Assembly (NCBI RefSeq): GCF_009730915.1
Contig: NC_052496.1
Coordinates: 124,001 to 188,000 of the forward strand
DNA length: 64,000 bases
From: Dioscorea cayenensis subsp. rotundata
Lineage: Eukaryota > Streptophyta > Magnoliopsida > Dioscoreales > Dioscoreaceae
Reading direction: 5' to 3'
Part shown: in pieces, positions 1 to 64,000 of the stretch
Layout of the letters: each line of letters opens with the position of its first letter
Numbering within the stretch: position 1 is the stretch's first letter
Notes under the pieces: generated by a model
The model's database searches: none
The model's input: only the letters and a program-made list of their open reading frames with translations
Told to the model about the DNA's origin: nothing
Program-made: the position numbers and the translations under genes

Positions 1-3000
1 TCAATGCCAGCAGATTTCAAAGAGATGAAAAATAGTATCAATTGGCAAGAATTTGATATGACATGCTATACAGAAATAGCAAATGAGAAGGAAAAATTGT
101 ATAATGGATGAAAACACTAAGGAAGAAAGAAGATCTGTAAAACTAAAATTTGTCAAATTTTGAGGACATGTCTATTCCTATTATAGCAGAACAATTGGGA
201 GAAACATCAATGATATTAAAAAATGAGAATGGCTAGAGAATTTAACCTTCTTCTTGAGACAATAAACAAACTTCTCAAAATTCACACGCCAAAGCACTCC
301 ACTCTCAACAATCACAGCTTGAGTTTCTTTGTCAATCAAAGCTTCATGCTTCCTCTGTCATAAACAAATTTGTAGATTTACAAAGAATAAGCAAATACCT
401 TAGCAAGTCAAGTTTAACTTCTGTCTCTTTCCCCAAGAAAAAAAGTAACTATGGCAAAAGCAATGAGAATCATCCAATTAGCTAAATTCACACTCTAACT
501 CAAAAAACTAATGGTAGTTATGCCTGAATATAACTTGAGATAATCATACAAATATCCGAATCATTAGAGTGAAACTGCATGCACACTTCCTTAGTTGGCC
601 TATCAAATACCTAAGACCAAACTGCTTAGGTGTAATAAACCTAAATACAGCACAAATAAAGAAAAAAACTAGCTCTGTATAAGCATACTAAGATCATAAG
701 CAATACCTCTACACTAACTCTGTATGAGCATACTAAGATCATAGAGTACAATTTTAGGATATCTTGGTCACATATATTTCACATACTTTATGTATTTTTA
801 ACTTTTAAGCACTTCTGATGAACTAACTTTCTTCAAAACCATGCACTACACATTAAAACTTAATTTGGCCAGATGAAACATTTTCAAAAGATAAAATATT
901 CACAATGCTGAGAGCAACAACCTTGTCACCAACTGTATATGAATTATGGCCAGGAGTTTTTGACTCTTCCTCTTCCCCTGTGCTACCAATGGCAGAAAAT
1001 CTCTCAATTACAGGGAGGGCAGCACCAATCATAGCCAATTCTTCTACAGACAAATTTACTGCATCAGCCTGAAAGAATACCATAATGTTAGCTTCATATT
1101 TCAACTGCAGTTGAATACCATGGAACACCAACAACGAGGGTACAAAGCAGTGTAAATCTCAATGTACAGAGCCTAACTTTGAATTTCAAAACAAGATCCT
1201 GGCATATGATAAGGAGATAGCCTTACAACAATAATAATTGATAGTATGATTTCAAATGGAACACTACATTGTAAACAAAACTTTTAACATGTTATTCCTC
1301 TCAAAATTATGAGCCATGGTCTAAATTCATCCACCAATGTCCAGCTTAGCTTTCTCAAATACTATATGCATTAATCTGGCATTTTGACTTAAATTTCGCA
1401 AATAGGATGAGCAAAGCCCACAAATAATTGCCCTTTATTAGCATATTTTGGGTTATAAGAAAAAGATCTATCTACTCTTAAGACAATGGTTGTCATAAAT
1501 CCCAATCAAGAAATTAAATATTAGATGGATATTTGGAGCCTGAGCAAAGATATTGAATTCACCAATCCAGTTAGTATCTTCAGCAGATCCTTATCGCAAA
1601 AACTACTAGCAAATAGTGAAAAATCTCGCAATAATAAACTTAACTTAGACCCACGCCTTTTTGTTGATGTCAATTTATCTTCTTCAGGTGGTGAGATAAA
1701 TGGTTCAGGCCTTGGGCAGCGCTCCACATAATGTGCACGCACCAGTCTATCAAACTCCGCACGCAAAATATTTTGACTGCTTGTACTTCCTGAATACATG
1801 AATTTCATAAGATTGGCTATCAAAATGGGCTATGCTATGGATGGACAGTGACAGTTGACTCATCATAATAATGCTTAGCTACAACTTAAATTCTCAACCT
1901 GTGGAACAAAATCAAACCTTCCAATCCTTTTGTCGATGCTTCTCTCTCTGCAAGTTGCTCAAATGTAAGCCTTCCATGTTGGAGTAATCCCTCAAGAAGA
2001 TTCCTACACTGCAGGAAAAGTAAACATTCCTCTTTACTAGCACTAGAAGGAGATACATCAGATGAGAATGTCCATAAATGAGAAAATAAACAAGGAGATA
2101 GCGTTAATAGCATATTTGTTCAAGAAGTTGTATGAATTAAATTTACTTGGCTATGAGACTCATGGTGTCACAAACTCAGCAAAGTGCCAAATTGACCTAC
2201 AAGGCACAAACAAGTATAATAAAACCAAATACAAAGCCACAAAATCAGTTGTACAAGTTATCCTTCCTGTGTAGTGCATTTACTATGGTCACAGATAAAA
2301 CCCATACTCCCATTTTTCTTTTCCAACCAAGAACGTATCACATTATAAGTAATGTTGCAACTTGTATTTGTCAAAAACACAATAATAATAAATAAATAAT
2401 GTTGCAACTTTGCGCACAAACGAGTATAGTAAAAAGATAAATTGGAAAAAAAAAAAAAAACTTTACTTGATATATGTTTCCAAACTCAACCAAATTTGAT
2501 TCAATCGAAGCTCAGGGCAGTTTTATTGATGATTCCACATTTCTCGTCCCAATTAAGTTTAAATAAATAAACTCCCAATAACAAATGTACCAAATATTTC
2601 TTTTTAGTACTTCAATTGTTAGCAATAATCACGATAAAAAAAAAAAAGGAAACATTGCAAACCTGGAGCCCAAGGTCGGCTTGAACAATGGAGAGGAATT
2701 TAGAGAACCGAAGCCGGTGGAGGATATTGTCGAACAGGGCCATATACTGCGTCAATGTCCTGATCTCAGCCCCAGAAGCAACTGAAACCAATAAAACCGA
2801 TCAGAAAACAATACTAAATCCATCTTCTCCTCTGTCCCCGGAATCGATCTATAGAAAACGAAAGAGTACGAACCCGGTCGTGGAATGGAGAAGGCCTGAA
2901 CGCAGCTGTGCTGGATAAGAACAAGAAGGCAGTTCTTGACCTGCGACGAGGAGAGCTCGGTGAATCGGATGATCTCATGGAGGGAGAGCGTCCCACGGCG

Positions 3001-3178
3001 GAGGAGACACTCGCAAACCTTCTGCGAGCGCAGAAAGAAGACATCAGAGCGGAGAAATCAGAGAAAGAGGAAGGCAATGGAGGATATATAGAGAGAGAGA
3101 GGGACGCACGCCGACGAGGTCGCCAAAGTGGGAGGTGATGAGGCCGGCGGCGAGCCTCAGCCCGTGCTGTGAAACCAT
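1..3178 (-). CDS. RPC3: DNA-directed RNA polymerase III subunit RPC3 (POLR3C/RPC82-like), 3' end off window
   Basis: Subunit of the Pol III RPC3-RPC6-RPC7 subcomplex, which acts in the nucleus in promoter opening for tRNA and 5S transcription. Visible exons, read downward: 3178-3110, 3021-2874, 2781-2663, 2008-1918, 1816-1645, 1068-922 and 354-247. Exon 1 starts MVSQHGLRLAAGLITSHFGD and continues into KVCECLLRRGTLSLHEIIRF, the first winged-helix of the family. This is followed by QVKNCLLVLIQH, TQYMALFDNILHRLRFSKF, LMKFMYSGSTSSQNILRAEF, YVERCPRPEP and VLWRVNFEKF, in the order expected for RPC3. The ATG at 3178 is the only start that gives the conserved N-terminus. Exon edges below 1816 are less certain, and small exons may be missed in the 1645-1069 and 921-355 introns. 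The remaining C-terminal winged-helix domains lie beyond position 1. Confidence 0.85.
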
Positions 3179-3819
3179 TGTTGCGGCGAGCCTCAGCTCT
3201 GGGGTTTTTGGAGCAATTGGCGGGTTATATTTTATATATATATATATATATAGCATTAATTAATACATAGTTAAGGGGATTATATATATAATTAATTTTT
3301 TTTTTAAAAAAATTGTGACAGCTAATGTAGTATAATTGCATTGTGGGAGTTATTTTTGTCCTATTCGCATCGGATCCTCTGCACACGTGAATAAAAGGAC
3401 CTAATTTTCTACACACGCTTGCAAAAAAAAAAAAAAGATAAATTTTCTATCATGTTTAAAAAAATCACTTGTCTGTTTTAACTAAATTACATAAATTAAG
3501 AAAATTAATTAAAATTATTTAATAATCTAAAATTTATAAAAATTACACTAATTTTTTAAAGCTACTTTTATTTAAAACATGTTTAAGAACAATTTGTAGT
3601 TGAATATAATTTATAAAAAATTATAAAATTACATTAAATATGAAAGGTAAATTTTGAAAAAACAATATTTAATACTTTACAAATATTTAAATGGATAAAT
3701 AAAAATTACAAAAAAAAAGCCTCTAAAATGTGACAAGTAGAAAGAACCGGAGGGGATGCTTAGAAAAGTGATGCATGTACACGTGATTTGTTCATATTTG
3801 TTAATATATATATATATTG

Positions 3820-4040
3820 ATAAAGTCGACAAGCGACAAAGCAAATGACAAAATAAACACGGAGGTACATCAGTTACGGTATCTTAACTGACTTTCTAGG
3901 ACAAACCCCCGCCATCCAACTCTAAAATGGAGATCATATCAAAAGGTATTTATTACACAGAACTCCCACAGAGAACCTTTCAAAGTAGATTGTAATATGA
4001 GAGGCTCGAACTTGAGACCTCTTAATCACAAACATGGGTA
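3820..4040 (-). mobile_element. tRNA-derived SINE-like copy
   Basis: On the minus strand the segment begins near 4035 with a tRNA-like head. AGGTCTCAAGTTCGAGCCTC resembles a Pol III B box (consensus GGTTCGANTCC). About 190 bases of non-coding body follow, down to about 3820. No clear target-site duplication or A tail was found, so the family and exact ends are uncertain. Confidence 0.35.
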
Positions 4041-4167
4041 GTTATTCGTTGACATTTAATTTAAATGTTATATAAAATTTATAAATTATTATAAAATTAT
4101 TAACTTAATATTAATCGAGGCAACTATTGTTAGTGTAGTTGGGACCAAAGTTTTTTTTTTCCGTGGT

Positions 4168-5335
4168 TTAAAAATTAAAGTTACAATTCACTTCTACAAA
4201 ATAAATTTTAAATTGATACTCATTAAGATAAGTATTGTGAGATTTATTTATTTTTTTAATTATTTTTTTAGAAAGGAGCTGCACAGCAGCTAGAAACAAC
4301 AAACCTAAACAGGCAGTAAAAATAACAAAAAATGAAAACTCAAAGCAAAACCCATCATTCCTACAAATCTTCATGATCCATCTAGGGAGGTGTTTGCCCT
4401 GATGAAAGAGAGAAACTTCAACTGAAGATCTACCCAAGTTGGGCAACTTATCTGCAATTGAATTCCAATCACGAAGGACAACATCCAGAATAGGATTCTC
4501 TGGCGATTGCAGCAACAAATGAATCTCACTCGCCTGATTTAAAATCCGGCAATTGTCAGAGACTTGATGGTTAGTTATTACCTGAACAACTTCCGTACGG
4601 TCAGTCATAATGCATCCCGTCGTAAGTGAGTGCTCAGAAATACATTATAGAGCTTATTTGATCGCACCCAATTTAGCCTCCAAGCAAGATGTCACAAAAA
4701 ATTGGGTGTAGCCTGTAAAAAAGAAATCTTTTATCAGCATTGACAACCACAAACCCAACCCCACTAGGTTGATCCTCAGATATCTAGGATGCACCAATGA
4801 ATAATATGAATCTAGAAGAGTAAGAAAGATCTAAGTTAAGAAGATACTTCCCTAGTTTATCCTTAATTACTATGAAGTATTCTTTGACATGTTCCACAGC
4901 CCAAAAAGGAATTTGACCCAAGTCCACATGCTTGTTTTTCTGAAGATGATATGGCATCTGGCTTTCCAGATCAACTAGAGAGTGGCAGCAATAATAGAGG
5001 CATTAAAGCTGTTCACCCCTGCATCTATTGTCCCCAACCCAATTATTGTCAAATAATGTTACACTGAACAAAGATGTTAGCGCCAATCAAAGAGCAAATA
5101 TGATTCCAAATAGCACTTACTCTGGGACATCTAATAAACAGATGTTCAATGGTTTCACATTCCTGATTGCAAAAAACACAATTAACAACTGGAGACAAGT
5201 TTAACTTGTGGAGGTAATCATGGGTTAAAATTCTGTCATGAAGACTAAACATGAGAATAATTTGACCCGAGGAGCCACACATAACTTCCAGAACTTAGGC
5301 CAGCCATCCTAGAAAAAGTTATCCATGTCCATGAT
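4168..5335 (-). mobile_element. Degenerate LINE 3' part (zf-RVT plus RNase H remnant)
   Basis: Two pieces in one orientation match the end of a plant LINE ORF2. At 5282-5049 the translation includes RILTHDYLHKLNL and then CVFCNQECETIEHLFIRCP, the Cys/His zinc-knuckle (zf-RVT) that follows reverse transcriptase. At about 4850-4270 the pieces QPSGVGFVVVNAD, EAKLGAI and VVLRDWNSIADKLPNLGRSS resemble the RNase H-like domain carried by many plant L1-type elements. The frame changes at least twice and no RT core is present, so this is a 5'-truncated dead copy. Confidence 0.7.
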
Positions 5336-6245
5336 GTTAAGAAACTTATAAAATTTAAACTTATATATTTTAAATTTTATTAAAAATTGAAAAAGCATTG
5401 GGAAAATCCAACGGCAAGAATATAATTAGATTGGAAACATATTCAAGATAGTATGTGTTGGGTGGGATGGGTGCGTGCTTTGATCTTGCAATTAGATTGT
5501 AACATAGGCTTCATTCTTGATTATGACTTTGTCCATGAACTCCAATCATTAAATTTATACTAAGTAAGATTATGATAATAAGTTCAAACATGTATGCATC
5601 GCAAACGAGTCTGATGGATTAGCATCGGAAAAAACCATTTTTTTTTAAATATATTTTAAATGGCAGTGTTATTTACTTATTTAATTTTTAACGTGGATAA
5701 ACTATTGTTCTGTACTTTTTTAATGATTGTGATGGGCACTTCGTTTCTTTGACCTCCCATTTGGTGTAAAATTAATTAATTTTGAATTATTTTTAAAATT
5801 AAAATAATCATCATATATATATATATATATTTTAAAATATGACAAAACATATACAAAAGAGGTGCAGTAGTATGGATTAAACTCAATACTCACACTGAGT
5901 AAACTTTAAATTCCATATTGGATCGTCTCAAAATACAAAATGAGTATCTTATATGAAAGATATAGTGTCAAAAAGCCATGTTATAATTTGTGTTTTTATT
6001 ATTTTAAACAATATCCTCAAATTATACAAATTTTAAAACGATATTAAATATTTATATCAATTAAGAATTGCAAGGAGTTTTTCTTTCCTAAATCATAAAA
6101 CAGAGAATAGCACGCATCTCAAAGGCCCATTTTTTCCGCCGCGTGGCAAGTCCCGCCTTCCCTTTTTCACCGCCCAAGTCCTCTCTCACCGATCACCGAC
6201 GCAAAGCACTCTCTCGCACTACCAGAGACCACGCCGCCGGAATCC

Positions 6246-9200
6246 ATGGCGGAAGCTCCGACCGATCTCGCTCCGATCCTAGAAGCGGCGTCCGACTTCG
6301 CTTCCTACCCCGGTACCCGATGCCCATCTCTTTTTTTTTCCCTTGTGTTATCATCTATGCTTGAACTCGTTATTCGTACCATTCGATCGCAGGGTTGCAA
6401 AACGATGCTTCAGCTAAAGAGTTCCTTGATCGCTTTCCTCTCCCACTTCTCTTCAGGTTTATCTCTTTCTCTATGTATCTATTTGGGAATCAATTGCTTC
6501 ACTTCATTTGGTTTTGAGTCGTGAGTTTCTCTGCTCTTGTAGTATATTGCAAACCAAGGCTGATGTATCCAGAGTTGAAGGTACTATAGTTGCTTGCTTG
6601 GAGAGACTATTCAAGACAAAATTTGGCGCCTCTCTGATCCCTCATTATATTGTATGTATCTTATTATTGATTTTGGTTTTGTTAGTTATTTTGAATTCGA
6701 TGACCTTCAAAATGTAGTCCATCTAGTTGAATTATTGGAATTTCTAGTTCTTGCTAAGTTATTGTGATCAATATTTCACCTTGATTCAATCAGGTATTAA
6801 TAAAATTTATGCATGTTTCTCTTGTGATGGCTGATGATTTTTGGCTGAATCAATGTATTAAATGGCATGAATGCTTGAAAATGGTGAAAGCATGATCTTC
6901 AACAACCAGTATTTATAGTTTCATCCAACATTTAAAGAGTGTTGCAGTTTTAGTTCCTGTCCTGTTTGGAAATCAAGCTGGGAATTTTTTTTGTATGATG
7001 TCATCTAATTGGTGCTTTGAATTATGTGTGATGTTTTTCTTGTATTTGAATTGCTATTTTCCTTGTTTCCTTTTTTGTTTTTCGTTTTCAGGCATTTGTT
7101 CAAGCTGGACTTCAGGCAAAATCTCAGGCCATTCAATGCTTGGCTTGTAAAGCTGTATGTATAGAGATATGCTAACTTTATGAAAGCATAGCTAGATTGA
7201 AGAATGTTGGCTGTCATTTTCAGACGTTTTATTCTGATCAACATAGGTTTTTTGCATTATAACAAATTTAATGGATTGTTTAATACATCAATTTGTTAGT
7301 GTGTGTATGTCAGCTATTGTTCTTTCTTTATAGCTTGTACAAATAACTAATCGATGGAACAATTTATAGCAAAAGAGATGCTTGTGGAAGTTATGACTCA
7401 CTTTTTTCTTCTGTTCACATCAGGTGCATTATATGCTAGTAAATGCTGAAGGCGAAGGACATGTCAAAATAATCTTGACAAGCAACACTTATCCACTTCT
7501 TCTAAATTGCTTTCTTGAAGGGTATGTCTCTGACCTTTGTTGTTACTCATTATTTTTATCTTGGCTTTCTTTTCAAGCAAATATGAGGATGGCTTAGTAG
7601 AGGATTTTGATCTGGATTAGTGTTCTATGAATAAGTATACCTTTTGTTAATTTTAAACATACATGCCAAAATCTCCAAGATGCATGGTGAGATACAATAT
7701 TTCTGGCTAGGGGCTAATTAAAAGTCTGAAACTATTTCAGATTTGTTCATTGTTCTTAATGAATATTGCATGAAAATTAGAATTGTATTCTGCTCCTAGG
7801 CTGCCTTGGCTTATGTGATTAGCATGTATCATATCATGTTTGGGTCTTGGAAGTCTTGATTTATGGAATTTGTTTTGGTTCTTGCTGATAAATATTTTCT
7901 GTTGGTCCAGCGATGAACTAACTTCAGCAGCATCTTTGGAAGCTATTAATAGTATTGCTCAGACTCCTGAAGGAATTGTAAGGTCTTAGTGTGACTGCAT
8001 TAAGTTTTCCATATATGCTCATGGAGTGGCTGACTTCAATAATCAAACCTACTTGCTGCATGACTTTATTTAGAAAATCATCTTTCCTCATGGAAGTGAA
8101 GAGTCTGTCCAGCTTAAAGTTGTAGCTGCCCATTGCTCTTCCCTGGTATGAATTTTGATGAGTTCTATGCTTGGTGTGTACTTGGTGGTTTCTTTTTCTG
8201 TACATGTGGTTCTTTATGTTGTTCGTAACTGTAATGCATTATCTTTTAGTCTTCAAGATCTAAAAGAACTTTGTTTCGGCATAATCTGCATAATTGTTTT
8301 TGCCCTTAATCCTATTTCTGAATATTCATGATGAATGCACCAGGCTAGGATTCGGATTTTGTCTCTTGCATCCAAGTTGTTCTCTATATCTAGCCTAGCT
8401 GCAACGGCAGTTTATGATTCAAATTTGCTTAGCCTGTTTGAGGACCAAATCAATCAGCAGGATGATATGCTCATGACGTTGAGTGCCCTGGAGCTCTTAT
8501 ATGAGGTACATTTGATGCCCAGCTTAACTAAATGGATTTTCAGCTAGGTTTGCAGCATCTGTTTTATATGAAGTACATTTGATGTCCAGCCTAACTTAAT
8601 GGATTTTCATCTTTTACGTGAGGTACATTTGATGTCCAGCTTAACTTAATAAATTTTCAACTAGTTTTGTGGGATTTGTTCTGAGTTCCATTGTAATACC
8701 TAACCCCATTTATTTATTTATTATTAGCTCAGGGATCTCTTTGTAAATTTTGTAAACTAAGGGTTTTGGGGGTAAAGTTAAATTTAAATTATAACAAATG
8801 CTGAAGATAAATGGCTGCAAAATCAAGAAGGATAGAATTAGAATTCAAAACAATAAGATGGAGGTAAGTAGTGCCTTAATTGGGAGTAGACCTTCGGATG
8901 TGGCTCTCTTATGCGGTGATTTGGTAGTAAACAATTCAATAATATTTTCTATTTCACATAATGCATGTGGGGATGGAAACTGATGTAAAAACTGCTTAGG
9001 TGATATTGCTCTACTTGATGCCATTGTTGAAATTATTATTTCTATTTTAAAATTTTGTTAGCTTTCGTCTAATGGAAGCAGTTCTGAGAACTGGCTGCGT
9101 TTTCGACCAGAAAACCTGGGGATTGGGTACTATACTTGAGCTAGGAACTCTAAAAAGAACTTAATTCAATAAAACTAGGAAATACCTATTGATCTTTGCA

Positions 9201-12200
9201 GTTCAACCATGTCTTGGTTGACCTGGTTATAGATTGAATGGTTCTGCAATAATGTGCTGCTGAGGGGAGTGAGTTGATGCATGCAGTGGAATTGAGAGTT
9301 ACCATTGATCTCGAGTATCAAGGATCTAGACCCTGAATGGTTTGGATTTGATGGCCAATTGCAGATACCGACAAAGTCTAATTTCTTGGTGCTGGTGCTT
9401 TTTACTAGATGAGAATCATGGAATGCCTAGGAGGATATTGGTTTGACAGCTAAGGCTGAAGGGCATGTTCACCAAGGGGAGTTGGAGCTAAAAGCTAGTG
9501 GGTTGTGAACTGCTCAACTATTCAAACAAGAAGCATGGAATTTCTTTTCTTTTCCCTTCTTCTTCTTCCTTTTTATTTTTTATTTATTTTATTTATTTTT
9601 TATGTTGGTCGGCTTGACAAGGGTGCAGGAAGTGGATGAGGTGAATGACTGTTGTTGACAGTGGGTGGAGAGGATTGATATGTGATGACAGAGTTATAGT
9701 AGTAACTTTTAGTTCAACACCAGCTGTTACTTGTCTTTTATACTTAGCCTTCATTAATAGGAGATTACCACCCTTTTTCTATGGGATTAATCAATTTAGA
9801 AAACTCAGTGGAAGTCAACATTGGAGAATATGAGTAATGAGGAATTTGGTGGAAGCCTTTTCTCTTGTTCCAAGTTTGGTGGGAGTGCATTTGATAATGT
9901 AGGATTTTTTGTTGGTTGTTTTGTTGGATCAATACTTCAATCTATAATAGTTTCTTTCCTTCTGGCAGGAAAAAACTTCCACTACATTCTTTTGTAGGTT
10001 TCCTTCCACAAGCTAGCATCAATTTGGGATTAGGGTTTATCTTGCTCTCGAAGCCTTTTAAGTTGTTTAGATGGACCAAATCTAACTTGTGCTGGCCCAT
10101 ATCATTTTGTTACTATTCCATGAATATTCTCAACCTCGTGAATCTAAAACCCTTCATAACTTCATAGAATTTACTTTGATTTTTTTCAGTAGTCTAGGTG
10201 CGAGTTTTACTACCCTCTCTCTTTCACTCATCAAGAAACAAGCATAAATTCCGTAAGAATAACCTGTTCTCATTATGCAGTTGGTGGAATCTCCTCACAG
10301 TGCTAGATTCTTATTAAAAACTACTTTGCTTCAACTCTTGACTGGTCTGATAAGGTATTGCAACTGATTGATTTTGATGACTTTTAATTTCTCTCTGAGG
10401 CATTAATTTAATGTATATCTTTCTTCTTGTTTCAGCAATGCGTCTGTGGCTTCCATTATAAGAGCAAGAGCATTTATGATAAGCGGAAGGCTTCTTTCTA
10501 GAGCTGATGTATATACAACTATTGATGAATCAAGTGAGAATGGTTCTAGGAATGCTAAATTATGATGGTCCTTAATATTATGTTTCGAACTTCTGGGGTT
10601 TCATCCTAACTTGGTCATAAAACAGTATAAACACATACCTAGATCTACAGAAGTTTTCCTGCTTGGCCTGATCTGTTTCTAGCCTGACTTGTCTGTTTGT
10701 CTATCAGAATGTATATGCTTTATGTTCTTTTATTTTTAGTACAAAGTTTTACCTTGTGTTTGGGAAGGTCATTAGTAGTAGTAGTAGAAATGATAGACAA
10801 AATTGCTTCTCATTTTTTTTGGTTGATTTATTAACTCAACATTTAAAATAAAATGAATCAATAAACGATTTCTTCAGAAGTGCATCTCTGATTTCATTTC
10901 TACCTTACATGATATTTTTAGTTTTATGCTTAGTTCCTTCCAGATGATGGTATTATGTTATTGAAATACTCATTAATATTCTTCCACCAGAGATTGTTTA
11001 GACATGACATTGAGGTTGATTTGGGGAATGTGGATGTATTCAACCATGTGAATGCAAGGGACAGATTAAAGTTTGTCTTACTTTAATTTGATTTCAGGAG
11101 TTGCTGCTCTTATTTTGGGCATTAATGAAAGATTGGAACTGGTAGATGATCTTGATCTAAATGAATGTGAGAGTATCCTTGAAGCTTTAGGTCTTATTGG
11201 AACATGTAAGTCTGCACCTTGGCCTTTTCTTTTTTTTTTTTTCCTAATAAATTGCAGCTATGCAGATATTATGGTCTTGCAAAAATCCGCTTTCATTTAA
11301 TTCTCTACTTTTGTTTCCCACAAATGAAAACTTTGTTGCTTATTGTTTACATCAGTTAAGTGAGCTTAAAAGACATTACCTTGCACGGATCCTCAAAGAT
11401 AAATATTAATGGCCGTTCCTTGTGAAAGAATCACTCTGGATATAATTCAGGGTTAGTAAGGAAGGTAGAGAGGAAGAATGAATTTGCATAATTTGAAACA
11501 TATGATTTTGGGAAGTTTGCTCTAGCTTTTTCTCTGAACTATTATGTGACAAGTCTTTCATTGGTTAGCATGTTGTAGGAGTCTATGCATGGGGTCACTT
11601 TCAAGATCACTCTGTAATTGGCATCATGCTTATCATGATCTCATACTTCATAAAGCAATCAAATTTATTTTGGTAATTGCTACTAATAGTTTATCAATGA
11701 GCAGAGGAACCAGTGTGGCTGTTTCCTCTTAATTATTCATGTAACTAGAAAACCCATCCTAAATTAGTTTTTATGGTTATTTTCTTCAATATAAACAAAC
11801 AAATAAGAAGTTAGAAAAGCAGTTTCCTTATCAATCAAATTTTGTGTTACCCTCTTATGATTATCTTATCCTTGTTATTTACATCCTGGATCCCCTATAA
11901 TATATTGTTGCATTTCTAGCACAACAAGGAGCTGCATTGCTGCTGACAAGTCCATCTAATGTGGCTAGACATGTCATAGAAGCAGCCTTTGATCAGCATG
12001 GAAGAGGCAAACAATTGGTGAGTATTCTACATTTTGAAATGGTGCTGTTGTCAACCATTGCATGTTTTGATAATATATCTTTATCAACATATTTGGATTG
12101 TTTTGACTTTTCAGGCTGGTTTACATGCTCTTGGGAACATTTGTGGTGTTGAACGATCAGCAGATAGTGTGCTACTGAATGACAATGCGGAGGAATACCT

Positions 12201-13895
12201 TAAACGCATGATCTATGCGACTGCGGCTGAGACCCCAAAACTGACACCATCTGTTAGTGTTCCTATCGTGATTCTTTCTTATCTAGGATAAGATGTTTTA
12301 TAAGGTCAGACATATTAGAGTTCGTCCAATGTTGGTAAAAATAATAAATATTGATGAGTGTATAATATGTTTTCATCCTATAACCTTGAGTTTTGGAGTT
12401 GAATTGTGTGTGGATCATGTATTTGGTTTGCATCTTATATGGAATCAGAGCTTAGTTAATTGGTTTATTTGCAATGTGGCCAGCTAAAATTGGCTAGCAT
12501 GTAGCAGGGGTGTATCAGAGGAATTATTAGCCTCACATAGGTTAAATTAGTAAATGTAGGCATTCATCTATAATCTGGGTCTCTTATCCTACGAGTTTAG
12601 GTTTTTGGGTTGAATTGGGCTTGATAATTTGTTTGGTTTACATCTTGCAAGGCAACATGGTTGCATACTTGGATTTCTTGAGCAATGTTAATGGTCATGA
12701 ACAGCTTCCTTGTTGCCACATGTATATATTGATTTCTTTACTTTCTTGTGTACACTTTGTAGTTTTTTAAAAACCAAGCACATTATCTTTCTAACATGGT
12801 TTTATTTCTTCTCAGGGATTATTTCTTTCTGTGTTGCAACAAGAACCTGAGACACGTTTAGCTGTAAGACTTGATTAAAGATCCTTAAGAATTTCATGTG
12901 ACCTTTTTTTACCACTACTACATAATTTGATAGTTGTCTCTTTCTATTTGATACTATTTGAATTGACTATTAGCTATCATTTAATTATAGTGTAAAGCAT
13001 GTGATAAGCAGATTCTTTCAATGATATCGTTAGCAAATTTTCACAAAATATTCTATAAAAAATAAGGACTTAAGCAATGCCTAAGAACCACTAGAAACAA
13101 GAGCAATGTGATTTTATGGAAGAATTAAAGCTACTCTCATATACATTATAAATTTAATTTTTGGACAGGCTTATAGAGCAATGTCTGGACTGGTAGCCCG
13201 TCCATGGTGTTTGATGGAGATATGCTCAAAGCAGGAAATTATAACAATAGTGACAGATGCAAGCCTGGAGACCTCCAAGGATGGTAAATGTCCAGCAAAT
13301 CATAATTATTATCAAATTTTTCATCCACTTAAATATGGTTGTTGTTTTTCATTTTAAAACTCCAATGGGTCTCATCCAATCATCTTTTTTGTTGAGTATT
13401 AAATGACTGCATCTTGGTTGATATCCTTTTAACAACCATAGAAATGCCGTAAATTGAACATATTATATGCTAAATCAAACTACATCCGGCAAGTTTTTGT
13501 TTAATTCCACATGATATTCTTTCCAATGTTTGCTTGGCATAATTTTGATGCATTTTCACAAGTGGAGCACCATCTAGTTTCTCATTTAAAATCTATTCCT
13601 ATTGACACTGAGGATGTTTAGGCATGGACGTGCGGTATCAATGTTGCGTGGCTATCAACAAAGCTTTGTCGGCATCGAATATGTCTCCGGCCACAGGAAT
13701 TATTGAAAAGGCGAGTGCTTTAATGAATCTCTGAATCCATCAGGAATGAACTCTTGTAGAGCAGGCTTTTCGACAATATTATTGTAACATGAGATTCTTT
13801 GTTTTCAGTTGCAGGAAGCTGTGAGAAGAGGCCCATATCTCACCAAAACACGCGTGGAACCTCAGCCAGTTGTCATGACCGCCGAGAGATTCTGA
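6246..13895 (+). CDS. PSMD5: 26S proteasome assembly chaperone PSMD5-like (ARM/HEAT repeat protein)
   Basis: The PSMD5/S5b family (yeast Hsm3) binds Rpt subunits during 19S base assembly in cytosol and nucleus. Exons: 6246-6312, 6393-6456, 6543-6651, 7092-7154, 7424-7521, 7911-7977, 8074-8145, 8344-8505, 10281-10354, 10436-10533, 11098-11205, 11920-12017, 12115-12252, 12816-12863, 13169-13283, 13622-13710 and 13809-13895. They sum to 1557 nt, giving 518 aa, close to human PSMD5 (about 504). Recognisable parts are YPGLQNDASAKEFLDRFPLP, AFVQAGLQAKSQAIQCLACK, HSARFLLKTTLLQLLTGLI and a C-terminus with RRGPYLTKTRVEPQP; the whole is helical-repeat sequence without catalytic motifs. The start follows GC-rich leader sequence and is the first ATG in frame. 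Intron 16 is GC-AG (donor AAG/GCGAGT at 13711), and intron 8 (1.8 kb) begins with a triplicated donor region. Plant function is inferred from the family. Confidence 0.87.
8498..8666 (+). repeat. Three tandem copies spanning the exon 8 donor of PSMD5
   Basis: A unit of about 50 bases beginning TATATGAGGTACATTTGATG recurs at about 8498, 8565 and 8615. All three copies share the block GTACATTTGATG(C/T)CCAGC and a TTAACTNAAT core. Copy 1 contains the real exon 8 end (ATGAG/GTACAT). Copy 3 repeats the donor exactly (GTGAG/GTACAT) and copy 2 has AG changed to AA before GTACAT. The spacing is uneven (67 then 50 bases) because copy 1 carries an extra tail. Confidence 0.75.
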
Positions 13896-15110
13896 TTTTC
13901 GACTACAGACGAGGGTCACCAAATATCGTTTGGAATATGATTATGCTTGAGCTTGTAGAATCATGCATGCTATTGCAGTTTCTATGTAGGTTGCAGCTAT
14001 TTCTTGTTTACTGCCTGCCATCAAGCAGGGTGCTGACTATGTCATAACTTGTTGCATATGAAAAAAAGAAGAAAATATAAACATTCTGTGAATATTGAAC
14101 TTTATCACATGATTTCTTGTTACTTTCACATATGTGCTTTATATATGTCAACAGCTTGTAAGCAAGTGGTCTATTAGTAGTCAGATTTTTATTCTTCACG
14201 AGTGGTGATAGAGTTTGAAGTATAGGTGAAGGCACATTTTGAGATTGTGAGTAGTAATTTTGTGCGGGTGTTCTTAGTGTGATAATGTTCATGTGTGGAC
14301 TTTATTTTTACTTGCTCTCTCTAGTCGTTTTGTTAGGTGTTGCAACTTGCAATGAGTACAAATAATCATATATTTTTAGTTTTATTCAATTTTTTTAATG
14401 AATAGAGAAATGCCCTCTATTTAAAGGATGCTCAAAGATAAATTAGAACAAATGCATACCATTTAAGGGATGCTAAAAGATAAATAGATATGGAGTTAGG
14501 CAGTAAATTAAAAAATGATTAACACACGGATAATCAAAATATCGAGCATAAATCTGTCTTATAAGTTAAGTGCTTATGAGGTTTATATTTGTGTTTGGAT
14601 AGGCTTTTTTGGATAAGCTCAAGCTGTGAAATAAGTCTAAATACAGTTTATTATAAGCTGCAAAAGACCCGTTCATGAAAATAAGCTGTTTTTTATAAGC
14701 TAATTGATTAAGTACAATTATTTAAATGCCCTCAGCCAATCTTAAAAATACATGCTTTTATGTTTCCCCAAATTATCTCATCTCCATCTTAAATCAGCCT
14801 CCTCCCAATAATAATAATAGTAATAATAATAATATATTTAATTATAATAATAACAATAGTGATAAATATTATTTATTTGTTAAGTAAGACATGTAAGTAA
14901 TGGTAATGTATAATTATTGAGTTATTATCATAATTCAGTAAATTAACATTTTAAACATTCAAACATTAATTCACAAAGGGTAAACCCGTCATTCTATCCA
15001 TCTCCCCTTCTCTATATAAATACCCAAGTCCTAGTGTTTTTGAAACCCTAGCGAAGAGCGGAAGAGATCGACAGCGGCGAAGGAGCCAGAGGTGCTTGGA
15101 GATCTCGACG
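13896..15110. other. Spacer PSMD5 / RPL27
   Basis: It begins with the PSMD5 3' UTR, probably to about 14330. It then holds AT-rich DNA with a segment rich in ATAAGC/GCTTAT words at about 14560-14740, which is possibly MITE-derived but has no convincing terminal repeats. A degenerate (TAA)n run lies at about 14806-14850. The last 100 bases are the RPL27 promoter and leader. Confidence 0.6.
15011..15050 (+). promoter_or_regulatory. RPL27 core promoter: TATA box and telo-box
   Basis: TCTATATAAATAC at 15011-15023 is a good TATA box. AAACCCTA at 15043-15050 is a telo-box (plant interstitial telomere motif), which is common just downstream of the start site in plant ribosomal-protein genes. The spacing puts the start site near 15040-15045 and the ATG 61 bases after the telo-box. 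Confidence 0.7.
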
Positions 15111-15518
15111 ATGGTGAAGTTCCTCAAGCCCAACAAAGCCATCATTGTTCTACAGGGCCGATTCGCTGGCCGCAAGGCCGTGATCGTGCGATCCTTCGAC
15201 GAAGGCACCCGTGATCGCCCTTATGGTCACTGCCTCGTCGCCGGCATTTCCAAGTATCCTAAGAAGGTCATTCGCAAGGATTCAGCCAAGAAAACTGCCA
15301 AGAAATCTCGTGTCAAGGCTTTCCTCAAGCTCGTGAACTACAACCATATCATGCCCACTCGCTACACCCTTGATGTTGATCTGAAGGACATTGTTACTAT
15401 TGATTCGCTGCAATCGAAGGACAAGAAGGTGACGGCGTGCAAGGAGACCAAGGCCCGCTTGGAGGAGCGGTTCAAGACTGGCAAGAATCGGTGGTTCTTC
15501 ACCAAGCTCAGGTTCTAA
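15111..15518 (+). CDS. RPL27: 60S ribosomal protein eL27 (RPL27)
   Basis: Structural protein of the large cytosolic ribosomal subunit. The single uninterrupted reading frame gives 135 aa, the usual length for plant eL27. It starts [20 protein letters not shown] (KOW region), followed by [42 protein letters not shown] and the C-terminal signature [14 protein letters not shown]. The ATG at 15111 is chosen because it gives the exact conserved N-terminus. The frame is open upstream only to near-cognate codons. The coding region is GC-richer than its flanks, as expected for a highly expressed gene. Confidence 0.97.
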
Positions 15519-16604
15519 ATGATAGTGGTTCATTCTTGTTACCTTTTGATGCTGGATTTTTGGTTTACTTGTCTGTTTATTTGAATTAATATCCTGATTC
15601 TGTAGACTTAATGTAGTTTCAATAGTTTGCTTGATTGGGATTTAGTATTTATTTTTCTTGATGGATTGATCTTAATGGGTTCGAAGAATCTAGTACTTGT
15701 TGATGTTCGTGAATGATCTTTGTTTTGGTCATGAATGTGGAGATTTGAGAGAACTATAATATGAATCATAAGGTTGTTGAAATGCATGTTTTTGGTTGTG
15801 TTTAATGATGATGCAAGTTCAAGGTTTTAACTTTAGAAGGTTAGAATAGTGTCATTAGGTTGCCGTGAAATGGATTGAAAATAGAAATCAGAGGCAAAAA
15901 TTTGTTCTTACTTTTGATCATTTTCCATTTTTTCTTCTTGATACTTTATTTTTTATCTTTTATTTTATGTTATTTTTTTTGGTAATGTGATTGGTATTCA
16001 AGGTTTCTACTTGGCATACATTTTGATGAATGATGTGGTTTATCTTGTTAGGAATTAAATGATCTCATGAGCTTAGAATCTCTTCTTCCATTTTATCTCA
16101 GAGATGGTAGCTGCACTTGATTACTTGTTGAATATTTTACATCTGTGCATGTTTTATGCACTCTCTTCTGATATCATCCATTTGTGGTGTGTCTTTTCTT
16201 TTCCTATTTTTTTTTCTACCATTAGTCTATTGGGCTGATGATATGATGATAGGAGTGTGTTTACTTGTGTATTGTTTCATATGTGGCTTTGTGTACTGTA
16301 TTCAGCCAATAGTGGTTACAGTGGTCAGCTTCTGGATATTGTTCTCCAAATTGTAGCTTTGAGTTTCAGTTATTAGATTTGGTATTGTGTTCATCTTTCC
16401 TTCTTGCTATCCAGATTTAGTTAATTCAAGTGTTGCTTGTGCCTTCTGTACCATCTCGAGCTAGTTTTTCATGCATCAGAGCATTGCTACTATTAAAAAT
16501 AAACCTTTGTCAAGGTGCAATGCTCTATACAGTACTCTATATGTTGGCTTTCTGGTAGTTTAATTTGTTTGCATGCTTTATGATTCTGGTTACAAATTAT
16601 CAGT

Positions 16605-16830
16605 CCTTAAGGTTAGGAGATGTTTCTTTGATAGAAGATAGAGTTTTGATCCTTGAGGCTTAAGAGATAATTCTTTGATATAGAGGATGGAGCCATGATC
16701 CTTGAGGCTTAAGAGATGATTCTTTGATATAGAGGATGGAGCAAAGGCTTAAGAGATGATTCTTTGATGTAGAGGATAGAGCTATGATCCTTAAGGCTTA
16801 TGAGATGATCCTTTGATATGGATAAAGATA
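16605..16830 (+). repeat. Minisatellite, about 49-bp unit, about 5 copies
   Basis: The unit starts CCTTGAGGCTTAAGAGATGA and continues TTCTTTGATATAGAGGATGG before ending near GCCATGAT. Copies begin at about 16605 (diverged), 16651, 16700, 16743 (lacks its first few bases) and 16787. The inner copies differ at only a few positions. Confidence 0.85.
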
Positions 16831-18863
16831 TTATAGGATTACCTCATACTAGTATTCTAGCACTAAGTTCTGTGGAACCCTATTCCAATTAAAGAATGAA
16901 GAGAGAACATGCTTTGCAGGTTGTCTTATTTTTTAGACTTCTAGCAAATTCTCTTCTTGAGAATCTTAATTTATGAATTTTGATAAATTGTTAAGGTTGG
17001 ACATGGATCCTAGATTCCTCTTCTTACTGTGATTTCTCTAGTGTTAGTTACAATAATAACAAAATACCCCTGTTTGGGCTTGAGCTTCTTAAACACTGCA
17101 TAAGCGAATTGTTTATTTCAAAGAGGTGTTTATCACAAAAGCCAAAGCCCAAGACAAAGAAATTCTTATAATCCTTTACATGTGGATTTAAGTCAATCGA
17201 CATGGGACCTGTATTTTAAATTACTTTTTGTTTCTATTACAAGTTTCTCTGTTGTTTGTCTGTTTCTGTTGTGGATCTTGCTTGAAAGTTGATTTTTTGC
17301 AATTCTATTCTCTTCTCTTATGTGGTTGCACCAAGTATATGAGAAAATATCCATTTGAGGACACAGTACGCATATGCTTGTCTGGCTGTATGAACATCAG
17401 TCTTCGTAGCTTATTGGTTGGATTTCCTTCCGCATATTTTGTATACTTGGCTGCACGTTTCTTTGTCGTGAAACTTTGTTTGTTGCCTCAAGTTGTGTAC
17501 TGGTCATTTGAAAATTAAACTAGAAAATGATTTTGTGGTTATTTAATTTTGTTGCTTTATTTCAAATTTCTGTGTTGCGTCTGTTCCCTGCGCATGGCCC
17601 TTCCAAAACGACAATTACTCCTAAACCCTCAATTTTTTTGGGTCACTACCTCAACCACCTCTCTTTATGTGGATCGGAATTGTCTTCATTTTCTTCAAGC
17701 GGGAGTTATCCGTTCGGTTTTTGGGCCCCAGTAATCCTGAACCATAAGCTAATTTATTAGAGAAAAACCTTCTGCTCTACCCAAAGCTTTTGATGATATT
17801 TTGGAAACATAGATAACACTGTTCTACACAATGTGTTTTTTTTTTATATATAAATATAGATAAATCATGGCAGGGTTAGGTTGTTTACACTGGATTGTTT
17901 CACAATTGTGAAATAACATTGGTCTACACCATTATTATTTTTTTATGAATATATGGATAAATCATATCAGTAAGTTAACAACTGAAATTATTATTATTTT
18001 TTTTTAAGACATGGACATAGGGAATGAACATGAGTTCATTAGTGGGTAAATTTTTTGGCAGGATATTAGATAATGATTTTTCTTTAATTTTTTATTTTGA
18101 AATTTAAATTTTAATTTGAATTAAAATAATTATTTAACTTTAATTTTATTCTATCATGTGTTCATCTGAAAAATTTTAGTTTATTTTTAAAAGTGTAAAT
18201 GTTAAAGAAATTTTGTGCAATTTGAGAATTTTAAGTTGAGTAATTATTTTGATTTAAATGTAAATTTTAAAATGAAAAATAATCTGTGTTATTAAAAAAA
18301 GAAAAAGAAAAACTTATCCGTTCGCTGGATGGTGAGCCCAACTTTAATAATACAAAGTGGGAAATGGACAGGTATGTAGCAATAGTCTGACTGAATTCAT
18401 ATACTATCACATCACTCCGTAAATGGGAGCGTTGGTTCATGAATGATGTATTGATTGCATCCTACTCAAGCAAAACAATACAAAACCCGCTTCTATTTAA
18501 AGAAAGCAATTCTTAATTCTCAGGTTATATATACTCCATTTTTTTCCTTTGAAATTTGTTAACCGTGCCTTGATTACTTTATTTGTAAAATCAAATTAAA
18601 ATTTGTTTTGACGTTTTGCTTTCAGCAACTAGATAATCTTGCAATGTATTCAATTAAAAAAAAAAAAACATAAAAGAAATTATTGAACGACAAGTGCCAT
18701 CCATTGACTGGCCCATCTAATCAATATGTCAGTCTATTCCACAATGTCAAACATATCAGCACCAGATCTAGCTCCTTTTCTTCATCTCAGCCATTTCCTC
18801 GAGATCTGTATTTACTCCAATCTCGAGGCAAAATCTACGCAGATGATCGCCTCCCTGGACCCC

Positions 18864-18907
18864 CACGTGTTGCCGACACGCATGACAACCTCAACAGAGA
18901 TACACGT
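18864..18907 (+). promoter_or_regulatory. G-box / DRE cluster upstream of TPC1
   Basis: CACGTG at 18864-18869 is followed two bases later by GCCGAC (18872-18877), the DRE/CRT core. A further ACGT core in ACACGTCC lies near 18904. The cluster is about 235 bases before the TPC1 ATG. The motifs are short, so function is inferred. Confidence 0.45.
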
Positions 18908-19100
18908 CCTCCATTTCTCGCTCCTTCGTAATTAACTATTAAATTGAGGGGTTTTGTGCAAAAAGCTCTTTTCCTGTATTTTTTGCTTCGTTTTCTCACA
19001 TTGTTCTCTCTCTCGCGCTCGTGAGTTCGCGATGCCTGAATCCTCTTCTTCTCTTCTCTCATGATCACTGTGTTAGTTTGAGAGCTCGGTGGACAAATCA

Positions 19101-22100
19101 ATGGACTCCCCTTTGATCACTGAAGCGAGCAGCAGCGGCGGCGCTGGCGCTGGCGCTGGTTATCATAAGCACAAGCCATACCAGAGGAGATCTGATGCCA
19201 TTGCTTATGGCACGCGCTACCAGAAAGCAGCCGCTCTCGTCGATCTGGTATCCTTTCCTACTCTTGCTTCTCGTTCTCTTTTGATTGTGGCGATGGATTC
19301 TGGATGTTTATAGTGGAACTTGTAAAAAAGATGTGATTTTTTATCTGTTTTCCTGATGGATTGTAGCTTTAGAGTTTTTTAGTTGCTCTAAAAATGACAT
19401 GTTTTCGTGTTTAAAGGCTGGGGTTTTCAGTTTTTTTTCGTCAATCATAACTTGCACTTTTGTCGTTAGCTTTGTACTTTTGTGTTGATTTTTTTTTTCA
19501 ATTTAAGTAATTCATAAATTTAGATCAAAAATTTTGAATTTGCAGTTCTCGAATGCAGATCCGGTTTATGCTGATTGTCTTTCAAGTGCTGGCCATTCTT
19601 AGCATATAATATGGGAATGTTATTTTTTTGTCTTAATTATGTTTTCTGTGCTATTGTGAATGCTTTTCAGGCAGAAGATGGTATTGGTCTGCCGGAAGAA
19701 GTGTTGAATGATTCAAGTTTTGACAGAGCAGCAAAACTCTACTTCATTTATATTAGATTCGATTGGGTGTGGTCCCTTAATCTTTTCGCTTTACTCCTGC
19801 TAAATTTCCTTGAGGTCAGTTGCTTATTTTGTCATGTAGATTAGAAACTTTTGTTCCCCTTTCCTGTTTGAGTTTTGATCATACTTGATTGATCTTGATC
19901 CATTTGATGATATTTACTGTTGTGTGTTCTTAAGTATATTTTTAGAATGAACAATGTGTGAAGAAATGTTTGTTGGTTGGACTTTGCAGAAACCTTTATG
20001 GTGTAGCACAAGTTATGATCAGTACGCTTGTCAGGATAGAGAATATTTCTTCCTCGGACAGTTGCCTTACTTAAATAATGTTCAATCTCTTATTTATGAG
20101 GTAACTTTAACTGCTTTAACTGTGTGTTATTACAAGAGAGCTTTATCGATTGTTCCTATATCCAATATCTCTGTTTGCACTTTGTGATTGTTTTGTAAAT
20201 ATCCTATTCAAAGTTTCAATAGTTACTGCTCTGATTGAGTGCTACTTATTATTGATAACCGCGTGTATGCTGTATCATGTTTTCATTGTATGTAAATTTG
20301 TTGGCATGCATTATTTTTTTTTCAACCAACAAAAGCCTTGAACAAGGTGATTATTTATGGGAAAATATCATGTTATCTTCTAGCAAACAGGCTAGTAAGA
20401 TGTTAATTCTTGTGATGGAAGTCTAATGATTGAAATAATGTTGTCATTTGTGGCCATGTCATGATATTCTTCTACCATTCTCGGAAAAGGTGATTTAGTG
20501 TCTCCATGTCTGCATATTTTATAGAAATGTTTTCTTTTGTCCTTTTTACCTTTTCTTTTCTTCAAAATGTGTCAAGTCTCCATCTATTTCTGTTTTGAAC
20601 CTTTGCTCAAGGTCATTCTTGGCGTGTTTTATATGTGTTGCAGGGAATTACTCTATCCATACTCATCTTGCATACATTCTTTCCTATTGCTTATGAGGGT
20701 TTCCATCTATATTGGAAGAGTCCATCGAACAGAATAAAGGTCTGTTGTCTTTATTTGCTTTTTTCCTTCAAGAGTTATTTTTTGTTTCGATATGATTTGC
20801 TTCCTAGGTAAAGTTCCAAATTCACACTTTATATTTGAAAAATGCTTATAGATTCAGTTGTCATTCTTCATATTTTGATAAGATAGATAAAGTTCATTTC
20901 ATTTGTCGTGATAGTTTGGAAAGGTTGATATCCTCTGACGGTTTATAATGGCTGGTTGATAGAAAGCCTTGCCGTGCTTAAATTCTTTTGTTTTATAATA
21001 TTTAATGATATTAACAAATTTTATTTGAGTTCATGCTTGGTTGATGGCTGCCAAAGGGAACTACTGCTATTAACAACTTATCCGCTTAAAGCCAGTGATT
21101 TGTTCTTATGCTGCATCTGCAGGTCGTACTTCTGCTGCTTTTAATATGTGACATGTTGATATATGCACTCTATGTATCCCCCGTGCTTCTTGCTTATCTA
21201 CCTTTGAGGATTGCTCCATATGTCCGTGTTATCTTTGTTATCATGACAATACGGTAAGAGTATCAATTTTGTTTATTCTTGTTGGGTTGGAAGCATGCTG
21301 TTTTTCGAACCTTGTTTGAGCAAAGAAAATTTTATGGATGCACTAAATGATATTCTGCTAAGAATAATGTTGCAAATTATCAGCTCAATCATCCATATAT
21401 ACTGGTGATTATCAATTGTATTGGCTAATTTTGTTCTTTTATAACTAGATTTTGGGGGAAGTTTATCGATTTGGTAGGCTTCAAAACTGTGGAAACCAAC
21501 TGGTATCAATTACTGTGATATTTATTTGCAGTACTCATCTTGCTCAATTATATGGATAGTGTTCAGGAAATTAGAAAAGTGGTTTGCCTAGGCAAATGGA
21601 ATTGTATTAGAGTAAGAAACATGGTAGAATTCCAGGATTGAATCATTTTTTGTTAAATTATTGCCTAAAGCAAGCATAGAACATGCAACCATTTGTTAAT
21701 CTGTTTTAATGAACTACCAAGAAGAGGTTATCTGATTAGATTGTCATCTAGTTTTTCGTAAAGCAGATATAAAGTTTCTTCACTGAGCTTCTAATTTAGT
21801 CAATTCAATGAAGAGATTAAGTGTGATGTATTTTGTTTTTATTTTCTTTAATTGGGTTAACAGGCAATACTGTATGTTTTGCATGCAGTCTCAAATTTTT
21901 GTGAAAGTTAATATTGCACTCTTTTCATAGAGTTGACCTTTTCTAAGAATAAATCATTTCATTGGTTTAGGGATTTACGAGGATGTATTGTCACAATAGC
22001 TGGAATGATGGGAATGTATCTCAATGTCTTGGTATGGTTCTCGTAACTTTTCTTTTATCACCTTTCCATTCTAAATTACATATTTTCATGACAAATGATT

Positions 22101-24519
22101 CTAGGTGCTACGATTCTTTTAGCACTGAGTATTCTTACCGTTTATTCCCCTTGCTGGCAGTTGCTGCTTACTATTAATAATGTACATTGTATAATGTACC
22201 TTTTATCTACTTCTGCATGGCAGGCTCTTTCTTTGTTGTTTCTTTTATTTGCCAGCTGGTTGGCATACGTCACATTTGAAGATACTCTGCAAGGAAAAAC
22301 TATGTTTAGTTCCTATGGTGCCACATTATATCAAATGTTTGTACTTTTCACAACATCTAACAATCCAGATGTGTGGATACCTGCATACAAGTAAGCTTGT
22401 CTGTTCCTGCTTATCCAAAGTTCAGTTCCAAACTTAGGAAGCTTCTTATATTGTTCATACAATATTAAAAATCTCACTCTTATTTATACTTAGTATAACT
22501 TGGTAGACTCTCATCCCTCATGGACATGTATTACTCTATTTACACATCATTTTTAATAAGAGAAGTGTCCTATGTTTCTCCATTTCCAATATTTTCCTTT
22601 GGTCATGTCAGACTGCATGATGCAAGAGATCTGATTCAGTTCTTTCTTTCTACTCTCTGTTGTTTCATATGCTATAGTTCATGGGAAAAACTTGAAATAC
22701 AGGTCTATCCTAATGTAATAAAACAAGGATATCGAACAAATTTTAAGGTGTCCTTGTTTTTATGTACATGGATTGTGTTATGCAATTGCATGTTCTCATT
22801 ATCAATTTCTTGAATTCCTAAATGTTCTTTTCGAAGTTTTCCCAACTAAATCTCAAGTAACTCTATGATTTCGCTTTGTAATTTGTCACTCTCGAGAACA
22901 TTATTCTGACTTGATTCTCTTTGATTCCATATGTGTTTCATATTGAAGTATGAGTATAGCATGTGAATGTAAACTTCATTATGCAGGGCCATGATTGTGT
23001 TATGCAATTGCATGTTCTCATTATCAATTTCTTGAATTCCTAAATGTTCTTTTCGAAGTTTTCCCAACTAAATCTCAAATAACTCTATGATTTCGCTTTG
23101 TAATTTGTCACTCTCGAGAACATTATTCTGACTTGATTCTCTTTGATTCCATATGTGTTTCATATTGAAGTATGAGTATAGCATGTGAATGTAAACTTCA
23201 TTATGCAGGGCCATGATATCTTATTTGGCTTTGTGTTTTCATATAGACATTTAACCGTACATTACATTGGCTTTTTAACATTACAGGAATGACAACAATG
23301 AATTTATTGATATGCTAGTTGTAAAATGACATTGCTTGTGATGACATAATGATTTTTAAGTATGGAAGTAAAAATTATGGAAGCTTCTTGATATAATGAT
23401 AATTCTTATCACAGTCTTCTTCCCTGTTCTTTGCATGGAGTAATTGGCATGTTTATCACGCATATATTTCTTAATGATTTGCTTTCTTGTTTGTCCTTCA
23501 TGTTTCTTTAGTTCAATTTTCATTAATAGATTCAATACTGATGGAAATTTTACTTATGTCCTCTTGTTCTGATGCATGTGTATACTTTGTTCAGGAAATC
23601 TCGCTGGTCTTGCTTGTTTTTCGTATTGTATGTGTTAGTGGCGGTTTACTTCCTCACAAATCTCATTCTTGCCGTTGTATATGATAGCTTTAAATCTGAG
23701 GTAATCATGCCAGTGCTTTTAAAATCAACTAGAAGGTGGTTACAACTGGTTAACATTAAATTCCTACTTTTCTTTCTATGTTGCATGGAGCATTAGCAAA
23801 TTCATCAGAATTTGTGATTTTATATTGCTGAGTCCACTATACGATAGGCTTCTATTATGCTTGAAAGCTTTCTTGACAATCTTAGAAGATTTTTTTATTA
23901 TTCTTTGCAGCTAGCAAAGCAAGTTATCGAAATGGACTCCACGAGGAGAAGGATTCTGGAAAAGGCATTCAATCTTATTGATATTCATGTAACCTTGATA
24001 CTTTTGATTCCTCTTCAAGTTCTCTTTTAATAGATGACATCTACAAATGATTTTTTTTCTTTTCTATAACGTTATGAATAGTTGCAATTGCACTAACACC
24101 TTGCCTTCCTATATGTAATAAATTTTGCCAGAGAAATGGACATCTGAACAAGGAGCAATGTGTACATCTGTTTGAGGAATTAAACAAGTACAGGTAACAT
24201 TTTTCTTTTAGAGACAATTTTTTTGCTAAGACATTGTTTTGAGGCAACGTTTCTTTGGTTCTGATTCATGACTTGTGTGATCTTTCTTGTCAAAGTTCAA
24301 TGTGAATTTTCTTTTCTTTTTCCCTTTTCCTGTAGGTCCTTGCCAAAAACTAAAAGTGAAGATTTTGAATTGGTATTTGATGAACTGGATGATAGCGGTG
24401 ATTTCAAGGTGAGTTACATTTTGTTTCTACTTTAGCGGTCACTAGGAAATAAATTAAGAAGCTAGTCCTCTTGAACTAGATTGAAGCAGCTTCATAGACT
24501 ATTTATTTCATAGCCAATT

Positions 24520-24550
<31 letters not shown>

Positions 24551-27500
24551 ATGGGTTGAGCCTGTCATCATGTGTGCGGGGTCAGCCCAGCCCATAAACC
24601 CAAGCTAATTTCGGGGGTTGAACCTTTAACCTCTGCATGAAGGTACTATTTGCCCTGACAACTGAAGCTGTATTTCATTTTGGGTAAAGACCATTATTCA
24701 TAATTTATAAGTTAATGCTAGTAATATCCTACGCTTGCGTTAGCTCTGTTTTCAGTTCTCCTCTTCAAACTGATAATTTTCTACAAACACATTTTAAGTT
24801 TATGGTGTATCAACTTCATACTATCCTTGTCTATTATACTCTTCCATATCTATAATTCTATGAAGGTTTGTGGGTAACACCGTGTTCATGCAAATTGCAC
24901 TAGCATGGAAGCCATCAAATAACTTATTGATAGATATTATGTTTAAGTTGCTTAAGTCACACCACATGAGAAGTGTCCTTCAGTGTGACATCTGAAAAAT
25001 AATTTCCTTTATGCATGTAGTTACTCTTTCTGGTGGCAAATGGCAATAGTTTTTTGTGTTTGGTTAGAGCTCTTTAACTATGTAGTGTTCTAGGTCGGAC
25101 TTTCTAATCGTGATCATAAAGGAATTACTCTACTAAATCTGTTTCTCATCCATGTATCCATTTGCAGATAAATTTAGAAGAATTCACAGACCTTTGCAAT
25201 GCTATTGCGTTACGGTTCCAAAAGGAACCTTTGGTGAGTCAGCACTCTTTGCTGTTGAAAATATTTAAAGTTCACATATTATTCATTATGGTATGAAAAA
25301 ATAATTGCCTACCAACTGTTCTGTCTTTGCATGTTGTTTTCTCTTAGTTTCTGGCTGTATCCTTTTATTTCTTCTTAGTGTTTTATTATCATAACTAGCT
25401 GAGTAGGACAACTGGATTTATTCATTTCAGTTTTTTTTAATAAATAAAATTCATTCCATCAGTAATCTGTATGTTTGTGCTCACACTTGTTTGGCTGTGG
25501 CTAGTTGTTCAGGTCTGTTTGGATAATGAAGAGATTGTATATCTGTGCTCATGCTTTGCTTTTGTTCACAGCCGTCATGGTTTGAACAGTACCCGTCATT
25601 TTACCATTCTCAGCCATGCAAAAAGTTCAAAGCATTTGTCCAGGGCCCTATTTTTGGATACATTGTGGCTTTTGTGCTCTTTCTGAATCTAGTTGCTGTG
25701 ATTATCGAAACAACGGTATGACATCTCTTAAACCTAGGTTACTATGCGAATGATGCTTGCTTCTTCAAGATAATTATTTCTTATAAAGGACAGATCTGGT
25801 GGGAAACCTCCTCAGACTTTCACAACATTCCTAAATTATGCTACTTTTTCTTTTCTGCTGCATTATCCTTAAGCTGTGAAGATGCATTTGCGTGTTAATT
25901 TTTCTTGTTTAGTTCATTTCATGGATAATAGTACCATACTATTTTACATTTGAAATGATGACTTCTGAAGTATAATAAGATGTTATGTGTTCTATACAAT
26001 GGTCATCTCTAAAGTATTCAAGAAGTTTTCAAATCTCTCCCACAAGAACGTCATCTTTTAAGATAAAAGATTCTAGCCCCAATTATTGATCACACAATAA
26101 ATTGCCTGTGATATTTGTGACATGGCTAACTATTATACTTTCACTGAATCCTTGCTTAATTTCCTTTCCTCTCTAAGTTATCTGAATGGAATCCATTATC
26201 TAAAGGGATTGATATTTATATTGTGGAATTTAGTAGACTGAGATTTCTGATATTCTGAAGGAATCAATCTGCATATGTGATAGTATTTTATCCATTAAAC
26301 ATTTAATTTCAGTCTTATGTTGGTTCTCCATTCAATTCTTTGTTTTAGGCAGAATAGTTGGTTTTTCTTTAGGAATTCTATACTCTTCTTTCAGCTATAT
26401 TTTGTCTTTATGACCATCCTTTCTTATGCCTTCTCAGCATTTTCCTTGTTGCAGCTTGATATACAGAATAGCTCTGCGCAGAAGTCTTGGCAAGCGGTTG
26501 AGTTCTTCTTCGGTGAGGTTTCAATATAACCTGCAAATTTTTCTTGCTAAGAACACTCGAGATAATCAGGACATCGTTATTATTTTCTGCGAAAAGAATG
26601 CAAAATACTTGAGATACTTATCCATCTATCCTAAGTGTTTCATTATCTTTCATGCACAAGTTGTGTGGCAGCGATAGAATAATTCTTATTAAAAGAATGT
26701 TTAAGTAAACTTTTGAGTTCTTGTACTTCACACTGAGTGATTTCTTTTCATTTTGAATAAATCAGGATTTGAACCTGTGATTTTTACAACATTAAGTCTT
26801 AGAACCCTATATAACTATCAGGTTCTTAGACGTTGTACTAATTTAAACTGTTGGTTTGAATCACTAACCTTTTTTCATTGTGTTGGTTGACTATGGATTT
26901 TACGTATTCCATTTTTCTTGGAGGCGGGACTAACTTTGTGATAGTTTTGAGTTACAAGAGTTGGAAAGTATACTCAAGTTACTTTTGTCTTAATTATCTG
27001 CTGAATTCCCTGCTTTCTAGATATGATAATGAATCTTCTCAAAGAAAATCTCCATATAATTTGCCCGAAGTCTATTATGAATTGCTTAAATAACAATGAG
27101 AATGACTTCATTTCCTTTTATTTTGATTTATTTTTAACCTTGCTCTAGTCTGTATGATATCTAACAATTGGTTGCTAATCACTCATATGTTACCTTACAG
27201 GCTGGCTATATGTCTTGGAAATGGCACTAAAAATATTTTCATATGGATTTGATGCTTACTGGATGGAAGGTCAAAACCGGTTCGATTTTATTATCACATG
27301 GATAATAGGTAAGTGAAAAACTAACTTTTACAGGAAAACTATGGTATTCATGCTTAAAAGCACCCTGAAAATCAGTTGTGTTTAGATATTTGCAAATATA
27401 CATTGAATAACTGATTTTTCACAAACACTTGCTCTTTCATACTCAATATCTCCTAGGAACATCTAAAAATCAAATGTTTAGGATTTTTGCTTAATTTATG

Positions 27501-29877
27501 TGTTTGAATGTTGGCATCTTTTTCATTTCTTGCAGTTATTGGAGAGACGGCAACCTTTTGTGTGCCATCTGGACTTGCTCTTCTTTCAAATGGGGAATGG
27601 TAAAATTATTCTATATCACATTAAATCATTAATTTCAAAGTCTGCAAATTGGTTTAGCTTAAGTCCTTTCCTCTATTATTTAAGTTTCACTGTCTTGTGC
27701 TTCTTCTATTGTTTATCTTGATCAATTTACTATTATCTTTTCTGCTACAGGATCCGTTACCTTCTACTTGCAAGAATGCTACGCTTGATAAGACTTCTGT
27801 TGCATGTTAATCGCTATAAAGCATTTGTGGCCACATTCTTAAAATTGATTCCAAGTTTGATGCCTTACCTTGGAACCATATTTTGTGTTCTATGTATATA
27901 TTGCACCCTTGGTTTACAGGTATGTCCTTTTTAGTTTTTTCCTGAGAGAAATGCTATTCCTAATCAACATTCTCAGTTGTTTAAGTATTAATAATTTGAT
28001 TTTATCAAACTAATCTACTACTTGACCTTTATTAACATGTAGCTGTTTGGTGGACTAGTAAATGCTGGAAATCCAATACTGGAAACCACTGATCTCTATG
28101 ATAATGAGTATCCTTTGTTTCAATTTTTTTTTTTTTTTAATTCTTTCATTTTGCTGTGATGCTTGTATTTAGTATTTGATGAATTTGGCAAATTCTTAAT
28201 CTATCTAGCTATCTGCTCTTCAATTTTAATGACTACCCAAATGGGATGGTGACACTTTTCAATCTGTTAGTTATGGGAAATTGGCAAGTGTGGATGCAGG
28301 TATCAAAAACATTTGAGACTCATTCTTTATATTTTGCAAAAACTACTCTTTTTTCATTCACAATAACCAATTTTTTATTTGTTCATTTTCTTTGTGCTAA
28401 TAAATCTAATATATGCCCTGTATGTGCTTTTACACTAATCTAGCTTCATTATTGTTGATTATAATGTTTCATCTTTTAATTTTTTTTTTGTTATAATTTT
28501 TAATGCAGTATTAAGGTACTTAAATTCAATAATATTGTTTTGTGTATTCATTACCAATTAATTAACTATAATAAACTTTTGTTTTGTCAGAGTTACAAGG
28601 AGCTGACTGGAACTTCATGGTCCCTTGCATACTTCATTAGTTTCTACCTCCTAACAGTTTTGTTATTGCTCAATTTGGTAAGTTTCTTTGTATTGATGAC
28701 TCAAATATGTTCTTTGTTATTATGGTTATTAAAAAACATAGCTGTTAAGTTAATAATAAATAATTTTAAAAAAAAATGATGTCTATTGTTTCACAAGTTA
28801 AACAAGTATGCAGAGAGTGCATATAATTTACTGTTGCCTCCCTCTAAATTTTATATCTTTTATTGTTGTTAAGATTAAACATTAAGCAGTATTAAGCAGT
28901 ATTTATTTACCTTGTGTCTCTTCAGGTTGTGGCATTTGTCTTGGAAGCATTTTTTGCTGAGATGGAGCTTGAAACTACAAATGAGTCAGAGGATGATCAG
29001 GTTTGTAGATACCAACTTATTAATTGTTACACATCTATACTTTATCTCAAGAAAATATTAGTTATGCATCAATATTAGAAAGTAGAGTATCATATCCATC
29101 ACTAAATTAATAAATATATAAATATGGGTCTTTGTGACTTCCTTTGATACAATTCAAGAGCCTCCAAAATTTTTTTCATTTTCTGGATTTCATGTTTCTG
29201 GGTTTTAATTTAAGCAGGTCAAACAAGTGACCATATATATATATTAATTATGAATAAATTATCACACATTCATGAGGAAAGAGTCAAACCCTCGACCTCC
29301 CGACATCTTATTTACGTCTTAATCACACATTCATTTGAAAAAAAGTCAAAACCTTTGGCTTCCTGATATCTTATTTAAAAAGAGTCAAACCTTCAACCTC
29401 CTGACATCTTATTTACGTCTCAATCATACATTAGGAAAAGTCAAAATAATCTCCTATTTACATTTCAATCACACATTAAGAAAGTTCAAAATAACCTCCC
29501 GACAGGAGCCAAAATACCTATGTGACTAAATAGTCCTTGCATAAAGTAATCACCAATCTTGTTTCATATCTTAGTTGGCTTTGGATAATTATCCTGTTTA
29601 TATCCTATTATTATTATTATTATTATTATTATTGCTGCAGGATGCATCTCGTCGGAAGGATCGAAGAAGACATGTTGGGTATCATACTATACTAAATTAC
29701 TAAGCATTCTACTGCTCCATTAATCATAGTATCAAGTGTTCTTTATTTCTACAGTTAATAATAAACACTTGTATTTTTCCATGATGCAGTTTCAAAACAA
29801 GAAGTCGCACAGTTGATACTCTTCTTCATCGGATATTAAGTTCAGAATTGAGTGAGAGCCAGAGATCTAAATCATAA
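19101..29877 (+). CDS. TPC1: Two-pore cation channel TPC1 (vacuolar SV channel)
   Basis: Voltage- and Ca2+-gated vacuolar channel carrying the slow vacuolar current. Exons: 19101-19247, 19671-19814, 19990-20100, 20644-20739, 21123-21253, 21971-22031, 22224-22390, 23595-23700, 23911-23988, 24132-24193, 24336-24408, 25168-25233, 25572-25715, 26455-26512, 27201-27308, 27536-27599, 27751-27919, 28043-28107, 28209-28299, 28591-28677, 28926-29000, 29641-29678 and 29790-29877. Joined length is 2229 nt, 742 aa (Arabidopsis 733). Two Shaker-like six-helix domains are visible. Filter I is TTSNNPDVW (273-281), EF-hands lie at about 345-356 and 386-397, and S4 of domain II has R541, R547, R550 and R553. 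Filter II is [10 protein letters not shown] dileucine-type LLI near the N-terminus is not obvious; it starts [12 protein letters not shown]. Numbering runs +10 relative to Arabidopsis from the EF-hand region on. Luminal sensor positions equivalent to E456, E457, E605 and D606 are Q466, N467, D615 and N616. Confidence 0.96.
22771..23214 (+). repeat. Recent 222-bp tandem duplication in TPC1 intron 7
   Basis: Copy 1 is 22771-22992 and copy 2 is 22993-23214. Both start GATTGTGTTATGCAATTGCA and end TATGCAGGGCCAT. I see one difference (CTCAAGTAAC against CTCAAATAAC). Each copy ends with an acceptor-like TTCATTATGCAG. The duplication is wholly intronic. Confidence 0.93.
24515..24680 (-). repeat. AT/GT microsatellite plus tRNA-like (SINE-type) segment in TPC1 intron 11
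   Basis: A run of AT then GT dinucleotides at about 24521-24552 borders about 110 bases. The minus strand of that segment holds AAGGTTCAACCCCCG, close to a Pol III B box. No target duplication was found, so the SINE call is tentative. Confidence 0.3.
29215..29520 (+). repeat. Degenerate tandem repeat in TPC1 intron 21
   Basis: Four or so diverged copies of a roughly 65-70-bp unit, built from AAGAGTCAAACC, CGACCTCC(C/T)GACATC, TTATTTACGTCT and AATCACACATTC. On the minus strand the first copy reads GGAGGTCGAGGGTTTGACTC, which is B-box-like, so the array may have grown from a SINE fragment. The intron ends in an (ATT)n run (about 29607-29634) immediately before the exon 22 acceptor. Confidence 0.6.
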
Positions 29878-31667
29878 GTTTATGACATCCTCAAGTGTGC
29901 ATCATAACATTTGTTTATTATCAGATAATTTTTAATTTAGCTGTGTGCATTTAAACGGTGAAATTAGTGTTTTTGGGTTAGCCTATTTTCATCTTTGAGG
30001 GAATAGCTACTTTCTGTTATTATAATTCCACTTCTCATCTTTTTATCTATTATGCCCCAAATACAAATGTGGATTTAATGTAAATTTTTCTTGAAAAGAA
30101 ACAGAGATGTACTTGCATTGGATATATAGGCCCTTATTTATGTGCTAATAAAATTATCAAGCAGAAAGTTTGCTTTGAAGTTGGTGGAATTTGTTTGATA
30201 TTCAATTCAATAATCAACTAAAGCTGTTTTTTCAGTGATATGATCATAGTTACCAGATTCGCTAACTCCTTCATCGATCTTCGATCTAGATTATTTATAC
30301 TCAATCAGAATTCGTTTTCATTTTAGATTGATTGGGAACGCGATTGGAGTCGATGAGAAGGACGTATTAAAATTAATTAATCATAAAGACATATTAAAAT
30401 TAATTAATCATAGATTTTATAAAAATCTAAGTCTTTATAATACTACTAAATTAGGTTTAAAAATTTATGTATAAAATTATTATTTATTTTTAAATCTAAA
30501 ATAAAATTTTGAATTATTATATAATATAACATTTTATTATATAAAATTATAATCTATACATTCTTTAAAATTACGATAAAATTAATTCTTTAAAATTTAC
30601 TTTAATTTATTTATAAAATTATAATAAATTAAAATTAATTATAATGTTCTTTTCTTATTAAGTGCTATTTTTATGCAAGTCTTATAATTTTTTAACATCT
30701 TTTCTTTCCAGTTAAAATTAAAATTTTATAATTTTATACATATTTTATATAACCAAATCAGATGTAATTTTCAATCATATCAACTAAACCTACCCGCTAC
30801 CCTAAGCAAACCTACCCGCTACCCTATCGGATACACTACAAACATCATTTCTAGTAACTATAGATCTGATAACATTCATATACAAGAAAATACTAAAAAA
30901 TCACAGCGGACACACTATGAACAATATGAAAGAAGAAAAATAAAAATGGAAAAATGATGAAAGAAAAGAAAACATTAAGAATCTTGTCAGTACTCAATTA
31001 CACATCTACTTGGCATTAGCCAATACACACTCAACAAAGCATTATAAAAAACAAATCTGTTTCAACTCAAACACGTTCTGTTGGATACTGACAATTTCCA
31101 TGATATTATTATACATTTAAAATTTCAACCTGGTTTTGAATAAAACCAAATAAATTAGCTTCAACAATTATTGTCATCACAGTAAAGGATTGCTTGCTCC
31201 CCCACTGATCCAAATAATAAGAAAAAGATTTAAGAATTTTTTAAAAACAAAAAAAACAAAAAAAAAACAAAATCATAGGAAATTTATCCTTTGAAAAGTT
31301 CATAATCACAGAAGAAAAAATATATCTATATTTCACTGAATTTCAATATGGAAAAGTATTTACTACAATAAAGGAAAGCTTGATACGTACCAAGCAAACA
31401 CCTGTCCTCAGTGCTGGCACCCTCTTGCCAATTTACAAAAGAAACGAACCTTATCACCAAATCCAGCGAGTTAGGCAGAGCTTATCTACAAACGCCAACT
31501 GCTTCTTTGTCCTTTATCTTGTCCATACTCGCAACAACCATTGCCCACGTGTCCGCCATTTGTCTCTTTACATGCAGTGTAATGTGCCAGATGTTCCCTT
31601 CTTATACAACACTTTGCATGGCCTCTTTACTGAACCAAGAGGTGGTGAAAGAATGAAAGAGAAAAAC
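29878..31667. other. Spacer TPC1 / assembly gap
   Basis: TPC1 3' UTR to about 30200, then very AT-rich DNA containing a short duplicated word (TATTAAAATTAATTAATCAT at about 30365 and 30389). Positions 31380-31667, next to the gap, are GC-richer and look less like spacer. The minus strand there has short open stretches, including QWLLRVWTR and QLAFVDKLCLTRWIW in one frame. I cannot assign these to a family. Confidence 0.5.
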
Positions 31668-32667
31668 NNNNNNNNNNNNNNNNNNNNNNNNNNNNNNNNN
31701 NNNNNNNNNNNNNNNNNNNNNNNNNNNNNNNNNNNNNNNNNNNNNNNNNNNNNNNNNNNNNNNNNNNNNNNNNNNNNNNNNNNNNNNNNNNNNNNNNNNN
31801 NNNNNNNNNNNNNNNNNNNNNNNNNNNNNNNNNNNNNNNNNNNNNNNNNNNNNNNNNNNNNNNNNNNNNNNNNNNNNNNNNNNNNNNNNNNNNNNNNNNN
31901 NNNNNNNNNNNNNNNNNNNNNNNNNNNNNNNNNNNNNNNNNNNNNNNNNNNNNNNNNNNNNNNNNNNNNNNNNNNNNNNNNNNNNNNNNNNNNNNNNNNN
32001 NNNNNNNNNNNNNNNNNNNNNNNNNNNNNNNNNNNNNNNNNNNNNNNNNNNNNNNNNNNNNNNNNNNNNNNNNNNNNNNNNNNNNNNNNNNNNNNNNNNN
32101 NNNNNNNNNNNNNNNNNNNNNNNNNNNNNNNNNNNNNNNNNNNNNNNNNNNNNNNNNNNNNNNNNNNNNNNNNNNNNNNNNNNNNNNNNNNNNNNNNNNN
32201 NNNNNNNNNNNNNNNNNNNNNNNNNNNNNNNNNNNNNNNNNNNNNNNNNNNNNNNNNNNNNNNNNNNNNNNNNNNNNNNNNNNNNNNNNNNNNNNNNNNN
32301 NNNNNNNNNNNNNNNNNNNNNNNNNNNNNNNNNNNNNNNNNNNNNNNNNNNNNNNNNNNNNNNNNNNNNNNNNNNNNNNNNNNNNNNNNNNNNNNNNNNN
32401 NNNNNNNNNNNNNNNNNNNNNNNNNNNNNNNNNNNNNNNNNNNNNNNNNNNNNNNNNNNNNNNNNNNNNNNNNNNNNNNNNNNNNNNNNNNNNNNNNNNN
32501 NNNNNNNNNNNNNNNNNNNNNNNNNNNNNNNNNNNNNNNNNNNNNNNNNNNNNNNNNNNNNNNNNNNNNNNNNNNNNNNNNNNNNNNNNNNNNNNNNNNN
32601 NNNNNNNNNNNNNNNNNNNNNNNNNNNNNNNNNNNNNNNNNNNNNNNNNNNNNNNNNNNNNNNNNNN
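31668..32667. other. Assembly gap (1000 N)
   Basis: Exactly 1000 N, a fixed-length scaffold gap of unknown true size. It ends at the base before the first base of a copia LTR, so the left target-site duplication and host flank are hidden. Confidence 1.
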
Positions 32668-32829
32668 TGTTAGATGTATTATAGTATTGTATATATATAT
32701 ATACATGTATATGTATGGATATACGTATATGTATACTTATGTGTTCTATATGTAGACCCAAAGGGTCACTCATGTATGTTGTTCAATGTATGAGGACTTT
32801 GATCCATTCTTCATCAATCTCTTCTAACA
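32668..32829 (+). repeat. 5' LTR of the copia element
   Basis: 162 bp with terminal TGTTAG / CTAACA. It is followed at once by the primer-binding site TGGTATCAGACGCC. Confidence 0.95.
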
Positions 32830-33417
32830 TGGTATCAGACGCCTAGGTTCTTACTGCCGCTCATCGCGCCACGCACCGCCACCCTTCTCTCTCTCTCCCC
32901 GAGCGCCCCACCCGTCTCTCTTTCACTTCTGGTCTCCTCCTTTTCCATTGCCAACACCGCCGGTCCTCTCTCAATCTCCGCCATCTTCTTGGGCAATCTT
33001 CTTCTCCATCACCCGGCCAACAACTTTCCAGAAACCGGCACTTTCATTCATTCATTCAAAACAAACCTCGATTTGGTTCTCCCTTTGAGCCGCTCGTCGC
33101 ACCACGACCTCGCCGACCTTCACATTGTGTACGCCTCGCCTATCGGCCATCTTTTTATCTTCACTAACCAAGCTTTTTCCACTTCTATTTCCTTGTTTAA
33201 AAACCTTATCCAGTGAAGATCACCCGCGCCGTCACGCCGGTGCCGCGTCTGCACATCGCCGCCTACACGCCCGACCAGCGTTGTTCATCTTCCCGTGCAC
33301 TTGTCCGCGACTTCCTCTTCCCTTCTACGGGCCTACGCTTACTTTCCCCGAGATATTCTTTCAAAATTTGAATTCTCTTTTCCAAAAGAACAAGACACTT
33401 GCATTCTTCTTCCAAAC

Positions 33418-33645
33418 TAGAGATGGCAATTTGTACCCTACCCGACGGGTATGCAGATGCCAGATGCCGGTCGAAGAGGGTATTACCCTCTTTGGCCGGG
33501 GTACTCTGCACGTGAAGTATACCCGTTAGTTTTTGAGCGGTGCAGGGCCCGGGTGAGGGTATGCCCCTACCCTAGCACCCTTACCCTTACCCTTACTGCG
33601 TTGAAGAGGGTGCAGGTAGAAAACCCGATCCCGTGCCCTTACTCC

Positions 33646-33681
<36 letters not shown>

Positions 33682-34477
33682 TTATTAAACTAAACATTTA
33701 CTCGATATCTATTTTTCATGGTGATTAATTTGAAAATAATACTTCAAATTTTTCTCTTAATATATTATTTTTAAATTTTTATTTAATTTCTATATTTATA
33801 TTTGATAATATTATCAAAAATTGAATTTTAGATATATATTAAAAAAATCATAATTAAATTTAAAAATAAACAAATATAAAAATAATGTTATAATAATTTA
33901 TTCTATAAATTATAAAAACATCCCCGAAAAATAAGATACTAATAAAAATCAATTGGATATAACTTATGAGAATTACTTATAATATTTTTTTATATTCAAA
34001 ATCTTACTTAGATATTTATAAAATTTGAAGCTATATAAAAATATAAATAGTAGATATATGAAAAATTTAAAACAAAAACCAAGATAGTTAAACATGAACA
34101 AAAACAAAAGGTAGAGTTACCATTTGAGTTCTAAATAAATGTCATTTTTTATGTGATTATATAATTTAAGATAAACAAATATATATCAACTTAGTAATTT
34201 TTGAATTTATGGACATGTGTTTAAAGATTGTAATATAATGTATAATTAATTTATTTTTTTATTATTATTTAAATTTAATTCGATAATTTGAACAATGGGT
34301 AACAACGAGTAGCGGGTACCCTGCAGGGTATACCGTACCCTGCAGGGTAAGGGTAAGGGTATGATTTTTTTACCCGCAAGAGTGCGGGTAAGAGGTACGG
34401 GTATGGGGTGGGGGTTACGGGTGCAGGGTAAGGGTTTTTGGCATACCCTACCCATACCCTACCCGTTGCCATCCCTA
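33418..34477. mobile_element. Non-autonomous hAT-like DNA element nested in the copia element
   Basis: The left end TAGAGATGGCAATTTGTACC and the right end, read on the minus strand as TAGGGATGGCAACGGGTAGG, form imperfect terminal inverted repeats of the TAGGGATGGCAA type common in plant hAT-like elements. Subterminal regions are packed with GGGTA/TACCC words (for example CTGCAGGGTAAGGGTAAGGG near 34330), and the middle is AT-rich with a TA microsatellite at about 33650-33676. No coding capacity. No 8-bp target duplication directly abuts the ends. An 11-base word, TTCTTCCAAAC, occurs immediately left of the element and again at 34519-34529. Confidence 0.65.
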
Positions 34478-37400
34478 GTAATATTCAAATCAGCTGGACC
34501 CACAACCACTTACACCTTTCTTCCAAACATAACAGGACAATTCATTTCGGGACCCACCACAAAGACTTTTGTTCCGATATCTCTGCGGCCCACTACCTTG
34601 AAGCATCTCTACAAACCAAAGAAGACAACATGGGCCTGCGCAATATAAATATATGTATTAAAAATCATGCATTATTCTTGACAGCTAGCACTATTCTATA
34701 TAGTAATATATATCTATATTTAAAAAATGGTGAATCCTTATGGTTTTCGATACGTGCTTTACTCACCTCTTCTTCCCTCGCCTCCCGCTCCCCGACACAT
34801 TCCTGTCAAGACCTCTCCCTGTTTCTTTATCTCCGCCGATCGTCGAGTTGTTGGCGATGTTCGGCGAGTCCCAAACGAATCATATTTGACGGATTTCTCC
34901 CCTCATTGGTAATGCCTCGTTCCACCTGAGGTTGCTCCATCCGCCTGGGTAGTTTCGTCCTCTCCGGCTTCGACTGCGGGCTGCCTCTCACATGACCCCG
35001 ATGCCACTTATCTCGCACCATTCCCATTTACCCTCTCACGTAACTGCGTGTTCGCCTGTCCCGATGGCACACTTCTTCTCGTTTCTCTCATCGGTCATTT
35101 CTCTTCGAGTGATTTCTCATTCCTTGACTCTCATGTTCCTCGTTTATCCATGAATCTTATATCCATTAGCCCGACTTCATCGATCATGATTGTCGAGGTT
35201 ATCTTTGACCGTACCTCTTGTCGTGTCGCGGGATCGCGATGGGACGGTGATAGGAAGCGGCCGTCGTCGAAATGGGGTTTATCGTTGGATTCCCTTCGTC
35301 TTCCATCTTCACCGAATCCGGGTCATCACTTTGTATATCTGCTGTTCGGTCTCATCATAAGTGGCATCATCGACTTGGTCACTTATGTCCGTCTACGTAT
35401 GTCGTCCCTTGTTCGTCGTGGCGTTTTTAGGAGTCTGCTCTCCTCCTTCCCGATGTCGTACTGTCTTGGTCGTAAACTTGGTAAGCAACTCCAACGTCCC
35501 TTATCCCTCGAGTGTGTCGCAGATCATCGCTCCTTTCGAACTTATTCACTCTGATGTTTGGGGTCCCGCTCCCTTTGTCTCTAAAAGGAGGTCATCGCTA
35601 TTATGTTCTTTTTATAGATGACTACACTCGATTCACTTGGCTTTATCTTATGCCTCACCGTAGCCAATTACTGTCTATTTATCGCTCTTTTTATGCTATG
35701 ATTCACACCCAGTTCTCTGCCTCTATTAAGAAATTCCGGTCTGACTCTGGCGGTGAGTACACCTCTCACGCCTTTCGTGCCTTCTCGACTTCGAGGCACA
35801 CCCTGCCTCGCTTATCTTGTCCTGGGGCTCATCCTCAGAATGGGGTCGCTGAGCGTAGCATCGTCACGTCTTAGAGGCGACACGTGCTGCTTCTTCTAGG
35901 GTGCATTTCTTCCCCTCATTTTTTGGGCGAAAGCATCGACCTGCATTTTATCTCATTAACCTACAACCCTCCTCTTACCTTAATGGTCGTAGTCCAGGTG
36001 AGTGTCTTTATGGGACACCTCCTCGTTATGATCATCTTCGTGTTTTTGGTTGTCGCTGCTTCGTTTTCTATCACCTCGGGAGAGAACAAAGCTAACTGCC
36101 CAGTCTGTTACTTGTGTTTTTCTAGGATATAGCCTAGAGCATAAAGGTTATCGTTGTTATGATCCCATCACTCGTCGTATTCGCATCTCCCGTGATGTCA
36201 CGTTTGATGAGTCCACACCTTTCTATGCTTCTCCTTCTTCCACTGAGTCCCCATCTCCCTCTGTTTCTTTATCTTTCCTTTTTCCTAACCCTTCGATTGA
36301 GCATACTCCTCCTATGTCTTCCTCTTCTCCATCATACAACCCTCCCTGCCGAGTTTCTTTTCTCACTCCTCTCTTGACCCCTCTCCTCCTTTATCTCATT
36401 GAGTCTCTGCTGTGTCTTCCCTCCCTTTATCTGTTGAGTCTCCCTGTAGTATCTTCCCTCCTCCCTTGCTTCCTCTCGCTCACCCACTGCTCGTTTCACA
36501 TACCACCGTCGAATCTGCGAGAACCTCCATCTCGGTCCGGTCGTCTCGACACCCTCTCCTACTATCGATTCGAGCTCACGAGGTACACTCTCACACTTAT
36601 TCTTTACGTGATCGCTCTACTTTACATCCCCCTGTCCGTTATGCTTCTACTAGCACCAGTGTTTTCGAGATGTCTTTGAGCGGTACCTCACGGGAAGGCG
36701 ATTCGATTACAGAGTGGCGATCGCCATGGCGAAGGAGCTTGATGCTTTGACTTCGGACTCATACGTGGGATCTCGTTCCTCTTCCTCCTCATCGCCGTTC
36801 CCATCACCCTGTCGTTGGATCTACCGTGTGAAGACTCGTTCGGCGAGGTCTCTGAGCGCTATAAAAGCGGCGTTTGGTTGCTACGTGGCTTTCGGCGAGG
36901 GAGTATGGTCGTGATTATGAGGAGACTTTTGCCCCGATAGCTCATATGCTGCTTACTGCGCACTTTGATTCTGTCATTGCTGTCATTGCGTGGTTGGGTT
37001 CTTCATCGACTGATGTGAAGAGCAGCGTTTCTTCATGGGGACTTGAAGGAGGAGGTTTACATGACTCCTCCTCCCGGCCTCGGGTGCCTTGGGATACATG
37101 TTTGTCGTCTTCGTCGCGCTCTTTATGGTCTCAACGAGCTCCACGGGCTGGTTTGAGCGAGTTCGATCTGATGGTTGAGGTCGCTGGTTTCACCCTCGAG
37201 CATACATGACCCGGCGGTCTTCATTCACTCTTCCTCTCGTGGACAGACCATTCTTCTTCTATATGTCGATGATATGATCCTTACCGGTGATGACTCTGCT
37301 CACATTACCTTTGTGAAGCAGAAGTTATGTGAGACCTTCTTGATGACCGATTTAGGGTCCGCTCGTTACTTTTTGGGTATCGAGATTACTTCTCATCTGA

Positions 37401-38235
37401 TGGGTACCGCCTCTCTCGCTGCGTTATACTCACGACCTACTTGCTCGCTCTGGTTTGGTCGATACCGTATTCTTTGCTACAGCGATGGAGTTACATTTGC
37501 AGCTTCGTGCCTCTGATGGGATTCCCTTATCTGATCCTTCTCGCTATCGACATCTGGTTGGCAGTTTGGTTTACTTAGCCGTCACCCGTCCAGACATTTC
37601 TCATACGATTCACATTCTCGGTCGATTCGTTGCGGCACCCACTACGATTCATTATGCTCATCTTATTCGGGATACTACGATATCTTCGTGCGTATCGTAT
37701 CTCGTGGTCATGTTTTACTCACGTCGATCTACTCTTGATTCGCGGGCCTATTCACGATGCTACTTGGGCGATTCTCCCGATGATCGTGTCTCTCATCATT
37801 TGATTCTTGTATTTTTTTCTTGGCTCTTCTCTTGTTGTTTGGAAAACCAAGAAACAACCTACTATTGCCAAGTCTAGTCTTTGAGGTGAGGTTCGTGCGT
37901 TGGCTTCTCACCGTCGGGAGGTACTTTGGGCGCGTTCGATTCTCTGAGGACTTTGGTGTACCTATCACATCTCCCATTCCTATTCACTTTGTGACGATCT
38001 GGAGCCCCTTGATTCTCTGCGGATCGATCAAACATGAGGTGACCAAACATATTGGTGTGGATGCACACTTCAGCACGATGCCATGTACGCGTGCCGGGGC
38101 TGTATCACTTCACTATCTTCCCTCTAGAGGTCCGGGTGGGCTGATTTTTTTCACCAAGGCCCGACGACGTGATCACCATCTATTCATAGTTATCCAAACT
38201 CAAGACGCATGATCCGCCTTGAGTTTGAGGGGGGG

Positions 38236-38379
38236 TGTTAGATGTATTATAGTATTGTATATATATGGATATACGTATATGTATACTTATGTGTTCTATA
38301 TGTAGACCCAAAGGGTCACTCATGTATGTTGTTCAATGTATGAGGACTTTGATCCATTCTTCATCAATCTCTTCTAACA
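38236..38379 (+). repeat. 3' LTR of the copia element
   Basis: 144 bp, identical to the 5' LTR apart from lacking an 18-bp ATATATACATGTATATGT-type stretch. It is preceded by a polypurine tract. Confidence 0.95.
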
Positions 38380-38647
38380 AGATAATCCAAAAAGAAGTCT
38401 TTCCTGAGAAATGGCTCCAAATCTTTGGACATGCGACCAAAGAGTGAACGAGAAATTTGAGTCAATCGCTTGTTTTCTAGGTCTATTTAGCGCCATTTGC
38501 ACCAAATATTTTATCTATTGAAAATATAGATAGAGGTTTTTCTTTTTTTACTTGATGAGATGGGTAGATGTGTTGAGGTATTAATTTCATACATATTTAT
38601 TTAGATACTTAAATGATCAAGTTCCTTACATGAATTTTGGGGTAGTT

Positions 38648-38870
38648 TTTTTTTTTTTTGGAATAATAGGTGACAAGCGCCCGTTTTTTTATGAATATAA
38701 ACAATACTTTACAATACTGGAGTCCGGATGTATAGTATATGTACAATATAAGAATCTCTGGTAAACAGTGTATGACAGTACAGGAAACATCACTGTCATA
38801 GGAGGGATTTGAATCCATAACTTCCCTTTTTACACTTTGGTGTCATACCATTGGGCTATCCAAGGATTGA
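38648..38870 (-). mobile_element. tRNA-derived SINE, copy A
   Basis: Read on the minus strand, the head at 38870 has the A-box-like TAGCCCAATGGT and the B-box-like GGATTCAAATCCC. The copy ends in a run of A (the T run at about 38646-38659). It is flanked by a 16-base target duplication with one mismatch: GAATTTTGGGGTAGTT (38632-38647) and GAATTCTGGGGTAGTT (38872-38887). It belongs to the same family as the copy at 55276-55498. Confidence 0.85.
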
Positions 38871-39484
38871 CGAATTCTGGGGTAGTTGGAGAGTACGACT
38901 ATCCCAATCTTTTAAATATATTAGGGATCTCCTGTTTAGAGCTATTACTTGAAATATTTGATTTGAAAGAAATTGCTTGTATTTTTTATGATAATTTTTT
39001 TAATTGTCCTATTATAATAATTAAGATTATTTATTTGAAGGATAGTTGCAAAGAAGGCCATATTGGAAGACTCAACTGTGGTGGCAAAATGCAGTTTAGA
39101 GTTCTTTAATCATCATCCAGTTGTAGGCGATTAAAAAAGTATGATGTAACATCAGAGAACAACTTCTTATTAGGCTATTCCTAGTTCTAATTAACATGGA
39201 GACAGATAGGAGTGTTTTTTCGTGCTCTTTTATGTTAGTCATTTAATATCCTTTCGTGCATGTCGTTCTACAATTCTCACTTCTAGTGGATTATTTTATT
39301 TTGTTAGTTATGCCATTGTTGTACTCTTTTTTTTTTTTCATAAATTATGGTTTATTTATTTATTTATTATTATTTTTTTAATCCACACATGTGCACATTA
39401 GATATATTTTGTCCATATTACATAATTTTTTTTGGGACATACCCATTCAAAGTCTATAATCATATAAAAAATTTTCAAAATTTC

Positions 39485-39700
39485 ATGTCATGTAAATTTT
39501 TTATCAACATTGGCCAAGAGGTTGTTGCTCTCCTGCTGTTTTTATTATTATTATTTATTTCTATTTGTTTGTTTTCATGTAAATTTTTTTTATCATGTCA
39601 TGTCATGTAAAATTTTTTTTGTCATGTCATGTAAATTTCATGTCATGTCATATAAAATTCCATGTCATGTAAATTTTTTTTGTCATGTAAATTTCTATTT
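39485..39700 (+). repeat. Simple tandem repeat built on TCATG / TAAATTTTTTTT
   Basis: Repeated blocks of CATGTCATGTAAATTTTTTT with variable numbers of TCATG and T. It is dense at 39575-39700, with an outlying copy at 39485. Confidence 0.8.
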
Positions 39701-40324
39701 ATCAACAGTGGAAGGAATCATGTTTGTTTTCTCCTCATTTACTACCTGTTTTTCTTCTTTAACATAGTTGTCATTTATTTATTTTTTAATTCTTATTGTA
39801 ATGCGTTTTATTTAAATATTCATTGTATCATTTTTTTAATTATTTTTATAACACATAATGGTTAAGTTATTTTAAATGAGAAGTCATTAGTATTCTAGTG
39901 GTGAGTGATAACCCATAAAAAAAAAAGTTACACAAGACAATGAGAGTTCGAAACTTACTATGCCATTACTTTACACATTACTATAAATTAAGGCCCAATA
40001 TTATTTATTGATGTTGGTATAAATTTTTTTTAAAAAAAAAAACTTGAATTTACATCTTCTAATAAAAAATTAAGCTATTATAATTAATATACCTTCATGT
40101 TTACATGTCATGTTGACTGAGTTTGTTATTTTGAAAAAAATAAATAAATAAATAAATAAGACCAACATCACCAGTGGATTTGAATTAAACATTTGAGAGG
40201 GGTTTATTTGTGAATTAAACACACAAGCCGGTGCATTCAGTTGCGTGCATATTGATAATTATTGATTAAAAAAGGATAAGATGACAAAGAGATGTATGTT
40301 TCTTTGGAGAAGAAGAGGTCCAGG

Positions 40325-40390
40325 ACACGTGGCACCAGAACAAATGGGAATTGGCTGATGCATTGAGAAAATTTTATTTATTTATATAAA
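40325..40390 (+). promoter_or_regulatory. Promoter-like module: ABRE (G-box) and TATA box without a known gene
   Basis: ACACGTGGC at 40325-40333 is a full ABRE. TTTATATAAA at 40381-40390 is a TATA box 48 bases later on the plus strand. No plus-strand gene follows. Transcription would run into the 3' end of the minus-strand GT47 gene. It could be chance or a fossil promoter. Confidence 0.3.
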
Positions 40391-40718
40391 GAAAGCTGTT
40401 AGCCGAAATTTGACCGTCCATCCCATGAAGGAATAGAAAACAACTCACTGGTTTTATCACTGACTTTCTGGTTTCAGTGTTTATATCTAGAATTCTTTCA
40501 GAATATTAGCAAAATTTTAAATCCAAATATTTGTTTTTTTATTGGAAGATATGCATAATTATGTGTTTGGTTTGCATAATTATCAGTGATTGTTTCAGGA
40601 AAATATAAGGTAGAATAAATTACTCACAAGTATTCATTTCAAAGCTAAAACTGAAGTCTTTATATCAACCATAGTTTCAATACAAGATAATCAGTGATCC
40701 AATTCACTACTCATGACT

Positions 40719-43700
40719 TTACCTGGTTCTTATTTGATACACTTTATTGTACGAAATTGAGTGAAGAATCATATGAAACAAATCATACTTCACAGGCTTG
40801 TTATGACAAAGAAAATGCTTTTGCACCTTCCTCACTCCCAATTGCAATGCATTGTACTTCTCTTCAGAAATTAACAGCAGTATCTCCTTAAGTCGAGGTA
40901 CATCTTTCTCCGGTATGATAACCGAAAATGCCTCCCAATTAAACACTTCGAAAAAAGGCGGCACGTAGTTATCAGATATGATCACTGGCACACATGCGTA
41001 AAAGATTGACTCTATAACTCGAGGACTATTTACTTCGTAACCTCTCGGGCAAATGCAGTACTTGGTTGACTTCATAAACTGTCGATAATTCATGTTTCTT
41101 TTGATGCTAGATGGTAAGGGGCCGAAAATTTTCATGTCCTTATCTTTGTTCTCCCAATGCTGCAGTAAAATTGGCCGGAGAGTACCGTGCATGCTACCGG
41201 CATAAAATGCAAGAATTGTCCTCTCGTTAGCAGGCTTACCACCAATGTCTTTAAGAGTGTTTCTCGCAGATCGAACATAAGTTTCAGGGAGTGATACATC
41301 TTTTCCTAAGCGAAAACCAAAATGCAAATCAGCCACACAAAGTGCTCTGATTGCACGAGCCATTGCGTGTCTGGTCTCATAAGGTGCCTGCAGAAATGCA
41401 GATGTAGAGAATTTAAAGAAGATCAAGATATATCTGATTATGGAGTAATACGAAAAAAAAATAAGTACCCAGTCATGACAAGCAACAATGAAATGGTCTC
41501 CACCACCAGTTCGATTCCAGAAAGGATATTTTGCTGCGATTGTGTTGACATGATCCTGCAGAAACAGCTCAAGATTTTGTTAGTAAAAATCGATCTAATC
41601 AAATTAGGGTTAAAAAAAAAAAGTTCTAATCAAATTAGGACTATCAATTACAATCAATTGATATTTAATCAACAATTGATTAATTATCAAGGATCGATCA
41701 CATGAACACATGAATATATGTGAAAGATCGAGGGTTACCTCACGGAGATTTTCACAAACGCAAAAATCCTCCAACGCACTACACGCAATGTTCTCGAACT
41801 TTTCACCCTTGATCCGTAAGAAGTGATGGCTACTTTTGCTCCAAGCAACTATTGTTAATATTAGGGTTTTTGTCGTAGCCGTCTTTTGATGGCAATCACA
41901 AATCAAATAAAATTAATTCATAAAGAAACCCTAATCTCATATCACATATTTATAGGGAGTAAATATATTCGGATAAGGTTAGAACATGTAGCGTGAATCC
42001 CGCTTTGGGATCACTACATCTTTAGCAAAATTAGTCCATACTAATTTTGATAATCACAATCATGTCCATCAACAAATTGCAATTTAATCCAAAGATTAGA
42101 GATATTCATATGTGAGACCCCAATATAATATTTTACATATTAGTCCCTCTATCAATAAATATTCCATATAAGTGGGATAATTAGACCACCAATGACACTG
42201 TCGATCTCCACTTACATGTGTGTTTCTTTACACTATTGGACATAAAACAATTTAAAGAAAAAAAAATATATATATATATATATATTATATAATAAAATAC
42301 TTTCAAAAAATAACCGGCAGGATTTTTATCCAACACATAAGAAACACAATCTAGAATATTCTCTCCTACATAGAGTGATAGATCTCATCTTGGATGACTA
42401 CAAACCTTCAGTGTATTTATTATATAACCCAACGTGTCCAGATATAGCCCTGTAATTAGCATCACCCTGTTGACACTATCAAAGTCATATAATTTATACA
42501 TAAGATTTAATAACATCCTCAAGTAATAAGGACTTTCCGTAATGTAATAACTCTTTTGTTCTATGACGAGTGTTTGGTCTAAGAGTTCGTATAGTTCAGC
42601 TCAATATTTGTCATTCTACAAATATCCACAATGTTACTAAGAGTCTCCACTCTGAGTGATCGAGACATACCACTCTATCACACATAGTAGTACAACATGC
42701 TGACAACCAATAATGAATACAAAAATCATATTTTTATCTCATGGGTTGTGAACTATTTTTGGGTTGCAAGGAACATAGATAATCATGTCTCACTTTAATG
42801 ATCTCTATCATTAATTTGAAATCTATACAATGCAAGCCCATAATAATATATCATCAAACATGAATAATACAATACCCATAATTATGCATGCAATGAAATA
42901 AAACTATTTTATTATTAAACAATAACTAAAATTGGCTTTGTAGGGCATACTAGTTTTTCAGATTTGTCCGATTATGAGAGTTGCGCACATACAATGCGAA
43001 TTGCAGCAGACGAGAACTGAAAGGAATGTAAAACATGTTGGCCTTCCTTGGATCACTCACAACAAATTGCTTGTTACCTTCCATCAACTTCATGAACCAA
43101 CCTTCTGAAGCATACAATCCTTTGAGCAATGGCTGATGAAATATTGGCTTTTGTCCTTCCTTATAAACATAAATCTTCAGTGTCTTCTCCATTAGCTCAT
43201 AGCTCCTATAGTGCTAGTTTGCATTAGTTTCTAGGTAAGAGATTCTACAATCTCTTGTATGTCTCATAGATATTTGTTCATTTTAATGAAAATTAGAAGA
43301 GCATACCTCTTAAACATGGAAATGTTCCGAAATGCTGGTGCATAAAGTTCTCCAGCATTCTTCACAATAGGAGCATTCTCAATCTCTGCTTTCATTGCTA
43401 ATATTTTCTTGTCGTGTGGCGATGACCATCGAGGTCTCTACAAAGTGATACCAAAACATCAAAGAACAATTATAAATAATTTCCAAACATCTTCATAAAA
43501 TAACAAAGAACTAAAGAACCAATGTAGCACAAACCATAGCATGATAAGCAGCCCTGTTTCTGACCAGTAATCGGTTCATTTCCGATATGCACACTGGAGG
43601 TAATGCGCGCAACTTCTTCTTCTTCTTCATTACGGATGCAATTTTACTTGTTTCACCATTTGAATAAATGGCCAAACTTTCATTCTTCGCAAGCCATGAG

Positions 43701-44044
43701 AAATTGGTTTTAGGCATTCCTAAATCCAAACTATGAACTTCAACTTGCTTCAATGTCAATGCTGACAAGCCAATCTCATTCATTTCCTTAACCCCAAAAT
43801 CAATCTCACTTTCAACAGACCTTTCAGAAATTTTCAACCCCTTGTTAACTACTAACCGGTTTGTTAAGTTCACTGTGTCACTTAAAAGAGAGAACTTTCC
43901 AACCCAAGTGATGGATTTAGGGATTTCACTGGTTGGTAACTGATGAGAAAAATCATTTCTAGAAGGGATTCTAAGAGTCTGCAGAACTATGACCATTGAG
44001 GCCATGAACCCCATCATCAAAACCATCCTTTTGTGATGCTCCAT
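40719..44044 (-). CDS. Exostosin-family glycosyltransferase (GT47, At5g03795-like), exon 3 interrupted by a solo LTR
   Basis: Golgi type II membrane glycosyltransferase of the plant GT47 clade; the acceptor is unknown. Exons: 44044-43535, 43437-43307, 43205-42961 continuing at 41572-41469, and 41387-40719. Residues 1-6 are short and cytosolic, and a hydrophobic signal anchor follows at about 7-22. The exostosin domain starts near KTLKIYVYKEGQKPIFHQP. It runs through FYIPFSSRLLQF, AAKYPFWNRTGGGDHF, ILAFYAGSMHGTLRPILLQH, KYCICPRGYEVNSPRVIESI and PVIISDNYVPPFFEVFNWEA. Between the two halves of exon 3 sits a 1383-bp solo LTR (41578-42960) with a 5-bp target duplication. It falls within the codon for about residue 296. 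Counting one duplication copy, host exons total 1659 nt (552 aa), in frame and with no other defect. The allele shown should be null or truncated unless the LTR is spliced. The visible donor/acceptor pair would not restore the frame. Confidence 0.9.
41578..42960 (-). mobile_element. Solo LTR inside the GT47 coding exon
   Basis: 1383 bp, TG...CA on either strand, flanked by the perfect 5-bp duplication GATTT (41573-41577 and 42961-42965; AAATC on the minus strand). Orientation is taken as minus because the minus-strand 5' end (near 42955) reads AGTATGCCCTACAAAGCC, like the start of a known class of long plant LTRs. A TATA-like CTATAAATATGTG follows near 41950. No primer site, coding domain or second LTR is present, so it is a solo LTR left by LTR-LTR recombination. 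Family is unassigned. The intact duplication and the otherwise undamaged host exon argue for a fairly young event. Confidence 0.85.
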
Positions 44045-45173
44045 TGCACACAAGATTAAGAACAAGGGAGAAGAAGTTCACTAATCAAATCAAAATAAAC
44101 AACTGTTCAGAAATGTACCTTCAGAGTTCTAACAGCAAACCATACTTTGCATTGTTCTTCTTCTCTGAGCTTGATTCTGAAACATTCACAGAAATTACAA
44201 GTACCAAGCAATTTGCTTTATGAATTGCAAACAAGGAAAAAAAGTTCAACTGTTTCAGGGAAGATTTTCAAACTTTGTACTGTTGTGTGTTTAAGTGGAT
44301 TCATTAATAACAGTGTAGTGTGGAACTGCAGAGTTAGATGAGTTGTTTTTTTCTTAATATTCTGTTTGTTTGGTAGCATGTCATTTGTGCCTTAAACATG
44401 ATTGAACATTTCTCTTATCTTAATTGAAACTGTAAATAACTGTTCTGATTAATCCTTTTAACTGCAAATAAACTCCAATGAATGTACTGAAGAATATACA
44501 GTTGAAAGAAGATGAGTTGCACTTGCCTTGTCCTACCCTTGCACTTTCTTACTGGTATAACTCAAACAGCAAGCAGATCATGAATCTTGGTTCATGTTCA
44601 TCAGTTCATGTCCTCCTTGTTCTGAAAACTCTAATGAAAGCTCTTCCTAATGTATGTACACAGACTAGTTTTTATTTGAAGTGAAAAGGTTTTATTTTTT
44701 TATTTTTTAATTTTTTAGTGTTTAGATTCCTTGTCTGTTCTTTCTTTTATTTTTTGAGTACTGTGATGTACTGAAGTTTTTTTAACTTATTGTAATGGAT
44801 TAGCTTCATAGTTCATTCCACTTGCAAATTTTCTTATCATAAAAGCATAAAAAACCCTTTCACTTCTAATATAACTTAATGAATATTTTAATGATTTTTA
44901 ATCCAAAAAAACCTACATGGTTACTGCTTACCAGAGAACAGCCAAAAGCAGCAAAAGAGTCTCATTGTGAGGTCTCATTTTGGGGTCTCATTGTCAAAAT
45001 TCACACAAAATTGTTATTTTTTTTAAAAAACACCCTGATTAATGTAAATATCAAAAAGCTCAGACTTTCTCCCTCTCGCGCCTTCGCTTCACATCATCGA
45101 AGAGATAAACCTCCCGTGTCCCTCGCTTTCGCCTCGCCGGAGATTCCAAGATATTCGCCGGAATATTCTCTCC
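44045..45173. other. Head-to-head spacer GT47 gene / CAF1
   Basis: 1.1-kb divergent promoter region. AT-rich in the middle, turning GC-rich from about 45060 in the CAF1 leader. No separate gene or repeat was recognised. Confidence 0.6.
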
Positions 45174-48100
45174 ATGGCCCTTAAGGCCTTAAACCCCTTC
45201 CCCCTCTTCTCCTCCTCCTTTCTCTCCCCCTCTGGCCGGCCCGCCACCGAGCTCCGGTTCTCCCGCTGGAACAACGCCAATGCCGAGCCCTTCATCCGCC
45301 GCCGGCGCGAACAGCAAGAGATTGAGGCCGACCTACGTCTCCACCGCCGGCATCACTCCGCCGCCCTCATCGCCTCCGATGAGCCCGACCACGATCCTGA
45401 CTCCGACCGAGCCTACGCTTGCGCTCCCTCCCCGCCTTTTAAGTCCATCGGCACTCCCTCCTCGCCTTCTTCCCCCTCAATCCCGGGCAGGGCTTCCAAG
45501 TACTCGAAACCCCCTGAAAACCCTAGAAATGCTGGCTCACATCCCGCTTTTCGCAGGGTTTTTCGGGCTAGGGTTCCTCAAGTCTCTGAAGAGCAGCAGG
45601 CTGGGATCGTGGTTGGGGATCGCGGGATTGCGTATCGGATCAAAGATGCCCCTTTTGAGTTTCAGTATAGTTATACGGAGACCCCAAAGGTGAAACCTTT
45701 AGCGCTGAGAGAGGCGCCCTATTTGCCGTTCGGACCTGGTACCATGCCCCGGCCGTGGACGGGGCGGGCGCCGACGCCGGAGAGTAGGAAGAAGAGGCCA
45801 GAGTTTGACTCTTTCAAACCACCACCTCCTGGGAAGAAGGGAGTGAAGCCAGTGCAGGCACCGGGGCCTTACCTTGCAGGGTCGGGTCCCAAGTATAAGG
45901 CAATGACGAGGGAGGAGATCTTGGGTGAGCCATTGACGAATGAGGAAGTGAAGGATTTGATTAAGTCCACCTTGAAGACTACCAGGCAGTTGAATATGGG
46001 TTAGTTTCTTTCTTGAAGATATCTCTTTGCCTTTTATTCTAATTTGGAATGCATTGCTAGTTATTACTGTGACTTGTATATTTGAAAGGTGAAGTTTGCC
46101 AAGGAAGGAAATGCTTTAATCTGCGGTATGAATGTCAATTTGTTTGATAGAATTCTGTGACATTGAGAAAGTAGTTATTGTAAGTGTTGTGCATTTTCTT
46201 ATTGATCAACATTTATGATTGGATTTTTTTATCAAATGAATTTCATGTGCAATTTTTATGTTTATCGAATCTTATACATCCTTTTACTTTTCTCAAGGTT
46301 ATCTGAAACGTAAGATGCGAACTTAGTAATATGCAGGCCAGGCCAGAACAGCAGTTTTAGAAGCAGACTTAGGTGCTGTAACCTGGTTGAAGCTTTTTGT
46401 ATTTCAAATGCTTAGGATTTGACAATCTGGAAGTTCACAAATTCTGCCTTTCTTTTTCTAAACTTGATTGTTGTTGTAGAATGTTATTTAGTGTGAAATT
46501 TCTCTAAAGCAAGTGAATATTTGTTAGAAATGACTCGTAGTTGGTTATATTATTTATATTAATTAACTGTCTACTGTACTAAAGTTAACATGCAACTTTT
46601 GAACTCATAGAATCTATCATCAATGATTTTCACTTGTTAGTTTACATAGATCCTTGCTTCTCCAACTTTTGTTATGTTGATGGTTTAGATTCTGTGACTT
46701 TCATCATGCTCATTGCTAATTACTGCTGCATTTTCATATTCTGATAACTCTATTATTACTTTCAGGACGTGATGGTTTAACTCACAACATGTTGGATAAT
46801 ATACATGCTCACTGGAAACGACGGAGAGTATGCAAAATAAAGTGTAAAGGAGTTTGTACGGTTGACATGGATAACATCCGGCAACAATTGGAGGTTAGGT
46901 TTTCTCTTTAAATTTTATGTGCAGGCAAATAATTTCTCTACACTGGTCAGATCAAATCCACCTCATGGACGTTCAACTTCTGGTCTTTAATAATTTTGTT
47001 CTTTGATAGCAAAAAACTGGAGGGAAGATCATTTACAGCAGAGGAGGAGTGATCTTCTTGTTTCGTGGTCGAAACTACAATTATAGGACACGCCCCAGGT
47101 ATCCAATCATGCTATGGAAACCTGTGACACCAGTATATCCACGGTTGATCCAACGGGCTCCTGAGGGACTAACCCTGGAAGAAGCAAGTGAAATGCGCAA
47201 GAGAGGACGTAAATTAGTCCCAATATGCAAGCTTGGTATTCAATTCTTCCTTTCATTTATTAGGACATCTTCTCCTAGTTTCTACCTTGTGTTAATATTA
47301 TAACTTTCATTAATTTTTATTGGTCTAAGTTTCCTCGGTCCATATTATATTACTTGTTAAAGAGTGCTTAGTTGAAGGAAAGCTAATGTTTTTTCATCAT
47401 TTGCTTAAACAGCGAAAAATGGTATGTACTCTGGCCTGGTCAAAAACGTACAAGAAGCATTTGAAGCTTGTGAGTTGGCCCGGATTGACTGCACAGGACT
47501 GAACAAAAGTGACTACAAGAAAATAGGTGCCAAGCTCAGGGTTAGTGCAGTTGTTTCGCCTCATTCTCTTCAATTCTTGGATATGTTTTGTGAAATTCCT
47601 GAGCTTGATTTTCAGGATCTAGTACCATGTGTCCTAATTTCATATGAATATGAGCATATACTCATGTGGAGAGGGAAAGATTGGAAATCTTCTCTGCCCC
47701 CTCTGGAAGGTGATGACAATGAGGCTGTAGAATGTATTTCTAATGATTCAACCACAGCGCCCAGTGCAACCAAACTTTTATTGAATCATCAGAGTTCTAT
47801 TGATTTATCTGAAGGGAAGAGTGTAGAAGAGAAGCATGATCTTGAGATACATACTGATTCCATTACGCAAAGTGAAAATGTCTCCACACAAAATAATGTT
47901 GCTTTCAATTTGGAAACAAGCAGTGACTCTCAAGATGGTATGGGCAGTGACTCACAAGATGGTGCATTACCTGGTTCAACCAAAACCAATGAATCTGCTT
48001 CTGATTCCATGGTTATAATTCATCAAGACATACCTGATTTAGATGGTGAGAAAAGCTTAGTTGTTGATCCACACCTTAAAGTACATTGTCAAGACATTTC

Positions 48101-48386
48101 TCAAATCCAAGGTTCAGTGTTCAACAAAAGTGACAACTCATCTTTTACTGTAAGAAATGCGGGTGAAAGCAGCTCACTTGAGGTGCACTCATCACTTGAT
48201 GTACCTTGTCAAGGCATTCTTCCATCTCTTGTTGCAGGAGAAGGCCGACAGCAAGCAGACTCCAATGGACTTTATCCTTTGAATACAACCAATGAAGCTG
48301 GCATTGGAGCTGATGATATTTCTTTTTCTTGCTCTCTGGCTGTGGAGGGTGTGGTGAATGAAAATTTAAAACACCAGGACACCGTT
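45174..48386 (+). CDS. CAF1: CRS2-associated factor 1 (CAF1), chloroplast group II intron splicing factor; 3' end in assembly gap
   Basis: CAF1 pairs with CRS2 to splice a subset of group II introns in the chloroplast stroma. Exons: 45174-45999, 46766-46893, 47010-47235, 47413-47540 and 47616 into the gap at 48387. 693 codons are visible. The N-terminus [20 protein letters not shown] has a transit-peptide character, followed by the family motif [14 protein letters not shown] proline-rich linker follows, with [20 protein letters not shown] and [21 protein letters not shown] domain 1 is at about 255-350 ([40 protein letters not shown]). CRM domain 2 is at about 375-465 ([40 protein letters not shown]). 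A long Ser/Asp-rich tail begins at about 470 and is still open at the gap, so the protein is longer than Arabidopsis CAF1 (about 701 aa). Exon 1 is strongly GC-rich and later exons are not. CAF1 is preferred over CAF2 because of the N-terminal motif and the long tail. Confidence 0.93.
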
Positions 48387-49386
48387 NNNNNNNNNNNNNN
48401 NNNNNNNNNNNNNNNNNNNNNNNNNNNNNNNNNNNNNNNNNNNNNNNNNNNNNNNNNNNNNNNNNNNNNNNNNNNNNNNNNNNNNNNNNNNNNNNNNNNN
48501 NNNNNNNNNNNNNNNNNNNNNNNNNNNNNNNNNNNNNNNNNNNNNNNNNNNNNNNNNNNNNNNNNNNNNNNNNNNNNNNNNNNNNNNNNNNNNNNNNNNN
48601 NNNNNNNNNNNNNNNNNNNNNNNNNNNNNNNNNNNNNNNNNNNNNNNNNNNNNNNNNNNNNNNNNNNNNNNNNNNNNNNNNNNNNNNNNNNNNNNNNNNN
48701 NNNNNNNNNNNNNNNNNNNNNNNNNNNNNNNNNNNNNNNNNNNNNNNNNNNNNNNNNNNNNNNNNNNNNNNNNNNNNNNNNNNNNNNNNNNNNNNNNNNN
48801 NNNNNNNNNNNNNNNNNNNNNNNNNNNNNNNNNNNNNNNNNNNNNNNNNNNNNNNNNNNNNNNNNNNNNNNNNNNNNNNNNNNNNNNNNNNNNNNNNNNN
48901 NNNNNNNNNNNNNNNNNNNNNNNNNNNNNNNNNNNNNNNNNNNNNNNNNNNNNNNNNNNNNNNNNNNNNNNNNNNNNNNNNNNNNNNNNNNNNNNNNNNN
49001 NNNNNNNNNNNNNNNNNNNNNNNNNNNNNNNNNNNNNNNNNNNNNNNNNNNNNNNNNNNNNNNNNNNNNNNNNNNNNNNNNNNNNNNNNNNNNNNNNNNN
49101 NNNNNNNNNNNNNNNNNNNNNNNNNNNNNNNNNNNNNNNNNNNNNNNNNNNNNNNNNNNNNNNNNNNNNNNNNNNNNNNNNNNNNNNNNNNNNNNNNNNN
49201 NNNNNNNNNNNNNNNNNNNNNNNNNNNNNNNNNNNNNNNNNNNNNNNNNNNNNNNNNNNNNNNNNNNNNNNNNNNNNNNNNNNNNNNNNNNNNNNNNNNN
49301 NNNNNNNNNNNNNNNNNNNNNNNNNNNNNNNNNNNNNNNNNNNNNNNNNNNNNNNNNNNNNNNNNNNNNNNNNNNNNNNNNNNNNN
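48387..49386. other. Assembly gap (1000 N)
   Basis: Exactly 1000 N. It hides the 3' ends of both CAF1 (+) and the RopGEF gene (-). About 250 residues of PRONE domain plus the rest of both genes are missing, which 1000 bases including introns could hardly hold. The real gap is probably larger. Confidence 1.
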
Positions 49387-49428
49387 ATCTTAACAATTTC
49401 AATCAATAATAGAGTGTTGCTTAATTAC

Positions 49429-50124
49429 AATAAGCATTGCATCGAGTTTTCGCAAAGCCGGAATGTTCATGTGCAGATCTTTCCTTTGCTGAGTAGTCAT
49501 AATCTGTGAGATGAGAAATATTGAGATTAATTTATGTGATGAAAAATGGGAAAAAACAAGAAATATGTAAGAAGGAGTTAATTTCTTATATATATATAAT
49601 GACCTCCATGTTTGTTCCATCTTTTCCTACTTGATTTGAAGCCACAAACTCTACAATGTGTTCAGTGACTGATAAAAGCCAATCCACTTCTCTTCTCCAT
49701 CTTGCTTTCCTCTCAGCAGCCATTGGCTCCAATTTCCATTGCTCCCCAAAAACAGAAGCTGATCAATATAATATTTTATGTAATTAGCAAATGAATGTTT
49801 GTATAATTTTCTGCATTTTTGCATGCAAAATTGAAGTGAAAGTGATTAGTAATTTTTTATTTTTTTTATTTAAAAACCTGCAAGATTAGTAATAGCATTG
49901 GAGAGAGCTAGTGCTGAAGAAACTCCTTTTCCACCACCAGACATATCCTCCCCAAGAAGCAGCTTTGCAAACCTCTCCTTCATCATCTCCATTTCTGAAT
50001 CAAACACACCCCCACCAACAACAATCACCAACTAAAACATATGCATGTTTAATATATATATATACATGAAAAACATGACAATGAAACCAGATTGAATTCC
50101 TTTTATATCAGACATGATATATAT

Positions 50125-50166
<42 letters not shown>

Positions 50167-50215
50167 CTGTGGGTTGCCCGTCTCCGGCACCGCCTTTTTC
50201 CGACGAGCGAGCCAT
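49429..50215 (-). CDS. Rop guanine nucleotide exchange factor (PRONE domain), N-terminal part only
   Basis: RopGEFs activate plant ROP/RAC GTPases at the plasma membrane through the PRONE domain. Exons: 50215-50167, 49994-49878, 49758-49604 and 49503-49429, giving 132 aa. The rest lies in the assembly gap. A very short N-terminal tail, [16 protein letters not shown], leads directly into PRONE subdomain 1. Its signatures are [58 protein letters not shown] and [20 protein letters not shown]. The start ATG is the only one in frame ahead of PRONE. The short tail separates it from RopGEFs with 70-100 residue N-terminal regions, but the subgroup cannot be named without the C-terminus. A (TA)n run (50130-50161) abuts the exon 1 donor, and a (GAA)n run (about 50270-50305) lies in the presumed 5' leader. 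Confidence 0.9.
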
Positions 50216-52580
50216 TAAAAGAAGCAGCAAAGCAACAATATCATCCTCCTTTCTTGAGTTGCACTATGATTACAAGAAGGAGAAGAAGAAGAAGAAGAAG
50301 AAGGCCTTCCCTTTCCTTCCAAATGCTCCCCAAGACTTTGCAAGGAGTGCTTAGGAAGTGGGATTTTGATTTGTTGGAATGTTGTAGGTCTTCTTCTCTC
50401 TTTTTCTTGTTTATTTTTAGTTTTTATTTATTTATTTATTTATTTCAATGTTGATGATATGAAACATGGGGTGCATGTTTGTGAGGAGGGTGGTAGAGAG
50501 TGGCTGAAAATAGAAAGTTTGTTTTCTATTTTTTTGGTGGTAGAACACCATGTTGAGCTTTATTTACTTTTTTTTTTTTAAAAAAAATAATAATTAATAT
50601 TATTATTCTGTGTTATTTGTGGTTATTGGCTGAGACTTTTTCAACAACTGGGGATTGGTGATGATCATGTTGCACAAATGGCCTACTAATTTTGTCTTTG
50701 GATCCACAGGAAAATAGTGGAAGACATATAAATGAACAATGGTGCATGCCATGATTAGATCACTGGGAGAGTTTTCACTTCTCGTCTATCTTTATTTTGC
50801 TTATTTATTTTATTTTATTGTCTTTTAAAAAAACAAGTACTTTGATGGTTTGATAATTGATTCGTGTATTTTAAGCATGTGTATTTTGATTATTGGTTGA
50901 GTTAAAAGTCAATGGATTTTTTTGTTAAAAAAAATGGATAAACCATATATTTAGATATTGGTTTTTAAGGATAACTAATTTCACTTGTGCAGAATCTAAA
51001 AACTCTAAGTTTTTTGATAGTGAGAATTGAGTTCTCCAGGCTTCGCTTTCTTCACCTCAAGAACATACTTTTCTTCAAAAATGAGTGAAAATATGATTTA
51101 GTATTTTGTTAGTTAATTATTATATATTCATTGAGTAAATTAATTTTTTATAAAAGTAAATCATATTTTATAAAAACTATTTTTTTATTTAAGATAACAA
51201 ATTGTCCCATTATACAGGAAAAAAAATTATAATTCTCTGTTTTATTGGTGAAAAAAAATCAAATTTTTTTGGATAATTAAGTTGAAATAAATTATATTTT
51301 TTTAAAAAAATATGCATGTTGATCTTACTCTTGTTTATAATACAATCACGATTGACAAAGAACTGAGATATCTTTTATTATTATTCCTAAAAAAAATATC
51401 CATGCCCGACGTCAAAAGTTTAAATTCATTTTTATTTTTACTATATGATTAAAACAAGTTCTTTTTTAAAAAAAGTATATAATAAATCTCATTCAAACTC
51501 ACCCCTTATATTTCTATTTTTTATTTTTTATTTTTTAATAAATCACAAATATATTAAAAAAATAGTAAAAAAAACTAGAAAAATAAGAAGGCCCCAGACA
51601 TAGAGAGGATCTTCTCCCAAAGTGGATTTTTGAATACTTTTCAACTACTTTTCAAATAAATAGGTTCAAAACTTTAACATCAACATTTCAATGGCTATAC
51701 AAAGACATAAAAAAATTTAAAAAAATTAAGAACAAGTTTATTTTTAAAAAAATGGTAATAAATTATGTATCGAACCTATAATTTGTCACTACTGGGAAAA
51801 ATATTCCAGTGGTAAAACAATTGACTCCTATGAAAAGAAATCAAGAGTGCAAGTCTATCCCTAATACAAAGTTGGAAAAAAGTGAGTGTGATTTGGCTTG
51901 TGTGTCCACTATGACGCATGACTCCCATACAGGAGGTCAAAGTCGAGAGTTTAACTCTCTTTTAATGCATGGTTGAGATGTGCTGGGGTGACTCGTCTTC
52001 ATTGGAAGGAAAAAAAAATGGTAAACTATAAAACAAGTGCAAATTGTGGTTTATCCCTAAAACATAATTCTTTGTTTCAAAGTCTGACCAGTTCTTTATT
52101 TATCAGGACAAAATCAAGCCAGTTTTGTTTAGTGATCACTGAAAAAGACTCTCATTCTTTACCTTTAGAAACAAGATGAACAATTTAATGGATGCTGTCA
52201 TTCAGACAAATATATCAATCCAAAAATGAACAAGAAACATTTTATATTCTATATATATATACATGCACACACACATAACACATTTATTTACTATGGAAGG
52301 AGACCACAAGGGAGAGAAGATTGAAAAGCATTGCAAACTCCAAAATCTAAAACCAAGTCAAACTTTAATTCCACATTGTTTATTAATGTTTCATATAAAT
52401 GATGTGAAACATTATAGTGCATGAATCTTCATTGAGAACTTCATTGCAAAAACTCAGCACCAAGATTTGTAAGTCTCTCTGTCTTTCTCTCATCTTCAAA
52501 TCCAATGTTGTACATTATGAAAACTTATTCCTATTCTCATGTCATGCAGATCATTAGTCAGAGTATTACTACTCACAGTG
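50216..52580. other. Spacer RopGEF / small ORF
   Basis: RopGEF leader and promoter with the (GAA)n run, then AT-rich DNA with many A/T homopolymers. Two tRNA-like traces lie at about 51795-51990. From about 52390 a TATA-like CATATAAATGATG, a possible leader exon ending TTTG/GTAAGTC-like near 52470, and an acceptor TCATGCAG at about 52550 suggest the promoter of the downstream ORF. Confidence 0.5.
51790..51990 (+). mobile_element. Possible SINE fragments (two tRNA-like heads)
   Basis: CCAGTGGTAAAACAATTGAC followed by AGTGCAAGTCTATCCC, then about 100 bases later GACTCCCATACAGGAGGTCA followed by GTCGAGAGTTTAACTC. Both pairs resemble A/B boxes of Au-like plant SINEs. No target duplication was seen. 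Confidence 0.3.
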
Positions 52581-53024
52581 ATGGCATCTTGTTTTGAATT
52601 CATAGAGGTTTGTTTTTATTATATATGTAACTGAGTTCTTGAATTATATGATTCCATTTTTATTTTTTTTTCTCATTCATTTAATTTTTAATTTCAGGTA
52701 ATCCAAAGAACAGTATGTGGATTACTGTTGAAGAACAGCAGTAAAACATCATTAATCCAAGAGATTAATTTTGATGTTTGGCAAGAAAACAAAGGACATG
52801 CATTAACAAAGATTGAAAATTTGGTGGAGAATATAATTGTGGAGATTGAAAAGCTGAATGGAAGTTGTCACAAGTTAGAAAGAGATGGAATTACACTGAG
52901 TGCTAAGTGGAACATTTGCTTGGAGAAATGGAGTTGTTTTCAAGATGAAGAAGAGCAAATTGTCAGTCAAGTTGTGGATTATATTTTGTTTGATCTTGTT
53001 GATGAGGTTCAATACTTTATGTGA
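52581..53024 (+). CDS. Small hypothetical protein with a DUF4378-like C-terminal segment
   Basis: Two coding exons, 52581-52607 and 52698-53024, give 117 aa. The frame is kept through the joint MASCFEFIE / VIQRTVCGLL. The C-terminal half contains NICLEKWSCFQDEEEQIVSQ followed by VVDYILFDLVDEVQYFM. The acidic stretch before a hydrophobic ILFDLVDEV helix resembles the C-terminal DUF4378 segment of TRM/LONGIFOLIA-type plant proteins, which normally sits at the end of a protein of several hundred residues. Here it stands alone behind its own TATA-like element and leader intron. It could be a real microprotein, a truncated paralogue or a pseudogene. The family call is tentative. Confidence 0.45.
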
Positions 53025-53492
53025 TTTAGATGAACAATTAACCCTGGAATAAATTTTTTAATATTAGACTAATTCTTTTATAAATGAAGAAGATGCTCTG
53101 AAAATATAAAACCAAATCAAGTTTTAACTGAATAAATTCAAGTCACAGAGAATATGAAAAAGTTGAGAATATTGCTAAAGAACTCCAACCAACAACAACT
53201 ACACTTAATTATTAGTTTGCATCTTTTTTGGTTGGTATCTGGTGCCATGCTTGTGAACTTCATCCAAGATTCATGCTGCCACTTTCAGAGAACATTAAAT
53301 TTATAATCAAATTGAGAACAATTAAACCATTTAAAAATAAAATAAAATAAAAATCTGATAATCAAACATACAACTGATAATTCTATATATTATTTCACAC
53401 TTATGAATTTATACAGTTTACAGAGTAAATTTATTGTAATTGTACATTATCAAACAGATATTAAAGGAACTCTGTTTTCTTCTCTTCTTGTT

Positions 53493-53895
53493 CTAAGATC
53501 CAACAAGTCCTGATTGTTCAGTTGATGAAGCTCCTTTGAAGATAAGAAAATAAAGAGTTTCCAAACAGAAATAAATGAAAGTTCCCTGAGTGTGAGTGAA
53601 AAAACATCCAAAGTTTGAGCCTACAACACACTGCCATCCAGGTCCATAGATCATGTCAAACTCCTGCAGAAATAATAAATCATAATAATTAAAATAAAAA
53701 AAAATTAAAGAAAATATTAATGAAGGAATGAAATGCATTGGTAGAAGAAGTGAGGACCTTCTTGATGTGAGCTGCAATGCTCTTGCAGTCGAAAACATCG
53801 AAAAGATCGAGAGCTTCGGAGGCTGAAGACATGGCTTGGAGTTGCATCTTTGCAGGCATGTCTGTGTCTTGGATCAATGCTTTGCCTTCCAACAT
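53493..53895 (-). CDS. Dynein light chain, LC8/DYNLL type
   Basis: LC8 proteins are dimeric hub proteins that bind short linear motifs. Angiosperms lack dynein heavy chains, so the role here is dynein-independent. Exons are 53895-53758 (46 codons) and 53663-53493, giving 102 aa. It starts MLEGKALIQDTDMPAKMQLQ and continues through ALDLFDVFDCKSIAAHIKK. The second exon has EFDMIYGPGWQCVVGSNFGC, FFTHTQGTFIYF (the beta strand that pairs with client peptides) and ETLYFLIFKG. It differs from animal LC8 (89 aa) by a short C-terminal tail, ASSTEQSGLVGS. The start is the first ATG and matches plant homologues. An (AT)n run sits upstream at about 53966-53994. Confidence 0.93.
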
Positions 53896-53965
53896 CTTCT
53901 CTTGTGCTTCTTTGATGTATCTCTTGTGTTTATTATATTGGTTTAGTAATACAAAGAAGAATGGT

Positions 53966-53997
<32 letters not shown>

Positions 53998-56831
53998 TAT
54001 ATTGTTAAGGATAAAGAGAATGAGGTAGATATTGAGTCATTGATTCCTTTGGATTGGAATTGGATTTTTAGGAGAATGAAAATTGTACAAGAATTTGGCC
54101 ATTTGTTTAGAAACAATTTGGTGGGAAAAATATCTACACTTTAGGTTCTTTTGGCTTATTTATAATAATATCATGAATGAAAAAGGCTTTCCACTTGCTT
54201 GCATTGTGCAAAAAGTAATTCTCATCAATAAAATTATGTAAAATATCTTCATTTTAGTTTTTTTAATAGAGTTTTTCTGCCTAATAAGATGAGAATGCTC
54301 TTGCTTAACGGACCTTGTTTCTTTTAAACTTCCTTTTAGATTTATATGCCTCTAATTCTTTTATTTTATTTTATTTTTTATAAAATAAAGAAAAGTCAGT
54401 TGTGAGGGGCACACTCACAATCAGGGAACTTACCACTATTCCTTCTATTAAAACCTTAAATATCTAATTTTTAATTTTCACAGTGAAACTAAATACCCAC
54501 TGAGTTAAAAGCCATTTGGTACCTCCATTTTTTTTATAATTTAATTTAAAAATAAAATAAAATTGAATAAATCATCTACAAATATTAAAAAAATATTACA
54601 AATACAAAAAGTGTAAAATCACCCATCAAGCATTTTCAATCAGATTTACTATTAGAGGAGAGTTCTTACAAGCACCTAAAGAAGAGTATAACAAATCAAT
54701 CCCCTAACTCAAGTCTCTATGAATAGTAGGCTTAATCTCTAAATATCCAACTTAATATATATATATATATATATATAGAAAAAGAAAATATTGATCAGAA
54801 AAAAAATGTACATATCAGTTTCCAGTTTGTTTTTTATTACCTATTTTAATCCCAGTTTTCAGTTTGTTTCTTATTTTTTATTTTATTCTGTACTAGTCGT
54901 TTTTTTCTTTTTCAATAAATTATTAGTGATTTATTTATTTTTTTAAAAAAAAATCTATTCATTTATTAAAGATAACCATGATGAGAAGATAGAATGATGC
55001 ATTAAGATAGTTGCTAATTTAGTCCTTTTTTATTCTTTTGTTTCTTATATAATATTGATTTCATCTTATGACGTGGTAAATTGCTAATATTGTTTTTTTT
55101 TCCTTAAATTTATTTAAAAAAAGAGTTTCTATTGGTAATGGATCTACTCATTAGAAGGCTATATATTATGACGTGTATTCTGCTAAAGGCTTACATTTGG
55201 TAGTGGATCTACTCAATTACTTGATAAGTTTGTTTAAAGGATTGTGGATCGGTAAAGTGACTGGATTTGTAAAGTTTTTTTTTATTATTAAATAATAGAC
55301 GACAAGCGCCCTTTTTATATAAATATAAACAATACCAAACAGTATTGGAACCCGAATGTACAATGTATGTATACTATGAGAATAGAATAAGAATTTCGGA
55401 TGAACAGTGTATGAACAGTACTGTCGGGGGAAAGATTTGAACTGATGACCTCCCTCTTATACTTTGGTGTTATACCATTGGGCTATCCAATGGTTGATCT
55501 GGATTTATAAAAGTGGTTCTTTTTTTCTTAATTAAAATATGAGTAAATCACGCATTAGAGAAAGATTATTATCTAATGATATATTTTTAAACATACTACA
55601 AGTCTTTAGCATTGAATCTTCATCTGAGCATAAAGGGGGTAAAGATCACCCATGGTCATTAAACGTTTGAACTATAACGTCAGAGATACGTTTTTTGCCA
55701 GAACGACGCGCTAAAATTGTCTCCGGTCACACTCATGGCCACAATTTCATGTTTGGGGGCGGTTTCCGGCGAAAGTGCTGAGTTGGCGTCCGACGTGGAT
55801 GGCTCTATAATTAGCCCACCCCAGACTTTTCACTGAAATAACCCTCAAACACGAATCAGCTACGAAAGTGCTGACTCTAATGTTTCGTGACCACATCGTT
55901 ACTAAAAAAACGTGATGACTACAAATATATACTTACTGAAACATTACTGAAACATTTAGTGCCACCAGGTGATACTTTTCACTCCAACATAAAACAACAT
56001 GGTATTAATAGACTAATAATTAAGCCATTAGTTGAAAAGGAGAATTACAATTGACAGTGGAGATATTTTTTTTTTTTGGTCTTAATAGAATAAAACCTGT
56101 TAATTTGGATGAAGCTATCAATCATACATTCCATAATAATAGTCTTTTGGCATGGAATTTTGGGTGCCACCAAGTCTTTCTTGGAGGACCACTTTCATAT
56201 GATCTTTTGTTCCTTTTTTTTTTTTTGCCTTTATCATAAACTCATGAAAAAAATATTTATCATGAACAGTGTTTCTATCACTCATTTTTCCATCAATTTG
56301 TACAACAGGAAGTATAGACACACACTACTCTTCATCTTCATCTTATCCTTCATAGAAAATTACAAGAAGCTTATCCATACCTTGGAATTGTTCACATTTA
56401 ACTATAACATGAACAATTGAGTAAAATTTAAGGCATAACTCAAATACATTTTACAAAACAAAGAGCTGAAGATGAACCTTCTTCATCATTTCAAACTTTG
56501 AATTAGTAAGGCACATTTACATAGTACAACAAGCTCGATATCCACGGTATACTGACACTAGATAGATCAAAATTAAATGATACAAGGCTTGATTAAGGAG
56601 GATTCTTGACTCTCCAGGATAAGAAACACTATAATTCAATCATTGGACTTTTATACAACAAACCGAGGACATCTGCATGAAGCCATTAGTCGGCAGACGC
56701 AACTTGGGCTTTTTGTCGGGTAGGTATACTAAGCTTTCGGACTTTTGAGGTGTAGGAACTCTACCCTTGGTTTGTTTGATTCTTTTGCAAGATAAGAATG
56801 AAAGCCAGGTGTTATTTTGAAGTTCAAGGAC
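53896..56831. other. Spacer dynein light chain / GSK3
   Basis: AT-rich DNA with dinucleotide runs near 53966 and 54752, and SINE copy B at 55276-55498. A GC-richer block at about 55640-55980 (starting GGGGGTAAAGATCACCCATG) is reminiscent of MITE or Mutator-like termini, but I found no matching inverted end. The last few hundred bases are the GSK3 3' UTR. No gene was recognised. Confidence 0.5.
55276..55498 (-). mobile_element. tRNA-derived SINE, copy B
   Basis: Same family and orientation as the copy at 38648-38870. Shared blocks are ACAAGCGCCC, AATATAAACAATAC, CATACCATTGGGCTATCCAA-like (here TATACCATTGGGCTATCCAA) and a B-box region. It ends in a T run at 55275-55283. Target duplication: CTGGATTTGTAAAGT (55261-55275) and CTGGATTTATAAAAGT (55499-55514), imperfect at two positions. 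Confidence 0.82.
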
Positions 56832-60377
<3,546 letters not shown>

Positions 60378-61559
60378 GTGGGAGGGTGACCCCCCCGTTT
60401 TGTCGAGCAACTTCCCAAAATTGATTAGCTGTGTCGATGCTGTCTTACTTAATCCTCCAAAATAACCGAATTAACGGATAATGCTCACAAACTACTTATT
60501 TTAATGACACAATGTACTTTTTTTTGTTATTATTATTATTATTACATGAATTTTCATATTTCTTTTATATATATATATCAGAATGTTTTTCCCCCTCTCA
60601 CATTGGAGATATCTAAAATAGTACTCTATATATATATATATATTTTTTTGGAAATTACAAAGATTTTGTTTTGATGGTTGGTTTATTATTTTGGTGCTAG
60701 CTAACGGAGATGGTTACAATTCATTTTAAAATCAAAAGCATTTAGATTTTAGAGTTCATTGTTATTTGCTTTGGTAGTTGGGTTTCTGGATGGGTTCGGG
60801 AGTAGATTAAATTTTAAAAATTAAGAAATTAATAATTCATTGAAAGAATTAAAAAAAACAAAAACAAAATATATACATAGTTCCTTGCAATAATCCAGTT
60901 AAATTTTACAAAATCAAACAGAAAAACCAAATTAATAAGAAAAAAAAAAAATAAAACCGAATCAGCTAGGTTTAGTTCTGTCAGTTTCTTGGCTTTTCAG
61001 AAGACACCTCACATTGAAGGTTTGAAATATGTCGGTGACTAAATAATAATAATAATAACAATAATTTGCCCACATTGAACAAAAACACAGAATAAAAATA
61101 TGAATTATATTGAGTTTAGAGAAGACCGTATCTTTTGAGGAGGAGTTTGCAAGCTTGAGTTTAATGACAAACTCTCTTGCCCCCTTGAATAAGTACAAAG
61201 AAACAGTGAGAGATTGATTAGGAGGGGAGACAAACAAACAAGATAACAAGAGAAACCAGAGGAGTCCACATGGAGCAGGTTGGCCTGCCTGCCTTACTGG
61301 ATTTTCAGATGCAGACTGGACACTGAGCTTCCTTGTTGCTGCTGCCCTCCAGGCTTAACTTCCATGTCTTTGTTCTTGCACCAAAAAAAACACAAAGTTT
61401 TCTTTGTCCTAGATCAGCTAAATCAGTGGGAAAAAACAACCAAGCATTGTTCACAGAATGGGCATTACATAATCGCTTTCACTTTGTCTTGCATTAGTTG
61501 CAGATAGATATTTATGTAGTACAAGGCTTGTCCGGTAATGATAAATGGTAAAAGGGTTG
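60378..61559. other. Spacer GSK3 / receptor-like kinase
   Basis: GSK3 promoter side, AT-rich with (TA)n runs near 60560-60580 and 60620-60645 and a (TAA)n run near 61042. It then becomes the RLK 3' UTR. No gene was recognised. Confidence 0.6.
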
Positions 61560-62617
61560 TCATTCAGGTGTTACCGGAGGTTTAGGAGAGTGAAGGCTGG
61601 AGCAACTGCCAATCTTGGCAGTTGATTTGTGCTTGACTAGTGGGACCAGGGACTGGACAACGTCTGCCATAAGAGGCCTGTAATCGGCTTCTGGTTGGAC
61701 GCACATGGCAGCAATGGCAGCCACCTGAACAACATCCTTCATTGAATACTGACCTTCAATTGCTGGATCCATGATCTGGACCACCTTTTCTCTGTCGGTA
61801 AGCCGAGGTAGAGCCTTTTGTAGCAACAAAACAATAAAAGGATATTAGATGTATCTGGAGTATAATGATGGATCAAGAGATCCAACCAGCAAAATAGATG
61901 TTTTCTAGAGAAATAAGGGCTTGGAATATGGAAGTTCGATTTTAGCATTTTCATAAATTGTTCAATATGCCTTGTTCATTTTATTTTTAACAAGTTTAAG
62001 CAAATGTGAGAACTAAAATGGCGAGAAAAACAGAAAGTCTATAACAAGGGAAATTCTGTTGATTCAGTTAGGAAGGTGGACACTCACCCAAGATACAAGA
62101 ACGCCTTCACCAGGAGGCCTTTTCATGTCTACAGGAACCCTACCTGTAAGCAGCTCCAAGAGGACAACTCCATAGCTATAAACATCAGATTTCGTTGTCA
62201 AGTGACCAGTCAATGCATACCTGGTCGATAAAAGCTTGTGAATATCATATCATCTTTGAATATTAAAGTGGAAATCAGACATTTTTGCCTACAGATACTG
62301 CAGTATAAAAGCTTGATAATTTTGTGGGAGTGACAAAAGCAGTAAGTTTAGGATTTACTCTGGGGCTACATATCCTTGAGTGCCTAAAACTCTTGTGGAA
62401 ACATGACCTCCAGCTTTGTCCGATCCAAGCTTGGCCAAGCCAAAATCTGAGACTTTGGCATGGAAGTTCTTGTCTAGGAGGATGTTGCTGCTCTTAAAGT
62501 CTCTGTGGATAACAGGTGGATTGACATGTTCATGCAGGTATTCTAGACCTTTTGCAGCTTCAAGAGCTATTTTCATTCTTGTCTCCCAGTCCAACTTTGA
62601 AACACCAGCACGAGAAC
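61560..62617 (-). CDS. Receptor-like (cytoplasmic) Ser/Thr kinase, At3g58690-like, C-terminal half
   Basis: Plant RLK/Pelle kinase. Visible exons are 62617-62359, 62220-62088 and 61814-61560, covering about 215 codons from just before kinase subdomain VIa to the stop. They contain [20 protein letters not shown], the RD-type loop [68 protein letters not shown] and [19 protein letters not shown]. The tail is short, ending [12 protein letters not shown]. The N-lobe and any transmembrane part lie upstream beyond 64000. The intron before 62617 is at least 1.38 kb within the window. The closest remembered relative is At3g58690. All catalytic residues in the visible part are intact. Confidence 0.92.
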
Positions 62618-64000
62618 CTGAAGATCTAAATCAGGTTAGTGACCTCAGTGGTTTGAACCAGAGGTACACCAACTAACAGAGTTTAAAGCACTCATTTATC
62701 ATTCAAAACGAAATTAACAAGCTGTGTTTCAAAAAGAAGAAACAATTCAATGTTGGATTTGAATGACATTCTCAAATGATGTATTTCAAGTTGGAAAGTG
62801 GAAACTGCACCTTTCTTGAAAAAACAGGAAACATAAAACTATATCTGTCCCTTGGGAAATGGCATTCATGCTCATGGAGAACATGTGTCCTGTAAGCATG
62901 AGAAAAAGACATGTTTGAGTCCTTGACTTAGCAGATGTAAATCCACATCCTCATTGCAATTTGCAACTCTAACATGATGGTCAACAATTGGCCACCAATA
63001 TAGACAATCACATGACATGGAAAAGAATACAATGGACCAACAAATCATGGCTTAGTGGACCAAAAGTATGTTGATTGAAGAGGCATAGATTTTTGACAAG
63101 AGGAGCGGGGACCCGCTAGAATCGTCGAGGGCGTGCAAAGCCTCGATGAAAGCACGTGGGAGCGGGAGCCCGCGCACGTGCGCGTTAGGGACCACCCTGC
63201 ACACAACCACCACTCACATCTCCCTGAAATGCTGCCTCACTCGAAAATCAACTCGCCACTTTCAGAAAAGTCCCTATCGGCAACCCATGTACCAATAGAC
63301 CAGTGTGATCGTTGGCTGAAAGAGGCATAGATTTGACTTGGAAAGAATAGCCCCTAATCACATTTTCTGAACTTATTGTTCAGGGAAATGTGTAGTTTAC
63401 ATCAAACCTATGAAATAACATCTCTGTCCAGGCACAGCATCTAATAATCACTACTATGAAATGCTCATCCCATCTCACAGGGCAGTCTAGAAAGGTGTAG
63501 CCTATTCATGTCTCATTCAAGAAGCAAAACTTACGCACCGCATTTGTTATGTTATGTGATGACTTCTATTCATGTCAAGCAATCCTCAGGCCGAAAGAAG
63601 CCACACTGCTTACAAATACAGATCAGCATATCCAATTTCAATGCCTCATTTCTTTTCTTAAGTTTCACCTGATTAATAGATGATGTACAGACCTGAGTCC
63701 AAGCCCACACACTATTACCAAACTAGAGTACAAGTTTAGTAAGTAAATTTTGCTAAGTTTGACATCTCCCTTTCTGCTGGATTCCATTCTCGTAATCAGA
63801 CATAAGAAAAGATGCATAGTGCCCAGACGTTTTATTTTTTCTCACTTTTCTTGTAGAAAATTGGAACAAAACTTCATCTACAGGAAAAGTTAAAATACAA
63901 AAGGTTAATCTTCTCAATGCTCTCACTCTTGTCTAATTTCCTCATCTTTGAGGGGACAGGTCAGGGTATCCAGCAATTTGACCCAACAAAATACAGACGG
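62618..64000. other. Upstream intron (or introns) of the receptor-like kinase
   Basis: I find no further kinase exon up to the window edge on the minus strand. The stretch is intron-like except for a GC-rich block at 63093-63318. Confidence 0.55.
63078..63333. other. GC-rich insert flanked by a 15-bp direct repeat
   Basis: AAGAGGCATAGATTT at 63078-63092 recurs at about 63319-63333. Between the repeats lies about 226 bases that is clearly GC-richer than the surrounding intron. It includes the palindrome GCGCACGTGCGC (about 63173-63184) and GGGAGCGGGAGCCCGCGC. No A tail, tRNA boxes or known domain were seen. Confidence 0.6.

Follow-up and report, generated by a model that had tools for sequence, protein, structure and literature searches.

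The window analysed here is a 64,000-nucleotide stretch of the genome of the yam Dioscorea cayenensis subsp. rotundata (C26:124001-188000, in an assembly of 584 Mb and 2249 contigs). On its minus strand, a gene model of four exons comprises 44044-43535 (exon 1, 510 nt, with the start ATG at 44044), 43437-43307 (exon 2, 131 nt), 43205-41469 (exon 3) and 41387-40719 (exon 4, 669 nt including the stop codon, supported also by Pfam PF03016). Exon 3 is interrupted by an insert that divides it into a 5′ part of 245 nt (42961-43205, including one copy of the pentamer AAATC and delimited by own-genome matches of the joined exon as well as by the gene model) and a 3′ part of 104 nt (41469-41572). An earlier note had described the exons as summing to a multiple of three in a host gene with no other damage, and this is borne out: with one AAATC kept, the joined coding sequence (510 + 131 + 245 + 104 + 669 = 1659 nt) encodes a protein of 552 aa with no internal stops, reading NSHNRTNLELFLQDHVNTIAAKYPFW across the insertion site.

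By its domain content, the split gene is a putative GT47 exostosin-domain glycosyltransferase. The joined protein scores 214.2 bits against PF03016 (cut-off 33.4); scored apart, the upstream domain piece reaches 32.9 bits, below the cut-off, and the downstream piece 170.2. Solved structures matching the protein (E up to 1) comprise eight distinct sequences, all named exostosin or AO75L, and they cover mainly its C-terminal half, so that they are uninformative on the insertion point. A comparison of the joined protein with viral_contigs returned two pattern matches and no relatives, and no Rfam family matched anywhere in the window at gathering thresholds. Intron 3 of the gene (41388-41468) is 81 nt long, stop-free and in frame, and its retention would thus add 27 residues to the protein.

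The insert (41578-42960, minus strand) measures 1383 bp, begins with TG, ends with CA and lies in sense orientation to the gene. It is flanked by a perfect target-site duplication, with AAATC at 42961-42965 on the upstream side and at 41573-41577 on the downstream side, and has no internal region. These limits agree to the base with the solo long terminal repeat (LTR) and 5-bp duplication put forward in the earlier note. A motif match places a TATA-like box, CTATAAATA, at LTR position 1006 (41947-41955), and a branch-site-like TACTAAC occupies the 3′ end (41579-41585). The three frames of the insert hold 33, 38 and 34 stops and, since insert and duplication together add 1388 bp, the frame would shift even with read-through. 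A 22-mer from the LTR had no match in viral_contigs.

The anatomy of the site was also set against chance. In the exon block, identical 5-mers separated by 300 bp or more form 1947 pairs; ten of these have TG..CA ends, 20 restore the open reading frame (ORF) and one does both. The 20 ORF-restoring pairs yield 14 distinct proteins, the longest of which is that of 552 aa. Dinucleotide shuffles of the insert produced at least one pair combining TG..CA ends with ORF restoration in 12 of 300 trials, and the resulting figure of 4%, obtained from sequence logic alone, is of modest weight. The insertion call rests mainly on independent evidence, because the same ends recur in family copies and the exon is uninterrupted in paralogs.

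Exon 3 runs continuously through the site in all seven same-genome paralogs examined (two on C4, one each on C17, C20 and C8, and two on C115). The four closest are gap-free at the site; the matched stretches of the three distant ones contain 1, 2 and 5 gap letters. Positions 1-349 of the joined exon (349 nt) match C4:13595012-13595360 at 80% and C17:842173-842521 at 68%, while positions 2-349 match C4:11823676-11824023 at 77%. Stops occur inside two of the paralog stretches (C4:11823652-11824038 and C17:842162-842530), and over aligned residues 284-332, around the site, there is a single stop, which falls past the exon end. The insertion is exonic, within coding exon 3 of the GT47 gene, as the earlier note had claimed.

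These comparisons also bear on the possibility that the interruption is a native intron which happens to hold a repeat. In base composition the insert (GC 0.307) is AT-rich like the three introns of the gene (0.268-0.297), as against 0.39-0.41 for its exons. An intron shared at this site had been named beforehand as the observation that would count against an exonic insertion, and it is absent from every one of the seven paralogs. Moreover, the LTR ends cannot serve as the borders of a GT-AG intron, and joining the exon parts recreates a block that matches the paralogs from end to end. A native intron is thereby refuted within this genome, and we regard it as extremely improbable. The available text of a study in cotton describes exon/intron structure as conserved within GT47 branches (PMC6749837).

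Two of the related loci have features of their own. In the close paralog at C4:11.82 Mb (L075), the reading frame of exon 4 is broken near codon 497 (about positions 3918-3922 of the locus), through either a pseudogene lesion or an assembly error. A partial copy of exon 1 of the disrupted gene, in pieces 70% and 65% identical, lies at C17:16.77 Mb (L081, 1833-2152), and no match to the other GT47 exons was found in the 4 kb retrieved there.

A genome search with the LTR, in which 40 of 313 first-look candidates were scored, returned at least 46 match rows. These rows do not amount to a full count of copies, and some single copies are broken over several of them. Among the 46 match rows listed, 32 (the query itself included) extend from query positions 1-6 to 1388-1393, the LTR occupying positions 6-1388. 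We retrieved 34 copies with their flanks for comparison of ends and surroundings. The 5′ end, TGAAAAA, falls at the same base in all 34, and the 3′ end is TAACA in 30; two of the remaining four end in TAATA and two are not aligned to the end. In 17 of the 34 copies the LTR is solo and its 5-bp duplication perfect, making the solo form the commonest among those retrieved. Nine others have neither a PBS-like nor a PPT-like neighbour and show an imperfect duplication, one of the nine not being aligned to the end. A PBS-like TGGTACCAGAGC directly follows two copies, and a PPT-like stretch (GTGCAAG/GTGGGAGA) precedes six.

The kind of element from which such LTRs derive can be seen on C16, where two copies (L022 and L023) form the ends of one element, with L029 between them and CCTCA on the outer side of each. 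A PBS-like sequence follows one of the bounding LTRs and a PPT-like sequence precedes the other; the PBS-like sequence after the 5′ LTR reads GTGGTACCAGAGCC, which may be complementary to initiator tRNA-Met. In the ORFs of the 4.9-kb internal region, a gag-type domain (21.8 bits, below the cut-off of 27) is followed by gag_pre-integrs, rve, SH3 and RVT_2, which is the copia arrangement; integrase precedes reverse transcriptase within one ORF (rve 76-172, RVT_2 398-641). The shared ends, flanking duplications and enclosed copia-type region identify the block at 41578-42960 as the LTR of a multicopy copia-type family, and the insert in exon 3 is the solo LTR of a Ty1/copia-type element. Elsewhere in the family, a solo LTR with a perfect 5-bp duplication is nested in another LTR of the same family (L016, C18:4436376-4437943), with family matches adjoining on both sides.

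A full-length copia element reduced to one LTR by collapse in the assembly would produce the same picture. The LTRs of one element do resemble each other, and the assembly holds N gaps, two of them in the window. The single LTR at the GT47 site lies in an ungapped stretch, however, and solo LTRs prevail among the retrieved copies; the assembly also keeps apart the two LTRs of the single complete element that was examined, with 53 of 1335 sites differing. We consider collapse highly improbable.

Other features of the window deserve mention. On the plus strand, 32668-38379 is occupied by another copia-type element, distinct from that of the GT47 insert, whose frames are broken and which holds fragments of rve, SH3 and RVT_2; its LTR-like ends (32668-32829 and 38236-38379) are 89% alike, and the 5′ end adjoins an assembly gap. 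The gaps appear as N runs at about 31.7-32.7 kb and 48.4-49.4 kb, totalling 2000 N. At 22771-23217, a 222-bp unit is present in two tandem copies 99.6% identical, which looks like a young duplication.

In the filled allele, the reading frame continues through NSHNRTNL and two LTR codons, and the third is TAG. The protein would end after residue 298, within the GT47 domain but short of its C-terminal part, and the disrupted allele is most probably a null, as predicted from the reading frame. The proposal in the earlier note of an allele-specific knock-out thus stands in part: a null is very probable, whereas the allele-specific part of the claim is not shown, the disrupted locus being represented by one copy in the assembly, which therefore displays no empty allele and gives no basis for judging heterozygosity. 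Transcripts may end at the LTR or start from it, given its orientation and the TATA-like box, and the paralogs on other contigs could provide backup. We propose that a copia-type element integrated in sense orientation into exon 3, duplicating AAATC, and was later reduced to a single LTR by recombination between the two. The solo end state is shown by the anatomy of the site, and the order of events is that of the standard route. Taken as a whole, integration into the exon followed by LTR-LTR recombination to a solo LTR, with a probable null as outcome, is in our judgement very likely the correct account.

The age of the insertion is less straightforward. The earlier note had called it recent, a description that the LTR family does not support: when 33 LTRs are placed in a tree, the terminal branch of the focal one measures 0.0288 substitutions per site, the 21st shortest of 33, and the focal LTR has 14 private substitutions and nine private indels, the mean number of indels over the 33 copies (the focal one included) being 3.5. 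Divergence from the nearest copy amounts to 3.7% of sites. Of the private indel states, two were looked for genome-wide and were present only at the GT47 site; in a control on the 34 retrieved copies, the family form was recovered in 17 and the private form in none. With each of the two thirds of the LTR outside 42501-42960 as a separate query, the best other copies showed identities of 96% and 95% along their length, and one 100-bp piece on C14 reached 99%.

At an assumed rate of 1.3e-8 per site per year, the focal branch corresponds to 2.2 Myr and the private substitutions alone to 0.8 Myr; with an assumed rate of about 1e-8 per site per year, the LTR's own changes would place the insertion at roughly 1-3 Myr. 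The focal branch is an upper age limit only, since the copy from which the LTR derives may have been lost or be missing from the assembly or the sample. The 1659-nt coding sequence is free of internal stops and frameshifts. If it had evolved neutrally over the whole branch, the probability of finding no damage would be 0.015, 0.0016 or 0.0001 at assumed indel-to-substitution ratios of 0.06, 0.12 and 0.20, and if only the private substitutions are counted, 0.23 or 0.10 at ratios of 0.06 and 0.12; the private ratio of the focal LTR itself, 9 to 14, exceeds all of the ratios assumed. For a dead gene, the 95% limit on the persistence of an undamaged ORF would lie at about 0.9-2.7 Myr under the assumed rates. 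The private changes in the LTR are too numerous to be readily reconciled with an undamaged ORF, which implies either that the source copy was missed or unsampled or that the gene has been under selection for part of the time since insertion. The data fit an insertion less than roughly a million years old with its source missing, and we keep a small place for a gene that is still under selection.

Comparison with paralogs addresses a longer time scale. Over the joined exons 3-4 (338 codons), the focal gene differs from L074 with dN 0.167 and dS 1.263, values that indicate a gene long under purifying selection; against L075, dN is 0.146 and dS 1.781, and against L076, dS is undefined. Such ratios to paralogs are of little use for the period after the insertion. 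Among 174 positions that do not vary across the four other close genes, the focal gene differs at 19, the corresponding counts for those genes ranging from 6 of 161 to 17 of 172; its count is the highest, yet this is no clear sign of decay.

Continued function would be conceivable if the LTR were removed with a new intron, giving a slightly shortened, working protein. Such an intron would use a donor in the upstream part of exon 3, the TACTAAC at the LTR end as its branch site and a host acceptor in which CTGTTTCTGCAG is followed by exon sequence starting GATCATG. This acceptor, the best available, has 41555 as its first exon base and TACTAAC about 25 nt upstream, and the frame would be kept by donors at 42988, at a cost of 15 aa, and at 43060, at a cost of 39 aa; the latter, at -0.15, is on a par with intron 3 of the gene itself (-0.16). 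The coding sequence, moreover, is undamaged despite the nine private indels of the LTR. Against this, donor 42988 scores -2.37, as compared with 2.0, 5.28 and -0.16 for the three GT47 introns (all donor scores being based on a rough table of base frequencies), and the 39-aa loss would remove DPRKANMFYIPF, a likely part of the domain core. TACTAAC is the usual end of the LTR family, shared by 28 of 34 copies, and therefore no sign of adaptation at the GT47 locus. Splicing from exon 2 to 41555, or from exon 2 to exon 4 so as to skip exon 3, shifts the frame, which splicing from exon 1 to 41555 would preserve at the expense of exon 2 and the 5′ part of exon 3.

Across all GT/GC-AG pairs, we found 24 frame-keeping choices, each costing 11-72 host residues, and none that restores the full 552-aa protein; the low-scoring donor 42988 underlies both the 11- and the 15-residue loss. 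The suggestion, also made in the earlier note, that the LTR is processed as an intron is consequently not supported, and removal by splicing to give a working protein appears very unlikely. The fuller version, an old insertion (roughly 1-3 Myr) in a gene still selected, in which a new intron pairs the host-coded acceptor with the branch site supplied by the LTR and part of the exon has become intron, we judge very unlikely. Should the LTR nonetheless prove older than an undamaged ORF allows, the locus would offer a testable case of a retrotransposon end adopted as part of an intron. With the solo LTR read as a disruption, the empty site can be read from paralogs, which makes the case useful as a marker, and the locus is also suited to asking how long a disrupted ORF remains intact.

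The features of this element are those of plant Ty1/copia retrotransposons, namely a 5-bp duplication, TG..CA LTRs, a PBS-like TGGTACCAGAGC and integrase before reverse transcriptase, the difference being that one LTR stands alone at the GT47 site. Insertions into exons are known from Setaria waxy (GBSS1), where, as cited in the available text of PMC6686935, TSI-7 and TSI-9, gypsy-like and copia-like, lie in exons and cause loss of function; the likeness is an LTR element in an exon, and the difference a known grain phenotype in another gene with other elements. Another comparable case is the pearl millet d2 dwarf allele of ABCB1. According to the same partial text (PMC6686935), the natural allele holds a full 'Juriah' element and has a phenotype, and a construct with a solo LTR of about 1.4 kb in exon 1 of ABCB1 did not rescue the mutant. 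Both cases involve an LTR retrotransposon with a 5-bp duplication in a coding exon, but the solo LTR was engineered in pearl millet (PMC6686935), whereas in the GT47 gene the solo state is that of the assembly. Gene disruption by an exonic solo LTR is an ordinary event of a known kind, and the GT47 case is a clear new instance of it.
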